Shown here: positions 1 to 64,000 of the stretch, in pieces | Layout of the letters: each line of letters opens with the position of its first letter | Numbering within the stretch: the first letter of the stretch is position 1 | The notes under the pieces: model-generated | Database searches by the model: none | The model's input: only the letters and a program-made list of their open reading frames with translations | Told to the model about the DNA's origin: nothing | Translations under genes and position numbers: made by a program | Assembly (NCBI GenBank): GCA_000010565.1 | Contig: AP009389.1 | Coordinates: 1,550,001 to 1,614,000 of the forward strand | Direction: 5' to 3' | Source: Pelotomaculum thermopropionicum SI | Lineage (GTDB): Bacteria; Bacillota; Desulfotomaculia; Desulfotomaculales; Pelotomaculaceae | Length of the DNA: 64,000 bases

Positions 1-1107
1 GTATTTCCCGCTATCAAAGAATACCTCCCCTTTATCAGGCTTGTAAAGTCCCATTATTGTCCTGGCCAGGGTTGTTTTGCCGGAACCGCTTTCGCCGACC
101 AGAGCTAAAGTTTCCCCCTCATAGAGGCTTAAGTCAACTTCCCTGACAGCTTTTACCGAACCAAAAGATTTGCAGAGTTTCCTCACTACCAGCAGAGGCA
201 CTATGCCTCCGCGATGGCAGGCAACCAGGCGGTCACCATTCTTTATAGGCACCGGTACTTCGCTGGCACAAATTTCTATGCTCTGGGTGCAGCGCGGGTG
301 AAAGGAGCAGCCAAAAACCCCGTGAGACATCTGGCCGGGTATGCCCTGCAGGTCCTTAACTGTAGTCATATTAGGATAAGAGCGCAACAGGCCCCGTGTA
401 TACGGGTGGCGCGGGCTGGCCAGTAAATCCTCCGTACAGCCGTATTCCACGATCCGGCCGCCGTACAGTACTGCCATTTTATCCGCCAGCATGGCGGCAG
501 CAGAAATATCGTGGGTGATTACCAGTACAACCCTATCACCGGCTATTTCTTTAATCAGGGCAATAATCTCCAATTTTGTTATTGAATCCAGCGAAGCTGT
601 AGGCTCATCGAGGATCAAAACCTCTGGGTTATTGGCAAGCGCCATAGCAATAAGCGCTCTCTGTTTTTCTCCACCGCTCAACTGGTGAGGATAGGCTTCT
701 GCCCTGCGCTCATCAAGACCTACTGAAATCAACAGGTCTTTTGCCCTCCGGCCAGCCTTATCCCTATCCAAATAACCGTGAACTAAAATAGACTCTACAA
801 CCTGGTCATAAACGTTATACAGTGGATGCAGGGCGCCTTCAACATTTTGAAAAACCATGGCGACTTCCCTGCCCCGCATCCGGCGACGTTCCTCTTCAGA
901 AGATGCCAGAATGTTCCTGCCCTTAAAAATAATCTCACCCGTACACCTGCCTTCTGAAAGCCCCAGAACAGAAAGCCCCAGGGTAGTTTTGCCGGCACCC
1001 GACTCTCCGGTAATAGCCAAAATTTCTCCTTTGGGCAGGCACAAATTAACATCCACAAGAACCGGCACTCCGTTATAAGACACTGCCAAATTTTTAATCT
1101 CTAGCAT
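1..1107 (-). CDS. Double ABC transporter ATPase (DppD-DppF-like fusion), 3' part outside window
   Basis: ATP-hydrolysing subunit of a peptide/nickel-type importer. Reading from ATG at 1107 there is no stop to the window edge (369 codons). The first nucleotide-binding domain has Walker A GESGAGKTT, signature LSGGEKQRA, Walker B LILDEPTASLD and the oligopeptide-type C-terminal Cys region (GCSFHPRCTQS...CASE). It continues in frame through CHRGGIVPLLVVRKLCKSFG into a second domain with Walker A GESGSGKTT, at the point where a separate DppF gene would normally begin. Fused DppD-DppF ATPases are known in other lineages (YejF-like). The start overlaps the upstream permease by 14 nt and has GAGGCTGG in front. 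Substrate cannot be told from ATPases. The second domain is only about 65 residues long here, so completeness is unknown. Confidence 0.85.
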   Translation of the reverse strand, partial: MLEIKNLAVSYNGVPVLVDVNLCLPKGEILAITGESGAGKTTLGLSVLGLSEGRCTGEIIFKGRNILASSEEERRRMRGREVAMVFQNVEGALHPLYNVYDQVVESILVHGYLDRDKAGRRAKDLLISVGLDERRAEAYPHQLSGGEKQRALIAMALANNPEVLILDEPTASLDSITKLEIIALIKEIAGDRVVLVITHDISAAAMLADKMAVLYGGRIVEYGCTEDLLASPRHPYTRGLLRSYPNMTTVKDLQGIPGQMSHGVFGCSFHPRCTQSIEICASEVPVPIKNGDRLVACHRGGIVPLLVVRKLCKSFGSVKAVREVDLSLYEGETLALVGESGSGKTTLARTIMGLYKPDKGEVFFDSGKY

Positions 1108-1948
1108 AACCAGCCTCTTTTCGTAAACGAGGATTTAAAGCAGTCTCCAGGGCAAAACCAGTAAAAGCAAAACCCATTATGGTCAGTGACAGGGCAATTC
1201 CTGCAGGCAAAAGCCACCACTTCCATACCTCAAGATAGGTGAATTTCAAAGCCTGCTGAATCATCTTGCCCCAACTGATTAAAGAAGGGTCACAGACCCC
1301 CAAAAAGGAAAGGCCCGCTTCCATAAAGATAGCCCGGCGCGCATCCTGGATCAACAAGGCAACCAGGACGGGCCCGAGATCGGGTATAATATGGCAGCGA
1401 AGCAAATGCTTCAAACCAGCGCCAAAGGTGCGGGACGCGGCTACAGACATTTTTTCCTTTAAAGAAAGCACCTGCGCCCTGACCACTCTTGCTCCTCCAG
1501 GCCACAAAAAGGCAGAAATCAAAAAGATCAGAAGAAAAAGGTTCGGCCGCAGGTAAGACGCTACCAGGACCGCAACAATAACCGGGGGGACAACAATTAG
1601 CACATCTACCAGCCGCATCCAGAACCGCTCATAAAACCCTCCTAAAAGGGCTGCTGTACCGCCCACCAAAACGCTGAATAAAACAGACAAAAGCGCCACC
1701 CCGCACCCTACGGCGAGGGAGGTACGGGCACCAAAAAGAAGTCTTGTCCAGACATCCTGCCCCACATCGTCAGTACCCAGCCAGTGCTGAAGTGACGGTG
1801 GGCTGAAGGCAGCACCGGTGTAGGCACAAGGTTCGGAATAGCCCAAAAGGGGAGCCATGACTGCCACGGCCGTTATTAAAAACAGAAGCGCCAGGCCGGC
1901 CCGGCCGGTATTGTTCTTTTTAACCTCCTGCCAGTAATTAACGTGCAT
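1094..1948 (-). CDS. ABC importer permease, DppC/NikC type
   Basis: Second membrane subunit of the importer, 284 aa. It starts with the N-terminal helix typical of DppC proteins (AGLALLFLITAVAVMAPLLGY), then the periplasmic motif HWLGTDDVGQDVWTRLLFGARTSL that defines this family, several further hydrophobic helices and the cytoplasmic EAA-type loop (EAGLSFLGVCDPSLISWGKM). It overlaps the upstream DppB gene by 11 nt and the downstream ATPase by 14 nt, so translation is probably coupled. Length is normal. Dipeptide, oligopeptide and nickel permeases are not separable by eye. Confidence 0.9.
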   Translation of the reverse strand: MHVNYWQEVKKNNTGRAGLALLFLITAVAVMAPLLGYSEPCAYTGAAFSPPSLQHWLGTDDVGQDVWTRLLFGARTSLAVGCGVALLSVLFSVLVGGTAALLGGFYERFWMRLVDVLIVVPPVIVAVLVASYLRPNLFLLIFLISAFLWPGGARVVRAQVLSLKEKMSVAASRTFGAGLKHLLRCHIIPDLGPVLVALLIQDARRAIFMEAGLSFLGVCDPSLISWGKMIQQALKFTYLEVWKWWLLPAGIALSLTIMGFAFTGFALETALNPRLRKEAGYARD

Positions 1949-2912
1949 TGGCTACCACCCTTGGGTCAATTTTTGCGTACAGAAAGTCTACCAGGAAATT
2001 TACAACCAGCACAACGAGCGCAACCAGCAGGAGGACCCCCTGCAGGAGAGGATAGTCACGGGCTAAAAGGGCCTTATAGAGCAGCGAGCCCATCCCTGGG
2101 TAATTGAACACAATTTCTATAAAGAGGGCACCCGTAACCAGGTGAGTAAACTGCAGGCCGGCTGCGGTAACCACCGGCAGAAGGGAACTCCGCCCGGCAT
2201 GCCGGTACCTGATAACGCGCTCCGGGCAGCCTTTGGCCCTTGCCGTCAAAATAAAGGCTTCCCCCAGGGTTGCGATCATCGCATTTCTGGTCAAGAGGTA
2301 AGTTGCTGTAAGTCTTGCCAGGACCAGCGCAGCAACCGGCAGCACCAGGTGATGCAAAACATCTAAAGCGAGAGCCAGCCCGCTGTATCCGGCATAGGGT
2401 GTAAGGGCCCCTGCCAGGGGCATCAGTTGCAAAAAGACGCCAAAAAAGAGAAGCAAAAGAATCCCTACAAAAAAATCCGGAAAGCCGCTAATGAACATCA
2501 TTCCTGACAGCAATAACCTGTCCAGGGTCAGGCCGCGCCTGTAAGCAGACTCAATGCCCAGGAGCAAGCCAAGCAAGGTAGATATGGTCAAAGCCAGTCC
2601 CGTCAACAAAACCGTCCAGGGAAGAAAACCCAGAATCACTTTGAGAACAGGAGCGTTATAAAAATACGAGTAACCAAGATCGCCTTTTAATAAAGCAGGC
2701 CAGTAGACTAAGAACTGCTCGCCCAAGGTGCGGTCCAAAGAAAACCGCCGGGTCAGCTCTTTTTTTAGTTCCTCTGACATGCTGGTTAAGGCCTCTTCCC
2801 CGTAAATCGCCTGCAGGGGATCGCCGGGCATCAGGCGGGGCAGGATAAAGTTTAAAGAAAGGATTACAAGCAAAGCCAGCACATAGTTGGCAGCAGAACC
2901 TGTCCTGTTCAT
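1938..2912 (-). CDS. ABC importer permease, DppB/NikB type
   Basis: First membrane subunit, 324 aa. Starts MNRTGSAANYVLALLVILSLNFILPRLMPGDPL, the canonical N-terminal helix with the PGDP motif of DppB. The remainder shows about six hydrophobic helices and the conserved C-terminal loop ARAKGCPERVIRYRHAGRSSLLPV, followed by FNYPGMGSLLYKALLARDYPLLQG. It lies 56 nt downstream of the binding-protein gene and overlaps the DppC gene. Together with its neighbours it forms a complete importer. Confidence 0.9.
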   Translation of the reverse strand: MNRTGSAANYVLALLVILSLNFILPRLMPGDPLQAIYGEEALTSMSEELKKELTRRFSLDRTLGEQFLVYWPALLKGDLGYSYFYNAPVLKVILGFLPWTVLLTGLALTISTLLGLLLGIESAYRRGLTLDRLLLSGMMFISGFPDFFVGILLLLFFGVFLQLMPLAGALTPYAGYSGLALALDVLHHLVLPVAALVLARLTATYLLTRNAMIATLGEAFILTARAKGCPERVIRYRHAGRSSLLPVVTAAGLQFTHLVTGALFIEIVFNYPGMGSLLYKALLARDYPLLQGVLLLVALVVLVVNFLVDFLYAKIDPRVVANAR

Positions 2913-2968
2913 CTGCGGCCTCCGGTATTTCCCAAAGTTTAACTTTCTAAGTAATTACATCTCGCTGC

Positions 2969-4585
2969 TCATTTAACAAAAGACATCTTGTTAACAGGCA
3001 TTGGAACCCCGCTTCCAATCCCCTGAAATGTTGAATAAAGATTTACCTTCCCGTCATGGGCATAGTACCAGTTTGGGTAGTAAAGAGGCATACAGGGCAT
3101 TTCTTCGGCATAGATTTCCTGAATTTTAGCCACCAGTTCTTTCCTTCTTTCCTTATCCATCAAGGAAAGCTGCTGTTTTAACATCTGGTTCAGCTCTTCG
3201 TTCTCTTGGTACCTGGCGCTCAAAAAACCCTTGCCGGCAATTACCTTGTTTAAAAACTCCGGGTCGCCTCCCAGACCGCCGTGACCGCTTAAAGCCAGGT
3301 CAAACTTCCAGTCGTTCACCCTGCTGTCAAGCGTCTTGGACTCCAAGCTGCGCAGGTTTACTTTGATACCGGCTCTTTCTAATTGGGCTTTAATCATCTC
3401 CGCTTCACGCTCTCCAGGTGAGCCAAGAACCCCCCCTCCCCCGCCGCTGAACAAAAGCTCCAGTTCCAGGGGGCGGCCGTCTTTTTCAAAATAACTGCCA
3501 TTTTTTACATAGCCCAGGCTGGCCAGTATTTCTGCCGCCCTGGCAGGATCGGCAGGGTATTTTCCATCCAGCCTGGTGTTATACCAGTCGCTGTCCGGCG
3601 GGACCAGGCCCGGGCTGCCAGCCAGGGCGTAGCCCCGCTGGGCGGTATCCACCAGCGCCTGGCGGTCTATAGCGAAAGCCAAAGCCTGGCGCAGTTCCCT
3701 GTTGTTTAAAGGATCCTTCTGGTGGTTAATCATAAGCTTGGCCACCCAGTCGTGAGCAATTGCCAGGACTTTAAAACCTTCTTTTTCCAATTCTTTGGCG
3801 ATCTCAGGTGGTACCTGGGCCATATCTGCCTGCTTTTGTCTCAGCGCCGCAGTTGCCATTTCCGCGCCTATTTTTATAAACTTCAGCTGCCTTACCTTAG
3901 GCTGGCCTTGATAATACTGCTCATACCTCTCATACAGGTAAGTACCCTGTTCTTTATTATAATCAACCAGCTTAAACGGCCCAGTTCCGATCAGGGCTTC
4001 TTTCTGCTGGAACTGCTCCGGGTTCTCCACTTCCTTCCACACATGTTCAGGCAGGATCGGAACAGTGCCTGCAATGAAATCTAAAAATGGTGCGTATGTT
4101 TTATCGAGATAAAGTTTAACAGTATATTCATCAATTGCTTCCGCACGTTTAACTATGCTGGTATCAACCCATTGATACGGGTGCTTTTTCATATAATCAA
4201 AGGTAAACGCTACATCTGCAGCTTTAAATTTCTGGCCGTCATGCCAGGTGGCATCCCTGCGAAGCTTGAACAAATAGGCATTTTCCTCTTTCAAGTACTC
4301 CCAGCTTTCAGCCAGGGCCGGCACGTACCCTTTGTCATCCTTCCAGATCAGAGTATCGAAAATAAAGCTCATCCTCACATAACCCGGGCCGCGGGCATAA
4401 TGGGCATAAGGCGAGGGGAATCCCCAGTCGCCAGTCGGGTCGGCTATTGTGTAGGAAGCTATCTCCCCGTCTCCGGGTACCTTGCCGGCACCGCCCTGAC
4501 TGGCGCAACCTGAAACAGCTAAAATCAAAATGATTGCAGCCAGCACTAAGAAAGGCGGCTTGGAAATTTGAAATTTGCTAAACAC
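2969..4585 (-). CDS. ABC importer substrate-binding lipoprotein (DppA/NikA family)
   Basis: Extracytoplasmic receptor of family SBP_bac_5, 538 aa. The first 30 residues are a lipoprotein signal peptide with lipobox AVSGC, so the mature protein would be anchored through the Cys. Family landmarks include LAESWEYLKEENAYLFKLRRDATWHDG, AADVAFTFDYM and the GTGPFKLVDYN region. Members bind peptides, nickel complexes, haem or opines. The neighbouring methyltransferase hints at a small-molecule or metal-chelate substrate, but no residue seen here decides this. It is followed immediately by the two permeases and the ATPase; the gap to the upstream methyltransferase gene is 48 nt, so one operon is likely. 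Confidence 0.9.
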   Translation of the reverse strand: MFSKFQISKPPFLVLAAIILILAVSGCASQGGAGKVPGDGEIASYTIADPTGDWGFPSPYAHYARGPGYVRMSFIFDTLIWKDDKGYVPALAESWEYLKEENAYLFKLRRDATWHDGQKFKAADVAFTFDYMKKHPYQWVDTSIVKRAEAIDEYTVKLYLDKTYAPFLDFIAGTVPILPEHVWKEVENPEQFQQKEALIGTGPFKLVDYNKEQGTYLYERYEQYYQGQPKVRQLKFIKIGAEMATAALRQKQADMAQVPPEIAKELEKEGFKVLAIAHDWVAKLMINHQKDPLNNRELRQALAFAIDRQALVDTAQRGYALAGSPGLVPPDSDWYNTRLDGKYPADPARAAEILASLGYVKNGSYFEKDGRPLELELLFSGGGGGVLGSPGEREAEMIKAQLERAGIKVNLRSLESKTLDSRVNDWKFDLALSGHGGLGGDPEFLNKVIAGKGFLSARYQENEELNQMLKQQLSLMDKERRKELVAKIQEIYAEEMPCMPLYYPNWYYAHDGKVNLYSTFQGIGSGVPMPVNKMSFVK

Positions 4586-4633
4586 AGCATATATCTCCCC
4601 TTTTTACATTAATACTTGTACTGATAAAAATAT

Positions 4634-5308
4634 TTATGAAACTGCGAGGCGAACTGCAGTAATGCGGTAGAGATGGCTGGCATCTACCACCCCGGTTACA
4701 GTAAACCCTGCTTCCCTTAACCACTCAGCGACTTCCTCCGCCGGCATTAGAAGATCGTTATGTAGTATGGGGTGAGGAGCCGAACGGTGCACCTGGTTTA
4801 TAAAATCCCTCCCGCCAAAATGGTTGATAACCATTAGCCCCCCTGGCCGCAAAACCCGGTGTAACTGGTATAAAGCTATTTTGGGCTGATGAAAATGAGG
4901 AAAAGCGTTATGGCAGATCACCCGGTCTACTGATCCATCTTCCAGCGGCAGGGAGTGAACATCGGCGTGCAACAGCAACAACTTCCGGTCTGCAGAAGAA
5001 TAATCACCATTAAGATTAAACTTGTTATGAAACTTTGCTTCCAGGATTTTTAACATTTCTAAAGATAAGTCACATGCAATCCACTGCCTGGAACCGGCAG
5101 CCAAACCGGCTTCTACCAGAATTCCTGTTCCTGCGCCCACATCCAGGACAGTCTTATCCTTCACATCCGCAATATCAATCAGTTCCTGAATCTTTTTCAG
5201 AGGCACCTTAGGTCCCATGCTATCCCAATGGGGAGCCATTTGGTCAAAAACTTGTTCGTGTCCAGTATTAAAAAGCTCTCTGGAACCAACTCCAGCCAAT
5301 CGTTTCAC
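4634..5308 (-). CDS. Class I SAM-dependent methyltransferase (UbiE/Methyltransf_11 type)
   Basis: 224 aa, GTG start at 5308 with GGAGG six bases before it. Motif I is VLDVGAGTGILVEAG, motif II DRVICHNAFPHFHQP, and motif III LRPGGLMVINHFGGRD, a complete SAM-binding Rossmann fold. It is the first gene of the importer operon and sits directly behind a leader with an intrinsic terminator. Methyltransferases of this kind next to NikA/DppA-type importers could modify a transported or metal-chelating compound; that is inference. The substrate is not recognisable. Confidence 0.85.
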   Translation of the reverse strand: MKRLAGVGSRELFNTGHEQVFDQMAPHWDSMGPKVPLKKIQELIDIADVKDKTVLDVGAGTGILVEAGLAAGSRQWIACDLSLEMLKILEAKFHNKFNLNGDYSSADRKLLLLHADVHSLPLEDGSVDRVICHNAFPHFHQPKIALYQLHRVLRPGGLMVINHFGGRDFINQVHRSAPHPILHNDLLMPAEEVAEWLREAGFTVTGVVDASHLYRITAVRLAVS

Positions 5309-5335
5309 ACCAGAACCTCCATTTTTTTAAGTCTA

Positions 5336-5390
5336 GTAAAAAAGGCCATTGGAAGGCTCTTCTTGAGCGTTTTAGACCTCCCATGGCCTT
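5336..5390 (-). terminator. Intrinsic terminator in the leader of the methyltransferase/importer operon
   Basis: On the minus strand AAGGCCAT...ATGGCCTT closes a stem of about 15 bp with one mismatch (5342-5390), followed at once by a run of six T. It lies between the promoter and the first gene, not behind a gene, so it most likely works as an attenuator. Confidence 0.75.
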
Positions 5391-5537
5391 ATAATCAAAT
5401 TTAATATTTTCTTACAAATTAACTTTTAACTAAAAATTTTCCCTGCCCGGTTCCCCAGGCTATAACCTTCTTGGTTTTTTCCAAAAATTTATACTGATTG
5501 CCGAGACTTTAAAGGCAGCTTCAGCTGTCTGTTGCCT
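5391..5537 (-). ncRNA. Structured 5' leader, candidate riboswitch of unknown class
   Basis: About 150 nt of transcribed leader lie between the predicted promoter and the terminator. Visible small stems on the minus strand include CAGC-TGAA-GCTG, TTGG-AAAAAA-CCAA and GCCTG-GGGAAC-CGGGC. I do not see a T-box, SAM-I, cobalamin, c-di-GMP or yybP consensus. The arrangement promoter, folded leader, terminator, methyltransferase plus importer is that of a ligand-sensing attenuator, but the ligand is unknown and this is inference. Confidence 0.45.
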
Positions 5538-5543
5538 AATTTT

Positions 5544-5572
5544 ATGTTATATGTTTTGATACATCCTGTCAA
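5544..5572 (-). promoter_or_regulatory. Sigma-A type promoter for the methyltransferase/importer operon
   Basis: Minus strand: consensus -35 TTGACA (5567-5572), 17-nt spacer, -10 TAACAT (5544-5549). Transcription would start near 5537, giving a leader of roughly 230 nt before the GTG at 5308. Confidence 0.65.
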
Positions 5573-5647
5573 TTTAAAAAATCGACACGGGCCAGGAGTC
5601 AACAGGAGTCAACACCAATTAATACTTTTTAAATGTACATCCTCTCC

Positions 5648-5678
5648 AGGGCTGCGGAAACAGATAAACGGCAGCCCT
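5648..5678 (-). terminator. Stem-loop behind the FrdB-like gene
   Basis: AGGGCTGC...GCAGCCCT inverted repeat (8 bp, 15-nt loop) begins five bases after the stop at 5683. It has no U-run on the minus strand, so it is a weak terminator or a 3' stabilising hairpin of the preceding operon. Confidence 0.4.
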
Positions 5679-5682
5679 TTAA

Positions 5683-6324
5683 TCATGCTAATTCGATCAC
5701 AATTTTCTTTGGACACTTCTCCGGCAGTTCTTTAATAAACAGGCGCAGCACTTCGGCCGGCACCTTCATCATTTCCATCCGGGCATCGCCCAGGGCGTCC
5801 CGGGGATCCTGGGCCAGCTTCAAGCCCTTAACCAAGGCCGCCGGTTTTACACCTTTTAAGCCCTCCACGGCAGCATCGCAAACCCCGCAAAGAATGCAGG
5901 TGGCGGGGCCTTCCAGCTTGCGAGCCTGTTCCGGCGCCATCCGGCCGTTGTAATCGTCCCGGTTAACCACCCAGGGGACCACCGCCTTCAACGATTCAAA
6001 GAACGGCTCCAGATCCACCACCAGGTCTTTTAACTGCTTGAAATGGGGCAGAGGCTCCAGGGTAATCTGACCGCCGCCCGCTACGTCACGGATCAGGGTC
6101 TGGCAGGCCAGGCCAGGCTTCCCGTTAATGGATACGGCACAGGAACCGCAAATGGCGCTGCGGCAGGAACGGCGAAAAGACAGGCCGGGGTCCTGCTGCC
6201 AGGCTTTCAGCAGGGCCTCCAGAACAGTGCAGTGCTCTTCTACATCCACCGCATATTTTTGAAAGTAGCTTTCCACGTCCACCGCGGGGTTAAACCGGCG
6301 TATGTTAAGAACCACTTTCATCAC
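5683..6324 (-). CDS. Fumarate reductase/succinate dehydrogenase-like iron-sulfur subunit with degenerate C-terminal cluster domain
   Basis: 213 aa, shorter than the usual 230-250. The N-terminal plant-type [2Fe-2S] domain is intact: SCRSAICGSCAV (C54, C59, C62) and C74. The C-terminal domain should carry CxxCxxCxxxCP plus a second Cys group for the [4Fe-4S] and [3Fe-4S] centres. Here there is CILCGVC, but the fourth Cys position is Val (CDAAVEG) and the second group is absent. The protein therefore probably holds fewer clusters than classical FrdB/SdhB. The start almost abuts the flavoprotein gene. No cytochrome b or other anchor gene is present, so a soluble complex is expected. Confidence 0.85.
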   Translation of the reverse strand: MMKVVLNIRRFNPAVDVESYFQKYAVDVEEHCTVLEALLKAWQQDPGLSFRRSCRSAICGSCAVSINGKPGLACQTLIRDVAGGGQITLEPLPHFKQLKDLVVDLEPFFESLKAVVPWVVNRDDYNGRMAPEQARKLEGPATCILCGVCDAAVEGLKGVKPAALVKGLKLAQDPRDALGDARMEMMKVPAEVLRLFIKELPEKCPKKIVIELA

Positions 6325-8007
6325 CTAGTACCCCCTTTCCTGCGGCTGATAACGGGTAATTTTTACGGGACCGTCGGTGAACTCCGGGCCGTCTTTGCCG
6401 CGGCAGGCAAAAGTATGGCAGAGCCATCTCTGATCGTCCCGACTGGGATAATCCAGCCGGTAATGGGCTCCGCGGCTCTCGGTACGGCGCAGGGCACCCC
6501 TGGCTATTACCTCGCTTAAATCTAGAAGGTAGCCGGTTTCGAGATGGTCCACCAGGGCGTAATTAAAGGGGTGTATTTCTTCCGGCGGACCAAGCTTTCT
6601 GTAACGCTCCTTCAGTTCTGTCAGCTTATTTACCGCTTCCTCCAGCTCGCTGCCCACCCGGAATACGCCAACCAGGCTGGTCATGGTGCCGGTCAGCTCC
6701 TGGCGGATCAAGAAAGTACTGTCATTCCGGACGCTCTTTCGTTCACCGGCAAGCATGGACGACCAGGAGTCCAGGCTGCGGTTTACCGTGGTCTGGGAAA
6801 GAGCGGGCCAGGGTTCATTTTTTGCCAGTTGCGCCGCCTTGTGCCCGGCCCGGCGGCCGAACACCACCGTTTCCAGCAAAGAATTGCCGCCCAGCCTGTT
6901 TGCCCCGTGCACGCTGACGTTGGCCACCTCGCCGGCCGCCAGCAGTCCGGGCAAACTGGTCATTCCCCACACATCGGTGCGCACTCCGCCCATGCTGTAG
7001 TGCTGTGCCGGTTCTACAGGCACCGGCGCCTTGGCCGGATCAACCCCGGCGTAACGGATGGACAGATCCCGCACCTGGGGCAGGCGCTCCTTTATCATGG
7101 TCTCGCCCAGGTGGGTCAGATCCAGATGCACATATTGCCCTGCAAAGCCGCGTCCTTCTTTGATTTCCCTGAATATTGCCCGGGAAACCACGTCCCGGGG
7201 AGCCAGTTCCATTTTCGAAGGCGCGTAACCGGCCATAAAACGCTCCCCGTTAATATTCCGCAGGTATCCGCCTTCACCCCGCGCCGCCTCCGATATGAGA
7301 ACATTGGTACCGTACAGGGTGGTGGGATGAAACTGGACGAACTCCATATCGGAGAGCACAGCCCCCGCCCGGTAAGCGACGGCCATGCCATCACCGGTAT
7401 TGGCATGGGCATTGGTGGTCTTGGCAAAAGCCCGGCCGTATCCCCCTGTGGCCAGGATCACCGCTTTGGCACGGATTACCTCCAAACTTGCCCGCGACAG
7501 ATCATAGGCCAGCACTCCGGCCACCTGCCCGCCCTCCACGAGGAGTTCCACCAGATGCCACTCCGGATAGATCTTTATCCCCCTTTTTAGCACCTGTTCA
7601 TAAAGAGTATGCAGCACCACATGACCGGAAAAATCGGCGGCAAAGCAGGCCCGCGGGAAGCCAGCACCGCCCAGGGCGCGCTGGGCAATGCTTCCATCGG
7701 CATTGCGGGTCCAGGGCACCCCCATCCGTTCCAGTTCAAAGATTACTTCCGGTCCGTCGGAGCAGAGAACCTCGATTGCATCCTGGTCCCCCAGGTAGTC
7801 GCTTCCCTTGACCGTATCGTAAATATGGGCCTCTATGCTGTCGTCCGCTCCCAGGGCGGAATTAAAGCCTCCCTGGGCCGCCCCGCTGTGGGAACGGGTC
7901 GGATAAAGCTTGGTCAACACGGCCACTTCGGCCTTTTCTGAAGCCGCCAGGGCGGCCATCAGCCCGGCCAGGCCGCCGCCCACCACCAGCACTTCGTGAA
8001 TAAGCAT
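6325..8007 (-). CDS. Fumarate reductase/succinate dehydrogenase-like flavoprotein subunit
   Basis: About 560 aa from the ATG at 8007, which follows GGGGGAGGTG; an upstream ATG at 8073 would add 22 residues without family similarity. Dinucleotide fold VVGGGLAGLMAALAAS. SHSGAAQGG contains the His that carries covalent FAD in the family. HPTTLYGTN and RGEGGYLRN are catalytic-site motifs, and ESRGAHYRLDYP is in the C-terminal region. This is enough for fumarate reductase, succinate dehydrogenase or a related dicarboxylate/tricarboxylate oxidoreductase. The operon partners (MmgE/PrpD, AtuA-like, FrhB-like) suggest a role in oxidising or reducing an unsaturated or saturated organic acid rather than the respiratory complex II role. 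Confidence 0.88.
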   Translation of the reverse strand: MLIHEVLVVGGGLAGLMAALAASEKAEVAVLTKLYPTRSHSGAAQGGFNSALGADDSIEAHIYDTVKGSDYLGDQDAIEVLCSDGPEVIFELERMGVPWTRNADGSIAQRALGGAGFPRACFAADFSGHVVLHTLYEQVLKRGIKIYPEWHLVELLVEGGQVAGVLAYDLSRASLEVIRAKAVILATGGYGRAFAKTTNAHANTGDGMAVAYRAGAVLSDMEFVQFHPTTLYGTNVLISEAARGEGGYLRNINGERFMAGYAPSKMELAPRDVVSRAIFREIKEGRGFAGQYVHLDLTHLGETMIKERLPQVRDLSIRYAGVDPAKAPVPVEPAQHYSMGGVRTDVWGMTSLPGLLAAGEVANVSVHGANRLGGNSLLETVVFGRRAGHKAAQLAKNEPWPALSQTTVNRSLDSWSSMLAGERKSVRNDSTFLIRQELTGTMTSLVGVFRVGSELEEAVNKLTELKERYRKLGPPEEIHPFNYALVDHLETGYLLDLSEVIARGALRRTESRGAHYRLDYPSRDDQRWLCHTFACRGKDGPEFTDGPVKITRYQPQERGY

Positions 8008-8069
8008 GCTTTCCGTGACACCTCCCCCGCCCTCATGCTCCCAGCGGTTTTCTTTTCTGGTACAACTTT

Positions 8070-9284
8070 TCATTCTTTACCGGTTTTCGTTTCCGGCGCC
8101 AAATGCTGCTCCCGTGGGAAAGGCTCATAGTCAGTTTCGCGGTGATACTCAGGAACCGGCCAGCCAAAGCGGCGCCTCTGTTTCAGCCGGAAGGCAGCCG
8201 CGTGTTTTTTTAACTCGAACCCAAGCCCGGCCGCCAGCCTGCGGGCCTCCAGCCCTGCTGTCTCAAGGTACCCGCTTTGCACCGCCCCTTTCAATACTTC
8301 TTCACCGGCGGCGGTGCGGACAAGACAGGAAGAAGTGCCCAGGGCCTCTCCGGCCCTGGCGCCGGGGTCCCAGTAGTCCCCCACAGAAAGGTCTGCCAGT
8401 TCCGCCGACCAGTCCACACACATTTCACAGCGGTCCCGTTTAAAGGCCGGCATAAGATGATGATACATGTACTGGTGGCGGTCAAGGAGCAGGCGCCGCC
8501 CGTCTTTTAGTTCCACCACCAGGTGGCCGGGCCAGTCTCCTCCCCGGTAGCTCATGGCGGCAATTTCATCCAGGCCGGTCAAGCCCAAACGCTCCACTAT
8601 AAGGTGGCGGGTGCCCTCAAAATAAAACTGGGCAGCACAAAACAGCCCCGTCATGAAAACAATGCTTTTCGCCATGGAGGCAGGCCGGCCCAGATACTGC
8701 ATCTTGCGCAGGCCGTGGATCTGGCAGGGCAGGCCAACTGCGGCAATGCGCCGGTAACCCTGCGCCAGGGCCCGGCTCAAAAGGGTATTTACCGGCACGC
8801 AGGCGTATTTGCTCTGGGCGGCAGCAAGAATATCTTCTTTTGAAGCCGCCAGCCAGGCCCCGGTGCGGCAGGGGTCATCCCGCCGGAAGCCGGCCACCAG
8901 GGCACAATCGATAATTCCCTCCTCCAGGGCGTACACCAGTACAGACGTTACCAACCCTCCGCTGGCGCCCCGCTTTCTGACCGGCAGGTCGGCGCTCCAG
9001 GCAAGCAGGGCTTCCCGGTAAAAACCAAGGTCCGGAATCTCTTCCGGCCTTTCCCGGCCGAAAATAAACTTCTCCAGGACCGGTATATTGACTTCTGCCC
9101 CCGGACAGACGGCCGGGCATATTCCGCAATTAGCGCACGCGCCGGCCAATTCAGGAACCGGCTCGCCGTCCATCTCCGCCCAATCGACAGCCTGTACCGG
9201 GCAAACCCCCGCGCAGGTCCCGCAGGCCGTACACAGACCCCGTCCGATAACCTTTTCTTGCAGTTCGCCAAAAGAACCTTCCAT
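8070..9284 (-). CDS. FrhB/FdhB-type coenzyme F420 hydrogenase/dehydrogenase beta-subunit-like iron-sulfur flavoprotein
   Basis: About 404 aa from the ATG at 9284, preceded by GGGGGGCAGG. Two ferredoxin-type motifs at the N-terminus (CTACGTCAGVCP and CANCGICPAVCPG) suggest two [4Fe-4S] clusters. The FrhB N and C domains follow, with GASGGLVTS, AVGLPCQIHGLRK and the late Cys pair CEMC. Family members pass electrons between ferredoxin, F420 or a flavin and a partner enzyme. Sitting 62 nt before the Frd-like flavoprotein start, it may supply or accept electrons for that complex in place of a membrane anchor; this is inference. F420 use is not implied by the family alone. Confidence 0.85.
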   Translation of the reverse strand: MEGSFGELQEKVIGRGLCTACGTCAGVCPVQAVDWAEMDGEPVPELAGACANCGICPAVCPGAEVNIPVLEKFIFGRERPEEIPDLGFYREALLAWSADLPVRKRGASGGLVTSVLVYALEEGIIDCALVAGFRRDDPCRTGAWLAASKEDILAAAQSKYACVPVNTLLSRALAQGYRRIAAVGLPCQIHGLRKMQYLGRPASMAKSIVFMTGLFCAAQFYFEGTRHLIVERLGLTGLDEIAAMSYRGGDWPGHLVVELKDGRRLLLDRHQYMYHHLMPAFKRDRCEMCVDWSAELADLSVGDYWDPGARAGEALGTSSCLVRTAAGEEVLKGAVQSGYLETAGLEARRLAAGLGFELKKHAAAFRLKQRRRFGWPVPEYHRETDYEPFPREQHLAPETKTGKE

Positions 9285-9342
9285 TGTCCTGCCCCCCTTT
9301 AAAAAACGGCTTTCCGGCGCCACCGGTGCCGGACCTTTCCCA

Positions 9343-10689
9343 TTAAAATTTTTCAAATACTGCCCGCATATTTTCTGCCTTTTCCAGCTCCATAACCGCC
9401 TTTTCCAATCTTTCTGCCTTCTTCTCCCCCCACGGCTCCCCGGCCAGGGCCCGGAACTTGGCCGCCAGTTCGGCGTCTGTAAGCGGATTTTCCGGGTCGC
9501 CCTTCGGAAAATCCGTGCGTCCCCGGTAAACCCGGCCGTGCCTGTCAGTTATTTCTACTACAGAAGGCCAGCAGGCTGGATGACCGGCTTCCAGTTCGGC
9601 GTCAGGCACCAGGCTTACCCGCGACATAAGCTCCCTTATTTCCGCGTCATTAAGAGTATCCTGGTTAAAGTCATCCAAGCTGCAACGGCCTCTTTTCAAG
9701 GCCAGGGCCACGCAGAAGGGGAGGCTGAACCTGGCCGCATAAACAGTGGCCGGCCGGTAGTCGCCGGTAATCTGCAGGGCCGTCCTGTAAGTGCGGACGG
9801 TGATGTTTGCTACTTCCTGCGGCTTTATTTTATTCTGCCGGGCCAGTTCGATGGTCACATCCACCGCCGGGTGGGTGTGGCGGCATGAAGCATGAATTTT
9901 AAAGGAGTTTTCCTCTATCTTGTATGGAGGGCCGCCCAGCCCCGCAGTAATTCTGGTCAAATCAAACTGTGGAGCAGTGGCGCGGCAAAAACCTCTTTCC
10001 CCCTCCAGGATGCGTTTCGCCCCGGTAAACCCCTCCCCTGCCAGCAGGGCGGCCAGCACCCCGTTGAATGCAGCCTTGCCCGGATGCAGGTGTTTGGACA
10101 TCGCCCCGTCCGCCAGGAACTCCCAAAGTCCGGCGGCCTGCGTTCCGGCATTGCCCAGCGCCCAGATTAACTGCTCCTCTGTTAAATCCAAAAGCTTCCC
10201 GGCCGCGGCGGCCGCCCCAAAGGTGCCGCAGGTGCCTGTCGTGTGCCAGAAATAATAATGGGAAGGTGTGACCGCCTCGCCGATCCGGACGGCCACCTCG
10301 TAACCTGCCACTATGGACGTCAACAGTTTCCTGCCGCTTGCCCCGGTCATTTCCGCTACGGCCAGGGCGGCCGGGATTACCGCCGCGCCGGCGTGCAGGA
10401 TGGAGCCCCGGTGCACGTCGTCCAGTTCCGCGATATGGGAGGCCACGCCGTTGCCTAGGGCTGCGTTAAGGCAGGAGGTTTTCTCGCCGGTAGCCAGCAG
10501 CGTGGCCTGGCCAACCCCTCCCTGTCCCCTGATAACGGCCAGAATCTTTTGGAAGGGCGGGTGCTGTCCGCCGGCCGCAACTGAACCAAGCCAATCCAGG
10601 AAAGCCAGCCTGGCCATGTGCACCGTAGTACCAGGCAAGGCCTCAAATTCAATCCCGCGGATAAAACCGGCCAGTTCACGGGAAATCAA
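9343..10689 (-). CDS. MmgE/PrpD family protein (2-methylcitrate dehydratase / cis-aconitate decarboxylase superfamily)
   Basis: About 448 aa if translation begins at TTG 10689 behind AAGGCGGTGATAT, giving an N-terminus (ISRELAGFIRGIEFEALP) typical of the family; a start at 10737 would add 16 residues. Conserved segments: GNGVASHIAELDDVHRGSILHAGAAVIPAALA, SKHLHPGKAAFNG and HASCRHTHPAVD. Enzymes of this fold dehydrate or decarboxylate tricarboxylic and related acids. Neighbours suggest a small organic acid is processed and then oxidised or reduced by the Frd-like proteins. The exact substrate is unknown. Confidence 0.85.
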   Translation of the reverse strand: MISRELAGFIRGIEFEALPGTTVHMARLAFLDWLGSVAAGGQHPPFQKILAVIRGQGGVGQATLLATGEKTSCLNAALGNGVASHIAELDDVHRGSILHAGAAVIPAALAVAEMTGASGRKLLTSIVAGYEVAVRIGEAVTPSHYYFWHTTGTCGTFGAAAAAGKLLDLTEEQLIWALGNAGTQAAGLWEFLADGAMSKHLHPGKAAFNGVLAALLAGEGFTGAKRILEGERGFCRATAPQFDLTRITAGLGGPPYKIEENSFKIHASCRHTHPAVDVTIELARQNKIKPQEVANITVRTYRTALQITGDYRPATVYAARFSLPFCVALALKRGRCSLDDFNQDTLNDAEIRELMSRVSLVPDAELEAGHPACWPSVVEITDRHGRVYRGRTDFPKGDPENPLTDAELAAKFRALAGEPWGEKKAERLEKAVMELEKAENMRAVFEKF

Positions 10690-10844
10690 AAATATCACCG
10701 CCTTACCAGCCAAAACTTGCTCCAGGGCCGGGCGCACAGTCCGGCCTCAGCTTGTTAACAAAGCTGCCCGGTGGCTTTAATGGCAATTTATCTTCAGTCC
10801 AGGGCAGGACACAGCCCGGCCTGTCTACTTTCCCGCCGATTTTG

Positions 10845-11168
10845 TCAAACCACCGGTACTTCAATGCTCAGCAGGGGAGCATGCTGCTGCGCCCCGTAAA
10901 CGTCGGTCTCACCGGGAGCCCCGGAGACAACCGGGCGCACAATGGTCGCCTTAATTGCGTTTGCCTCTGCAAACTCCACCACGCCAATTACCTTTTTCAC
11001 GCCGACGCCGTACAGTTCCGCAAACAGTTCCTTCCTGAACAGCCCGGACCGCCGCGCCAGCTCAAAAGCCCGGCGATCTTTGAAGATAATATCGAAAGTC
11101 AACTCATAAGGGCCTGAGTTCTTGCTGCGGATTACGCCGGCCAGTTCGGTAATCCTGACCTTTTTCAA
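10845..11168 (-). CDS. DUF4387 domain protein (AtuA partner)
   Basis: 107 aa small basic/hydrophobic protein beginning MKKVRITELAGVIRSKNSGPYELTFDIIF, the conserved N-terminus of DUF4387. This family typically occurs as a separate gene right after, or fused to, AtuA-like proteins, as here (52 nt behind the AtuA-like gene). Function unknown; the pairing implies a two-subunit enzyme with the upstream product. Downstream about 155 nt lie before the MmgE/PrpD start. Confidence 0.8.
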   Translation of the reverse strand: MKKVRITELAGVIRSKNSGPYELTFDIIFKDRRAFELARRSGLFRKELFAELYGVGVKKVIGVVEFAEANAIKATIVRPVVSGAPGETDVYGAQQHAPLLSIEVPVV

Positions 11169-11220
11169 TCAAACCGCCCCTTTTGTTAGTCCTGTATGCT
11201 TTTGAAATAATATTTTAAAA

Positions 11221-12576
11221 TTAAACATTAATCAACTCTAAAGGAAAAAGCTCATAAGGATCGGCCACAGCCATCAGGTGGTAGACGCTGAACTGGTATA
11301 CCGCCCCGCCTTTAAAGTCAGACGGAGAATAGGGAAAAGCCAAATTTCCCGCCGTCGCCACCCGGCCGGGGTAACTGCAGTGAAGCATGGTGGACCGGGC
11401 AAAGCCGCAGATGGTATCGGCCAGGTCCTGGGTTTCGGCCACTGCCTCAATGATGATCCCCAGTTCATGGGAAACCGCCTGCCGCTCAGGCTCCAGCGCC
11501 CCCATTACGCCGTTTTTGCCGTAAAGCTTAAAGTCGAGAAAATATTCGTAGCCTAACTCTTTGAAGTTGTCACGCACCCTTTCCCGCACCGACTCGATTA
11601 CCCCGTCGATTTCCTTCACCATAACCGGGTCGCGGCAGCCGGCAATGGATATCGTCCTGTAGCCGGCCTTCTTCACCCCTTCCAGCTTGACCCAATACCG
11701 GTCGGCCGGGATAAACCGGCTGCCCGTCACTCTTACCCGGCCCTCCCCTGCCTGCTCAAACCTTGCCTCTTTCAGGTCAAGCAGGCCGCCAGGACCGGGC
11801 AGGGCGAGCGGGTCGGTCTTTTCATAAAGGGTATGCGCTGCCACGGAGGTGACCGTACATCTCCGGATCGGGTTCAAAGGCTCCACCTCAAAATATCCTC
11901 TTCCCAAACATCCCAGCAAGCAATCGCTGCCGCTGCCGGGAGAGGCTGCAATAGCCCCGCATTCGAGAATTTTCCCCAGGTGAATCGCTAAACCAGGATC
12001 AAAGCCTCTTTTTACGGCCGGGGCGGCAAAGACCGACGGATCGTAGGCGCGGCCGGCCAGAATCACCTCCGCCCCTGCTTTCATGGCGCCAATAATCGGC
12101 TCATATCCCATTTGCCCAACAATCCTGACCGTTTCGTCCAGGTCCTCTTCCCGCAGGGGCGGGGCCGGGCCGGAAGGCTTCACCTCACCCCGCCGCAACG
12201 CCCCCCTTACCCTTTCCTTGTCGACTTCGGCATGGATGACCGCCATCCTGAAATGAAGCCCTTTCTCACGGGCAATTTCCACAACCAGTTCGCAGTCCCT
12301 TTTAAGGTGGGGCTCGCCCCCGCTTCCGCCGGCCGTGCCGATAAGAAGCGGAATTTTTCTGTTTACCGCCGCCTCCAGCATCAGGCTAAGGTCCCTTTTT
12401 ACCGCCGCGCGGTTCGTAAAAGACTCCCCTGAACCAAGATAGTAAGGCCCGGGATCGGTGGAACCGGCGTCCACCGCTATAGCGTGGGGTTGCCTGGCCA
12501 GGCCCCTTTTAAGAGAATCCAAGGGAAACCCGTAGCCAAGGATAGCCGTCGGGGACAGGATGCGCATTTCCTCCAT
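11221..12576 (-). CDS. Acyclic terpene utilisation AtuA family protein (DUF1446)
   Basis: 451 aa. Begins MRILSPTAILGYGFPLDSL and shows the family blocks AIAVDAGSTDPGPYYLGSGESF, LIGTAGGSGGEPHLKRD, AGRAYDPSVFAAPAV and CGAIAASPGSGSDCLLG. AtuA was named from citronellol/geraniol catabolism in Pseudomonas, but most homologues, including anaerobic ones, lie in organic-acid gene clusters and their reaction is not established. It is the first gene of a minus-strand set running to 5683. The start at 12576 has AAGGATG 11 nt upstream; a second ATG (codon 4) is possible but has no properly spaced ribosome site. Confidence 0.85.
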   Translation of the reverse strand: MEEMRILSPTAILGYGFPLDSLKRGLARQPHAIAVDAGSTDPGPYYLGSGESFTNRAAVKRDLSLMLEAAVNRKIPLLIGTAGGSGGEPHLKRDCELVVEIAREKGLHFRMAVIHAEVDKERVRGALRRGEVKPSGPAPPLREEDLDETVRIVGQMGYEPIIGAMKAGAEVILAGRAYDPSVFAAPAVKRGFDPGLAIHLGKILECGAIAASPGSGSDCLLGCLGRGYFEVEPLNPIRRCTVTSVAAHTLYEKTDPLALPGPGGLLDLKEARFEQAGEGRVRVTGSRFIPADRYWVKLEGVKKAGYRTISIAGCRDPVMVKEIDGVIESVRERVRDNFKELGYEYFLDFKLYGKNGVMGALEPERQAVSHELGIIIEAVAETQDLADTICGFARSTMLHCSYPGRVATAGNLAFPYSPSDFKGGAVYQFSVYHLMAVADPYELFPLELINV

Positions 12577-13066
12577 GGCAGGGTATCATCCTTTCCAAGA
12601 CTTGCATTGTAAAATGCCGGCGGCCTGCAAGGCGGCTTTTAACCGTGGCTGAGTCGAGGCAGCATATGCAACCGATGTTTTTACGCATTGCCTCCCGTAT
12701 TTCTCTGAAGAGGCAACCATAAAAACGGAGTCAAAAAGTTCCGCCGGCAAGCCAATACTTAAAAAATTCCACTTTTAATAAAACATTCCTCTTTAAAACC
12801 TTAATTAAATTATACTGTTAACGATTCATAAAAACCCACTTTGAACCGGCAATAAGGCCAGATGTTCAGAGCCTTTTCTGCAAAACTTCAAATCCTATAC
12901 CTGTCGTTTTTAAAAACTTCAATTTCGTGGAATTTATTAAATCGGCTTAACCGTTGCTTTATCCTAGTATATGGCAATTATTGCCAAGCAGGTGTTGATT
13001 CTGCCTGCCCCCGGCCGTTCATATGTATCTGTTTATAAGGCAGATATATGCTTGTGCGGGGGTGTC
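12577..13066. other. Intergenic region between divergent AtuA operon and transpeptidase gene
   Basis: About 490 bases without a supported gene. On the minus strand a TATAAT sits near 12812-12817 but lacks a good -35. A perfect 15-base palindrome TGGCAATTATTGCCA occupies 12972-12986, a plausible operator for the rightward gene. No RNA gene recognised. Confidence 0.4.
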
Positions 13067-14311
13067 TTGATCTTGCTTATCAGATTCGTCTTTATTATGC
13101 CGGTCCTCTGTCTGGCCTTATTATCCGCCTGTCGGCAACCGGCCGAGGCTGCCCCAAGAATAGTGATAAACAAGGGGACCAACCAGCTTGCCTTTTTTGA
13201 AGACGGTTTCCTTATGGACGTGTTCCCGGTGGCCACCGGCCGCCAGCCCCACTTTACACCCGAGGGGGTCTGGCAGGTGGTCGTCAAGCTGGTTTATCCT
13301 TCCTGGCGCCCCCCCGGAGGCGGGCCGGTGGTTCCCGGAGGAGCACCGGAAAACCCGCTGGGGCCGCGCTGGCTGGGGCTGGACGCCCTGGGCACAAACG
13401 GGAGCAGCTACGGCCTGCACGGCAATAATGACCCGCCGTCCATAGGAACTTATGCCACTTCCGGCTGTGTCAGGATGCACAACCAGGACATCCTCTGGCT
13501 GTACGACCGCGTCCCGGTTGGTACGGAGGTGGAAATAATCAACAGCGGCGAGGACCTGACCGGATGGAAAAAATTCAGCCGCATTACCGTGAACGGCGCA
13601 GAGCCGGAATTTCTGCCCCATCTTGGTCCGGTGCAGGCGGGGGAAACAACCTACCTGCCGGTGCGGCCCGTAGCGGCAGCCCTCGGCTACCGGCTGTGGT
13701 GGGACGAAAGTGCAGGTACCCTTCTGGCAGCAAACATCGAAAGGGAAGTATTTCTTGCTCCGGGCAGCCGCCTGGTCACCGTAAACAACTGCAGTTTTAC
13801 CGCCGAGGAAGCGCCTTTCCTGCTGGAAAATACCACCTGCGTTCCCGACTATTACTTTGAGCGCTTCTTTGGGGCAAAAATTTACCGGGACGAAGAAAAT
13901 AACACCCTAAAACTGGAAGCTCCTGTGGATAAAGCTGCCGGCAGGCTGGTCAAGTATCATCTGGAGCTAAAGGTTAACGGCAAAACCGTCATCCTGCCGG
14001 AGGAGCTTACCCCCCTTACCGACGGCGAAAACCTGCTGCTCCCGGCCCGCCCCTTTTGCTCCGCCGCCGGCGCATCGGTGAGCTGGAACGGGCAGACGCG
14101 ATCAGTGGAAATCGAAATGAAAGGAAGGCATGCCTCCATTCCCGTAAACGGCTCCCCTGCCCTGGTCAACGGTACTGCTGTGGCAACAGCCTCAAATATT
14201 TTCACCAGAAACGGCTCTTCATACGTGAGCCTGCGCTTCCTGGCCGATGTATTCGGCTTCCAGGCCGAAACGGGCGGTAAAGCCCGTACCCTCAGTGTTT
14301 ACACTTTTTAA
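13067..14311 (+). CDS. L,D-transpeptidase (YkuD) lipoprotein with copper-amine-oxidase-like N-domain repeats
   Basis: About 414 aa from TTG 13067, which follows GGGGGTGTC. The earlier in-frame ATG at 12971 lacks a ribosome site and would disrupt the signal peptide. LILLIRFVFIMPVLCLALLSAC is a lipoprotein signal with lipobox LSAC. The YkuD domain follows (about 30-145): HGNNDPPSIGTYATSGCVRM carries the catalytic His and Cys of the SxGCxR motif. The rest holds two stalk-like 'copper amine oxidase N-terminal' repeats (LPVRPVAAALGYRLWWD and VSLRFLADVFGFQ), common wall-associated modules in Peptococcaceae. Likely role: peptidoglycan cross-linking or modification at the cell surface. Confidence 0.85.
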   Translation: MILLIRFVFIMPVLCLALLSACRQPAEAAPRIVINKGTNQLAFFEDGFLMDVFPVATGRQPHFTPEGVWQVVVKLVYPSWRPPGGGPVVPGGAPENPLGPRWLGLDALGTNGSSYGLHGNNDPPSIGTYATSGCVRMHNQDILWLYDRVPVGTEVEIINSGEDLTGWKKFSRITVNGAEPEFLPHLGPVQAGETTYLPVRPVAAALGYRLWWDESAGTLLAANIEREVFLAPGSRLVTVNNCSFTAEEAPFLLENTTCVPDYYFERFFGAKIYRDEENNTLKLEAPVDKAAGRLVKYHLELKVNGKTVILPEELTPLTDGENLLLPARPFCSAAGASVSWNGQTRSVEIEMKGRHASIPVNGSPALVNGTAVATASNIFTRNGSSYVSLRFLADVFGFQAETGGKARTLSVYTF

Positions 14312-14339
14312 GCGTTTCGATACCTTTAGCGGGCACCAC

Positions 14340-14654
14340 TCAAGCCCTTGGCTGGAACAACCCGCAGGCCTGGCGGTGAGGGGCGGCCCCGGCCAGGACC
14401 CGCTCCAGGCCGTCCCTGCCCAGCACCCTCAGCAGTTCCGCCGCGTCCAGCTTTTCGGGAACCCTTCTGGCCGTACGGGCGTACTGCGGAATGAGGGCGG
14501 CACAGCCCGGCCTGGCCTCACTCCTGCCCACAACCGTTATAAAGAACTTGCAGCGCGAACAGGTATGGACAACCTTTTCCCGCAGCTCCGGCAGCATCAG
14601 CCGGTGGCTTTCGTACAGAAAGTTTTTCCGGTAATAGTCGCGGATGTCAGCCAT
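14340..14654 (-). CDS. Small conserved Cys-containing protein coupled to the Y-family polymerase gene
   Basis: About 104 aa from ATG 14654, whose first codon overlaps the polymerase stop (ATGGCTGA), so translation is coupled. An upstream start at 14678 is possible. Contains a CSRCKFFITVVG segment and a later Cys (RPGCAAL), reminiscent of a small metal-binding or structural site, with basic helices around. I do not recognise the family. Context says it is co-expressed with the SOS polymerase, perhaps as an accessory factor. It converges with the transpeptidase gene with 28 nt between stops. Confidence 0.6.
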   Translation of the reverse strand: MADIRDYYRKNFLYESHRLMLPELREKVVHTCSRCKFFITVVGRSEARPGCAALIPQYARTARRVPEKLDAAELLRVLGRDGLERVLAGAAPHRQACGLFQPRA

Positions 14655-15855
14655 GCTTAGCTTCACCGCCCCGCTCACGGAGCACGCCCGCCGGAGTAAG
14701 GGAGACGGCCCTCAAAATGCTGTGCTCGCCAAACCGGTCCTTAATCCGGTCGCAGGCAGCATGCAGACGCCGCGCTCTTTCCGCCTCCCCGAACAAATCC
14801 AGTTGCTCCGCCCTGTTCTTAACCAGCCCGGCCAGAGACACACCTACCATTCTGACCGGCTTCCAGGGCGGCCAGTGCTGGTGCAATAACTGCACGGCCA
14901 CACGGTAAACCTCATCTGCGGAAGCGGTAGGGTAATTCATGGTGCGGGCACGGGACAACCATAAAAAGTCGGTATCTTTCAGGGTAAGGCTTACCGTCCT
15001 GCCGGCGTACCCGCCCAAACGCACCCGCCGGCACACGATTTCGCACAGTTCCAGGATAACTACCTTGATCTCATTGTACCCCCAGTAGTCCCTGGGCAGG
15101 GTAATCTGATGCCCGATAGACCTCACCCGTTCCAGAGAACAGGGATCAACAGGGCTGTAATCAATGCCGCTGGCAGAAAGATGCAGGATATGCCCTACCA
15201 GCCCGAATTTCTGCTTTAGTACCTGCAGCGGATAGCGGGCCAGATCGCCGATAGTGTGAATGTTCAGGTCCCGCAGCCTTTTTTCCAGGCGGCTTCCCAC
15301 CCCAAAAAGTTCCCTGACCGGGAGAGGCCATATTTTAACCGGCACATCGGGAAAGTCCAGGAGGGTAAGGCCGTCCGGCTTCTGCATGCCGGCCGCCATT
15401 TTGGCCAGCAGCTTGTTTGGACCGACACCGACGCTGCAGAGCACCCCGACTTCGTTTTTAATCCTGGCTTTCAACTTTACGGCTATCTCCAGGGAAGAGC
15501 CGAAAAGCAACCCGCAGCCGGAGACGTCCATAAAGGCCTCGTCAATGGAGAAAGGTTCCACCAGGGGGCTGAAGTCCTTCATAATCCTGATAATCCGGGC
15601 AGAAAAATTAATATAGTGGCTATGCCTGGGCTTAAGAAAAATGCCTTGCGGGCACAGGGCCGCGGCCTCCCGTACGGTCATGCCCGTCTTCACCCCGCAG
15701 GCCTTGGCTTCAACCGACGCCGCCAGAACGATGCCGTGGCGCCTGGCCGGGTCGCCGCCGACGATAACCGGTTTCCCTTTAAGCCGCGGCTCCATAGCCT
15801 GATGCACGCTGGCATAAAAAGAGTTCATATCGGCCAGAAGGATCGGGCAGCGCAA
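14647..15855 (-). CDS. dinB: Y-family translesion DNA polymerase (DinB/UmuC type)
   Basis: About 402 aa. TTG at 15855 preceded by GGGGTGATA gives the N-terminus RCPILLADMNSFYASV with the catalytic Asp; an ATG at 15882 would lie inside a LexA-like site and has no ribosome site. Other landmarks: palm motif SIDEAFMDVSG with the catalytic Asp-Glu pair, VGVGPNKLLAKMAAGMQKPDG, and the little-finger domain ending around 350. It lacks an obvious beta-clamp motif that I can name with certainty. Function: error-prone bypass of DNA lesions. Transcription is probably controlled by the LexA-type boxes directly upstream. Confidence 0.9.
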   Translation of the reverse strand: MRCPILLADMNSFYASVHQAMEPRLKGKPVIVGGDPARRHGIVLAASVEAKACGVKTGMTVREAAALCPQGIFLKPRHSHYINFSARIIRIMKDFSPLVEPFSIDEAFMDVSGCGLLFGSSLEIAVKLKARIKNEVGVLCSVGVGPNKLLAKMAAGMQKPDGLTLLDFPDVPVKIWPLPVRELFGVGSRLEKRLRDLNIHTIGDLARYPLQVLKQKFGLVGHILHLSASGIDYSPVDPCSLERVRSIGHQITLPRDYWGYNEIKVVILELCEIVCRRVRLGGYAGRTVSLTLKDTDFLWLSRARTMNYPTASADEVYRVAVQLLHQHWPPWKPVRMVGVSLAGLVKNRAEQLDLFGEAERARRLHAACDRIKDRFGEHSILRAVSLTPAGVLRERGGEAKHG

Positions 15856-15876
15856 TAATATCACCCCAAAAAAACA

Positions 15877-15919
15877 AAACATATGTTCTGATCAAGATTA
15901 TAGATCGGAACATATGTTC
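15877..15919 (-). promoter_or_regulatory. LexA/DinR-type SOS boxes upstream of the polymerase gene
   Basis: Perfect palindrome GAACATATGTTC at 15908-15919 and a second copy with one mismatch, AAACATATGTTC, at 15877-15888, separated by 19 bases. Both match the GAACnnnnGTTC form of Firmicute SOS boxes. They sit 22 and 53 bases before the preferred start, so SOS induction of the polymerase and its coupled small gene is expected. Confidence 0.8.
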
Positions 15920-15940
15920 TGGTAAAGTGGAAATATTTAA

Positions 15941-16630
15941 CTAAAGGGAGTTTTTATTCCCTCCCCTGCGAAACACAAGGTATGAATAAACCACAGGAAT
16001 GATTGTAGCAGTTCCAAGAGAAACCGCCAGGACAATCCCGCCGGCAGCACCCCCGATTAATGAAGCGGCCAGGCCCACCAGCCCGGCGGCCACCCAGAGC
16101 CTTCCGCCGAGGCGGTGGGTTTTCTGCCAGACCTGCTCGTCGGCCAGCGTCCAGGGCGTCTTTATTCCCACAAAATAGTTATGCCTTATCTGCCCCATGA
16201 AGTTGCCCAGCACAACGAACAGCAGGGATATGCCTGCCATCGTTATACGGTCCACGGCGATCTGATGGCCCAGGGCGCTTAATAATACGACCGCGTAAAG
16301 CCCGGTCATGAAAATTACCATTACCGCCCGGAACAACCGGTACACTCCGGCAAACTTTTGATAATTCTGCCTGCGGGGATCGATTAAAGGCAGAACCAGC
16401 ATCATAACATAAATACCGGCGGTCATCAGGGGGATGCCAAAAGCCCCCCAAAAGCGGGACGAATAACCGTCCACCTCGCCCCTGAAATTCCAGTGGCTGG
16501 GCACTCTTTCCGGCAACTGGGGATATAACGCGGCACCGGCAGCTAAACTGCCAATGATAAGCAATAAAAGCGGCCACTCGGACGATAAAAATTTTCCCAC
16601 CCGCCTGTTCCCTTCAACCCTTTCAGCCAT
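15941..16630 (-). CDS. SdpI/DUF1648-type integral membrane protein
   Basis: 229 aa. N-terminal DUF1648 block with LPERVPSHWNFRGEVDGYSSR between two hydrophobic helices, then the SdpI-type C-terminal half (GNFMGQIRHNYFVGIKTPWTL...W...HRLGGRLWVAAGL). About six membrane helices. In Bacillus subtilis SdpI gives immunity to the SdpC cannibalism toxin and signals to the repressor SdpR. Here the gene lies 3 nt after an ArsR-type repressor, the same pair, but no sdpABC toxin genes are in view. It may respond to an external toxin or membrane stress. Confidence 0.85.
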   Translation of the reverse strand: MAERVEGNRRVGKFLSSEWPLLLLIIGSLAAGAALYPQLPERVPSHWNFRGEVDGYSSRFWGAFGIPLMTAGIYVMMLVLPLIDPRRQNYQKFAGVYRLFRAVMVIFMTGLYAVVLLSALGHQIAVDRITMAGISLLFVVLGNFMGQIRHNYFVGIKTPWTLADEQVWQKTHRLGGRLWVAAGLVGLAASLIGGAAGGIVLAVSLGTATIIPVVYSYLVFRRGGNKNSL

Positions 16631-16633
16631 GGG

Positions 16634-16915
16634 TTATCGTTCATCCTTTCTGCCAATTATTTCTGAAAGCCAGCCTATTACCTCCTGGAACACCGTCATA
16701 TTGAGAGAATAAAAAATAAACTGCCCCCTTCGCTCGTCCAGCACCAGCCGGGCCTGTTTTAATATGCTAAGGTGGTGGGAGATGCTCGGCTTTGAAATAT
16801 CGAACTGTTCCGCTATCTCGCCGGCCGTCATGTCGCGCTCCCGCAGAAGTCTCAGTATTTTCCTCCGCGTCGGATCGGCAAGGGCTTTAAAGGTCAAACT
16901 TACCAACAGCCCCAC
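16634..16915 (-). CDS. ArsR-family (SdpR-like) winged-helix repressor
   Basis: 93 aa. FKALADPTRRKILRLLRERDMTAGEIAEQFDISKPSISHHLSILKQARLV is the classical ArsR helix-turn-helix; no metal-binding CVC motif is present in alpha-3, in keeping with SdpR rather than a metal sensor. It is the first gene of a two-gene operon with the SdpI-like protein and probably represses it. Start context is GTG/TTG-like with weak ribosome site; the exact first codon is uncertain. Confidence 0.85.
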   Translation of the reverse strand: MGLLVSLTFKALADPTRRKILRLLRERDMTAGEIAEQFDISKPSISHHLSILKQARLVLDERRGQFIFYSLNMTVFQEVIGWLSEIIGRKDER

Positions 16916-17008
16916 CCCCCTTATTTTTATATTTAAAAAAATGTCTAATTATATACAATTATACCTCCCCCCCTTATTTTTTTCAAGAAAAAATGCGGAA
17001 ACGGGGAA

Positions 17009-17342
17009 TTAACCCCGTTCCCGCAAAGCTTTGAACACCTTCTCCTCTGTCATCGGAATTTCCTTAAAACGTATTCCTGTGGCATTGTAAACCGCGTTGG
17101 CTATGGCGCCTGCCGTCGGAACCAGCCCGGTTTCGCCCACACCCTTAGCACCAAACGGGCCGCTCGGGTCGTTTGCTTCAACGATTAAGGCCTCTATGTC
17201 AGGAGCATCTTCCGCAGTAAGCAGCATATATTTGTGAATGCTGTCATGCAGTTGCCTGCCTTTAGCATCGTACCTGATCTCCTCGCTTTATATCCAGCCT
17301 TTCCGGCGGAACCTTTAAAAACTCGCCTGCAACCTTTTTCAT
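17009..17342 (-). pseudogene. Remnant of a molybdenum hydroxylase large subunit (XdhA-like)
   Basis: Two pieces of one gene. The reading KKVAGEFLKVPPERLDIKRG begins at 17342 and runs out of frame near 17280. From there another frame continues EIRYDAKGRQLHDSIHKYMLL into the conserved C-terminus GPFGAKGVGETGLVPTAGAIANAV (catalytic Glu region) and ends at 17009. The bulk of the about 750-residue protein and the N-terminal half are missing, so this is a decayed fragment created by deletion plus frameshift. It differs from the intact large subunit at 57 kb and is not a simple copy of it. Confidence 0.75.
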
Positions 17343-17348
17343 AAGTGA

Positions 17349-17831
17349 CTACTTGCTGCTGCCTGAACCTGTCAAATAAGCGTGGATTGACTTGGCTGCC
17401 GTCCTTCCGGCCCCCATGGCCAGGATCACCGTGGCTGCCCCTGTTACCACGTCACCTCCTGCAAAAACCCCGGCTTTAGAAGTGGCACCGGTTGCCAAGT
17501 CGGCCACAATATTACCCTTCTTTGTAATTTCCAGGTCTTTTGTCGTTCTCGGCACCAGCGGGTTCGAGCCTTGCCCGATGGCAACCACCACCGTGTCAAC
17601 TTCCATAATAAATTCCGACCCCGGGATGGGCACGGGGCTGCGCCTGCCGGAAGCGTCAGGCCCGCCCAGTTCGTGGCGCAGGCATTCCATCCCCGTTACC
17701 CAGTAGTCTTCATTGTATAAAATACGGGTTGGGGCTGGTCAGGAAGGCAAACTTTACTCCTTCCTCCTCGGCATGCTCTACTTCTTTGTGGCGGGCGGGA
17801 AGCTCGTTCCTCGAACACCAGGAGGCCTCGC
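17349..17831 (-). pseudogene. Remnant of a GltD-like NADPH/FAD oxidoreductase
   Basis: C-terminal portion of a glutamate-synthase beta-subunit-like flavoprotein: [19 protein letters not shown], then a frameshift around 17725-17740 (LTSPN in one frame, [17 protein letters not shown] in the next), then VDTVVVAIGQGSNPLV and GVFAGGDVVTGAATVILAMGAGR. The FAD- and first NADPH-binding regions are missing. GltD-like subunits accompany molybdenum hydroxylases in some selenium-dependent clusters, which fits the XdhA remnant next to it. Confidence 0.75.
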
Positions 17832-17987
17832 CTATTTCATCAAGAAATAGCGTACTCCTGTGCGCAACCTCAAAAATTCCCCGCCTGACCCCACGCGCAC
17901 CGGTAAATGCGCCTTTTTCATGTCCAAAAAGTTCGCTTTCCAGCAAACTCTCGGTTAAAGCCCCGCAATTAATTCCGATAATTATTT
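17832..17987 (-). pseudogene. Remnant of a sigma-54-dependent activator (AAA+ domain fragment)
   Basis: About 50 residues: [25 protein letters not shown] contains the GAFTGA loop that contacts sigma-54, followed by [18 protein letters not shown] (Walker B region). There is no Walker A, regulatory or DNA-binding part. It is joined in frame, without a stop, to the GltD-like remnant, so a deletion has fused two unrelated genes. Confidence 0.75.
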
Positions 17988-18071
17988 TGTATTAAGAGAG
18001 CTAATCTCTTTGAAGAATAAGAATTTTCATACTTTTATTAAAAATCATCTAAACAGACGGAAAAGCTAACG

Positions 18072-18100
18072 CTAAAGAAAAACAGGAGGCTTTACCCTCC
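18072..18100 (-). terminator. Intrinsic terminator behind yedF
   Basis: Minus strand stem GGAGG-GTAAAG-CCTCC (18085-18100) followed by TGTTTTTCTTT, nine bases after the stop at 18109. Confidence 0.6.
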
Positions 18101-18108
18101 CTTTTTTC

Positions 18109-18714
18109 TTAACCGATGGTTATTACCTTATAAGGCCCCGTCAGGCGGCTGTGTATCTCAAACATGTTTGATATTACCCCCACCGCCAGTTTTGCCTTAA
18201 GTTTGTAATAGTTAAGGCATGTACCGCAAACCAGGACCTCTGTGCCTGCCCTGGCCAGCTTTTGCAATTGCTCCAGGACAGGAGAATTCTCTACGGCCAG
18301 GAATACCCCCGTATTGAGCAGGAGCAACGCCTTCGGAGGCTGCTGTTCCACCAGGGCGGTCATAAAGCTTTTCATTAACACTTCGCCGAGGTCCGGGGAA
18401 CCCTGCCCCAGCGCATTGGTGGTAATGAAGTATACGGTTCCGCCCGTCCCGCCTGCAGGCTCTGCTGCAACATCCCCCGCGGCAGGCTCTCTGGCGGCCG
18501 CGCCGGAAATAGTTAAATGGTAGGCCCCGTCTCTCTCTTCCACCACCACATGAAAACCGGCGCTTTTTGCAAAGCGGGAAATATTTTCTTTGGCCACCTC
18601 GTTATCAACTATAGTCAGGACCGTACCGCCCTGCCCTTTTTCCAGGGCCTTTTTCGTTTCGATAACCGGCTGCGGGCAGGCCATACCGCGGCAATCAATT
18701 ACTTGCGTGCTCAT
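18109..18714 (-). CDS. yedF: Selenium metabolism protein YedF (TusA-like plus DsrE domain)
   Basis: About 201 aa from ATG 18714 (GGGGAAAG in front). N-terminal TusA/SirA domain with VIDCRGMACPQPVIETKKAL carrying the CPxP motif; a linker rich in Ala/Gly around 75-95; C-terminal DsrE-like domain (LGQGSPDLGEVLMKSFMTAL ... LVCGTCLNYYKL). This two-domain layout is the selenium-associated YedF. Role: sulfur/selenium carrier, not proven biochemically. It fits the selenium-dependent molybdenum hydroxylase genes at 50.8-55 kb. Divergently transcribed from the small sulfite-reductase-like gene. Confidence 0.85.
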   Translation of the reverse strand: MSTQVIDCRGMACPQPVIETKKALEKGQGGTVLTIVDNEVAKENISRFAKSAGFHVVVEERDGAYHLTISGAAAREPAAGDVAAEPAGGTGGTVYFITTNALGQGSPDLGEVLMKSFMTALVEQQPPKALLLLNTGVFLAVENSPVLEQLQKLARAGTEVLVCGTCLNYYKLKAKLAVGVISNMFEIHSRLTGPYKVITIG

Positions 18715-18939
18715 AGCTTTCCCCTTAGAAATCATTTAAAATTTGCTCATATTTTTATTCAAGGATTATCATAAAATACCTGCATTTTTTTTATTTAATT
18801 ATTTTATAATAACAGCCTCCTGTAATTTAAAAATATTATTTAACAACATCTTAAGGCCTGCTTTGCTAAGGGCCGTTTTTTACATAGGCGGCGGCTATTG
18901 TGGGAAAATAATTGCAAAAGGCTAAGGAGGCTTGTTAAT

Positions 18940-19674
18940 ATGGAAAACAATCAAGAAACGGACGGTCAACTTGATGAAAGGTTCCAGCACAGCATGCCGG
19001 GCCATGACATGCTCGAGAAAGGAGCAATATTGCAGAGAGACGGCACTTATGCCATTGCTCCCCACATCCCGGGCGGGATTATAACCGATCCCGAGCTTTT
19101 AATTAAAATTGCCGGAGTAGCAAAAAAATTCAACTGCCCGGCCATTAAGGTAACTTCGTCGCAGCGTATTGCCATAGTCGGCCTTAAACGAGAGGATGTT
19201 GACGCTGCCTGGCAAGAACTGGGCATGAAACCGGGAGCAGCTATCGGCCTGTGTGTGAGAAGCGTAAAATTCTGCCCCGGCACCACCTTTTGCAAGCGCG
19301 GCCAGCAGGATTCCGTAGGGCTGGGCAGCGAAATAGACAAGCGGTACCACGGCATGACTTTACCATCCAAATTTAAAATAAGCGTAAGCGGCTGCCCGAA
19401 CAAGTGCATGGACGCCATGGTTATCGATTTTGGCGTAGTTGGAACGCCCAAAGGTTTTACCGTATATGTAGGCGGAAACGGCGGGCTCAACCCCCGCTTC
19501 GGGGAAAAGCTGGCCGAACATCAAACTTCTGAACAGGTGCTGGACATACTGGACCGGACCATAGCCTATTACAAAAAAGAAGCCCGTACCAACGAGCGGC
19601 TGGGTAAATTTATTGACAGAGTAGGTTTCGACCGCTTCCGCCAGGAGGTAATTCCCGGACAAACATTCCACTGA
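18940..19674 (+). CDS. Small sirohaem/[4Fe-4S] sulfite or nitrite reductase-like protein
   Basis: About 244 aa from ATG 18940 behind AAGGAGG. Covers a ferredoxin-like half domain (GGIITDPELLIKIAGVAKKFN, VTSSQRIAIVGL) and a sirohaem/[4Fe-4S] domain with CPGTTFC (Cx5C) and GCPNKC (Cx3C). It is the one-repeat length of the small Dsr-like proteins of methanogens and clostridia, about half of a full sulfite or nitrite reductase. Possible roles: sulfite or nitrite reduction, or sirohaem-dependent redox; selenite is a speculative option given yedF next door. Single gene with its own upstream region. Confidence 0.82.
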   Translation: MENNQETDGQLDERFQHSMPGHDMLEKGAILQRDGTYAIAPHIPGGIITDPELLIKIAGVAKKFNCPAIKVTSSQRIAIVGLKREDVDAAWQELGMKPGAAIGLCVRSVKFCPGTTFCKRGQQDSVGLGSEIDKRYHGMTLPSKFKISVSGCPNKCMDAMVIDFGVVGTPKGFTVYVGGNGGLNPRFGEKLAEHQTSEQVLDILDRTIAYYKKEARTNERLGKFIDRVGFDRFRQEVIPGQTFH

Positions 19675-19753
19675 TATGCTGTCTACAGGGCCCGATCACA
19701 GGCGGGCCTTAATTATCTCCTTTGGAGATTTGAACGTCTAAAAAATTTTTTTA

Positions 19754-19781
19754 TTGACTATTTAAAAATATATAAGATACT
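19754..19781 (+). promoter_or_regulatory. Probable promoter of the acyl-CoA synthetase gene
   Basis: TTGACT (19754-19759), 16-nt spacer, GATACT (19776-19781), 13 nt before the TTG start. The close distance means a very short leader or a different start codon. Confidence 0.4.
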
Positions 19782-19794
19782 GATAGTAGAACGG

Positions 19795-21927
19795 TTGAAG
19801 AAAGGGGTTACACGCAAAGCAGTGGCCGGATTAACCAGTTTGTTCAGGCCCCGGTCCGTGGCCGTTATCGGAGCTTCCAGGACACCCGGGAAGATCGGCA
19901 ACGCCATTGTGCGCAATTTAATTGAATGCGGCTATCAGGGCAAGATTTACCCCGTCAATCCAAAAGAAAGCGAAATAGAGGGGCTTGTTTGCTATCCCCA
20001 GGTTACCGCCGTTCCCGCCGAGGTAGAGATGGCCGTGCTGGCCGTGCCGGCGGCAAAAGTGCTGGAAGCAGCCGGGGAATGCGGCAAAAAAGGAGTCAGA
20101 GCCCTCACCGTCATCACCGCAGGGTTTAAAGAAGTCGGCAAAGAAGGCCTGGACCTGGAGAAGAAACTGCTTGAAACATGCAACAAATACGGCATGCTTT
20201 TGCTGGGGCCGAACTGCGTCGGCCTGATCGATACCCATACTCCCATCAACGCTACATTTGCCGCCACCTTTCCCTACAAAGGAGATATAGCCTTTTTTTC
20301 CCAGAGCGGGGCGATCCTTCTGGCCATTCTGGACTGGAGCAGTTCCACCGGGCTCGGTTTCAGCAAGGTGGTCAGCCTGGGGAACAAGGCCAGCCTGTCA
20401 GAAATAGACTTCATAGAAGATGCGGCCGACGATCCGTATACCCGGGTTATTCTGTGTTATATCGAAGACATAGTTGACGGTCCCCGTTTTCTTGAGGTGG
20501 CCCGGCGGGCTGCCAAAAAGAAGCCCATTATTGTTTTGAAGTCTGGCGTAAGCCAGGCGGGCGCCTTGGCCGCTTCATCCCACACCGGCGCTCTGGCCGG
20601 CAGCGACCTGGCCTACGACACCGCCTTTCAGCAGTGCGGTGTTATCAGGGTGCGCAGCATGACCGAGCTTTTCGACCTGGCCGTGGCCTTTTCCAAGTCC
20701 GCCATTCCCGCCGGAGACAGGGTGGCCATCGTAACAAATTCAGGTGGGCCCGGCATCATAGCCACCGACAACATAGAGCTGAAAGGACTGCGGATGGCCC
20801 GCTTCGACAAGAGTACCATTGAAGAGCTGCGCGCCAGCCTGCCTCCGGAGGCCGGCATTTACAATCCCGTTGACGTGCTGGGCGACGCCAGCGCCGGCCG
20901 TTACGAATTCGCCCTGCAGAAAGTTCTTGCCGACCCCAACGTGGACAGCGTTTTGGTGCTGGTATGTCCCACTGCGGTCACCCGGCCCGCGGAGATATCC
21001 AGGGTGATTATCAAAGCCAGAGACACCCATCCCGGCAAACCGGTTTTTGCCGCTTACACCGGGGGCCGCCTGCTGTCCGAAGGCGCCGGCCTTCTTGCCG
21101 AAGCCGGGGTACCGTGCTTCACCTTCCCCGAAACTGCCATTGAATGCATCAAAGGTCTGTACAATTACAACCAGTACCGCAGTATCCCGGCAGTTGAAGA
21201 GAAACACAGCCTGCCCGAAGCAGACAGAAAGACGGTTAAGGCGGTCTTTTACGACGTTACCAGGGACCGCCGCCTGACTCTTCTGGGCAGCGAGGCGGCC
21301 GAAGTGGCCATAGCCTACGGTATACCCGCAGCGCCTGCCGTTTTGACCACCACCCCCGAAGAGGCCGTGGCCGTGGCCGAAAAGATGGGCTATCCCGTAG
21401 TGCTCAAAGTAGCCTCCCCCAGAATTCTGCATAAAACAGATGTAGGCGGCGTAAAGACCGGGATCAGCAGCCCCGCCGGAGTCAAACAGGCATTTATTGA
21501 GATCATGGAAAGCGTCCACCGCTACCTGCCCAAAGTCGTCATTCACGGCGTGGAAGTTCAGAAAATGATGCCCAAAGGGACGGAATTGATCATCGGCATG
21601 ACCAGGGACGTGCAGTTCGGCCCCTTAATTGCCTTCGGGCTGGGCGGGGTTTACGTCAACCTTTTAAAAGACGTTACCTTCCGCCTGGCCGGCGGCCTGA
21701 CCGATGAAAAGGCCATCGAACAAATGCTGGCCGAAACAAAAGCCTATACCCTTTTAAAAGGTTACCGCGGCGAAACTCCAAAGGACATAGCCGCAGTGGT
21801 GGACGTAATCAGGCGCGTGGCGCAGCTGGTCACAGACTTTCCCGAGATAACCGAGATGGATATCAACCCCGTTTTTGCGTATGAAAAGGGCATTTCCGCC
21901 CTGGACATTAAAATAACCATTTCTTAA
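19795..21927 (+). CDS. Acyl-CoA/acetyl-CoA synthetase (ADP-forming), fused alpha and beta domains
   Basis: 710 aa. CoA-binding Rossmann domain (RSVAVIGASRTPGKIGNAIV), succinyl-CoA ligase-like domains (ILLGPNCVG-type core, AFFSQSGAIL), SSHTGALAGSD with the phosphorylated His, and a C-terminal ATP-grasp half (GYPVVLKVASPRILHKTDVGGVKTG). This matches ADP-forming acetyl-CoA synthetase, which converts an acyl-CoA, ADP and phosphate to acid plus ATP. In an anaerobe it could conserve energy from acetyl- or propionyl-CoA. TTG start assumed; a GTG ten codons later is possible. Followed after 16 nt by the Pta-like gene, likely co-transcribed. Confidence 0.9.
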   Translation: MKKGVTRKAVAGLTSLFRPRSVAVIGASRTPGKIGNAIVRNLIECGYQGKIYPVNPKESEIEGLVCYPQVTAVPAEVEMAVLAVPAAKVLEAAGECGKKGVRALTVITAGFKEVGKEGLDLEKKLLETCNKYGMLLLGPNCVGLIDTHTPINATFAATFPYKGDIAFFSQSGAILLAILDWSSSTGLGFSKVVSLGNKASLSEIDFIEDAADDPYTRVILCYIEDIVDGPRFLEVARRAAKKKPIIVLKSGVSQAGALAASSHTGALAGSDLAYDTAFQQCGVIRVRSMTELFDLAVAFSKSAIPAGDRVAIVTNSGGPGIIATDNIELKGLRMARFDKSTIEELRASLPPEAGIYNPVDVLGDASAGRYEFALQKVLADPNVDSVLVLVCPTAVTRPAEISRVIIKARDTHPGKPVFAAYTGGRLLSEGAGLLAEAGVPCFTFPETAIECIKGLYNYNQYRSIPAVEEKHSLPEADRKTVKAVFYDVTRDRRLTLLGSEAAEVAIAYGIPAAPAVLTTTPEEAVAVAEKMGYPVVLKVASPRILHKTDVGGVKTGISSPAGVKQAFIEIMESVHRYLPKVVIHGVEVQKMMPKGTELIIGMTRDVQFGPLIAFGLGGVYVNLLKDVTFRLAGGLTDEKAIEQMLAETKAYTLLKGYRGETPKDIAAVVDVIRRVAQLVTDFPEITEMDINPVFAYEKGISALDIKITIS

Positions 21928-21943
21928 GGTGAGAGGTGACACG

Positions 21944-23002
21944 ATGAAAAGCCTGTACATTATGGGCACGCCAGGCAGCGGCAAGACGGTGGTGGCCCTG
22001 GGCCTGGCGCAAAAGCTGCAGCAGGAGGGCTACAAAGTCGGCTATTTCAAGCCGGTTGCCGAAGGCCGCAAAATAAGCGGCAGCGCAGATATGGATGCCG
22101 TGCTGATGAAAGAGGTGCTTGGCTTAAAGGCCCCCCTTGAAAAAATAGCGCCCGTGCCCGCCAGTCCCTTTTACTTAAGCGCGCAGTCGGCCCTAAAAGA
22201 CGCCCAGACCCGGATTATGGACGCCTATGAAGAAATTTCAAACGATACAGACGTAGTGCTGATCGACGGAGCCCTGTCCATAGACATTCTGAGCAGTCAC
22301 GGCCTTGACTGCATCAGCCTGGCCAGAAAAACAGGAGCTTTTGCCCTGCTGGTGCTCAAAGTTGAAAACGACTACAGCCTGGATAACGCCATTTTTCTCA
22401 ACAGGCACCTGCTGCTCGAAGGCGTTCCCGTTATAGGTACCATTTTCAGCAATGTGCCCAGACCCCTGTATGCCAAAACCGACGGCGTTTACCGTCCCAT
22501 ACTGGAGCAGGCGGGGTGCAAGACCCTGGGCGTTTTCCCCACCAGGCCTGAAATTGCCGCCCCGACCGTGGGCGAATACTACAACGTGCTTGGCGGCGAA
22601 ATTCTCACCGGGCACGACAGGCTCAACCTTTTGGTGGAGGATGTGATTATCGGCGCCATGACCATGGCCAGCGCCCTGACCTACCTGCGGCGCGCCGCCA
22701 ACAAGGCGGTCATTCTCGGCGGCGACCGGGCCGACCTGGCCCTGGCGGCGCTTGAGACCAGCACCTCCGTGCTGATTCTTACCGGCGGGCTTTACCCTGA
22801 CGTCAAAGTCATCGCCCGGGCCGAGGAAATGAAAGTGCCCGTCATTCTGGTGCACTACGACACCTATACCACCATCGAAAAACTCGGCCAGGTCAGCCGC
22901 CACATCCAGCCCTCCGACAGGGAAAGCATCCGTGCAGCCCTGGAAAACATCGTGGACTACTGTGACTGGAAGTATATATTAAGTAAACTGAATAAGTTAT
23001 AA
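21944..23002 (+). CDS. Phosphotransacetylase N-terminal-domain-like P-loop protein with DRTGG domain
   Basis: About 352 aa from ATG 21944 with GGTGAGAGGTG upstream. N-terminal dethiobiotin-synthetase-like P-loop (MGTPGSGKTVVALGLAQKLQ, KVGYFKPVAE, VLIDGA) and a C-terminal DRTGG-type domain (NLLVEDVIIGAMTMASAL, RADLALAALETSTSVLILTGG). These are the N-terminal regulatory modules of long Pta enzymes; the catalytic acyltransferase domain is absent. Stand-alone versions often follow ADP-forming acyl-CoA synthetases, as here, suggesting a sensor or regulatory role in acyl-CoA metabolism. Confidence 0.82.
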   Translation: MKSLYIMGTPGSGKTVVALGLAQKLQQEGYKVGYFKPVAEGRKISGSADMDAVLMKEVLGLKAPLEKIAPVPASPFYLSAQSALKDAQTRIMDAYEEISNDTDVVLIDGALSIDILSSHGLDCISLARKTGAFALLVLKVENDYSLDNAIFLNRHLLLEGVPVIGTIFSNVPRPLYAKTDGVYRPILEQAGCKTLGVFPTRPEIAAPTVGEYYNVLGGEILTGHDRLNLLVEDVIIGAMTMASALTYLRRAANKAVILGGDRADLALAALETSTSVLILTGGLYPDVKVIARAEEMKVPVILVHYDTYTTIEKLGQVSRHIQPSDRESIRAALENIVDYCDWKYILSKLNKL

Positions 23003-23022
23003 AATCAGAATTCCTCATTAAA

Positions 23023-23056
23023 CCGGCCTGGAACGTGAAATGCCGGCTTCTTTTTT
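23023..23056 (+). terminator. Intrinsic terminator behind the Pta-like gene
   Basis: CCGGC...GCCGG stem (23023-23046) followed by CTTCTTTTTT, 21 nt after the stop. Confidence 0.65.
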
Positions 23057-23091
23057 AAAGGCGCCGGCATTGTTTCCTGGCCCCCTTAAAA

Positions 23092-23520
23092 CTAGCTGAT
23101 CTTAAAAATGCCCCTGCCTCTTGCTACATCTTTATCATTCCCGGATTTTATAATGCATTCAGTCAGGGCAATGGTATTGCCCCGGTACACTATCCAACCT
23201 TCAGCCGTAAGTTCGTCGCCAGTGTCGGGCTTGCTGAGAAAATTTACGGTCAATTCCACGGTCAGCGACTTCAGCCCGGCAGTGCGCAGGGCTACGCCCA
23301 TACACATGTCCGCCATGGTGGCTAAAACCCCGCCATGCACCAATCCAAAAGAATTCAAACATTTTTCTTCCAACAATAAACGCAGCTTGCAGTAACTCTC
23401 TGCAAGCCTGTCAATCCTGATGCCGATCATATCGGCAAAAGGGCTTTTATAGTGGCGCAGTATTTCTTCTATGCGCGCAGAAGGCTTCTGGCTTTCTTCT
23501 TTTGTCCCGTTCAGCTTCAT
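23092..23520 (-). CDS. PaaI-type hotdog-fold acyl-CoA thioesterase
   Basis: 142 aa. Hotdog signature NSFGLVHGGVLATMADMCMGVAL with the HGG motif and catalytic Asp, then LTVELTVNFLSKP typical of the family. Probably cleaves a hydroxyphenylacetyl- or medium acyl-CoA; substrate not visible. Lies 48 nt downstream of the hydrolase gene on the same strand. Confidence 0.82.
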   Translation of the reverse strand: MKLNGTKEESQKPSARIEEILRHYKSPFADMIGIRIDRLAESYCKLRLLLEEKCLNSFGLVHGGVLATMADMCMGVALRTAGLKSLTVELTVNFLSKPDTGDELTAEGWIVYRGNTIALTECIIKSGNDKDVARGRGIFKIS

Positions 23521-23568
23521 TGCTCCCCCATTCCCTTCCCGAAATCAACATCGCCTGCTAAGGCGCAA

Positions 23569-24348
23569 TTATGCTGGAAAGTTCTTCTCAAGCCATTTAA
23601 ACATTATTTCCCACACGTCTTTGTGCCGGCCGGTAAACTGGTGATCGGCCCCTTCAATTATTCTAATTTCTTTCGGTTCACCCGCGGCATTAAATATGGC
23701 CTGTGCATTTTCAACCGGAACAACCACATCATTGCTTCCATTTATAATTAACAACGGCCGCGGGGAAATCATGGAAGCACTGACCGGTACGTTATAAGAC
23801 CGCAGGTCGGCAAAAAAGCCTTCCTTTAAAAAAACCGTCCCGCCTTCCCCCGTCAAAGGAACCAGACCTTCTTCTGATTTTAGGGTGTTATTCCGGAAAC
23901 TGTCAAAAAGTTTCGCTGGAAAAGCCGGGGCCGCCCATGTGCAAACTCCCCCCACCCTTCTGTCCAGCCCACCGTGGCATATAGCCGCAGTGCCGCCGAA
24001 GCTTCGGCCGACGGTTATCACTCGCCTGAAGCCCAGGCTGAGGCAGAAATCAACCGAGCTTTTAATATCTCCCACATGCCCGGTAAGGCTGACGCCGGTA
24101 AAGTCGCCCTCACTTTCTCCACAGCCACTGAAGTCAAAAAGCAAGGAGGCATAGCCCAATTTTCCCAGTTTCTCCGCCATGTCCACGGCCCTGCCCCCGC
24201 CCTCCTTGCTGCCCGTAAAGCCATGGCAGACTATTACCACGGTGCCGGCACCAGGAACAGAGCAAAGGAGTCCGGCCAGCTTTAAACCCCTTTCGTTACT
24301 GTAATTAACCTTTTCCCATTTTAAAGAATTTCCTGCCAAACCCTGCAC
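23569..24348 (-). CDS. Alpha/beta hydrolase
   Basis: 259 aa. VIVCHGFTGSKEGGG (oxyanion-hole region), nucleophile elbow VGRSFGGTA (GxSxG), late Asp in INGSNDVVVPVENA and His in IEGADHQFTG complete the catalytic triad. Resembles cytosolic peptidase/esterase-type hydrolases. It precedes the thioesterase gene, so both may act on acyl compounds. Confidence 0.82.
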   Translation of the reverse strand: MQGLAGNSLKWEKVNYSNERGLKLAGLLCSVPGAGTVVIVCHGFTGSKEGGGRAVDMAEKLGKLGYASLLFDFSGCGESEGDFTGVSLTGHVGDIKSSVDFCLSLGFRRVITVGRSFGGTAAICHGGLDRRVGGVCTWAAPAFPAKLFDSFRNNTLKSEEGLVPLTGEGGTVFLKEGFFADLRSYNVPVSASMISPRPLLIINGSNDVVVPVENAQAIFNAAGEPKEIRIIEGADHQFTGRHKDVWEIMFKWLEKNFPA

Positions 24349-24457
24349 CTCCCGCTTGCTTTAATAATGATTTTAAAACTTTAAGCAGCTTTTTAAAAGA
24401 TTATAAAAGACATTTCAATTATAAAATTCTTGGCATCCAAAATATTTTTATAAGAAG

Positions 24458-24487
24458 TTGACATCCCTGGACAATGGCCTTTACAAT
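24458..24487 (+). promoter_or_regulatory. Promoter of the nitroreductase/radical SAM genes
   Basis: TTGACA (24458-24463), 18-nt spacer, TACAAT (24482-24487), 36 nt before the ATG at 24524. Confidence 0.6.
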
Positions 24488-24523
24488 GGTACAAAAAATA
24501 TTCCGGAAAACGGGGTGACATAA

Positions 24524-25147
24524 ATGGAAATCAGGGAAGCGGTCAGACAAAGGCGGAGCATACGGAAGTACAAGGATACGGAAATTCCCGAACAAGTTCT
24601 AAAAGAGGTACTGGAAGACGCACTGTGGGCGCCGTCAGGAGTCAACAGGCAAAACTGGTTTATTTATGCCGTGAGAGGCGAAAAAAAGGACGAGCTCTTA
24701 AAGGCTGTTGCCGGCTCCGGGAAATATTTAAAGCCGCGGCTTGAAACGCTGTATAAAAAAGAAGTGGTCAACCTGACCATGAGCTTTTTTACAAACCTCG
24801 GCGGGGCGCCGGTTATACTGCTCGTCTACATACCAAAAAACATTGTTGAAATACACCCGGCCATGAGCAACCGGGAAAGGTACCTCGCGGAACATGAACG
24901 CTTTGTAAATCTTTTAAGCGCGTCCGCCCTGATCCAAAATATCCTCTTGCTGGCCAAGTCCAGAGGGCTGGGAACCTGCTGGATGACCGCCCCCAAGTAC
25001 AATGAGGACCAGATCAACGAAATAATGGGAATAACCGATAAAGAGCTGGTTGCCGTAATCCCCATCGGGTACCCTGACCAGAATCCCCCGGCGCCTCCCA
25101 GAAAAGGCGAAAAAATACGCTTCATAGGATTTAACCAGCCCGTCTGA
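24524..25147 (+). CDS. Nitroreductase family FMN oxidoreductase
   Basis: 207 aa. VRQRRSIRKYKDTEIPEQVL and ALWAPSGVNRQNWFIYAV are the family's FMN-binding N-terminal motifs; LASARGLGTCW-type block appears as LAKSRGLGTCWMTAP; C-terminal IPIGYPDQNPPAPPRKG. Reduces nitro compounds, quinones or other acceptors with NAD(P)H; natural substrate unknown. It precedes the radical SAM gene by 39 nt. Confidence 0.85.
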   Translation: MEIREAVRQRRSIRKYKDTEIPEQVLKEVLEDALWAPSGVNRQNWFIYAVRGEKKDELLKAVAGSGKYLKPRLETLYKKEVVNLTMSFFTNLGGAPVILLVYIPKNIVEIHPAMSNRERYLAEHERFVNLLSASALIQNILLLAKSRGLGTCWMTAPKYNEDQINEIMGITDKELVAVIPIGYPDQNPPAPPRKGEKIRFIGFNQPV

Positions 25148-25186
25148 AAATACCGGACGGAAAGTTCAAGATAAAGGGTGTTCAAA

Positions 25187-26638
25187 ATGACGCTTTACTT
25201 TGAAACCGGCCCAATCAGGCCCCCCAGCGAGGCAAACAGCCTTTTGCTCAGGCTTACCCGCAACTGCACCTGGAACAGGTGCGACTTCTGCCCGACGTAC
25301 AAAGGCGAAAAGTTTTCCTGGCGCAGCGTGGAGGAAATTAAGAAAGATATCGACGCGGTAACCGAAGCATGCCGCCTGGTGCGCGAAATTTCCTGGGAGA
25401 GGGGCTGCGGCGGGGCCGTCAACCGGGAAGTGCTGGCTTATATTTACGAAGTCCACGGCTTCCAGCTTTTCCACGTGGCCTCCTGGCTGTATCACGGCGG
25501 CAGAACCGTGTTTTTTCAGGATGCCAACTCGCTGGCACTGAAGCCAGGCAACCAGCCTTTTGCTCAGGCTTACCCGCAACTGCACCTGGAACAGGTGCGA
25601 CTTCTGCCCGACGTACAAAGGCGAAAAGTTTCCTGGCGCAGCGTGGAGGAAATTAAGAAAGATATCGACGCGGTAACCGAAGCATGCCGCCTGGTGCGCG
25701 AAATTTCCTGGGAGAGGGGCTGCGGCGGGGCCGTCAACCGGGAAGTGCTGGCTTATATTTACGAAGTCCACGGCTTCCAGCTTTTCCACGTGGCCTCCTG
25801 GCTGTATCACGGCGGCAGAACCGTGTTTTTTCAGGATGCCAACTCGCTGGCAATGAAGACCGCCGACCTGCTTGAAGTACTTAAATATCTTAAAGAGTGC
25901 CTGCCCTCGGTGGAAAGGGTGACCAGTTATGCCCGTTCTGACACGCTCCTGCGCAAAAGCGTGGACGAGTTGGCCGAACTGGGCAGGGCAGGCCTTTCCC
26001 GGATTCATGTGGGAATGGAATCGGGCTGCGACGAAGTGCTTGAATTCGTAAATAAAGGCGTTACCGCCAGACAGCATGTAGACGCAGGCAGAATGGTAAA
26101 GGAGGCCGGCATATCGCTGACAGAGTACGTTTTACTGGGTTTAGGCGGGCGAAGATGGTCCAGGAAGCATTACCTTGACACGGCCGCCGTATTGAATGCC
26201 GTTAATCCGGATTTTATTCGCCTGCGCACCCTGGCCGTGGTGGAAGGCACCCCGCTCTTTCAGAAAGTTCTCAACGGCCAGTTTGAAGAGCAGTCCGAAG
26301 AAGACCTGATTGCGGGTGAAAGGCTGATGATAGAGCACCTGAACGGCATTCAAAGCAGCCTTATCAGCGACCACTCCACAAATTTGCTGGAGGAAATCAA
26401 CGGCAGGCTGCCTGAAGCCAAACCGTCCATGCTGGCCGTAATAGACCGGTTTTTGGCCCTGCCGGAAAGGGAAAAGAAAAACTATATCCTTGGCAAGCGG
26501 TGGGGAATGTACCGCAGGCTGGATGACATGCTTGACCCAGCACGGCACGCCCGGGTTGAGGAAGCCCTCGATCGCCTGGAAAATGAAGGACAGCTATGGA
26601 GTGCCGTTTCTTACCTGAAGCGACAGCTTATTGTATAA
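25187..26638 (+). CDS. Radical SAM protein interrupted by an internal tandem duplication
   Basis: About 483 aa from ATG 25187 (AAAGGGTG upstream). Radical SAM cluster motif NCTWNRCDFC (C27, C32, C35) close to the N-terminus, then the TIM-barrel segments ending in the YVLLGLGG and RLRTLAVVEGTPLF region. Residues about 16-120 are repeated immediately after themselves. The first 28 or so residues of the second copy are read in another frame, so the cluster motif is not repeated, and one lost T restores the frame. Without the duplication the protein would be about 378 aa, the usual size. The insertion lies inside the barrel core, so activity is doubtful. Function of the family is unknown to me. 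Confidence 0.8.
   Translation: MTLYFETGPIRPPSEANSLLLRLTRNCTWNRCDFCPTYKGEKFSWRSVEEIKKDIDAVTEACRLVREISWERGCGGAVNREVLAYIYEVHGFQLFHVASWLYHGGRTVFFQDANSLALKPGNQPFAQAYPQLHLEQVRLLPDVQRRKVSWRSVEEIKKDIDAVTEACRLVREISWERGCGGAVNREVLAYIYEVHGFQLFHVASWLYHGGRTVFFQDANSLAMKTADLLEVLKYLKECLPSVERVTSYARSDTLLRKSVDELAELGRAGLSRIHVGMESGCDEVLEFVNKGVTARQHVDAGRMVKEAGISLTEYVLLGLGGRRWSRKHYLDTAAVLNAVNPDFIRLRTLAVVEGTPLFQKVLNGQFEEQSEEDLIAGERLMIEHLNGIQSSLISDHSTNLLEEINGRLPEAKPSMLAVIDRFLALPEREKKNYILGKRWGMYRRLDDMLDPARHARVEEALDRLENEGQLWSAVSYLKRQLIV
25230..25545 (+). repeat. Direct tandem repeat, copy 1 (316 bp)
   Basis: First copy inside the radical SAM gene, starting near GGCAAACAGCC. Offset to copy 2 is 316 bases before the T-run at about 25313 and 315 after it. 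Confidence 0.92.
25546..25860 (+). repeat. Direct tandem repeat, copy 2 (315 bp)
   Basis: Differs from copy 1 at only three places that I can find by eye: A/C in GGCAACCAGCC, one T fewer in the run GTTTCC, and C/A near the end (CAATG against CACTG). Junction has short homology (AGGCAA), consistent with slippage or microhomology. Confidence 0.92.
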
Positions 26639-26729
26639 AAAAGACAATTAACAGCACAGCCTGGAACAGGTTACAGGCGGCCTTCTTCCCTTTTTTGCAG
26701 GCACAGGCTACAAAGGCTGATTATTTAAT

Positions 26730-27305
26730 TCACGGCACATCCGCATCCGCCCTTTTCACTATACCGTACAAGTATATTGTGAACAGAGACTGTATTGCTT
26801 CTTCCACTCTTAGATTATTTTCCATGATAAAAGCCGGGTTAATTACAGCCCTTATACCGGATATCAGGGCGGCGGTAAAAATTTTGGGATCGACCTGCCT
26901 AAAACAACCGTACCGGCCGGAAGACAGCAGGCTTTCAAAGGTCTGCTGAATTTTCCCGGCCCGGAACCGCTCGATTTTTTCCCACAGGTGAGGGTAATGC
27001 CTGTAGAGGTCGTGCAGCAACGGGGAAAAAATCTCTTTATTTTCGGTAACCGTCCTTGTCAAGGCAGTGATCTTACCCACCGGATCATCTTCAGAATCCA
27101 GCGCCTGCTGTATTTTCCTTTCCATGGTTGAAAGAAATTCTTCCACCACCGCCCTCACTATTTCTTCTTTGCTCCTGAAATAACGGTAGATGGTTCTCTT
27201 GCTGATTCCGGCATAAGCCGCCAGTTCATCCACCGTTACCCCCGACAGGCCGCGCCCGGCCGCCAGTTCTTTTAAGGCGCCGGCTATTCTCCGCCTGTAG
27301 TCCAA
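26730..27305 (-). CDS. TetR-family repressor of the adjacent exporter operon
   Basis: 191 aa. YRRRIAGALKELAAGRGLSGVTVDELAAYAGISKRTIYRYFRSKEEIVRAVV is a complete TetR helix-turn-helix; the C-terminal ligand domain is not assignable to a drug class. Last gene of the exporter operon, 13 nt behind the permease. Gene content parallels CecR-YbhGFSR of enterobacteria, where the TetR protein controls the exporter. Confidence 0.88.
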   Translation of the reverse strand: MDYRRRIAGALKELAAGRGLSGVTVDELAAYAGISKRTIYRYFRSKEEIVRAVVEEFLSTMERKIQQALDSEDDPVGKITALTRTVTENKEIFSPLLHDLYRHYPHLWEKIERFRAGKIQQTFESLLSSGRYGCFRQVDPKIFTAALISGIRAVINPAFIMENNLRVEEAIQSLFTIYLYGIVKRADADVP

Positions 27306-27318
27306 ACTGCTTCACCAC

Positions 27319-28428
27319 CTAAGCAATTTTCTTTTTGAATTTCAAGATGCTCACTGCCAGCATCACCACCGAAAAGACCAGCAGCGCGGCAACCTGGGGA
27401 ACTACGTAGGCAAAGCCGATACCCTTCAGGACAATGCCCCGGATAATGATCAGGTAAAACGTGAGGGGAATGAGATCCCCAATATACTGGATAATCACGG
27501 GCATAGCCTCGCGGGGAAACATAAAGCCAGATAAAAGAATGCTGGGCAGCAATATAAAAAAGGACATCTGAAAGGCCTGCATCTGGGTCCTGGCGACATT
27601 AGAGATTAAAATGCCCAGGCCCAGGGAGGCGGTAATAAAAAAGAGGGTCAGCAGGTACAGCTCCAGCAGGCTGCCCCGGATGGGCACCTGAAAGACTACA
27701 ACACCCACCAGAAGAGCCACGGTGATCTGGACGTAACCAAGGGCAATGTAAGGGATAATCTTGCCGATCATCAGCTCGAAAGAACGAATGGGAGTGACCA
27801 GCAACTGCTCAAGGGTGCCCCGCTCCCGCTCCCGGACAATTGACATGGACGTCATCATCACCATGGTCATGGTTACAATAACTCCCAGAATGGCCGGCAC
27901 CATATAATAGACCGTAATCCCGTCGGGGTTGTACCACGGCCTGACCCTGATGTCGTAGGGAGCATTCTCTATTCCGGTTTTCTGCATTAAAATTTTCTGT
28001 GACTTTAAAAGCCCGATGGAATTGGCCGTAGCAATAGCCGAATTGGACACCATGCTGTCGCTGGCGTCCACCAGCACCTGAACCGGGGCCGTTTCACCTC
28101 TTTTTAGCTTTTCCGCAAAATCGGGCGGAAAAATTATCCCTGCCTTAACCTTGCCGCTGTCGATCATTCTAGTCATGTCGGCATAACCTCTGGCCGTGTA
28201 AACGAGGTCAAAATACCCGGAAGCGCTGAAGGCCTCCAAAAGGTCCCTGCTTTCAGGAGAGAGGGACTGATCGAAAACGGCGGTGGGAATGTGCCTTACC
28301 TCGGTCTGAATGGCAAAACCGAAAAGGAGAAGCTGGACCATGGGCAGCATGAATACCATTGCCAGAGTCAGGCGGTCCCTCTTCATCTGCAAAACCTCTT
28401 TTTTCAAGATAGCCAGGATCCTGCCCAT
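27319..28428 (-). CDS. ABC-2 type exporter permease (YhhJ/YbhR-like)
   Basis: 369 aa. One N-terminal helix (MVFMLPMVQLLLFGFAIQ), a large extracytoplasmic domain up to about residue 175, then five helices including the ABC-2 signature region SIVRERERGTLEQLLVTPIRSFELMIGKIIPY. Only one permease is present, so it would work as a homodimer, whereas the enterobacterial system has two. Confidence 0.87.
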   Translation of the reverse strand: MGRILAILKKEVLQMKRDRLTLAMVFMLPMVQLLLFGFAIQTEVRHIPTAVFDQSLSPESRDLLEAFSASGYFDLVYTARGYADMTRMIDSGKVKAGIIFPPDFAEKLKRGETAPVQVLVDASDSMVSNSAIATANSIGLLKSQKILMQKTGIENAPYDIRVRPWYNPDGITVYYMVPAILGVIVTMTMVMMTSMSIVRERERGTLEQLLVTPIRSFELMIGKIIPYIALGYVQITVALLVGVVVFQVPIRGSLLELYLLTLFFITASLGLGILISNVARTQMQAFQMSFFILLPSILLSGFMFPREAMPVIIQYIGDLIPLTFYLIIIRGIVLKGIGFAYVVPQVAALLVFSVVMLAVSILKFKKKIA

Positions 28429-28431
28429 TTT

Positions 28432-29349
28432 TTACGACACCTGCCTTCTTTTCTTTCTGGCCAGGAAGACAAAGACATCCTCCAGGGACGGCCTGATGAT
28501 TTTAATCCTGCCTCCGGTATGCCGTCCCAGCGCCTCAGCCAACCTTTCCGATTCCAGCAAAACGTGCAGCAGCGGGCCGTGGATGGAGCACTCCCTGACA
28601 TATGGTAGCCTTTCAATTTCCGCAATGCGTTCCATAGCACCGGGGAAGTCCAGTTCCACCAGGCAGCCTTCAATAACATTGTTTTTCAGATTATCCGGGG
28701 TATCCTGGGCTATAAGCCTTCCCTCGGAGAGAAAGGCAACCCGGTAACAGCGCTCCGCCTCATCCATAAAGTGGGTGGTAACAATTACCGTTGTCCCCTC
28801 GGCGGCCAGCCTTTGAATGATTTTAAAAAAGCCGCGCCTGCCGGTGGGGCTAACGCCGCTGGTCGGCTCATCCAGAAAGAGAATGGCTGGCCGGGAAATG
28901 ATGGCGCATCCCAGGGCCAGCCGCTGCTTGAAGCCGCTGCTCAGGTTGACTGCCAGTTCCTTTTCTCGCCCGGTCAGCAGGGCCATATCGATCATTTCGG
29001 CAATTCTTTTTTTTCGCTCGCGGTGGGGAAGGCCGTACAACCCCGCGTAAAAATCCAGGTTCTCGTAAACCGTCAGATCTTCATAGAGGCTGAACTTCTG
29101 GGACATGTAGCCAATTCTGCGCTTGATCTTTTCAGCCTCCCTGACCAGGTCGTAGCCCAGCACCCTCCCGCTTCCCGCGGTAGGCTCCAAAATGCCGCAA
29201 AGCATCCGGATGGTCGTGGACTTGCCGGAACCGTTAGGTCCAAGAAAACCGTAAATCTCCCCCCGCCTTATGCTGATCGACAGCCTGTCCACGGCGGTGA
29301 AAGAACCGAAAACTTTGGTCAGTTCATAGGTGCTTACCGCATCCTCCAT
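28432..29349 (-). CDS. ABC exporter ATPase (second)
   Basis: 305 aa. Walker A GPNGSGKST, Walker B ILFLDEPTSGV. The signature motif is LSSGFKQRLALG, with Ser in place of the second Gly of LSGG, and the Walker B is followed by SPTGRR rather than DP. These deviations suggest that this half may have reduced ATPase activity and pair with the other ATPase. Adjacent, with no gap, to the first ATPase gene. Confidence 0.87.
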   Translation of the reverse strand: MEDAVSTYELTKVFGSFTAVDRLSISIRRGEIYGFLGPNGSGKSTTIRMLCGILEPTAGSGRVLGYDLVREAEKIKRRIGYMSQKFSLYEDLTVYENLDFYAGLYGLPHRERKKRIAEMIDMALLTGREKELAVNLSSGFKQRLALGCAIISRPAILFLDEPTSGVSPTGRRGFFKIIQRLAAEGTTVIVTTHFMDEAERCYRVAFLSEGRLIAQDTPDNLKNNVIEGCLVELDFPGAMERIAEIERLPYVRECSIHGPLLHVLLESERLAEALGRHTGGRIKIIRPSLEDVFVFLARKKRRQVS

Positions 29350-30255
29350 TTAAACCACCTCATTTCCGGCCAGGAAAACAAAAACATCCTCCATGGCAGG
29401 CAAAATTTCCTCCAGCTTTATAATTCTTATGTTTTTCTCCGAAAGCGCGGCAGTAATGGCCGCCTTTGCCAGCCCGGCCTCCCGGACCGCCAGGTGGTAT
29501 TTGTCGCCGTAAAAACCGGCCTCAACCACCCCCGGCAAGCTGGCGAGAAAATCAAGGTCCCTGGTCTCCGCTCTCAGCTCCAGAATCTTATAAGGATATT
29601 TCTTTTTCATGTTGCCGGGCGCATCTATTGAAATGATTGCACCCCGGTTCATAAAAGCCACCTTTTGGCAAAGCTCCGCTTCATCCATATAAGGGGTGGA
29701 AACGACTATGGTTATGCCTTCCCCGTTTAATTGATAAAGAATCTTCCAGAATTCCTTGCGGTACACCGGATCTACCCCAAAGGTCGGCTCGTCCAGGATC
29801 AGCACTTCCGGCCTGGCCAGCAGGGCACAAGTTAGGGCCAGCTTTTGTTTCATTCCGCCGGAAAGGTTGTCGGCAAGGCGGTTGCTAAAGCCGCTCAGGC
29901 CGGTCAATTGAAGAATTTCTCCGGACCGCCGCCGCGTTGTTTCTTTATCCAGGCCGTAAAGGGCCCCGTAAAAACTTATGTTTTCCTGTACCGTAAGGTC
30001 GCCATACAGGCTGAATCTCTGAGGCATATAGCCCAGCACCGGACGCCCTTTCCGGCCGTTGCCGCCATGCCCGCCGAAGAAAACCTTGCCGCCGGTAGGG
30101 CTGACGATGCCGCACAGCATCCGGAGCAGGGTGGTTTTCCCGGCTCCGTCCGGTCCCACCAGGCCGAATATATCTCCCTTTTCAATCCGGATATTAACCC
30201 TGTCAACTGCCGTCAGGCGGCCGAATACTTTGGTCAAATCCTTTGTTTCGAGCAT
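29350..30255 (-). CDS. ABC exporter ATPase (first)
   Basis: About 301 aa from ATG 30255 (AGAAGGTG upstream; an ATG at 30267 is also possible). Walker [10 protein letters not shown], signature [11 protein letters not shown], Walker [12 protein letters not shown], all canonical. In Escherichia coli YbhF the two ATPase domains are one polypeptide; here they are separate genes. Confidence 0.88.
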
Positions 30256-30270
30256 CGGGCGAAGCACCTT

Positions 30271-31248
30271 CTACTCCATCGTGACGTCCGCGGGCATGCC
30301 CGGCTTTAATACGCCGCCTTCGTTATTAACCCGGATTTTTACCGCGTAAACGATATTGGCGCGTTCTTTTTTGGTCTGGATGGTCTTGGGCGTAAACTCA
30401 CCCCTGGAGGCAATTTCTTCTATGATCCCGGTATATACGGCAGGGCTGCCGCTGACCGTGAACCGGACCTGCTGGCCGAGCCTGATTTTAGGCAGATCAT
30501 CGGTGGGGATGTAGACTTTGATCCACATGTCGTTTAAATTGGCAACGGTAGCCACCGATGCTCCTGCCTGGACGTATTCCCCTTCTTCAAAATTTCTGGT
30601 CAGCACCGTCCCGTCAATGGGACATATGATTTTGGTATCTTCCAGCATTGCCTCCGAAGCCTTCAGAACGGCAATGCTGCGCTCCAGTTCAGCCCGGGCC
30701 GCCTCAACCTGCTCCGGCCTGCTGCCGGCCAGCAGCAGGCTCAACCTGGCTTTAGCCGATTCCAACTGATTTAGTGACTGCTTCAGGGCCGCCTCCGCCT
30801 TTTCCATTTCGCTTTCGGAAATAGCCTTTTCCTGAAACAATGCCATCGCTCTGTTGTAGTCCTCGCCGGCCCTGTCGTAATTGATCTGGGCAGTGCTGAC
30901 GGCAATCTCGGCTTCTTTTATTTCCTGTTCCCTGGCCCCGGAGACAAGGTCGGCCAGTTGCGCCCGGGCTTTCAATACACCAAGGGCATCCCGCTCTTTC
31001 TGGACTATCAGGTCGCTCCGGTAGATCTGGCCCACAACCTGATCTTTCTTTACCTGATCGCCGCTGTTAACGGAAAGTTTCTGCAATGTACCGGACAATT
31101 TGGCCCGCAATTCCACCTGGGTTGCCTCGATAGTTCCGGTGGCCTGCAGCGCAGAAGCCTTAGCCCCGCCGGTATAGCTGAAATAGCCCCAGTAGGCGGC
31201 CGCACCCAGGACAACAACAAGCAGCATCCCGGCAATCCTTTTCTTCAT
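30271..31248 (-). CDS. HlyD/YbhG-type membrane fusion (adaptor) protein
   Basis: 325 aa. N-terminal membrane anchor (AGMLLVVVLGAAAYWGYFSY), a biotinyl/lipoyl-like segment (GTLQKLSVNSGDQVKKDQVVGQI), a long alpha-helical hairpin about 85-195 and the second half-motif with the barrel (DGTVLTRNFEEGEYVQAGASVATV). First gene of the exporter operon, 3 nt in front of the ATPase ORF. Adaptors usually link to an outer-membrane channel; in a monoderm host it would work at the outer face of the membrane. Confidence 0.87.
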   Translation of the reverse strand: MKKRIAGMLLVVVLGAAAYWGYFSYTGGAKASALQATGTIEATQVELRAKLSGTLQKLSVNSGDQVKKDQVVGQIYRSDLIVQKERDALGVLKARAQLADLVSGAREQEIKEAEIAVSTAQINYDRAGEDYNRAMALFQEKAISESEMEKAEAALKQSLNQLESAKARLSLLLAGSRPEQVEAARAELERSIAVLKASEAMLEDTKIICPIDGTVLTRNFEEGEYVQAGASVATVANLNDMWIKVYIPTDDLPKIRLGQQVRFTVSGSPAVYTGIIEEIASRGEFTPKTIQTKKERANIVYAVKIRVNNEGGVLKPGMPADVTME

Positions 31249-31323
31249 ATAAGAACCGCTCCCCTGTTTATTAACTGACCGGAAAATAAAAGGTAAACTT
31301 CTTATACCGTTACAGTTTCCTTG

Positions 31324-31357
31324 TTGTCATAATACCACCCTGTCACCATTTTGACAA
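31324..31357 (-). promoter_or_regulatory. Promoter overlapped by a candidate TetR operator
   Basis: Minus strand -35 TTGTCA (31352-31357), 17-nt spacer, -10 TATTAT (31329-31334). The same 34 bases form an imperfect palindrome bounded by TTGTCA and TGACAA, the right place for repression by the operon's TetR protein. Confidence 0.5.
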
Positions 31358-31421
31358 TTATATTTTTAGTAATGTAAAATTAACAGGAGCCGCAAATGAA
31401 GAAATGGTGCTGGAGGGTACT

Positions 31422-32834
31422 ATGACGGCCGGCCAAAGCTTTCCCGTACAAAAAAATGAAAGGATTGTTTTACAAATAAGCGGTATAAATCATTCCGGGG
31501 AAGGGGTGGGACGTTACCGGGGCCTGGCCGTGTTTGTCCCTGGCGCAGCACCAGGGGACCAGGTGGTAGCCGAGGTTTCCGACGTCAAGAAAAATTACGC
31601 CCGGGCCCGCCTGCTGGGGATAAAAACGGCCTCCCCGGCCAGACGGGAGCCGGAGTGCGGCCGTTTTTCCAGATGCGGGGGCTGCCGCCTGCAGCATATA
31701 AACTACGGGGAGCAATTGATGCTGAAAACAATCCTGGTTAAGGACAGCCTGGCCCGCATAGCCGGCCTGGAAAAGGTTAAGGTCAGGGCTGCAGCCGGAA
31801 TGGAGCACCCCTGGCATTACCGGAACAAGGTCCATTTTCAGGTAGAAGAGCGCCCCGATAAAATAGCTTTGGGTTTTTACGAAGAGGGCACTCACAACCT
31901 GACCGCCTTTTTCAATGAAGGTGCTTGTCCAGGTACAGGCTGCCTGCTGGTAGACGACGAACTTAACAAACTGGCCGCACTGATTGAAAAGCTGCTTAAC
32001 CGGCACAGGGGGCCCTTTGGCCGGCGCATCCTCCCGCAAAAACGGCAATCCCGGTTTTTCCGGCACATTGTCTTGCGCAAAGGCTTTTTCACCGGCGAGG
32101 TAATGGCCGTGCTGGTTACCGGCAGCGGAGAATGGCCCGGTGAAAAAGCCTTTGTGAAGGAATTGCTGTCCTTGCGGCCGGGCCTCGTCTCCCTGGTGCG
32201 CAACATCAACGACGGGCCGCCGGGCGTGCTCTTCGGAAAGAAAAGCCGCTGCCTGGCCGGACGGGAGCACATCAAAGACCGCCTGGGACACCTCATCTTT
32301 CGCATATCCCCGTCTTCCTTTTACCAGGTCAACCCTGTGCAAACTCTGGTGCTGTACAATAAGGTGCAGCAGTACGCGGCGCTGACCGGCAGGGAGACGG
32401 TGGTGGACGCTTATAGCGGCATCGGCTCCATTGCCCTGTTTCTGGCCGGCCGGGCGAAAAGGGTGTACGGACTGGAAGCATTGCCTGACGCTGTGGCGGA
32501 CGCCCGGAAAAATGCCGCCTTGAATAAGATAACAAATGCTGAGTTTTTGACCGGTAAAGTGGAAAGTCTCATTCCCATCCTGGCCGCGCAGGGTCAGCGG
32601 CCGGAAGTGGTGGTGCTGGACCCGCCCCGGCACGGCTGTGGCCGGGAGGTCCTGGAGGCGGTGGTACAGATGCAGGTGCCGCGGCTTGTTTACGTTTCCT
32701 GCAACCCTGCTACGCTGGCACGTGACCTCCGCTACTTTGCAGATAACGGTTACCTGGTAGACGAGGTCCAGCCGGTGGATATGTTTCCCTGGACGGCGCA
32801 CGTGGAGTGCGTGGTATTGATGTCAAGGTTGTAA
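31422..32834 (+). CDS. rlmD: 23S rRNA (uracil-5-)-methyltransferase RlmD/RumA
   Basis: About 470 aa from ATG 31422 behind GGAGGG; an upstream ATG at 31404 is less likely. N-terminal TRAM domain (GEGVGRYRGLAVFVPGAAPGD), cluster-binding Cys set ECGRFSRCGGC, SAM-binding VVDAYSGIGSIALFLA, DPPRHGCG and the catalytic Cys in YVSCNPATLARDL. Methylates U1939 or U747 of 23S rRNA in homologues. The last residues HVECVVLMSRL coincide with an attachment core found again at 38183 and 50671. The third copy reads HVECVVLIKRAENP, probably the original host C-terminus, so the present end appears to be supplied by an inserted element. Confidence 0.92.
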   Translation: MTAGQSFPVQKNERIVLQISGINHSGEGVGRYRGLAVFVPGAAPGDQVVAEVSDVKKNYARARLLGIKTASPARREPECGRFSRCGGCRLQHINYGEQLMLKTILVKDSLARIAGLEKVKVRAAAGMEHPWHYRNKVHFQVEERPDKIALGFYEEGTHNLTAFFNEGACPGTGCLLVDDELNKLAALIEKLLNRHRGPFGRRILPQKRQSRFFRHIVLRKGFFTGEVMAVLVTGSGEWPGEKAFVKELLSLRPGLVSLVRNINDGPPGVLFGKKSRCLAGREHIKDRLGHLIFRISPSSFYQVNPVQTLVLYNKVQQYAALTGRETVVDAYSGIGSIALFLAGRAKRVYGLEALPDAVADARKNAALNKITNAEFLTGKVESLIPILAAQGQRPEVVVLDPPRHGCGREVLEAVVQMQVPRLVYVSCNPATLARDLRYFADNGYLVDEVQPVDMFPWTAHVECVVLMSRL

Positions 32835-33010
32835 GTCTTGATTTTACTGGGTTTGCGGGATTGCATCTAATATATCTACTCGATCTAAAAGGGCAAAATG
32901 CGTATACAGGAACATATCGAGGGGGGATTCTGGGGTTAAGTTTGAGCTTAAAAAATTGGCAGGTTTGAGTTGACAGATTGGATAACGGGCATTTTTGAGG
33001 AAACAGGATG
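32799..33010. repeat. Attachment-site repeat A (left end of element 1)
   Basis: Core at 32799-32821 lies in the last codons of rlmD. To its right, about 190 bases resemble 38206-38400 (shared blocks include GAGTTGACAGA and GATAACGG). A GGAACATATCGA block at 32909-32920 is present in inverted orientation at the right ends of both elements. Confidence 0.75.
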
Positions 33011-33069
33011 AGTGTAAAGATTATGATGGAGAATTACGCACATAGGAACTTGACATAAAAGTTGATTAC

Positions 33070-34467
33070 TCAACTTTCGCAGGGCGAAAGTTTGAGGCGA
33101 CCCTTTAAGAACGAAGGCAAACAGGAAATAAAATTATTGACCAGTTCCTGCAAAGCACCATCTGTTATTGCAAGAAATTTTCTCAACGTATTTTTGAGCA
33201 TTGCCAAAAGCAATTGAAATGCCTCTGCAAAACTTATGTCCTGCAGTTCGTCACAGCAAACATAAAATAGATCACCGAGAGTCCTCGGGTCCTTGCTTTC
33301 ACGGTTTTCTAGAGCGAGCATGATGTAACGGCAGAAGACAATCGTGGTATGGGCCACCATAGAATCATATGTTCTTCCCTGGAATTCCCTGGCCAGGTTC
33401 AAAAAGGATTTGGTGGTTTTAAAGAACACCTCGATACTCCAGCGTTTTCCGTAAATACGAATGATTTCTTCATCGGTCAGCTCTAGATCAGTTGAAAGCA
33501 ATGCCAGCCATTTTTTAGACCGGTTCCGGTCCCGGATGAATACAATCCGTGCCGGTACCGGATTACCCTCTGAATCAATGCCGATTTGGACAAGAGCACT
33601 TGCCAGGATCTTGGCTTTACCAGGCTTTTTGAGAAGTTCTTTGTAAAGGGTATCAAGGGTCACCTTCTCCCCTTTATAGGTGTACAGAACTCTTTTCATT
33701 GATTTAAGCATGCATATCACATGGAGGAGATGCTGTTCACGAACCCTGCAGATAATAGACGGGAAGGCAAACCAGCTATCGAAAAGAAGATACCTTGCCT
33801 GTACACCATATTCCCGGGCTTGACGCAAGAGATCAAACATTACTTCGGTAGACTTTTTGATGCTTTCCACCCTTCTTTTATAGCCAGTGGTACGCTTATC
33901 GATCCGTGGGTCAATTCCGCAAAGCCGGTTGCGTTCATTTTCTGAGCTGAGCAAGGAGAAAGCAACCGGCAGAAAAGTATTGCCGTCCGACCAGCCCAGG
34001 GTGAGCATCCTAAATCCACGGACATACTTGTTTTCAACATGGTCTTTTACCCTGGCCAGCAATTCAACAGCCTTGCTTCTGTTGCGGCTGTAGAGGGAAT
34101 CGTCAAGAACAAGTACATTTTTCCAGTTGCGGGAGGTCAAAGGTTCAATGGTTTCATTGATTACAGATGAACTCAGGATAAGCAAAAATTTTCGCCAGTT
34201 GTACCGGAACGAATTCAAAAAGCGATAAATTGCGTCTTTCTCTGGCCTTCCGGGTTCAGCTTCAGATTGTAATGTGCGATAAAGATTCTTGCCGTTAAAG
34301 ACAAGCAGAAAAATGAACTTGAAAAGTTCAAGGCAGCTAAATCCCTTTTCCTTTTGAAAATTGGAGCGGCGTAATATTTTACCAATTTCGTGCCTGGATA
34401 AAAAATTATCCACACGAGAGTTAAACTGTTTTTCAATTTCATATTGTTCTGGTAAAATAGAGTTCAT
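33070..34467 (-). CDS. IS4-family transposase
   Basis: 465 aa, apparently intact. DDE-type catalytic landmarks: LVLDDSLYSRNRSK (first Asp), LLFDSWFAFP (second Asp) and the Y-x2-R-W-x2-E segment YGKRWSIEVFFKTTKSFL containing the catalytic Glu. The element's exact ends were not determined. An interlaced pair of inverted repeats lies at 34450-34534, just before the start codon. It sits in the left end of element 1, between attachment repeat A and the ABC-F gene. Confidence 0.88.
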   Translation of the reverse strand: MNSILPEQYEIEKQFNSRVDNFLSRHEIGKILRRSNFQKEKGFSCLELFKFIFLLVFNGKNLYRTLQSEAEPGRPEKDAIYRFLNSFRYNWRKFLLILSSSVINETIEPLTSRNWKNVLVLDDSLYSRNRSKAVELLARVKDHVENKYVRGFRMLTLGWSDGNTFLPVAFSLLSSENERNRLCGIDPRIDKRTTGYKRRVESIKKSTEVMFDLLRQAREYGVQARYLLFDSWFAFPSIICRVREQHLLHVICMLKSMKRVLYTYKGEKVTLDTLYKELLKKPGKAKILASALVQIGIDSEGNPVPARIVFIRDRNRSKKWLALLSTDLELTDEEIIRIYGKRWSIEVFFKTTKSFLNLAREFQGRTYDSMVAHTTIVFCRYIMLALENRESKDPRTLGDLFYVCCDELQDISFAEAFQLLLAMLKNTLRKFLAITDGALQELVNNFISCLPSFLKGRLKLSPCES

Positions 34468-34534
34468 AAGGACACCCTTTCGTCTTGTTAGAATGGTCTT
34501 GCCAACTCTATTTTACCAAGACAAGGGTGTCTTT
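34450..34534. repeat. Interlaced inverted repeats before the IS4-type transposase
   Basis: GGTAAAATAGAGTT pairs with AACTCTATTTTACC, and GACACCCTT...TCTTG pairs with CAAGACAAGGGTGTC. The two stems alternate, so only one can form at once. Could mark the element's end or regulate transposase expression. Confidence 0.5.
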
Positions 34535-34979
34535 TGCTGTTTTTCTTCAAAAATTATTGCAAAAAATCCAGTTATATCAAGGATTCGAGACTGTTATCTT
34601 TGTGAGAAAGTCGAGTTGATTACCTATTATAATCGCAGTCAGTATAGGCTAATGAAAACCTGATTAAGAGCCAAATAAAAAATTTAAGAAAGGTAAGGGT
34701 ATCTGCAGAAGATGTACAATTAATTCACTTAACTAGGAAAATGTAGTTTTGGGTAAGCCGTTGGGAAACGGTTCAGCAAACATGCATTTTTACCAGTGAG
34801 TGATAGTATTGACTTCTGCAGATAGCTTTCGATAACAATACTTTGCTGTAGATTCTGTTGCCTGAGAGTACTATACTTTTCGGTCTAAGGCCATGGGCAA
34901 TAGAAGATATAGTTCTTTTGGTATGGTTAAGGTCTGCAAGGATACTATCCTCTCCGGTAAATTTAGGAGGGTTTTTTTC
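34535..34979 (+). promoter_or_regulatory. Long untranslated leader of the ABC-F gene
   Basis: About 440 bases with no gene I can support. Contains the hairpin CCGTT-GGGA-AACGG (about 34758-34771) and an inverted repeat AGTATTG...CAATACT (about 34806-34843). Long structured leaders that cause ribosome-mediated attenuation are established for several ABC-F resistance genes (vmlR, msr type); no leader peptide is certain here, although an in-frame ATG at 34893 could extend the protein or mark a leader reading frame. Confidence 0.35.
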
Positions 34980-36629
34980 ATGTTGTTAGTAGAATGTAGA
35001 AATCTAAAGAAATCATATGGAGATCGCCTTATTTTAGATATTGAAAATCTATGCATATATGATCAAGATCGCATTGGTATTGTGGGAGTAAATGGGGCAG
35101 GAAAAACAACTCTATTGAATCTTTTAAGCCAAAGAATAGAACCTGATGAAGGATGGGTAAAACTTTTTGGGAAATGTTCCTATATTTCCCAACTAGAGCC
35201 CCCTGAGGAAAAAACAATACAGCAAGAGATGGCTTCAAAATTTAAAGTTCCCCAAATCTATCGGGAGAGTATGAGCGGGGGAGAAAAAAACCGCTTTAAG
35301 CTGGCGGCCAGCTTAAGTCAAAATAATGCTATTATTTTCGCTGATGAACCCACTAGTAATATGGATATAGAAGGGATTCAATTAGTCGAAACCTCCTTAG
35401 CCGAATTTTCTGGAGCCTTAGTCCTGATCTCTCACGATCGAGATTTGCTGGATAGCCTTTGTACCAAAATAATCGAAATAGAAGGAGGGAAAATCAAAAC
35501 CTATTCCGGCAACTATAGTGAATATATTAAGCAAAAGACTGAGGAGCGAAAGCTAGCTCAATTTGAATATGAGCAATATGTTAAGGAAAAGAAGAGACTA
35601 GAAATGATCATAATATCTACTCGAGAAAAAGCAAAATCAATGCGAAAGACTCCCCGAAGGATGGGTAACTCTGAGGCTAGACTCCACAAGATGGGCAATC
35701 AAAAAGCAAAAGCTAATTTGGATCGCGCTATTAAGAATGTGGAGGCAAGAATCCAGCATCTAGAAGTTAAGGAGAAACCCCCAAAAATCGAAAAAATCAA
35801 GTTAGACATTGGGGATGTTCAGAAAATATATAGCAAAGTTGTCATCGAGGGAAAAGGGCTCAATAAGAGCTTTGGGGAAAAAGTTATCTTTAAAGATGCT
35901 CAGTTTTATATAGAAAATGGAGCTAAGGTAGGTTTAATAGGTCCCAATGGATGTGGAAAAACCACTTTGCTAAAAATGATCTTGAACCAAGAGTCCCCAA
36001 TAAAGATTGCTCCTAACGTAAGGATTGGTTATTTCAGTCAGGAGTTAAGTATCTTAGAGGAAAATAAGAGTATCCTCGACAATGTTATGGCAGAAAGCGT
36101 TTATGGGGAGAGTTTTGTTAGAATATTATTGGCCCGCCTTCTTTTCAAAGGAGATAGCGTGTATAAAAAGGTTAGGGTTTTAAGCGGAGGGGAGCGAGTT
36201 AAGGCTTCCTTTGCAAAAATAATATGTAGTGACTTTAACCTATTGATCCTTGACGAACCTACAAATTATCTGGATCTAAACTCTCTGGAAGTGGTGGAAG
36301 AAGTTCTGCGAGAGTATGAACACACCTTACTCTTTGTCTCTCATGATCGGCGCTTTATAAATTCAGTAGCTAATCAGATCATGATTATCGAAGACTACAA
36401 GCTTAAAACCTTCAAGGGTAGCTATGAAGAATATATGGCTAGTAGGACTGAAGTTAGAGACAGGAAAAAAGAGCAGATCGAGGAAGAAATCTTACTATTA
36501 GAAACTCGTTTGACGGAGGTAATAAGTAAAATTTCTATGTCTTCCAGAAAGGATGATCTAGAGCTTTTAGAGGTAGAATACCGTGAAACTTTAAGGCAAA
36601 TCCGCCGTTTGAAAAATCTCCTTGAATAA
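34980..36629 (+). CDS. ABC-F ribosome-protection ATPase (antibiotic resistance type)
   Basis: About 549 aa from ATG 34980 (TAGGAGGG upstream). Two ATPase domains with no membrane segment: Walker A GVNGAGKTT (about residue 37) and GPNGCGKTT (about 321), signatures MSGGEKNRFKLA and LSGGERVKASFA, Walker B IIFADEPTSNMD and LLILDEPTNYLD. The linker between the domains (about 190-260) is long, charged and contains RKTPRRMGNSEARLHKMG, the ribosome-contacting interdomain arm of resistance-type ABC-F (Vga/Lsa/VmlR/CplR group). Probably protects ribosomes from lincosamide, streptogramin A or pleuromutilin drugs; the drug range is inference. AT-rich codon use marks it as acquired. Confidence 0.88.
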   Translation: MLLVECRNLKKSYGDRLILDIENLCIYDQDRIGIVGVNGAGKTTLLNLLSQRIEPDEGWVKLFGKCSYISQLEPPEEKTIQQEMASKFKVPQIYRESMSGGEKNRFKLAASLSQNNAIIFADEPTSNMDIEGIQLVETSLAEFSGALVLISHDRDLLDSLCTKIIEIEGGKIKTYSGNYSEYIKQKTEERKLAQFEYEQYVKEKKRLEMIIISTREKAKSMRKTPRRMGNSEARLHKMGNQKAKANLDRAIKNVEARIQHLEVKEKPPKIEKIKLDIGDVQKIYSKVVIEGKGLNKSFGEKVIFKDAQFYIENGAKVGLIGPNGCGKTTLLKMILNQESPIKIAPNVRIGYFSQELSILEENKSILDNVMAESVYGESFVRILLARLLFKGDSVYKKVRVLSGGERVKASFAKIICSDFNLLILDEPTNYLDLNSLEVVEEVLREYEHTLLFVSHDRRFINSVANQIMIIEDYKLKTFKGSYEEYMASRTEVRDRKKEQIEEEILLLETRLTEVISKISMSSRKDDLELLEVEYRETLRQIRRLKNLLE

Positions 36630-37141
36630 ATCTAAATACCAGGGGGGACGTTCATTGCGGTCGTGATTAATTTCACTTTATTCTTATCTCCTTCCTAAAA
36701 CAATCAAGCACCAAATAAAAAATTTGGTGGAATCTATGTAAACCAAGGGGCTGTTCTCATGGTTAAGTGTTGCGAAAAAGAGCAGAAGAACCGTCACTAC
36801 GTTTCTTGATAATGCAGGAGATATCACTAAGTTTTTTCTAAAGTTTAGTGATTATGGCCACTCGAAAAACAATGAATTTGACAAATAACTTGAACAGTTT
36901 TTAAGAAGTAGCTTTATGTGAATTAACAGTATTACCTAGGATTACGCCTTAACGAGGCAAAGGAATTTTTGCAGCAATAAAGATACATTGAAGAAAAGTA
37001 AAGGATTCCTTGGTAAACGTCGCAAAGTTCTTTAGTTTAACGATACTAATTACATGAAAGAGAATCGACCAAACTGTGCACAGAATGTCGGATGAGTAAA
37101 CGCACCTTTTGATAATATTGATGATGAAAGGAGGTTGTTTG
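36630..37141. other. Non-coding gap between ABC-F and AraC genes
   Basis: About 510 AT-rich bases. Contains a perfect stem CACCAAAT-AAAAA-ATTTGGTG (36711-36731) 80 bases behind the ABC-F stop, perhaps a terminator lacking a U-run; CCAAATAAAAAATTT also occurs at 34673. No gene, tRNA or conserved motif recognised. A ribosome site AAAGGAGG precedes the next gene. Confidence 0.4.
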
Positions 37142-38020
37142 ATGGATTCTTTAAGTAATATGAATAAAGCAATGGAATACATTGAAGAGCACTTAGCAGA
37201 GGAAATTGATTATAGTGAAATATCTAAAATCGCTTATTGTTCAGAGTATCATTTCAAGCGGATGTTTTCTTTTTTAGCAGGCATAAGTTTATCAGAATAT
37301 ATTAGGAGAAGAAGACTAACATTGGCTGCACTTGATTTGAAAGATAATGATTTGAGAATAATTGATGTAGCCGTCAAATACGGCTATAATTCAGCTGATT
37401 CATTTTCCCGTGCTTTTCATTCCCTGCATGGCATTCTCCCTTCTGAGGCAAGGAGTGAGAATATACAATTAAAGGCTTATCCTCGAATGACCTTTCAATT
37501 ATCAATTAAAGGAGGATGCGAAATGAAATATCGTATTGTTGAGAAAGGACCTTTTAAGTTAGTAGGATTTAAGAAGAGAGTTCCAATTATTTTTGATGGT
37601 GTCAATCCAGAGATTGCAAAAATGACTAAACTTTTAACCCCTGAGATTATCAAAAAACTGAAAGTGTTGTCAAATGTAGAACCGACAGGGATTATTAGTG
37701 CATCTACGAACTTCTCGATAGGAAGAATGGAAGAAAAAGGTGAATTAGATCATTACATCGGGGTAGCAACATTAAGTAATGAAACTGCAGGTTTTGATGT
37801 ATTAGAAATTGATGCTAGTACCTGGGTTGTATTTGAATCGATTGGACCATTTCCGGAAACACTTCAAAATGTGTGGGGTAGGATATACTCAGAGTGGTTT
37901 CCGTCTTCAGGATACGAGGCAGCCCCAGGTCCTGAAATTTTATGGAATGAGAGTTCAGATACTGGAAATCCAAAGTATCGAAGCGAAATCTGGATTCCAG
38001 TAAAGAAAAAAGACTATTAA
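37142..38020 (+). CDS. AraC-family regulator with GyrI-like effector-binding domain
   Basis: About 292 aa from ATG 37142 (AAAGGAGG upstream). N-terminal two-helix-turn-helix AraC domain ([39 protein letters not shown] ... [21 protein letters not shown]) and a C-terminal GyrI/SOUL-like domain (about 130-292) that binds small molecules or toxins in related proteins (Rob, BmrR-type). Next to an ABC-F gene it may regulate drug response. Last gene of element 1. Confidence 0.88.
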
Positions 38021-38539
38021 ATTACATTAATGTTTATTATTGAGGGAGCTCTTGGTAAGAGTGTCCTTTTCGTAAATGGAACGACTAGTCGAAATGTTCC
38101 CATCTACCGATAGTGCAAAAAGTGTCTTTGATTTGTTTTCAACTACCGACAATGTAAAGACATCAATTCACCTCGCTCGTTGCATGTGGAGTGTGTGGTG
38201 TTGATGTCAAGGCTGTAAGCCTTTATTTTACTAGGTTTCCGGAAGTACATCCAAGTTGTCTACTCAACCTAAAGGTTCAAAATACGTACATGGGAACATA
38301 TCGACGATTATTTTTGAGGTAAAATTTGAACTCCAAAATTAGCAGGGTTGAGTTGACAGAATAGATAACGGCCTTTTTTCATAGGGGTTGAGGAGACAGG
38401 AAGGATGTACATTTAATGCAGGTATACTCATTTTCTGAAAAGACTTTATTTATTATGTATATAGTTGTAATATGTTGAAATTGTTCGTTTTTTCGCATAT
38501 AATAAAAATTGGAATTTTGTGTTCTGCGAGGTATTCATA
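38021..38539. repeat. Attachment-site repeat B: junction of elements 1 and 2
   Basis: Core CATGTGGAGTGTGTGGT at 38183-38199 and HVECVVLMSRL-stop readable after it. Left flank (38144-38182) matches the left flank of repeat C (AAGACATCAAT, CTCGT); right flank (38206-38400) matches repeat A. Two copies of CTACCGAYARTGYAAA (near 38104 and 38146) and inverted GGAACAT/ATGTTCC blocks at 38091-38104 and 38292-38304 flank the core. This is the arrangement of an attR joined to an attL. Confidence 0.75.
38475..38503 (+). promoter_or_regulatory. Promoter of the type III restriction-modification operon
   Basis: TTGAAA (38475-38480), 17-nt spacer, consensus TATAAT (38498-38503), 37 nt before the ATG of the small HTH gene. 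Confidence 0.65.
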
Positions 38540-38728
38540 ATGGATTACTTAACGACAAAACAAGCAGCTGAAAAATGGAATATATCCCCACGCAGAGTTC
38601 AAGTTTTATGCGAACAGGGGCGCATTAAGGGCGCTGTTCGTTTGGGTTGGGCGTGGGCTATACCAAAGGATGCGGAAAAGCCTGAAGATGCGAGACGTAG
38701 AAGGAAATTAAAGGAAAAACTGAGGTGA
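38540..38728 (+). CDS. Small helix-turn-helix protein, first gene of the restriction operon
   Basis: About 62 aa from ATG 38540 (GCGAGG upstream). LTTKQAAEKWNISPRRVQVLCEQGRIKGAVRLGWAWAIPKDAEKP is an excisionase/MerR-like winged HTH. It precedes the Res gene by 10 nt. Likely regulates the restriction-modification operon, a control-protein role; this is inferred from position only. Confidence 0.75.
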   Translation: MDYLTTKQAAEKWNISPRRVQVLCEQGRIKGAVRLGWAWAIPKDAEKPEDARRRRKLKEKLR

Positions 38729-38738
38729 GAAAACGATA

Positions 38739-41630
38739 ATGTTTTATAAGATGATTCAGAGAAAAAGAGATATGTGGTACTCTTCTTCAGAGTGTACCAT
38801 TGATGAATTGATATCCTACATAGTTAATAAAGGTGAAATGCGCGACGTACAAATTGATGCAATTAAAACTTATTTGTATTTAAAGATAGCTTGCGAAAAT
38901 AAACCACTGTGGGAATTATTCTCCAGAGGCTATTTTAACAATTTAAATGTTGATGATTTAGAAGTTAAAGCTTCATTAAGAGAGAAATTGCAAAACAATC
39001 CGGCAGCGCTAGCTTTGTATGAGTATTCTACCTTGAAAAATGAGAAAGATGAACAAGTTTCAGAAAAGTTGGAAAAGGCAATAATAAATGAAATTGATAA
39101 TATAGATTTTGTGGATATATTTAAAAAAATCTTTTACAATGTGTCATACACAGATTACCTTTTTAGTCTGCCTATGGGAGCTGGCAAAACTTATTTAATG
39201 GCAGCTTTTATATATTTGGATTTGTATTTTGCTGTAAACGAGCCCGATAATAATGCATTTGCTCACAATTTTATTATATTTGCACCATCAGGCCTAAAAA
39301 GTTCTGTAGTGCCCAGCTTAAAAACTATTAAAAAATTCGATCCTCTATGGATTCTTCCCGATCCTGCTGCCAGTGACATTAAGAGAATCATTAAATTTGA
39401 GATTCTTGATCAAAATAAAGCGGAAAAAAGAAGTAATAAAACAAGAAATCCAAATGTACAGAAAATTGCCGCCTATCAGCCTTTTGATCAATTAATAGGT
39501 TTGGTTGCCATAACCAACGCTGAGAAAGTAATCTTAGACCGCGTTGAAGTCAGGGATGGACAATTAAGTTTATTTGAGGATAGCGAGGATGAAAAGGACA
39601 GGCAGGCTAATGAACTTAGAAATCTGATTGGGAAAATTCCAAATATGGCGATTTTTATTGATGAGGTGCATCACGCTTCAACAGATGAGATTAAGTTGAG
39701 AGCAGTAGTAAACGATTGGATGGAAAAGAACAATACGATCAATTCTGTTATTGGATTTTCGGGTACACCGTATTTAGATAAGGCATATCCTGTTGAAATA
39801 ACGAAAACTTTGAATATAAAAAGTATAGAAATTGCCAATACGGTATATTATTACCCGCTAATTCAAGGGATTGATAATTTCTTAAAGCGTCCTGTGGTTA
39901 AAATTTCAAATCAAGAAGATAGTCTTCAAATTATTGAAGATGGAGTAAGGGATTTTTTGAACACTTATAAGGATAAGACTTACGCGGGAGATTTGACATC
40001 CAAATTAGCGATATACTGCGGTAAAGGAAAGCACAAAAGTGCAATTGATTATCTGGAAGAAGAAGTTTACCCTTGTGTAGCAAAGATTGTGGAAGAATAC
40101 GGGATGGATCCCAAAGAGACTATATTAAAGTATCATAAGGGGAATAAGAAGCATCCCATATCTGCCGAAAGCAAGCTTGAATTTGAAGCGTTGGATATGC
40201 CATTTTCAAAAATACGCATAATACTTCTTGTGCATATAGGAAAGGAAGGCTGGGACTGCCGTAGCTTAACTGGGGTTATCTTGTCGCAAAAAGGCGATTG
40301 TCCCACTAACATGGTGTTGCAGACTTCCTGCAGATGTTTGCGTCAGGTTGAAAAAGGCAAACATGAATCGGCACTGATTTGGCTTAATCAATACAATGCC
40401 GAAAAACTTAACATGCAGCTTGAGAAGAAGCATAATATCTCGATTAGAGAATTTGAAAAAGGTGCAAATAAAGCTGATAAAGAGATTAAGCGTTACAGCC
40501 GGATGGATTATTTAAAACTCCCGAAAATAGACTATTATCAGCTCAGAGTACATTATGATTGCATTATTAAGGGAAAACCCCAAATTTTGAACCCGAAATT
40601 ATCGGATGTTATTACTCCAGAAAGTAAACAAGCCTCCATAGTAAAAATTCAGGATTTTGAACAAAGACTTCTGGGAATGGATGTAAAAAAAGCAATGGAG
40701 ACTGAACCTGTAAATTATAACCGATGGTTATATGATATTAGCAAGGAAAGTTTTGGTATGCTGCCAGTTTCGATATTGAGGCAACATGATGAGTTTTTGC
40801 GCCAGATTTTTAATGAGATCACATTGTTGAAAAATGGTGTTAGATATTTCAGTTCAGTTTTTAACATTAAGATAATTAATCAAAATATACGCAAGCTATT
40901 TTATGAAAAGCGTGATTTGCGAACCACAGAGGAGGTTATCCCACAGGATGCCCGCCTTCTAAAAATTGAAAGCCTGACATCACCAGTGAATACTTCTGAA
41001 CCGGAAAGCTATTATCCACCGCAGGATATAACGGAGAAAATTATTCTAGAAGACAAAGGGCAGCTAAAACCTGATAAAAAGGCTATGGAAATGATGAAGC
41101 TTGCTGAGGAAACCGAAAATTGGGATATTCTTAAACAACTAAAATCGAAATATATGTCTCACCCTGAAAAAGACCGCTCTTTCCACTATCTTCCTTATAG
41201 GCTGGATAGTAATTTTGAAAGGCTTTTATTAAAGCAGGTACTTGCATTAGCTGCAGCAAAAAAACGAAATCTCGAAATATATTATAACGGGGACAACTCG
41301 CTGACTGAATTCAAAATTCGCTGTTATAAAGGAAGCAGTGGGCGTAAACGATATATTGGTACGTATACACCTGATTTTCTAATTATCAAACGTAAGAATG
41401 GGAAAATTTATAAAGCAATAATTGTTGAGACCAAAGGAAGTTTATATGCTAAAGACGAGATCTTTCAGTTAAAGAGAGCCTTTGTTGAAAAAGAGTTTAT
41501 AGAAATCAATCAAAATAAAGCCGGGTATCCGAAGTTTAAGTACCTGTATTTAGAAGATAGTTTGACTGAATCCGAGATCATAATAAAAACAGTAAGCGCA
41601 ATTGAAGATTTTTTTAAGGAGGAAATGTAA
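38739..41630 (+). CDS. Type III restriction enzyme Res-like helicase/nuclease subunit
   Basis: 963 aa. Superfamily 2 helicase: Walker A SLPMGAGKTYLMAA (about residue 145), DEAH-type box IDEVHHAS (about 308), motif III GFSGTPYLDK, C-terminal helicase region RIILLVHIGKEGWDCRSL and QTSCRCLRQ (motif VI). The C-terminus has a PD-(D/E)xK-like nuclease motif, TPDFLI (about 878) and IVETKG (about 897). Needs the Mod subunit to recognise DNA and cuts when two sites face each other in known systems. It touches the Mod gene (41630/41631) and is intact. Gene order Res before Mod is the reverse of most classical type III loci. Confidence 0.85.
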   Translation: MFYKMIQRKRDMWYSSSECTIDELISYIVNKGEMRDVQIDAIKTYLYLKIACENKPLWELFSRGYFNNLNVDDLEVKASLREKLQNNPAALALYEYSTLKNEKDEQVSEKLEKAIINEIDNIDFVDIFKKIFYNVSYTDYLFSLPMGAGKTYLMAAFIYLDLYFAVNEPDNNAFAHNFIIFAPSGLKSSVVPSLKTIKKFDPLWILPDPAASDIKRIIKFEILDQNKAEKRSNKTRNPNVQKIAAYQPFDQLIGLVAITNAEKVILDRVEVRDGQLSLFEDSEDEKDRQANELRNLIGKIPNMAIFIDEVHHASTDEIKLRAVVNDWMEKNNTINSVIGFSGTPYLDKAYPVEITKTLNIKSIEIANTVYYYPLIQGIDNFLKRPVVKISNQEDSLQIIEDGVRDFLNTYKDKTYAGDLTSKLAIYCGKGKHKSAIDYLEEEVYPCVAKIVEEYGMDPKETILKYHKGNKKHPISAESKLEFEALDMPFSKIRIILLVHIGKEGWDCRSLTGVILSQKGDCPTNMVLQTSCRCLRQVEKGKHESALIWLNQYNAEKLNMQLEKKHNISIREFEKGANKADKEIKRYSRMDYLKLPKIDYYQLRVHYDCIIKGKPQILNPKLSDVITPESKQASIVKIQDFEQRLLGMDVKKAMETEPVNYNRWLYDISKESFGMLPVSILRQHDEFLRQIFNEITLLKNGVRYFSSVFNIKIINQNIRKLFYEKRDLRTTEEVIPQDARLLKIESLTSPVNTSEPESYYPPQDITEKIILEDKGQLKPDKKAMEMMKLAEETENWDILKQLKSKYMSHPEKDRSFHYLPYRLDSNFERLLLKQVLALAAAKKRNLEIYYNGDNSLTEFKIRCYKGSSGRKRYIGTYTPDFLIIKRKNGKIYKAIIVETKGSLYAKDEIFQLKRAFVEKEFIEINQNKAGYPKFKYLYLEDSLTESEIIIKTVSAIEDFFKEEM

Positions 41631-43724
41631 ATGGCAATTAAATATGTTCCATATTATCCTGATCCTGTCGAAGGACAAGCTATATTGGATAATTTTAAAA
41701 GAATGCTAAAATATAAAAGCGCAGGAAATGTCAAGAGAAGACTTGAACGAGGAATGCCTTTGTATGAACTGAAAAAAGTTGAAACTGTCGGTAAAAACCC
41801 GAACGGTAATATGTTAATTCGCGGGGAATGCATATCAGCTTGTGCATATTTGAAGGAACAGGGAATTGAAGTAGACCTTGTATACATAGACCCGCCTTTT
41901 GCTAGTGGTGCTGACTATGCAAAAAAGGTATATATACGTCGTAATCCCAAAGTTGCGGAAGCGATAGCCCGAGCTGAACAGGAACTGGACATAGAAGAAC
42001 TTAGAGCTTTTGAAGAAAAAATGTATGGTGATATATGGCGTAAAGAAGATTATCTAAATTGGATGTATGAAAACCTAATGGCAATAAAAAGCGTTATGAG
42101 CGAAATGGCATCCATATACGTGCATTTGGATTGGCATATTGGTCATTATGTAAAAATATTGATGGATGAAGTTTTTGGAGAGGATAATTTCATAAATGAA
42201 ATAATATGGCAGAAAACAACTTCACCGAAAGCTCAATCTGGTAAATTTTCTAATGTACATGATACAATTCTTTTTTATAAAAAAGGTAATGAATACATTT
42301 TCAATAAGCAATACACAGAGTACACAGAAGAATACATCAACGATTTTTACAAATACTATACTCCTGATGGACGTAGGTATAGAATTTCAGATTTTACCCA
42401 AGCCGGACAAGGACCTGGCGCTTATTTCGGGAAAGATGGAAAGTCAAATTATATAGAACCACCAGCTGGGAAGCATTGGATATGGGGCCAAGAAAAAATA
42501 ACTAAAGGCGTTAATACTGGAAAAATAATACTTTCATCTAATAATGTTCCTGGATTGATTAGATATTTAGATGAAATGCCTGGAAATCCTGTGAGGGATA
42601 TTTGGACTGACATTAATGCAATGGGGCCATCTTCAAATGAAGCAACAGATTACACTACACAAAAACCTGAGGTGCTGTTAGAGCGTATTATTAAAGCATC
42701 ATCAAATGAAGGAATGCTTGTAGCTGACTTTTTTGGTGGCAGCGGAGTTACTGCAGCGGTTGCAAATAAGCTTGGCCGTCGCTTTATTCATTGCGATATC
42801 GGCATTAATTCTATCCAGACAACTCGTGACAGGCTTATAGCAGACAAAGCTGAGTTTGATATTTATGAGATTAAGGACGGAGTATCTTTATATAGAAACC
42901 CTGCACAAACAATGGAGAAGATAAAAAAATTAATACCCGGGCTTAAGAATGAAGAAGGTCTAAGTGATTTTTGGGCAGGAGCTATATCTGACAGCAAGTT
43001 GGGTCTGGTACCTGTATATATACCAAACTTAATGGACAGCGGTTCTAAATTGCTTGACAAGGCAATGATGTTCCGCATTATGCATGAGGCTATTCCTGAC
43101 CTTCCATCTAATGTAAAGAAAGTAATTATTTATTATGTTGATGTTGATAATTTGGAGGAAATTCAAAAATTTATTGATGATGAAGAAGATGTCATTATTG
43201 AAATTGAATTGCGAGACTTGAAGGATATACTTGACGATGCGGTATTTGAAGATTATGCTGAGTTTAAAGTTTCAAAAGTACAGGAGTCGCTCATTCCGGA
43301 GTATATAGTTGAAATTACTAATTTTCAAAGTGACAGGGTTAGCCGAAAAATCGATGAGTATAACCAGAAAGGATATGCAAATACATTAATTACATCCGAT
43401 GATGAAGACATAGAAGATGATGATTACGAAGATTACAATGAAGACGGTGAAAATGTTGTGCCTAGCAAGAAAAAGTTTACCCCTATTTTGATTAGCGAAA
43501 CTGGACTTGAATTAATTGAGTATATTTCTCTTGACTGTACTAATCAGGACGGAGTTTGGCACAGTGACAGCGAGATTAAAATTGACAAGCTTGGATATGT
43601 TATTGTAAATGGAACCAAGACTAAAAATTTTTGGGATGGGACCATCAAATGTGAGAAAAAACCTTTGAGGCTAAAGATCCGTAATATTTGTGGCGACGAA
43701 ACGATATGGAAATTATCAGTTTAA
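41631..43724 (+). CDS. Type III-like DNA methyltransferase (Mod), beta-group
   Basis: 697 aa. Motif IV DPPF at about residues 87-90 (VYIDPPFASGADYAKKVYI) lies before motif I DFFGGSGVTAAVANKLGRRFIHCDIG (about 366), the beta-class order of type III and N4/N6 enzymes. A target-recognition region lies between them. The C-terminal 230 residues are acidic (e.g. DDEDIEDDDYEDYNEDGE) and may bind Res. Expected to methylate an adenine in one strand of the site; specificity cannot be read by eye. Followed by a terminator at 43797. Confidence 0.87.
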   Translation: MAIKYVPYYPDPVEGQAILDNFKRMLKYKSAGNVKRRLERGMPLYELKKVETVGKNPNGNMLIRGECISACAYLKEQGIEVDLVYIDPPFASGADYAKKVYIRRNPKVAEAIARAEQELDIEELRAFEEKMYGDIWRKEDYLNWMYENLMAIKSVMSEMASIYVHLDWHIGHYVKILMDEVFGEDNFINEIIWQKTTSPKAQSGKFSNVHDTILFYKKGNEYIFNKQYTEYTEEYINDFYKYYTPDGRRYRISDFTQAGQGPGAYFGKDGKSNYIEPPAGKHWIWGQEKITKGVNTGKIILSSNNVPGLIRYLDEMPGNPVRDIWTDINAMGPSSNEATDYTTQKPEVLLERIIKASSNEGMLVADFFGGSGVTAAVANKLGRRFIHCDIGINSIQTTRDRLIADKAEFDIYEIKDGVSLYRNPAQTMEKIKKLIPGLKNEEGLSDFWAGAISDSKLGLVPVYIPNLMDSGSKLLDKAMMFRIMHEAIPDLPSNVKKVIIYYVDVDNLEEIQKFIDDEEDVIIEIELRDLKDILDDAVFEDYAEFKVSKVQESLIPEYIVEITNFQSDRVSRKIDEYNQKGYANTLITSDDEDIEDDDYEDYNEDGENVVPSKKKFTPILISETGLELIEYISLDCTNQDGVWHSDSEIKIDKLGYVIVNGTKTKNFWDGTIKCEKKPLRLKIRNICGDETIWKLSV

Positions 43725-43796
43725 CCTAGCAAATCTGTGGAAGACATATTGTATTTTATGAAATTACAATAATGAAGAATATAATTTGCCTTTTCC

Positions 43797-43821
43797 AAAA
43801 ACACCCATACGGGTGTTTTTA
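43797..43821 (+). terminator. Intrinsic terminator of the restriction-modification operon
   Basis: AAAACACCC-ATAC-GGGTGTTTTT, a tight stem with a U-run, 73 nt behind the Mod stop. Confidence 0.65.
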
Positions 43822-43924
43822 TATATGGTAAATTTGATTTATCAATCCGGAAAAGGAGTTGATGCCTATGATTGCACTGCTACAGGCATAGATTTTATAA
43901 CAAAACCAAAGGAGGAAATCAATA

Positions 43925-45397
43925 ATGATTGGAATCGAGCAATACCGAAAAATCCAGGAGTACAAAGCACTTGGACTTGCTCAGACAAAAACCGCAAAAG
44001 CACTGGGGATAACCTATTCTTCTGTCAGCAAATACTGGAATATGAGCGAAGAAGATTATGCAATGGAAGCTGAAAAGGAAAGGTACCACATGGATAACTA
44101 TCGTCAGTACATACTGGAACATTTGAAAATTTGTCCACAAATGAGGGATACAAACATCTATATCAAATTGGTGGAGGCCTTCCCTGATCTACAAGTTAAA
44201 CGAGCTACATTCTACCGCTATATGAAAGCCTTAAGGGAACAGCACGGGTATCCACATGCCAGTAAACGTAAAACCTCACCCCGTGAAATTTCTCCACCGG
44301 GATATGAAGCGCAGGCGGATTTTGGTCAATACAAACTTAAGGATATGTACGGGCGAATTGTACGAATATATTTCTTTTGCATGGTTCTGAGTTATAGCAG
44401 AATGAAATTTGTTTATTTTTCACCGGATCCCTTTACAACCAAAACTGCCATTAAAGCTCATAACTATGCATTCCAATATTTTGGAGGAAGAACACAGACT
44501 ATTCTTTATGACCTTGACCGTGTCTATGTAGTCAGTGAAAATCTGGGAAATATCATATTCGTACCTGCCTTTGAGGAATATGTTAAGCGTATAGGTTACA
44601 GTGTTTCGCTATGTAGACCAAGAGATCCTCAAAGTAAAGGCAAGGTTGAAGAGGTGATTGGATACATAAAGCAAAGTTTTCTTGAGGGCAGGATATACAC
44701 CGGAATTGATTGCCTTAACAGTGCTGCCCTTGCATGGTTAGATAGGGAAGGCAACGGGCGAATACATACCGTGACCAGAAAAGTGCCGCGTGAAATGTTC
44801 ATGGAAGAGCAAAAATACCTGTTCCATGTCAAACCTTATTCCGAAGTATCAAGCACTGTGGCCTCCTTTGATAAGGATGGAGTGGTAAGTTATAAAGGCA
44901 ACCGTTATCAGATTAATACAGGTATGATGGATGCTCATAAACGCATTCGCATTGAAGATGATGGTGAAATGCTTTTGTTCTATGATGCTGAAACAAATGA
45001 TTTATTGGCTAAATATCCAGTCACAAGAGATACCGGGCAGTTGTTCAAACCAGAAGAAAATTACAGGAGAGACAGGGTTTCTTTAACCATCATAAAACAA
45101 TATTTTGCAGAATACGAAATAGCTCAGGAATTCATTCGCCGGATGGAGCAGCAACAGCCGAAATATTTTAATACACATTGCATTCGATTATACCGGATGA
45201 CAAAGTTTTATACAATTGGACAATTGCTTGATGGAATAGAATACTGCATTGATACTGAACGCTGCAGTGCCTATGAGCTTTTGGCTTATCTCATGTATCA
45301 GTACGGAGAGCATATAGCTAAGAAGTTTTTGCCGAATCAGCAGTATTTTAACCATTTGGCGAGGAGTAAAGAAATAAGGAGGGAAATCGATGGCTGA
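43925..45397 (+). CDS. istA: IS21-family transposase IstA
   Basis: 490 aa. N-terminal HTH (IQEYKALGLAQTKTAKALGITYSSVSKYWNM), DDE integrase core with YEAQADFGQYKLKD (first Asp), a second Asp in TILYDLDRVYVVSE and Glu in SKGKVEEVIGYIKQSF, the K-x-K-V-E form typical of IS21. Followed by IstB overlapping by 8 nt, as in the family. Element ends are not determined. Insertion probably destroyed the upstream part of the recombinase gene at 46.3 kb. Confidence 0.88.
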   Translation: MIGIEQYRKIQEYKALGLAQTKTAKALGITYSSVSKYWNMSEEDYAMEAEKERYHMDNYRQYILEHLKICPQMRDTNIYIKLVEAFPDLQVKRATFYRYMKALREQHGYPHASKRKTSPREISPPGYEAQADFGQYKLKDMYGRIVRIYFFCMVLSYSRMKFVYFSPDPFTTKTAIKAHNYAFQYFGGRTQTILYDLDRVYVVSENLGNIIFVPAFEEYVKRIGYSVSLCRPRDPQSKGKVEEVIGYIKQSFLEGRIYTGIDCLNSAALAWLDREGNGRIHTVTRKVPREMFMEEQKYLFHVKPYSEVSSTVASFDKDGVVSYKGNRYQINTGMMDAHKRIRIEDDGEMLLFYDAETNDLLAKYPVTRDTGQLFKPEENYRRDRVSLTIIKQYFAEYEIAQEFIRRMEQQQPKYFNTHCIRLYRMTKFYTIGQLLDGIEYCIDTERCSAYELLAYLMYQYGEHIAKKFLPNQQYFNHLARSKEIRREIDG

Positions 45398-46076
45398 TAT
45401 AACAGAAATCCGTGAATTGGCCCAAAAGCTCAACCTTTGGAATATCGCAAGGGGATATATTGATTTGAATGATGAGAAACTATCAAACCTTGACTATCTT
45501 AAGATGGTGTTAGAAAAAGAATTGGAGATTAGGGTCAGGCAAAAATACACCAAGCTGAGGAAGGCAAGTAAGCTTCCAAACAAAGCATTTGACGCATCGA
45601 ATTCAAACAAGGGCTTAAAATGGCAGATTAAACAGTTATCCAACCTGACATGGCTTAAGGAAGAGCAAAACTTAATCCTGCTGGGAAAATGCGGGACGGG
45701 TAAGACCGGTCTTGCAGCGCAACTTGGAGAAACTGCAATCAGCAATGGACATAAAACCTATTATGCGCCTTTTGATAATTTTATCGCAGTGGCAGAAAAG
45801 AAAGCCACAAATCCAAAAGCAGAAGCGATCTTTTCTTATATGCAGGAATGTGACTTAATTATTATTGATGATGTCTTTTATGTGGAACCAACCAGGGCAG
45901 AACTGCAGGTTTTCTACCGGGCAGTTACCTTTCTTAATGAAACCAGAAGCATTATTTTTATAACCAATCGTGAACTGTCAGCATGGATAGATGCAGCTGA
46001 GGATAAGCATCTTTGCCAGACTTTATTGGACAGAATGACGGTCAATTGTCAAATTGTTCGTTTGACTGACAAGTAA
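45390..46076 (+). CDS. istB: IS21-family ATPase helper IstB
   Basis: 228 aa AAA+ protein with Walker A LLGKCGTGKTGLAAQLG (about residue 100), Walker B LIIIDDVFYVEPTRAEL and sensor TNRELSAWIDAAED. Drives target capture for IstA. Overlaps istA by 8 nt; translationally coupled. Confidence 0.88.
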   Translation: MADITEIRELAQKLNLWNIARGYIDLNDEKLSNLDYLKMVLEKELEIRVRQKYTKLRKASKLPNKAFDASNSNKGLKWQIKQLSNLTWLKEEQNLILLGKCGTGKTGLAAQLGETAISNGHKTYYAPFDNFIAVAEKKATNPKAEAIFSYMQECDLIIIDDVFYVEPTRAELQVFYRAVTFLNETRSIIFITNRELSAWIDAAEDKHLCQTLLDRMTVNCQIVRLTDK

Positions 46077-46310
46077 ATAAAAACACTCACTTCTTTTTTA
46101 ACAGGGGCAAATACCTCGTTTGAAAACAATGCCGAAAAACGGCTTAAAATAGATGCAAAAAATCTCACGAAATTCAAAGAACTGCTTAACTTTTGAGATT
46201 TTCTGCAGTTTATAGGGTAGGGGGATCTAAATCTCTACCGCTTTTCATCCCGGAAACGGGCGGGGGATCACGCGCGAAAAATCGCAGTTTCAAACGTGTC
46301 ATGAAATATT
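46077..46310. other. Short gap with a GC-rich block resembling a phage packaging-site region
   Basis: 234 bases. First part has AAAATCTCA...TGAGATTTT as an inverted repeat, possibly near the IS21 right end. Then 46215-46290 is unusually GC-rich for this AT-rich island: TAGGGGGATCTAAATCTCTAC, a CCCG-GAAA-CGGG hairpin and CACGCGCGAAAAATCGC. From memory it resembles the block found between HNH and small terminase genes of Firmicute phages, where cos sites lie. This is an impression, not a match I can verify. Confidence 0.3.
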
Positions 46311-46857
46311 TCGAAGGGTTCATTGGAATAACCGAGGAAAGAAATCAATCGTATGGAGATGCATCAGCAGATTGGAAAACAACGGTTTATTTTGTACCGC
46401 TTCCACTATACTTGAAGATACGCTTAAAGAGAAAATTGTAGAAGCCATCAATGTAGCGGTCAGCGGAAAAAACTCTTTTCTGGCCATACTGAAGAAGAAT
46501 ATTGAAACCGTATTAAGCGAGGATTTGGATGAGAGTACAGCAGGTATTGATAAAAGGCTGGAAGAACTCCAAACCGAGTTGATCCAAAAGGCAAATTTAA
46601 AGGAAGAATACAATAATATTGTAAATGAAATTTATAGGTTGCGAGATTTAAGGCAAGAAACACTTTCAAGAAACGCTCTTCGCCAAGATAAGAGGGATCG
46701 GATTGCTGAGATGACGGACTTCCTTAACACGCAAACGGGTGATATTACGGAGTTTGATGATAAACTGGTCAGAAAACTGATTGAAAAAGTGATTGTATAT
46801 GATGATAGGTTAGTGGTTGAGTTTAAGTCTGGGTTAGAAATAGAAGTGAATCTATAG
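46311..46857 (+). pseudogene. C-terminal remnant of a large serine recombinase
   Basis: Readable from about 46311 (FRRVHWNNRGKKSIVWRC, the end of the recombinase zinc ribbon) through LKEKIVEAINVAVSG, a coiled-coil-rich central part and the typical terminus FDDKLVRKLIEKVIVYDDRLVVEFKSGLEIEV. The catalytic Ser resolvase domain and the start are absent; upstream lies the IS21-type element. Only an internal TTG at 46372 could start translation, so it is non-functional. Large serine recombinases integrate ICEs at rumA/rlmD in streptococci, so this is likely the enzyme that made the island. Confidence 0.75.
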
Positions 46858-46872
46858 GATTTCAATATGATT

Positions 46873-46920
46873 GCCGCCAGTTGAGGAGGAAACCTTCTTA
46901 ATTGGCGGCTTTTTTATTTT
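46873..46920 (+). terminator. Intrinsic terminator behind the recombinase remnant
   Basis: GCCGCCA...TGGCGGC stem (46873-46909) followed by a run of T interrupted by one A. Confidence 0.65.
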
Positions 46921-46944
46921 TGTACAAATGTATAAACAAATATA

Positions 46945-46973
46945 TAGACAAATAAATGTTTTTCATATATAAT
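46945..46973 (+). promoter_or_regulatory. Promoter of the small regulator/Cys-rich gene pair
   Basis: TAGACA (46945-46950), 17-nt spacer, TATAAT (46968-46973), 19 nt before the ATG at 46993; GAGGTGG is the ribosome site. Confidence 0.55.
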
Positions 46974-46992
46974 TGTAATGAGGTGGTGAATT

Positions 46993-47397
46993 ATGGATAT
47001 TAGAATAGACAGCTTAATTCCCTTTGATTCATTGAAAACCAATATAGATCATGTATTCTCTGTTGTTGATAAAAACGGAAAAGTTGTTCTGCTTAAAGAT
47101 AATAAGCCGGTTTATATAGTCTTAAAATACGATGAAAATAATTTAACTGATGTAGGAATTAGCATGAGCGAAATGCCTAACTATACGCTTCATGAAGCTA
47201 TGAGAATTGTCTTATCAGAGGCGGAAAACAAAACGATGCATGCTGCTGAACTTGCCGATGAGATATATAAGCGTAGGCTGTATTTAAAAAAGGATGGCAG
47301 TAAGGCGGAATATACACAGATAAGGGCAAGGTGCGGGCATTACCCTGATATGTTTGAAGCATTGCCAGGCAACTACATTAAGTTGAAGGAGGATTAG
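46993..47397 (+). CDS. Phd-like N-terminal region fused to a HARE-HTH-type winged helix
   Basis: 134 aa. Residues 1-55 resemble a Phd/YefM antitoxin-like segment (LIPFDSLKTNIDHVFSVVDKNGKVVLLKDNKPVYIVLKY). Residues 65-134 resemble a HARE-HTH domain (LHEAMRIVLSEAENKTMHAAELADEIYKRRLY ... YTQIRARCGHYPDMFEAL), a fold shared by RNA polymerase delta and restriction/chromatin proteins. Related proteins occur in Firmicute mobile regions. The next gene begins one base after the stop (TAGAATG), so the two are a unit. Possible antitoxin or repressor role; not proven. Confidence 0.7.
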   Translation: MDIRIDSLIPFDSLKTNIDHVFSVVDKNGKVVLLKDNKPVYIVLKYDENNLTDVGISMSEMPNYTLHEAMRIVLSEAENKTMHAAELADEIYKRRLYLKKDGSKAEYTQIRARCGHYPDMFEALPGNYIKLKED

Positions 47398-47398
47398 A

Positions 47399-47572
47399 AT
47401 GTATATCTGTAATGACCCCGTTTGTGATCCAGTTTGCGATTTTTGCTGGTTTTGTAAACATGACGAAAATGGTATACCTAAGTGCTGCACAAAGGGAAAG
47501 ATTAAGGAATTTGATGATGGTTTAGGATATTGCGATGAATTTAAATGTAGTATACATGAAAAACAGCCATGA
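47399..47572 (+). CDS. 57-residue cysteine-rich peptide
   Basis: Begins MYICNDPVCDPVCDFCWFCKHDENG and ends CSIHEKQP. Nine or more Cys in 57 residues, arranged as CxxxxCxxxCxxCxxC, then CC, C and C, the pattern of a small zinc-binding protein. AAGGAGG directly precedes it inside the upstream gene, so it is translated. Family not recognised. Paired with the HARE-HTH gene, it could be its protein partner. Confidence 0.6.
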   Translation: MYICNDPVCDPVCDFCWFCKHDENGIPKCCTKGKIKEFDDGLGYCDEFKCSIHEKQP

Positions 47573-47672
47573 TGTGAATTTTGAAGTGATTTATCCTTAC
47601 CAACAGTCTGAAACATATTTATCAGTGAAAACTGATTATAATTGATTGTTAAGATGAAAGGGATGATAAAGA

Positions 47673-48155
47673 TTGGCTCAAATACAATCATTGATGCGGG
47701 CTGTAATAAACTTTTATAATTTTAACAACAGAAATGATCCCGTAGTAATCACAAGAGTAAAAGAACACGACAGTGAAAGAATGTGCATGGACAGACTAGA
47801 AAGAGCGATTTTTGACTCATGTGATGAAGAATGCAAGGCAACTCCATCAAGATATGCAATATGGGGAGAAGACATCCGTAGCCTTAGTATTTCTGCAAAA
47901 GAAGCAATGAAAAACGGGAACATCGAACAAGCAGAAAAATTAATGAATCAAGTTATTAATAGTATGGGCGCATTTATAGACGCTCAATTGATACTCAGCA
48001 ATTTGCCTGGAAACATCAGCTTTGTAAAATCCAAAGATATTATTGAATCCTATATAACCAGCTTACTAGAAAACAATGAGGTATCAGATCCTGAAAAGGA
48101 CAATTTAATTGACAGCATGAAAGAGATAATGAAAAGTATTGAGAAAAGCGATTGA
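47673..48155 (+). CDS. Hypothetical protein, alpha-helical
   Basis: 160 aa from TTG 47673 (AAAGGGATG upstream). No family recognised. Predominantly charged, helical-looking sequence (EAMKNGNIEQAEKLMNQVINSMGAFIDA; SLLENNEVSDPEKDNLIDSMKEIMKSIEKS) and no signal or membrane segment. Sits between the Cys-rich peptide gene (100 nt) and the two-gene SIR2-like unit (88 nt) on the same strand; may belong to either. Confidence 0.55.
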   Translation: MAQIQSLMRAVINFYNFNNRNDPVVITRVKEHDSERMCMDRLERAIFDSCDEECKATPSRYAIWGEDIRSLSISAKEAMKNGNIEQAEKLMNQVINSMGAFIDAQLILSNLPGNISFVKSKDIIESYITSLLENNEVSDPEKDNLIDSMKEIMKSIEKSD

Positions 48156-48243
48156 TTAATGAAAGAACTATCCATCAAGCAACCAGAATCCGGAATCTAA
48201 TTCCTTATAAAATAGAGTCAGTGCTATTTTAGGAGGTGAGCAA

Positions 48244-49083
48244 ATGCTAAGTATTGAAGAGTATATTGCCCGTAGAAAAAAAGAGGATAGACTCAATGAA
48301 TTTGATATTGATGCACGTTCTCAAAATTTAAAAATTTGTGTCGATTATGTATTTGAGTACTTTAACAACTATTTGAATACTACTGAAGCCGAAGAAAGAA
48401 CAGTGCTTCATAGTGAAAAATTGGACAAGTATCGTAAACAACTACAAGATTATGAGCCTGAAGTTAGAGAATGGGCGGTTAGTATTTACGATGAATATGG
48501 AAAACAGGTCCACAGGTATATCGGTAATATACTGAGGGAGAATGAACTGTTTTTTCTATATAATACGGACAGCGAGTTTAGAAGTATTTCATACGATTGT
48601 TATACCAAACTTATTAAGAAACTGCCATTTCTCAAGGATCAGACTGAAATGCTTTTCCTTTTTATCAAAGATTATCATCGGGTTCAAAGTCAAAAACATT
48701 TCGAGTTTGGAGTGCCGACAATTACCGAAGAAATTAGTGATTGGATCAATAAGACATGGGCAAAACATCAGGTTAATCTTCTTGCCTTTGCATATGATTG
48801 GATAAATAATTTTTATGATAATGAGGAAATTTGGCCTTCGACACATAGAAAGAAGAGTCAATATACTTGGAGAAAGTATGACTACGACTATAAGCAAAAA
48901 AGTAATCTCTTTAATATTGATTCACTATACAGAAGAATGCCAAAAAAGCCCTTTATAAAAGGCAGAAAGCAAGAATTTGAAATTCTGTTTATGTATTATT
49001 GGCTTCATGATATGGTAGGCGATGACGAAGGATATTGGCAGCAATATTTAGAGACTGTCTTGCCAGCCTTAAAAAAAGAATAG
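48244..49083 (+). CDS. Unknown protein preceding the SIR2/AbiH-like gene
   Basis: 279 aa, AGGAGGTGAG six bases ahead of the ATG. No recognised domain. N-terminal third has a helical, charged region (EEYIARRKKEDRLNEFDIDARSQNL); central part is aromatic-rich (LFFLYNTDSEFRSISYDCYTKLIKKLPF, HFEFGVPTITEEISDWINKTW), C-terminus MYYWLHDMVGDDEGYWQQYL. No signal peptide or transmembrane helix. Separated by 29 nt from the next gene, so it is very likely co-transcribed and a functional partner of the SIR2/AbiH-like protein, possibly the sensor. Nuclease motifs were looked for and not seen. Confidence 0.65.
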   Translation: MLSIEEYIARRKKEDRLNEFDIDARSQNLKICVDYVFEYFNNYLNTTEAEERTVLHSEKLDKYRKQLQDYEPEVREWAVSIYDEYGKQVHRYIGNILRENELFFLYNTDSEFRSISYDCYTKLIKKLPFLKDQTEMLFLFIKDYHRVQSQKHFEFGVPTITEEISDWINKTWAKHQVNLLAFAYDWINNFYDNEEIWPSTHRKKSQYTWRKYDYDYKQKSNLFNIDSLYRRMPKKPFIKGRKQEFEILFMYYWLHDMVGDDEGYWQQYLETVLPALKKE

Positions 49084-49112
49084 AGTATTTAGCAGGGGGA
49101 ATTTAGGTTTAT

Positions 49113-50531
49113 ATGAAATCCGTTTTATTGGGAAATGGAATTAACATTCAATTTGGTGGTAAAGCTTATTCAAATGATTTTATTATGAAGAGGATAATAT
49201 TCAATGCAAGATCTAATAGATACGATCCGCTATTTGGAGGCTTAATTTCCGGAAAAGAAATTGAGAGAATCTTTAGAGCGTTTGTAGACATTGCAAACAA
49301 AACACTAAACGGTGATTACGATGGGGTCGGAAATGCCGATGACCAAGAAGCCATCAAAGATTTTAAGAGCAGATATATTGCCCCTATCTTGAAATACTAT
49401 GAGATTATGCTTGAGGATTGGTTTCTATTAATAAGGTTATTCTTTATTACGAATGCAGACATTAAAGATCAGTGGCAGTCAGTTAAGCAAGGGTTTGAGC
49501 GAATGATTCTTGATGCAATATATAATGAAGGGCTGCTCAACAATGTTCATCAACGTATGAATAAAAAGGTAAAAAAGTATTTAAAGAGCTTCGATTATAT
49601 TTTTTCTCTCAATTACGATCGTAATATAGAAGCGCTAACAGGAAGAGAGGTGTTTCATCTGCACGGAGATTATTCTTCTCTTGCTGATAGTGAAGACCCG
49701 GGTACTATCCAAGGATATATCCGCCATCAGGCAGGAGAACCGACGATTGTCATTGAGGAATTTCGTCATTGCTTTTGCAATGCGCTTCTTGACTATAGTG
49801 GTGAACTCAAATTTAAACGAGCATCAGATATTATAAAGTGTACAAACGAAATGAATCGTTGGCTTGAACTATCAAGGCGTAATGTAGATGAATTTAAAAA
49901 ACAGATAGCGGCTCTGAAAGAAAAGGATAAGAATGCCTATCAGTATGTTATTACATATATTCATAACCCCACGCTTCGAGTTGGCACAGATTATCATTTT
50001 GAGAAGCTGTCAAATTTAGAAGGTGAATTGCATATCATTGGGCTATCTCCAAACAATGACAGCCATATATTTAAATGTATAAATGAAAGCAAATTAGATA
50101 AGGTTTGTTTTTACTATTATTCTGAAAAAGATAAAAATGTTTCTATTAACAAACCTTATAAGCTTCTGAATGTTGAAGATTTATGGAAATCTTTAGATGC
50201 TGAAAAGAAAAAATACAATTGTTCATATCCGATACCGGATGATCCAATGGTTGATAAGTTCATTGAGGTGTTCAATGCATTATCGTTTGACCCAATCCCA
50301 AAAGAGAAGATTATCGACGAAGTAAATTCCATTCCTCAATTTAAGGTGGACCAACTTTGTGCAATGGTAAGAAAAGAACTGGAAGAACAAAAAGAACGAG
50401 GCAATCCTAAAAATGAAGACGAGTTGATACGGGGCTTTAATGAAATCAGCCGAATCGGGTTACGTGAAGGGGTATTACCTTCAGCTCTGTTTATGCTGTA
50501 CACAATGAATGCTAAAAAATACAAGGATTAA
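49113..50531 (+). CDS. SIR2/AbiH-like protein, candidate phage-defence effector
   Basis: 472 aa. LLGNGINIQFGG at the N-terminus resembles the nucleotide-binding start of AbiH/SIR2 proteins. FDYIFSLNYDRNIEALTGREVFHLHGDY carries the NYD and HxHG motifs of SIR2-like NAD-binding folds. ELHIIGLSPNNDSHIF matches the late 'IIG(S/L)...D' segment. In known systems SIR2-like domains deplete NAD+ during infection; whether this one is an NADase is inference. The remaining about 170 residues are unassigned and could sense the trigger. AGGGGGAA precedes the start. Last gene of element 2. Confidence 0.7.
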   Translation: MKSVLLGNGINIQFGGKAYSNDFIMKRIIFNARSNRYDPLFGGLISGKEIERIFRAFVDIANKTLNGDYDGVGNADDQEAIKDFKSRYIAPILKYYEIMLEDWFLLIRLFFITNADIKDQWQSVKQGFERMILDAIYNEGLLNNVHQRMNKKVKKYLKSFDYIFSLNYDRNIEALTGREVFHLHGDYSSLADSEDPGTIQGYIRHQAGEPTIVIEEFRHCFCNALLDYSGELKFKRASDIIKCTNEMNRWLELSRRNVDEFKKQIAALKEKDKNAYQYVITYIHNPTLRVGTDYHFEKLSNLEGELHIIGLSPNNDSHIFKCINESKLDKVCFYYYSEKDKNVSINKPYKLLNVEDLWKSLDAEKKKYNCSYPIPDDPMVDKFIEVFNALSFDPIPKEKIIDEVNSIPQFKVDQLCAMVRKELEEQKERGNPKNEDELIRGFNEISRIGLREGVLPSALFMLYTMNAKKYKD

Positions 50532-50833
50532 AATTTTAATTTCTTTTATATTATTGATATGTTCCCGTATACCTCGGATTTTCAAAAAACAGCTAAAAAC
50601 CCATTGATATGTTCCCGTAAACGTAAGGTTCAAATAATCAGCCCAAGACATCAATCCAAGCGGCTCGTGCCACGTGGAGTGCGTAGTTCTGATAAAACGC
50701 GCCGAAAATCCCTGAAATAAATAAATAAAAACGGCACCGGCTGCGGCTGTACCGGTCCCATTCATATGTGCCCGGACCGCTTTGAAGAATGCTGGCTGCC
50801 ACCGGGCGTTTCGGCAGACTCTTATAACGCTTT
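50532..50833. repeat. Attachment-site repeat C (right end of the island) and flank
   Basis: Two exact copies of TTGATATGTTCCCGTA (50554-50569, 50604-50619), then AAGACATCAAT and the core CACGTGGAGTGCGTAGT at 50671-50687. After the core the rlmD-type reading frame continues LIKRAENP-stop and the composition changes to GC-rich chromosome. The inverted form of the 16-mer's core (GGAACATATCGA) lies at the left ends of both elements. No gene is seen in the rest of the gap. Confidence 0.72.
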
Positions 50834-51427
50834 TTAAAGCAAGTTCAATCTTTTTCTTAATGTTTCAAAATCTTCTGGGGTATCTATATCAAAAACCACA
50901 GCCTCATCTTGAACAGGCCAGTAATTAACCCCGCCCCCCATTTTTTTCAGTATCTGACGTGCCCCTTCATCCCCTTTTAGCCCAACCAGTTCTTCACGCA
51001 AAAAGCCGCTGAATATCACCGGATGACCCGGCATGCCGTTGTATACCGGGCGAAGGGCAAGACAGGAGCTTTTTTTAAACTTCTCAACTAAAAAGTTTAT
51101 CAGGGAACTGGAAACCAGCGGCTGATCCGAAGTCAACACGAGTATCGCTGAAGCATCCTTACTTATGTTTCTTGCTCCTAAAGCCAGGGAAACACCCTGC
51201 CCTTCTGCGAAGTCCGGATTATGAACTACTTTTACGGGCAGTCCGGAAACCTCAGCGGCAACGCTATCTCCCTGGCAGCCAGTCACCACCAGCACCTCGT
51301 CCACTTTTGAGGCCACGACATTCTCTGCTATAATCCGGATCATCGTTTTGCCGCCCAGCCTGAGCAACTGCTTGGGTCTGCCCATTCTTTTAGACATGCC
51401 CGCGGCCAGGATTATCGCCGAAATCAT
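50834..51427 (-). CDS. mocA: MocA-type molybdenum cofactor nucleotidyltransferase
   Basis: 197 aa. ILAAGMSKRMGRPKQLLRLGGKTMIRI is the nucleotidyltransferase signature; VLTSDQPLVSSSLIN provides the Asp pair region; PVIFSGFLREELVGLKGDEGAR ends the domain. MocA adds CMP or GMP to the molybdenum cofactor. With yqeC and yqeB directly upstream, it fits the selenium-dependent molybdenum hydroxylase set. Gap to yqeC is 36 nt. Confidence 0.87.
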   Translation of the reverse strand: MISAIILAAGMSKRMGRPKQLLRLGGKTMIRIIAENVVASKVDEVLVVTGCQGDSVAAEVSGLPVKVVHNPDFAEGQGVSLALGARNISKDASAILVLTSDQPLVSSSLINFLVEKFKKSSCLALRPVYNGMPGHPVIFSGFLREELVGLKGDEGARQILKKMGGGVNYWPVQDEAVVFDIDTPEDFETLRKRLNLL

Positions 51428-51463
51428 TTTTTACAATCACCCAAGCTCAAAAATAATCAGACC

Positions 51464-52213
51464 CTAGCCGGTTATGATATCCAGCACCGGGTTTTCCGCA
51501 ATGGCCGAGCCAAGTACTACCTTCTTAATTTTTTCGCCCAGGAGAAGACTGCCCAGCCTGTACCCCTCCCCCGGATCTTTCAGGCGGTCGGCTTTATTGA
51601 TAAAGGGCACGACTCTTGCCCACGACGGGCAATCGCGAAGTATCCCTGCCGGGTGAGTAATCAATTCTGCTATCATTTCCGCATCAATTCTAGAGCCAAT
51701 TTCCCGGCCGGTCAGGCAGGACACAATTTCGGGGCGGTGGACGTTATTGCCGTTCAAATTCTTGCCCAGTACGTCGGCACCTATTACAACAATTAAAATA
51801 GTGGTCGACCCGGGTATAACCGGCTCATAACCCATATGCCCCTTCAAGGAAAATCCCCTGGAGCCGTCTGCCTCAACCAGAACATACTCTGCGTGATTTT
51901 GAAGCACACTTACCTGTCCGGCGTTTATCCCCTTTAACTTATTGTCTTTCAGCAGTCCGGAGGCTACCACCGGCTTTAATCCGGACTTAAAGTGTTCGGC
52001 CAGTTCTTTTTCCAGCCCTTCTTTCCAAAACACTACCGGAAAACAGGCCGAAGCGGGAGGGTATATTTTGGTAGTGGTGGTAACAATAACATTACGCCCA
52101 AGCGGTATCTCTCCGGCCAGGCGGAACATAAGGGTGGTTTTTCCACCCCCGCCCACAAAAGATACCACCTCGCGCTCACTTAATGCAAAGGCCTCGAAAA
52201 TTTTCATCTGCAA
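51464..52213 (-). CDS. yqeC: Selenium cofactor biosynthesis protein YqeC
   Basis: 249 aa. P-loop FVGGGGKTTLMFRLAGEI near the N-terminus, VEADGSRGFSLKGH and VPFINKADRL typical of the YqeC family. Predicted to work on the selenium-containing cofactor of molybdenum hydroxylases. Abuts yqeB; both presumably made together. Confidence 0.85.
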   Translation of the reverse strand: MQMKIFEAFALSEREVVSFVGGGGKTTLMFRLAGEIPLGRNVIVTTTTKIYPPASACFPVVFWKEGLEKELAEHFKSGLKPVVASGLLKDNKLKGINAGQVSVLQNHAEYVLVEADGSRGFSLKGHMGYEPVIPGSTTILIVVIGADVLGKNLNGNNVHRPEIVSCLTGREIGSRIDAEMIAELITHPAGILRDCPSWARVVPFINKADRLKDPGEGYRLGSLLLGEKIKKVVLGSAIAENPVLDIITG

Positions 52214-53053
52214 TCATTTTCCCTGCTGCCGGCACTGCAACCGCCACTTTTTTCCATCAGCACAAAAATAACCAAACACCGCCTCCAGTACTCCGCCGCC
52301 GATGGCCAGAGCCTTGTCTGAAATTGCATCGCACTTTGAGTCTTTTCTGGGGTCGATGTCACCTATTTTCATGCCTTTTTTTACTTCAATGCCGTCCCTG
52401 ATTAATCCCCTCAGCACGCCCGGTATCGCGGCTACAACCGGGGCATCATTGACAAAAGCCACCGTTTCACCTTTTTCCACAATATCTCCGATCGATTTTA
52501 CCGTTCTAATAATTCCCTCCGCCGGGGCCCTTAACAGCCTTTCTACCGTATATCCCCCGACATTTCCCGGCCTGCCGGTATCCGGAATTGCGCTGCCGCT
52601 GTAAATAACCCGCCCCAGACTATGACCCCTGCAAGTCTCTACAACCGCATGAACATCCACGCCGGCCGTAAACCCCGGCCCAAGCCCTATGACAAGCGGC
52701 GCCTCATCTTTTGCCGTACCCAGATTGCGCTTGGCCATCCTGGCATCCACCACCACATCCGGGCAAATCATTTTTATAATGGCAGCTTCCGGGTCCACCA
52801 GAACCGGAATGCTCCTGTCTTCAAGCAATTTGAAGACCTGGTCAACCGTCCCGGCCAGACAGGCTTTCACTCCTTCAACCGTAGCCTCCCCGTCATAAAC
52901 CGCTTCAGAAAAGGCCACTTTTCTCCTCACGGCCAGCGGACGGCTTATTTCGGTCATGATCACGTCCAGACCGCATTTAAAAAGGCGGTAGGCAACGCCC
53001 GTGGCAAGATCGCCCGCCCCTTTAATTACTGCAATAGGCCTGCACTGCGCCAT
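52214..53053 (-). CDS. yqeB: YqeB-family selenium-dependent molybdenum hydroxylase system protein
   Basis: 279 aa. PIAVIKGAGDLATGVAYRLFKCGLDVIMTEI is the dinucleotide-binding N-terminus of YqeB; VDARMAKRNLG and GLGPGFTAGVDVHAVVETCRGHSLGRV are characteristic blocks. Established marker of selenium-dependent molybdenum hydroxylases, though its reaction is unknown. Overlaps the XdhC-type gene at its start by one nucleotide. Confidence 0.87.
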   Translation of the reverse strand: MAQCRPIAVIKGAGDLATGVAYRLFKCGLDVIMTEISRPLAVRRKVAFSEAVYDGEATVEGVKACLAGTVDQVFKLLEDRSIPVLVDPEAAIIKMICPDVVVDARMAKRNLGTAKDEAPLVIGLGPGFTAGVDVHAVVETCRGHSLGRVIYSGSAIPDTGRPGNVGGYTVERLLRAPAEGIIRTVKSIGDIVEKGETVAFVNDAPVVAAIPGVLRGLIRDGIEVKKGMKIGDIDPRKDSKCDAISDKALAIGGGVLEAVFGYFCADGKKWRLQCRQQGK

Positions 53054-54195
53054 TATTCTTCACCGCCCGTAAGAATACCGGAAAAGGTGCTTACCGGCTC
53101 AATAAAAACCTCCATCGTTCCGCCGCAAACCATGCCTTCCGACGCCGCTATATCTGCATTCAAAGATATCTTGTGAACCCGCGGCTTTAAATCGTCAATA
53201 ACGTTAAAAGCTTCCAGGCGCACTTCCGATTCACCGCAGCCGCCGCCAATTGTTCCAATAATCCTTCCTTCCCTGAAAATAAGCATTTTGGCACCTGCCT
53301 TGCGGGGTGTTGAGCCGGCCGTTCTGACAATTGTCGCAACAGCAGCAGGCAGCCCTTCCCGGCAGGCCTTTACGGCATTCTGGATTACTTCGATGTCGGC
53401 CGAGGAAGGCATTTCGGTGTCGTTGGGATGGGCAATTTTTCCCGTGCCGCCGGTTTTCAATGAATTTGCGCTGCCGCCCCGGTAGACTTTAATCATTTCA
53501 GCGGCAATGCTTACGGCAATCTCGGCCGGGGTTTCCGCCCCGATATCCAGCCCCACCGGCATATAAACCCGGGCCAGCTTTTCGCTTTCAATTCCTTCCT
53601 GGATCAACTGCTGCCTGGCCATTTCTATTTTGCGCCTGCTGCCAATCATGCCAAGGTACGCAACTGGGTATTTAATCAGGGTCCGCAAGCAGTCCAGATC
53701 GTGCTTGTGTCCCCGGGTAACTATCAGCACGCTGCATTCCGGGCCAAAACTTAAGACCTTTTCAATATCATGAAAACTGCAGCATATTCTCCTGTGAACG
53801 CCTGGAAAACGATCGGCCGATATGTATTCCGGCCTGTCATCAACCACGGTGACCTGATAATCCAGAAGAAGTGCAATACTGGCCACCGGAACCGCTATAT
53901 GACCTCCGCCCAGGATAATAAGCTGGCGCGGCGGCAGATAGGGGTCGATCATAACTGTCACACTTTGTTCCGGCTTTTCCAGGTTGAAAAACTTCTCTAT
54001 TTGAAATCTCAGGTTTGCAGCATTTCCCCGGATCAGCGCAGCCACCTGCTCTTCCAGCCAGGGCAGTTTCATATCGCCCGACTTTACCTCACCGTTAAAG
54101 GCAATAACTTTCTTCTGCCCTATAAGGTTTTCCGGCATACCCTCCTGTCCTATAACCGTAACTATAGCGGTTTCCCTTTCAAGAACGCCGTTCAT
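53053..54195 (-). CDS. XdhC/CoxI-type maturation factor with domains in swapped order
   Basis: 380 aa. A Rossmann-like domain (LIILGGGHIAVPVASIALLL, VLIVTRGHKHDLDCL, YLGMIGSRRK) at about 95-240 precedes the CoxI/XdhC domain (VATIVRTAGSTPRKAGAKMLIF, GTIGGGCGESEVR, CGGTMEVFIEPV) at the C-terminus, the reverse of E. coli-type XdhC. XdhC binds the molybdenum cofactor and inserts it, after sulfuration, into xanthine-dehydrogenase-like enzymes. Same strand as the cofactor genes and between the molybdopterin-binding protein and yqeB. Confidence 0.83.
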   Translation of the reverse strand: MNGVLERETAIVTVIGQEGMPENLIGQKKVIAFNGEVKSGDMKLPWLEEQVAALIRGNAANLRFQIEKFFNLEKPEQSVTVMIDPYLPPRQLIILGGGHIAVPVASIALLLDYQVTVVDDRPEYISADRFPGVHRRICCSFHDIEKVLSFGPECSVLIVTRGHKHDLDCLRTLIKYPVAYLGMIGSRRKIEMARQQLIQEGIESEKLARVYMPVGLDIGAETPAEIAVSIAAEMIKVYRGGSANSLKTGGTGKIAHPNDTEMPSSADIEVIQNAVKACREGLPAAVATIVRTAGSTPRKAGAKMLIFREGRIIGTIGGGCGESEVRLEAFNVIDDLKPRVHKISLNADIAASEGMVCGGTMEVFIEPVSTFSGILTGGEE

Positions 54196-54225
54196 TCTTT
54201 CACTCCCCCCAAATAACAGACAATG

Positions 54226-55269
54226 CTAATTAGAACCTTTGCCGAAAGTGCAGTTCGGGTACCTGCACTGGGAACAGCTCCTGCAAAGGCCGCCGTGGGC
54301 CAAAGCAACTATATCCCGCCGGCTTACCCTCTCCCCTGCCAGCAGCCTCGGCAGTATTAAGTCAACTACGGTAGCCTTGAAAAACATCCCGCAGGCCGGC
54401 ACTCCCATCACAGGCACGTCCCCCAGGTAGGCGAGCATAAACATCGCTCCCGGCAAGGCCGGAGCACCGTACTTTTCCACCCTCGCCCCCGCCAGGTGGA
54501 TGGCTCTGGGCGTTACATCGTCGGGATCAACTGACATGCCGCCGGTAACAAAGATCAAACCGGCCCCGCCGTCCGCCATTCTTTTAATCTTACCTGCTAT
54601 GGTTGCTGCATCGTCTGGAGCATAGTCTATTCCTATCACGCTGGAACCAAAGGATTCCACCTTCTCTGTTATCACCGGCCCGAAACCGTCCCTGACGCGC
54701 TTTTTATAAACTTCATTGCCGGTTATAACCACGCCCACCTTTACTTCTTTAAACGGAACAACCTTTATCACCCACCCGGCCCGCCTGCAGATGTTCTCGG
54801 CTTCTACAACGGTCTGCTCGGGCACCACCAGCGGGATTACTTTGGTGCCTGCCAGCATGTCACCGCTTTTAACTACTGTATTGTTGGGCAGGGTGGACAG
54901 GATCACGTCGGGCAGTTCGTTTATTTCCTCCACAACAGGCACGTTAATTTTTAACAGCCCGTTATAATCGGCATAAAGGTTTACGCGGCTTTCTTTGGGT
55001 TCGCACCACCTTACTCCCTCGCCGGCAACGGCAGTGCCCAACCGGATGCCGGCTTCATCTTCGTGCACGTCGCCCGGTTCCAGCTCTAAAATATAAATGT
55101 TTTCTTTGCCCAGCTTGAGCAGTTCGGGTATGTCCTCTTCTTTTATGATATGCCCCTTTTTAAAAGGAGCACCCTTGAATTCCCCTTTCACAACCTTGGT
55201 TATGTCGTGGCTAAGAACCTTGCCTACTGCTTCATTTACACTGATTGTTTGTAATTTCACAGTTATCAC
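54226..55269 (-). CDS. Molybdopterin-binding protein (MoeA/MogA-like)
   Basis: 347 aa. N-terminal SAF-like segment (VGKVLSHDITKVVKGEFKGAPFKKGHIIKEEDI), MoCF_biosynth domain VGVVITGNEVYKKRVRDGFGPVI and FVTGGMSVDPDDVTPRAI, and a Cys-rich tail CRSCSQCRYPNCTFGKGSN that could bind a metal cluster or the cofactor. First gene of the cofactor operon. Function in molybdenum cofactor handling is likely; which step is unknown. Confidence 0.83.
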   Translation of the reverse strand: MITVKLQTISVNEAVGKVLSHDITKVVKGEFKGAPFKKGHIIKEEDIPELLKLGKENIYILELEPGDVHEDEAGIRLGTAVAGEGVRWCEPKESRVNLYADYNGLLKINVPVVEEINELPDVILSTLPNNTVVKSGDMLAGTKVIPLVVPEQTVVEAENICRRAGWVIKVVPFKEVKVGVVITGNEVYKKRVRDGFGPVITEKVESFGSSVIGIDYAPDDAATIAGKIKRMADGGAGLIFVTGGMSVDPDDVTPRAIHLAGARVEKYGAPALPGAMFMLAYLGDVPVMGVPACGMFFKATVVDLILPRLLAGERVSRRDIVALAHGGLCRSCSQCRYPNCTFGKGSN

Positions 55270-55363
55270 CTCTCAAAGAACCACATAATGCGTCATTCAT
55301 CAATAACCCTTTTACAATATAATATTTTATCATATAAAATGTGAAAATCGGATTTTTTTTAGA

Positions 55364-55377
55364 CTTATAATTATAAG
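55364..55377. promoter_or_regulatory. Perfect palindrome upstream of the cofactor operon
   Basis: CTTATAATTATAAG lies 95 bases before the molybdopterin-binding protein start. Could be an operator, or a promoter -10 in one direction. Not assigned to a regulator. Confidence 0.3.
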
Positions 55378-55453
55378 GAAATCTCCTAATCGCAAAGAGA
55401 TTTACCTAAAATTATTCTTTTGTCATTTTTTGTCTGGTTCAATAGCGCTCGTG

Positions 55454-55512
55454 CAAAAAAAATTAAGATGGGGCGGCCATGGCAAGAATAACACCCCGGT
55501 CAGCCCCATCTT
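55454..55512 (-). terminator. Intrinsic terminator of the DASS transporter gene
   Basis: Minus strand AAGATGGGGC...GCCCCATCTT (55465-55512) followed by AATTTTTTTT, 7 bases behind the stop at 55519. Confidence 0.7.
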
Positions 55513-55518
55513 CACTGC

Positions 55519-56949
55519 TTAAAACAGACCCATGGGACGGGCAAGCAACAGCATCGCAGCGACCATTATGATCGTCCAGAGGACACTGGCCGGCCACCCA
55601 GCCCTGAAGTAATCGGGCATCTTATAGTATCCCGACGGATAGGTAATCAGCGGCACCGGGTCGAGCGGGAGCAGGAAGGCTGCAGACACGGTAAAGCCCA
55701 TCGGGATGATCAGCAGGGCCGGGCTCATGCCCGCGCTGGCAGCAAAGGCAGCGAGAGACGGCACCATGATAGAGACGATAGCCGGGTTAACAGGAACCAG
55801 CAGGTGGATCAAAATTGTAAATATTACAACAATTAGAACTACTACGAGCGGCGATGCGCCCTGGATTCCGCGTAATACCGACTCTGCCACCCAGGTAGCA
55901 GCGCCGGATTTCCACAGGGTCGTACCAAGTGAGCTGGCAGCCCCGATGAGCAGGATGGTATCCCAGCCGATCTTGTGTTTTGAATTTTCCCAGGTCAACA
56001 AGTCTATGCCGGGCAGGAAGAACAGCGCGGCGCCGATGGTGGTCGAAACGGGCAGCGGGATTTTATGATATGGTTCTGTAAACCACGTAATCAGCAAGAG
56101 CACGAAAATTACCAGGAACTTGATTTCTTTAGCCGACATGGGACCCAGTGCCTGGTAATCCTTCTCAATATCTTCAATGCCGACCAGGCGGTCGATTTCC
56201 GGGCGGAAAATCCAGGTCAGAAGCAACCAGGTGAGGGGAACCGTGACAATAACAAAGGGAATACCTACGCTAGACCATTGAACAAAAGATATATCAATGT
56301 TTACTGTGGATTTAAGCAGAGACAAGGTCAACACATTCAATGAAGACCCTGCCGGCGTTGCGACGCCGCCGATTAAGGAGGCAAAGGGAATACCGATCAT
56401 CATAGCTTTGCCAAAGTTGCTGGACCCCACCTTGCAATTGTTCTTCTCCAGTAGGGCCAGTCCAATCGGGAAAAATGCCGCACATGCCGGCACGTCTGAA
56501 ATTACCGTGGAAATTAAAGCAGTAGCTGCCATCAGGTAGAAAAGCGCCTTTTTGGGGCTGCCGCCGGACAAAATGGTCAACTTCATGGAAATCCGCTGGC
56601 TCAATCCGCTCATATTTAAAGCGATGGCCAGGAAAAATGAGGCAAGTACAAACAGCAGGGTTGGGTTGGCAAAGTTGGCCACTGCGTTTGCCTGCGGCGA
56701 AATTCCGATAATATGCTGGATAAACAGGAAAAACAGCGACGCAATTGCTATTGGTACGACTTCAGTAATCCAGGCTATAACCACTACGATCATCAGCGCT
56801 ATAGCTTTTTGTCCTTCAGGCTTTAACCCGGCGGGGCTGGGCAGGTTGGCCAAAATGAAATAAATGGCTAATAGCGCAATTACCCAGACAATTCTTTTTG
56901 TTGTAATGGACATTCCGTTACCGTTATTCTTTGCGTCCATACTCAACAT
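55519..56949 (-). CDS. DASS/SLC13 family sodium:dicarboxylate symporter
   Basis: 476 aa, ATG at 56949 with GGAGGAAGACC before it. About 11-12 hydrophobic helices. Family motifs: PVSTTIGAALFFLPGIDLL, GWDTILLIGAASSLG (conserved Asn replaced by Ser in this 'IGAxxSLG' loop) and TISDVPACAAFFPIGLALL. Probably imports a di- or monocarboxylate for the adjacent molybdenum hydroxylase/CoA-transferase genes. Closely similar to the partial copy at 62997, so a duplicated transporter. Confidence 0.88.
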   Translation of the reverse strand: MLSMDAKNNGNGMSITTKRIVWVIALLAIYFILANLPSPAGLKPEGQKAIALMIVVVIAWITEVVPIAIASLFFLFIQHIIGISPQANAVANFANPTLLFVLASFFLAIALNMSGLSQRISMKLTILSGGSPKKALFYLMAATALISTVISDVPACAAFFPIGLALLEKNNCKVGSSNFGKAMMIGIPFASLIGGVATPAGSSLNVLTLSLLKSTVNIDISFVQWSSVGIPFVIVTVPLTWLLLTWIFRPEIDRLVGIEDIEKDYQALGPMSAKEIKFLVIFVLLLITWFTEPYHKIPLPVSTTIGAALFFLPGIDLLTWENSKHKIGWDTILLIGAASSLGTTLWKSGAATWVAESVLRGIQGASPLVVVLIVVIFTILIHLLVPVNPAIVSIMVPSLAAFAASAGMSPALLIIPMGFTVSAAFLLPLDPVPLITYPSGYYKMPDYFRAGWPASVLWTIIMVAAMLLLARPMGLF

Positions 56950-57055
56950 TGGTCTTCCTCCAGTCAGTTATTATTTTCACAAAGCTAAAAACAAATAATT
57001 AATATGACCGGCGTAAACCACTCTTACTTCTCCTGCCGCCTCCACTCCCCTTTCT

Positions 57056-57099
57056 TTTTTAGACAGGAGAGACGAAATTTCGTCTCTCCTGTCTAAAAA
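57056..57099. terminator. Bidirectional terminator, perfect 44-bp palindrome
   Basis: TTTTTAGACAGGAGAGACGAAA followed by its exact complement, 23 bases behind the hydroxylase large-subunit stop (57123). T-runs on both strands. Confidence 0.75.
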
Positions 57100-57122
57100 T
57101 TGATCACCGGTTACCGAAACCG

Positions 57123-59432
57123 CTATTTCTTTTCTTTTTCCCGCTTTTCTTTAAGAGCCCGCCATACTTTTTCGTAGGTCAGCGGCAGGCTGTTAACGCT
57201 AACACCCATGGCATCAAAAATAGCGTTCCTGAAGGCGCCCATGGTCGGGTTTGTGGAGCCCTCGCCAACCTCTTTCACGCCCCACGGGGCAACCGGCTCA
57301 TAGCTTTCCACGTTGGCAATGGTCAGCTTGGGCATGTCCAGAGCCGTGGGCAGGCGGTAATCGCTCAGGTTGGGGTTGAGGATCCTGCCGTTTTTGTCAA
57401 AGACAACCTCCTCCCATACCGTCTCGCCCATGCCCATATAAATGGCGCCATGAACCTGGCCCTGCATCAGAAGCGGGTTGATCACCTTGCCGCAGTCATG
57501 GATGTCCCAGGCTTCAATAACTTTAATTTCACCGGTTTCCTCGTCAATTTCAACTTCAGCAGCCTGAACGTTAAAGCTGTATGCAGGTGACGTTCCCACC
57601 GCAGCCCCCTTGAAGTTTCCGCCAAGCCGCGGCGGAGTGTAAGAGCCTTTGCCTACAAGCGGTCCCCTCAGCACAAAGAAGCGGCGGGCAACTTCCTCAA
57701 AGGTAAGCGGCGTAACATTCGGTCGGGATATCGAAAAGACCAGCCCGTCCTTGCAGTCCAAATCTTCGGGCGGCAGGTTCATCATGGTGGCGGCCATTTC
57801 TAAAATTTGCTTCTTGATCTCTTCTCCTGCCCTTTTTACCGCCCAGCCGCTCATCAGGGTAATCCGGCTTGAATATGCTCCGAAGTCGTGCGGTGTGGTT
57901 TCGGTATCGCCCGAAACAATCTTCATATTTTCGTAGCGGTAGCCCATAGCCTCAGCCGCCATCTGGCAGAGGACGGTGTCAGAGCCCTGGCCTATATCGC
58001 AGGCCATGGTGTAGAGGGTTGCTGCCGTCCCGTCTTCATGCACCCTGATCAGAGCCGAAGCGTGCGGCAGATCGGTTCTGTATATCGGATAGCCTGCACC
58101 GGTAACAAAGGCTCCGGTGGCAATTCCAATGCCTCTCCCTTTAGGCAGGCCTTTTGCTTTCTTCTCCCGCCAGTTGGTCAGTTCGGCAGCTTTTTCAAGG
58201 CAGGCCTTCAGTTCGCAGGACTGTATGCCAAAGCCGTTGATGGTGACGGTGTTCGGCTTCCTGGCATTGCGCAGCCTGATTTCGATGGGATCTATTCCCA
58301 GTTCCTTTGCTATATTGTCCAGGTGGCTTTCAAAAGCGTACTTGGGCTGAGGTGCACCATGACCCCGCTGGGCGCCGCAGGCAGGAAGGTTGGTGTACAC
58401 CCTGTACAAATCGAACTTGTAGTTTTCAAAGTCATAAGTCAAGGTTAACAATGCACCGGCATAGTATGCCGTTGCAACGCCAAGGCTGGTGTAGGCGCCG
58501 CCGTCGAGAAGGAACTTGGTATGAACGCCGAGGATCCTACCGTCTTTGTCCACGCCGGTCTTAATGTAATATGTGCCCTGGTGGCGGCCGCGGTTATGCA
58601 TAAACATTTCATCGCGGTCGTAGAACATCTTTACCGGCCGCCCGGTAATCTTCGACAGCACGGCGCCGCAAAACTCCAGACCGGTTGGCTCGAGTTTGCC
58701 GCCAAAGCCGCCGCCGACATACGGCTTGATTACCCGCACGTCGCCCATCTTCAGGCCGAATTCGCGGGCAATATAATACTGGAAGTAGTGGACCGACTGG
58801 GTGCTGGAGTAGACAGTAAGCTTATTGTCCTTCCAGATCGATATGGCCGAGTGAGGCTCGATCGGGCTCTGATAGGTACGCTGACCGACAAATACATCCT
58901 CCCGCACATAATAGGCTTCGGCAAAAGCCTTTTCGATGTCTCCGAATTCCTGGTGGATTTCAGTGTTAATATTGCGGGGGAAATTCTCATGAACAAGCGG
59001 CATTCCTTCATCCATGGCGTGCCTGTAATCCAGCACTGCCGGCAGGACTTCATATTCCACTTTAATCAGTTTTAAAGCTTTGTAGCAAGTCTCCTCGTCC
59101 ACACAGGCAACAGCCGCCACTTTGTCTCCAACGTACCTTACCTTGTCAATGCACAGGATATTTTCATCCCAGCGGGCCGGGCTGATACCGTACTTCAAAT
59201 CAGGAACATCTTTAGCTGTAATGACGGCCTTCACGCCAGGCAGCTTTTCCGCTTCGGAAGTGTCTATGCTGATTATCCTGGCATGGGCATAAGGGCTGTG
59301 CAATATCTTGCCGTAAAGCATGTTTGGAAACTTTATGTCCCCGCAGTACCTGGCTGCGCCGGTTACTTTTTCCCGTCCGTCTATTCTTGGTTTGCTCTTG
59401 CCAATAACGGAATACTCGTTACTCATGTTCAT
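57123..59432 (-). CDS. Molybdenum hydroxylase large subunit (XdhA/CoxL type)
   Basis: 769 aa, catalytic subunit. GGFGGKLEPTG, GRPVKMFYDRDEMFMHNRGRH, QRGHGAPQPKYAFE and GVKEVGEGSTNPTMGAFRNA (catalytic Glu) are the xanthine-dehydrogenase family motifs for molybdopterin binding. Substrate side chains such as those of xanthine enzymes cannot be assigned. The yqeBC/mocA genes nearby suggest a selenium-dependent form. Encoded after the small [2Fe-2S] and FAD subunits, so a heterotrimer CoxMSL-like. Confidence 0.88.
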   Translation of the reverse strand: MNMSNEYSVIGKSKPRIDGREKVTGAARYCGDIKFPNMLYGKILHSPYAHARIISIDTSEAEKLPGVKAVITAKDVPDLKYGISPARWDENILCIDKVRYVGDKVAAVACVDEETCYKALKLIKVEYEVLPAVLDYRHAMDEGMPLVHENFPRNINTEIHQEFGDIEKAFAEAYYVREDVFVGQRTYQSPIEPHSAISIWKDNKLTVYSSTQSVHYFQYYIAREFGLKMGDVRVIKPYVGGGFGGKLEPTGLEFCGAVLSKITGRPVKMFYDRDEMFMHNRGRHQGTYYIKTGVDKDGRILGVHTKFLLDGGAYTSLGVATAYYAGALLTLTYDFENYKFDLYRVYTNLPACGAQRGHGAPQPKYAFESHLDNIAKELGIDPIEIRLRNARKPNTVTINGFGIQSCELKACLEKAAELTNWREKKAKGLPKGRGIGIATGAFVTGAGYPIYRTDLPHASALIRVHEDGTAATLYTMACDIGQGSDTVLCQMAAEAMGYRYENMKIVSGDTETTPHDFGAYSSRITLMSGWAVKRAGEEIKKQILEMAATMMNLPPEDLDCKDGLVFSISRPNVTPLTFEEVARRFFVLRGPLVGKGSYTPPRLGGNFKGAAVGTSPAYSFNVQAAEVEIDEETGEIKVIEAWDIHDCGKVINPLLMQGQVHGAIYMGMGETVWEEVVFDKNGRILNPNLSDYRLPTALDMPKLTIANVESYEPVAPWGVKEVGEGSTNPTMGAFRNAIFDAMGVSVNSLPLTYEKVWRALKEKREKEKK

Positions 59433-59441
59433 TTCACCCCT

Positions 59442-59945
59442 TTACTGTACTTCCTGGCCTGAGGCGGCCATAATAGCCTTGACTATGTTTACATATCCGG
59501 TGCAGCGGCAAAGGTTGCCCGCAATTGCTTCGCGCACCTCGTATTCGGTAGGCTTTGGATTTCTGGCAAGCAAGGCCTTCGCCGACATGATCATGCCGGG
59601 TGTGCAGTAACCGCATTGAAGACCGCCGTATTCAATAAATTTCTCCTGAACGATATCGAGTTCTGCCGTCGGGGCGACACCTTCAATGGTCGTAATTTCC
59701 CTTCCGTCCGCCTCCACTGCCAGCATCAAGCAGGAATTAATCGGTTTGCCTTCCAGCAGCACCGTGCAAGAACCGCAGTCGCCCAACTCACAGCCTCTTT
59801 TAGTACCGGTAAGATCCAGCTCGTCCCTTAAAAAGTTAACGAGCAAGGTGTTCGCCTTCACCAGCCTGGTGTATTCGTCACCGTTTACCTTAATGGTAAT
59901 AAGGTAGCGCTTTATTCCATCTTTATCAGTAATGAAGTTCGGCAA
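59442..59945 (-). CDS. Molybdenum hydroxylase [2Fe-2S] subunit (CoxS type)
   Basis: 167 aa. Ferredoxin-type cluster CELGDCGSCTVLLEGKPINSC and second cluster CGYCTPGMIMSAKALL ... GNLCRCTGYVNIV, all eight ligands present. Passes electrons from molybdenum to FAD. Middle gene between FAD and large-subunit genes with gaps of 18 and 9 nt. Confidence 0.9.
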   Translation of the reverse strand: MPNFITDKDGIKRYLITIKVNGDEYTRLVKANTLLVNFLRDELDLTGTKRGCELGDCGSCTVLLEGKPINSCLMLAVEADGREITTIEGVAPTAELDIVQEKFIEYGGLQCGYCTPGMIMSAKALLARNPKPTEYEVREAIAGNLCRCTGYVNIVKAIMAASGQEVQ

Positions 59946-59963
59946 TTTTAATCCCTCCCGTTC

Positions 59964-60833
59964 TTATACGTGCCCGTTATCGATGGCCTTACGCAGGGCC
60001 CGCTTGGTGAATACGCGCACCATATCCCGGCGGTACTCTTCTGAAGCCCTGATGTCGGAAATGGGCTTGCACTCCCTGGAAGCTATAACGCCTGCCTCCG
60101 CTAAAACTTCATCGCTAACCTCTTTGCCTTTCAGGAATTTTTCAGCTTCTTTAGCTCTCATCGGCACGGGCGCCACGGCTCCCAAAACCACACGCGCATC
60201 TTCAATAATGTTATTGACAACTTTGACGGCAACCGCCACTCCGACCACGGCAAGCGCGCCTGCCCGCCTCAGGCCGAATTTGATATATGTGCTTCCCGTC
60301 GTTTCCTGATCAGGAATTATTACCTCGGTAATAATCTCATCCTGGGCCAGGTTGGTCTTGCCGGGCCCCACAAAAATCTCTTCCAGGTCAAAGGTGCGCT
60401 CCCCGTTTACGCCAACCACTTTTACCTTGGCATTAAGAGCTATTAGAATAGGCGGCAGGTCGGCGGAGGGAACAGCATTGCAGATATTGCCGCCGATGGT
60501 GCCGGCATTGCGGACCTGATTGGCAGCCATCTGGTGGGCTGCTTCTGAAACAGAAAGGTATTTTTTATGCAATATTTCTGAATTAACAATCTCGTTATGA
60601 GTTGCCCTGGCCCCGATGACAACGCCTTTACCGGGCACATATTCTATTTTTTTCAACTGGTCAAGGTTCTTAAGGGACACAAGCACTTCTGGGGCTAATA
60701 CGCCATGTTTCATTTTCACCAACAGATCCGTCCCACCGGAGATCACCTTTGCCCGTTCGCCATACTGCGCCAAAAGCTGGCAGGCTTCGGCAATACTTTC
60801 CGGTGCATGGTACTCAAAATCTGGCAGATACAC
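59964..60833 (-). CDS. Molybdenum hydroxylase FAD subunit (CoxM type)
   Basis: About 289 aa from GTG 60833 behind GGAGGAGAAATC; the extension to 60875 lacks family similarity. KVISGGTDLLVKMK and IGGNICNAVPSADLPP are the FAD-binding motifs. There is no extra [4Fe-4S] loop as in 4-hydroxybenzoyl-CoA reductase. First gene of the hydroxylase operon, accepting electrons for NAD+ or another acceptor. Confidence 0.88.
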   Translation of the reverse strand: MYLPDFEYHAPESIAEACQLLAQYGERAKVISGGTDLLVKMKHGVLAPEVLVSLKNLDQLKKIEYVPGKGVVIGARATHNEIVNSEILHKKYLSVSEAAHQMAANQVRNAGTIGGNICNAVPSADLPPILIALNAKVKVVGVNGERTFDLEEIFVGPGKTNLAQDEIITEVIIPDQETTGSTYIKFGLRRAGALAVVGVAVAVKVVNNIIEDARVVLGAVAPVPMRAKEAEKFLKGKEVSDEVLAEAGVIASRECKPISDIRASEEYRRDMVRVFTKRALRKAIDNGHV

Positions 60834-61069
60834 GATTTCTCCTCCTTTTTCAAAATAATTTGACCTTACGCACAAGATTTTAAGTCAGCACAAAAAACCA
60901 GCCCGTAACTGCATCAGCCTCCTTTTTCAAATATAACTTTAAAAAGTAATACTATACTTTATAGTTTTACTTAATAAAACACCATCCCTCGCCAATCTCT
61001 TTTGCCATCCGTTTTGTGAAAAAACGCATTTTCCAAAATATAAAAATTTAGCAATTCAAAGACTGGCTT

Positions 61070-62632
61070 TTATGCCTTTTCCAGCATAATTTTTTTAAGC
61101 TGTCCCCACTCGGGCTGGAATATTTCCCTGGGCATTTCCTTTAAGCCGGGTGAAATCCTGGGCTTGAAGTCCATTGCGGCGAGAACGTCTTTTTCGAGAT
61201 CCAGACCGGGGGCAACTTCAATTAAAGTTACCTCTCCATCTTCCAGGGTAAAGACGGCGCGCTCTGTAACGTACACCACCTTCTGCCCGTTTTTCTGGGC
61301 ATACTTGCCGCTGAAGGTAACCTGGTCCACCTTCTGCACAAATTTTTTGATGTTGCCCTCTTTCACAATATGAATTGTTCCGTCTTTCACCTCGTACTCC
61401 GCACCGGCAGTCAAAGTGCCAACGAAAACAACTTTTTTGGCAGTTGAAGAAATATTCACAAACCCGCCCGGGCCTACCACCCTGTTGCCAAACTTGCTGA
61501 CATTAATATTACCTTCCTTGTCGGTCTGGGCAGATCCCAGGAAACAGATGTCTAATCCGCCGCCGTCATAAAAGTCAAACATACTCGGATGTTCAATTGT
61601 GCATTCGGAGTTCCATGTTGCCGGAAAGTCGTCGCCTTTTGCCGGCATACCGCCAAAGTTGCCTAACTCTGTAGTAAGGGTCAGCAATTCTGCCACGCCT
61701 TCTTCACCGGCCACACTGGCAACCCCGTCGGGCATTCCAATGCCCATGTTCACTACTGCGCCGGGGCGCAGTTCCATTGCCGCCCTGCGGCCGATAATCT
61801 TGCGCTCATTTAGCGGCAGGGGAGGAATGCTGCCCAGCGGCGTCCTGATATCCCCGCAGAGGGCCGGATTAAGGTAGGTTATTTTCGTTTGCAGGTGGTT
61901 CTCCGGTTTGGCTACAACGATATAATCAATCAGGGCACCGGGCACTTTTACCGATTTTGGATGAAGCGTGCCGGGCTTGCTTATATACTGCACCTGGGCA
62001 ATTACCATTCCGCCGTTGTTTTTAACCGCCATGGCCAGTTGCAACGCTTCCAGGAACAGGCATTCTTTATCCATGGTAAAGTTGCCGTTTTCGTCACAAG
62101 TAGTGCCACGGATGACGGCCACATCAATTTTAAAAGGCTTGTAGTACAGGTACTCCTCGCCTTCAAACTCAATCAGTTTAACCATATCATCCTTGGTAAT
62201 ATCATTTGCCTTGCCGCCCTCTAAACGTGGATCAACATAAGTGCCCAATCCCACTTTAGTAATTACGCCGATTTTTTTGCCGGCTATTTGCCGCCACAAA
62301 TGAGTCATAACGCCCTGGGGGATTAAATGGCACTCAATTTTATTTTCAAGCACCAGTTTGCCCAGTTTGGGAGCCTCGCCTATATGACCTCCGATATGCT
62401 TCCTGACCATGCCCTCATGGCCGAAATGGTTCATTCCCCTGTTTTTATGGTCGCCGCATCCGCAGCTATGGGTGAGCATGAGATCCCGCGGGTGCCCCGT
62501 TTCAAGAAAACGCTTCTCAATGGCTGAGGCTACCTCTTCGGCAAAGCCGCATAGACCGGCCGTTGTCCATGCTATGCACATACCGTCTTGAATCAGCTCA
62601 GCTGCCTGCTCGGCCGTAATAATTTTGGACAT
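61070..62632 (-). CDS. Family I CoA-transferase (fused alpha-beta, propionate/acetate CoA-transferase type)
   Basis: About 520 aa from ATG 62632 (AAAGGGGG upstream). N-terminal half KIITAEQAAELIQDGMCIAWTTAGLCG; C-terminal half GAVVNMGIGMPDGVASVAGEEG and WNSECTIEHPSMFDFYDGGGLD, where the catalytic Glu lies. Length and layout resemble propionate CoA-transferase/YdiF proteins. Would activate the acid imported by the DASS carrier, using acetyl- or another acyl-CoA. Confidence 0.85.
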   Translation of the reverse strand: MSKIITAEQAAELIQDGMCIAWTTAGLCGFAEEVASAIEKRFLETGHPRDLMLTHSCGCGDHKNRGMNHFGHEGMVRKHIGGHIGEAPKLGKLVLENKIECHLIPQGVMTHLWRQIAGKKIGVITKVGLGTYVDPRLEGGKANDITKDDMVKLIEFEGEEYLYYKPFKIDVAVIRGTTCDENGNFTMDKECLFLEALQLAMAVKNNGGMVIAQVQYISKPGTLHPKSVKVPGALIDYIVVAKPENHLQTKITYLNPALCGDIRTPLGSIPPLPLNERKIIGRRAAMELRPGAVVNMGIGMPDGVASVAGEEGVAELLTLTTELGNFGGMPAKGDDFPATWNSECTIEHPSMFDFYDGGGLDICFLGSAQTDKEGNINVSKFGNRVVGPGGFVNISSTAKKVVFVGTLTAGAEYEVKDGTIHIVKEGNIKKFVQKVDQVTFSGKYAQKNGQKVVYVTERAVFTLEDGEVTLIEVAPGLDLEKDVLAAMDFKPRISPGLKEMPREIFQPEWGQLKKIMLEKA

Positions 62633-62996
62633 TAACATTCCCCCTTTCAAAAGATTAAAGTACACATAATACTTTCAAGACTTTGCTATAAAAGCTCAAC
62701 TACCCCCAAAACAGTTTCCTTATGTATGCCTCACCTCACCTTATTTTTTATTGAGTGTAGCAAAGAGTAAAAAAACTTATTACATATCTAAATAATTAGC
62801 CATTTTCATTTATTTGTTTCATATTACCATTGACAAATGCAAAAAGTGAAATATATGTTTGCGATTGTATTAATAAGATTAACCTATTAATACATAGGCG
62901 GCACAACAAAAAATCAGCTTAATCACATCGTTTACTTTTTATGCAAATATAGCCACTTCCTAATTTATTTTCTTTGCTCTATATATCTTTTTGCTT
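62633..62996. other. AT-rich gap between CoA-transferase gene and the second DASS gene
   Basis: About 360 bases. No gene, RNA or clear terminator behind the DASS-like stop (62997 on the minus strand) was recognised. Probably contains the CoA-transferase promoter, but no good -35/-10 pair could be picked confidently. Confidence 0.35.
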
Positions 62997-64000
62997 CTAA
63001 AACAGCCCCATCGGACGGGCAAGCAGCAACATGGCAGCGGTTACAATAACCGTCCAGAAAATGCATGTGGGCCAGCCTGTTTTGAAATAATCGGTCATTT
63101 TATAATGGCCCGAAGCGTAAGTAATAAGGGGCACCGGATCAAGAGGCAGCAGGAAGGCTGCAGATACGGTGAAGCCCATAGGAATGATCAGGAAAGCCGG
63201 GCTTATGCCTATGCCGACGGCCAGCGAGGCCAGGGTGGGCACCATGATGGAGACAATGGCTGCATTCACGGGCACCAGCAGGTGAATCAAGATTGTAAAA
63301 ACAACTACAAAAAGTATCACCATCAGAGGAGAAGCCCCCTGGATCCCGCGCAGAGCTGATTCGGCCAGCCAGGTGGCGGCGCCGGACTGCCATAAGGATG
63401 TTCCCAGGGAATTAGCAGCCCCGATCAGCAGGATTGTATCCCAGCCAATTCTTTGTTTTGTATTTTCCCAGGTCAGCAAATCTATCCCGGGCAGGAAGAA
63501 GAACGCAGCGCCAATTGTTGCTGAAACCGGCAGGGGAATTTTATGATAGGGCTCCGTAAACCATGTAATAAGCATCATCGCAAAAATTACCAAGAACTTT
63601 ATTTCTTTTGCTGATACCGGTCCCAGGGCGGCATACTCCTTATGGATATCCTCTATGCCGGCAAGGCGTTCAATCTCCGGGGGAAATATCATGGTCAAAA
63701 TCTTCCACACGATGGGAATGGTGACAATCACAACGGGAATGCCTATAGCAGACCACTGGGTAAATGATATTTCAATATTTGACGTGGACTTCAGCAGGGA
63801 AAGCGACAGCACGTTCAGCGAAGAACCTGCCGGGGTGGCTACGCCGCCAATTAAAGAGGAGAAAGGGATGCCAATCATCATGGCCCTGCCGAGATTACTG
63901 GAGCCAAGCCGGCAGTTGTTTTTTTCCAATAAGGCCATGCCAATCGGGAAGAATGCGGCGCACGCGGGCACGTCTGAAATAACCGATGAGATTAAAGCGG
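62997..64000 (-). CDS. DASS/SLC13 family transporter, N-terminal part outside window
   Basis: More than 330 residues visible, open to the right edge. SDVPACAAFFPIGMALLEKNNC continues upstream beyond the window. Matches the intact paralogue at 55519 over its whole visible length, including PVSATIGAAFFFLPGIDLL and the C-terminus AAMLLLARPMGLF, with conservative differences. In this copy the loop reads LIGAANSLG (Asn retained), against Ser in the other. Likely imports a related carboxylate. Confidence 0.85.
   Translation of the reverse strand, partial: ALISSVISDVPACAAFFPIGMALLEKNNCRLGSSNLGRAMMIGIPFSSLIGGVATPAGSSLNVLSLSLLKSTSNIEISFTQWSAIGIPVVIVTIPIVWKILTMIFPPEIERLAGIEDIHKEYAALGPVSAKEIKFLVIFAMMLITWFTEPYHKIPLPVSATIGAAFFFLPGIDLLTWENTKQRIGWDTILLIGAANSLGTSLWQSGAATWLAESALRGIQGASPLMVILFVVVFTILIHLLVPVNAAIVSIMVPTLASLAVGIGISPAFLIIPMGFTVSAAFLLPLDPVPLITYASGHYKMTDYFKTGWPTCIFWTVIVTAAMLLLARPMGLF

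Follow-up and report, generated by a model that had tools for sequence, protein, structure and literature searches.

A tandem repeat within a radical SAM gene of Pelotomaculum thermopropionicum SI: false duplication or recent event?

Spontaneous short tandem duplication inside bacterial genes is a known type of event. The radical SAM gene described here lies in a 64-kb window (the whole stretch of DNA that was analysed, 64,000 nucleotides) of the Pelotomaculum thermopropionicum SI genome, which is one contig of 3,025,375 bases. It resembles such events in its head-to-tail unit, its near-identical copies and the ease with which it collapses to a normal gene, but differs from them in having a mosaic of both flanks at the seam in place of a clean or short-homology join. 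An error of a similar class to the one considered below, the false duplication left when overlapping contig ends are not merged, is described for vertebrate genomes by Kelley and Salzberg (2010, PMC2864568). For the present locus, false duplication from two overlapping contig ends was the best explanation, with a chance a little better than even. Among the literature matches listed there was nothing on this radical SAM locus.

The repeat and its seam

Tandem Repeats Finder reported a sole array in the window, at 25226-25858 (period 315, 2.0 copies, 98% matches), and the two copies were compared in register. The features are as follows.

25178..26638, + strand: radical SAM ORF of 486 aa with internal tandem duplication; GTG start, ATG at 25187
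25226..25541, + strand: copy 1 (316-bp unit), which follows the family frame and bears the cluster motif
25265..25291, + strand: cluster motif C-x4-C-x2-C (C30, C35, C38) of copy 1, invariant in 26 aligned sequences
25312..25318, + strand: GTTTTCC in copy 1
25538..25552, + strand: seam between the copies, with substitutions at 25538, 25545 and 25552
25542..25858, + strand: copy 2, one T shorter, its first 28 codons off the family frame; outer edge imprecise by a few bases
25547..25630, + strand: residues 124-151 (28 aa), off the family frame, with the motif of copy 2 destroyed
25628..25633, + strand: GTTTCC in copy 2, where the lost T puts the ORF back in frame

The copies are identical over 25237-25315 at an offset of 316 (79 bp) and over 25316-25537 at an offset of 315 (222 bp), and a near-identical repeat of about 300 bp is far beyond chance. 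In total they differ by one T and three substitutions, the latter all inside 15 bp at the seam. The first-pass annotation had described the repeat, the missing T and the small number of differences exactly, and the recent date that it proposed holds if the duplication is real. The loss of the T gives a net insert of 315 bp; with four Ts in copy 2 the ORF would end after 159 aa. The self-correcting frame that had been suggested was thus confirmed, 28 residues being miscoded and the second motif gone, so that the cluster motif is found in copy 1 only. The repeat is also present at 1575226-1575860 in the whole-genome record, which is the same assembly and hence not an independent confirmation.

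The seam was analysed by comparing each of its positions p with p-316 in the left flank and p+315 in the right flank. From 25525 to 25574 each seam base matches one or both flanks. A single switch from right flank to left flank, placed before 25542, leaves three exceptions, each of which is the other flank's base, a pattern resembling two superimposed sequence ends. Among simulated seams with random substitutions, all three matched the other flank in 138 of 36190, and in 843 of 11045 when all the substitutions were to C, as here; the strength of the flank-match argument therefore varies with the null that is used. The chance of three substitutions falling within 15 bp is 7.5e-5 over 332 positions, for a span that was picked post hoc. 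The flanks agree at just 8 of 20 positions, and 12% of random places do equally well. The edges of the unit have a longest common word of 5 bp (GGCAA), which is out of register. A templated insert at the seam was considered and rejected, the 24-base seam sequence matching nowhere else in the genome within 3 mismatches. Overlaid poor contig ends would yield the mixture at the seam directly; a cellular origin would need either error-prone joining or a heteroduplex formed by flanks with only those 8 of 20 positions in common.

Relatives and predicted fold

A search with the C-terminal 264 aa covered 80 genomes including that of P. thermopropionicum itself, all of which gave matches, many of them distant paralogues. 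ORFs were taken from 54 loci (52 distinct proteins), comprising the best 29 from other genomes (L003-L031) and 25 further loci (L032-L056) from a scan of genome contigs. All 54 are single-copy with exactly one C-x4-C-x2-C motif, in agreement with the norm of about 378 aa stated by the first-pass annotation, and the two-copy form was absent from every one of them. No internal repeat was found in the family, the strongest self-match over 40 aa in these loci being 30%, and repeat-domain expansion was rejected on this basis. The genomes searched included no other strain of the species that could be recognised. Paired-end RNA-seq reads of the species are public (GSE103596, cited in PMC6046458). The closest relative with a name to emerge was Pelotomaculum sp. 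UBA3102 (L032), with 75% identity; over the C-terminal 264 aa, which contain no stop, identity to the nearest relative is 75%.

From the RPPSE motif to the C-terminus there are 367 aa in 17 of 23 loci (L003-L025) and 473 aa here, the excess being the 105 residues of the insert and one extra residue. Both flanks of the unit are family-like in the alignment (RPPSEA on the left, DANSLxMKT on the right), and so it is the seam between the copies that is the derived part. When the repeat is collapsed, an intact 381-aa ORF results at 226 of 301 exchange points.

The 486-aa ORF matched PF04055 (E 2.9e-14; 54 bits against a cut-off of 29.5), as expected for the radical SAM superfamily (Elp3 / MiaB / MgmA-like fold). 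Profile matches to solved Elp3 structures had a best E of 5.2e-17, and Foldseek matched the single-copy relative with MgmA (9ccb), Elp3 and MiaB. The usual radical SAM cluster motif is C-x3-C-x2-C, variants being accepted, whereas the spacing here, as at all 54 loci, is C-x4-C-x2-C. No NCBIfam model attained its cut-off.

An AlphaFold2 model of the 486-aa protein, made with 26 aligned sequences, had a mean pLDDT of 86.8 and a pTM of 0.80; for the single-copy relative L032 the values were 94.9 and 0.91. In the longer model strand 1 comes from copy 1, residues 110-152 have pLDDT below 50, and strand 2 as modelled is supplied by copy 2. The insert falls in the linker that follows helix 1 and precedes strand 2, a segment that is short in L049 and L054-L056. 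Both models match PDB radical SAM structures, the 486-aa model more weakly (best E 2.3e-7, against 3.3e-8 for L032). The earlier suggestion that the repeat disrupts the barrel is supported in part. The model has a confident C-terminal barrel with the extra segment in this linker, but its layout follows the supplied alignment, and so it is weak evidence either way and shows only that a fold of the long protein is conceivable.

The gene neighbourhood was rejected as a clue to function, L012 alone of the 54 loci carrying any of seven neighbour genes within the short flanks that were searched, which extended about 1.5 kb for L003-L031 and at most 4 kb for L032-L056. L012 shares the nitroreductase and hydrolase genes of 23569-25147 in the window, which are near the radical SAM gene.

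Repeats elsewhere in the genome

A census of repeats with at least 60 matched bases at a distance of 60-2000 bp was made in 81 stretches of the same genome (1,664,000 of 3,025,375 bp, 55%) and in 60 control stretches from six relatives of the same order (1,200,000 bp, of which 5,300 are N). The kinds below were assigned by eye, and some of the repeats, own and control, by period alone.

Own genome: repeat-domain genes (L075, L106, L194, L076)
Own genome: CRISPR-like arrays, by period (L071, L092, L201)
Own genome: chemoreceptor-like pair (L190); partial repeats (L113, L193)
Own genome: less than 0.4 of the distance repeated (L073, L101, L114)
Controls: CRISPR-like, by period (L132, L148); domain repeat (L173); 42-bp multiples (L172); distant (L150)
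Control: L160, 155 bp apart, 106 bp repeated, without an ORF of 100 aa

The repeat at L076:1600-2444 has a 42-bp unit in about 20 copies with a 97% match. At L086:18430-19281 (genome about 1143430-1144281) there is a 426-bp in-frame duplication of a C-terminal domain with a weak CBM_4_9-like match; it has seven internal differences and one beside the seam, and looks older. Two near-identical helicase-like C-terminal fragments (named by eye) lie 314 bp apart at L081:12233-12798, with 62 bp between them and four differences; they are not a clean tandem and are perhaps gene remnants.

The own-genome census contained one further fresh two-copy duplication in a gene without natural repeats (L091), and no comparable lesion was recognised in the 1,200,000 bp of the six control genomes. 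If the window is set aside, having been selected on account of its repeat, the counts are 1 in 1.6 Mb for the own genome and 0 in 1.2 Mb for the controls, and the difference is not significant. The second lesion is a 172-bp tandem duplication at L091:16959-17304 (genome about 1891959-1892304) in the gene for NFACT/RqcH (PF05833, PF05670). Its copies are identical bar two adjacent bases beside the seam, one of the two being the other flank's base; the seam is at about 1892124-1892132 of the genome. The duplication shifts the frame and the gene is split into two ORFs. The gene was found in 26 of 30 relatives searched, in all 26 with an open frame (577-679 aa), and removal of the 172 bp would leave 599 codons by arithmetic.

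The two lesions have in common a unit shorter than the read length, wrong seam bases and a damaged conserved gene, and the interior of both is undiverged, save for the one T in the radical SAM repeat. As the RqcH lesion is off frame, the frame is kept in one case of two, which is near the one in three expected without selection. Frame keeping as a general rule was rejected on this account, and the selection for frame proposed by the first-pass annotation lost its footing, the only other such lesion found being one that breaks the frame.

An excess of frameshifts was also looked for. Best hits below both 38% identity and 120 bits were dropped, as were those with less than 60% query coverage and extra hits within the same 300-bp bin. 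Control ORFs against stretches of the own genome gave three candidates among 236 accepted loci, and the reverse comparison none among 245. Read by eye, the three were a spurious ORF in rRNA, a transposase and a glycosyltransferase, and consequently the test does not discriminate. The glycosyltransferase-like gene (by eye) at L088:8390-9521 has a plain one-base frameshift near 9326. A Ku gene is present in L078 (genome 1281816-1282361; PF02735, E 1.0e-52), and Ku-type end joining may therefore take place in this organism.

Origin of the duplication

The seam pattern, the single-copy relatives and the RqcH lesion together make an assembly error the likeliest origin of the repeat, and the concern over such an error in the first-pass annotation was well placed. 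Two contigs with an overlap of about 316 bp, due for merging, would instead have been abutted, overlapping by no more than 15-20 terminal bases of poor quality, which would double the unit and leave a mixture of both flanks as the seam. The missing T, 76 bp into the second copy, would be a base-calling error near a contig start. In reality there would be a single-copy radical SAM gene of the ordinary kind, with about 378-381 codons. The repeat, its seam pattern, the single-copy relatives and the RqcH lesion are observed, whereas we infer the contig ends and how good their bases were, as well as the single copy in the true sequence; the second copy is most likely absent from the living genome. 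The copies are adjacent and near-identical, merging them gives the sequence of the relatives, and the differences gather at the supposed contig ends (the three seam substitutions, and the T 76 bp in). On balance, false duplication covers the observations jointly and leaves the in-frame length as a one-in-three coincidence.

What the RqcH lesion adds to the case for an artefact lies in its likeness to the radical SAM lesion. Several points count against an artefact. One Sanger read is about as long as the array (633 bp), so that a false join should have been revealed by a spanning read. The insert is in frame overall, and the presence of the Ku gene means that error-prone end joining is available. 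At the RqcH seam one of the two substitutions, and not both, is the other flank's base, the census without the window lacks a significant difference, and the frameshift comparison did not discriminate.

The main rival, a real and very recent duplication with or without selection, is a serious one, although its chance falls somewhat short of even. If selection is invoked, a 316-bp duplication would have arisen by illegitimate joining (replication slippage or Ku-type) with errors at the join, and the one-base loss in copy 2 would have been retained because it put the C-terminal barrel back in frame; with 105 extra residues in the linker that joins helix 1 to strand 2 in the model, the enzyme may still be functional. 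This account, doubtful as a whole, draws on the exact recovery of the frame ten codons ahead of the stop that would otherwise follow, on the lost T being the sole difference between the copies outside the seam, on the variable length of the linker in which the insert sits, on a predicted C-terminal barrel with pLDDT mostly above 90 and on the presence of Ku. It has to contend with the off-frame sister lesion in RqcH, which reduces frame keeping to one in two, and with the normal ORF that most exchange points restore, since loss of one copy should be favoured instead; the seam mosaic would also need an extra cause, given how few positions the flanks share. Without selection, the gene would be turning into a pseudogene or be dispensable, and the in-frame length would be due to chance. 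This would fit the presence in conserved genes of two such lesions, of which only one is in frame, but the remaining ORF is open and conserved over its C-terminal 264 aa and the seam mosaic is left unexplained, and we regard it as unlikely.

An expansion/contraction switch, in which two copies would mean off or altered and one copy on, had been offered as another reading by the first-pass annotation. Of 301 positions of exchange between the copies, 226 would indeed give the 381-aa ORF and the other 75 a 60-aa fragment. Contraction looks one-way, however: the longest word common to both unit edges is 5 bp, which leaves nothing to drive re-expansion, and none of the 54 loci has the two-copy form. 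A reversible switch is thus extremely improbable.

Were both duplications real, the strain would be prone to small tandem duplications whose seams are mosaic and full of errors, perhaps through Ku-type end joining; in the radical SAM gene a frameshifting duplication would have been caught within a few generations and corrected by a second one-base event, and the resulting enzyme would bear a 105-residue insert in the linker from helix 1 to strand 2. This combination as a whole seems rather improbable. If it holds, the locus is a snapshot of duplication and frame repair, and it hints that DNA ends may be joined in an unusual way. If instead the duplications are false, at least two conserved genes (radical SAM and RqcH/NFACT) are misrepresented in a reference genome, and claims of gene loss or odd protein length built on them would be wrong; the seam mosaic would then be a simple mark for checking other finished genomes.

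The preferred reading, false duplication, may finally be set beside the 'duplicated overlapping contigs' of Kelley and Salzberg (2010, PMC2864568). As there, adjacent near-identical copies have unique sequence on both sides and merging them gives back the expected gene. There the cause was divergent haplotypes in diploid vertebrates and the test was by mate pairs; here, in contrast, the genome is bacterial and the supposed cause is poor contig ends.
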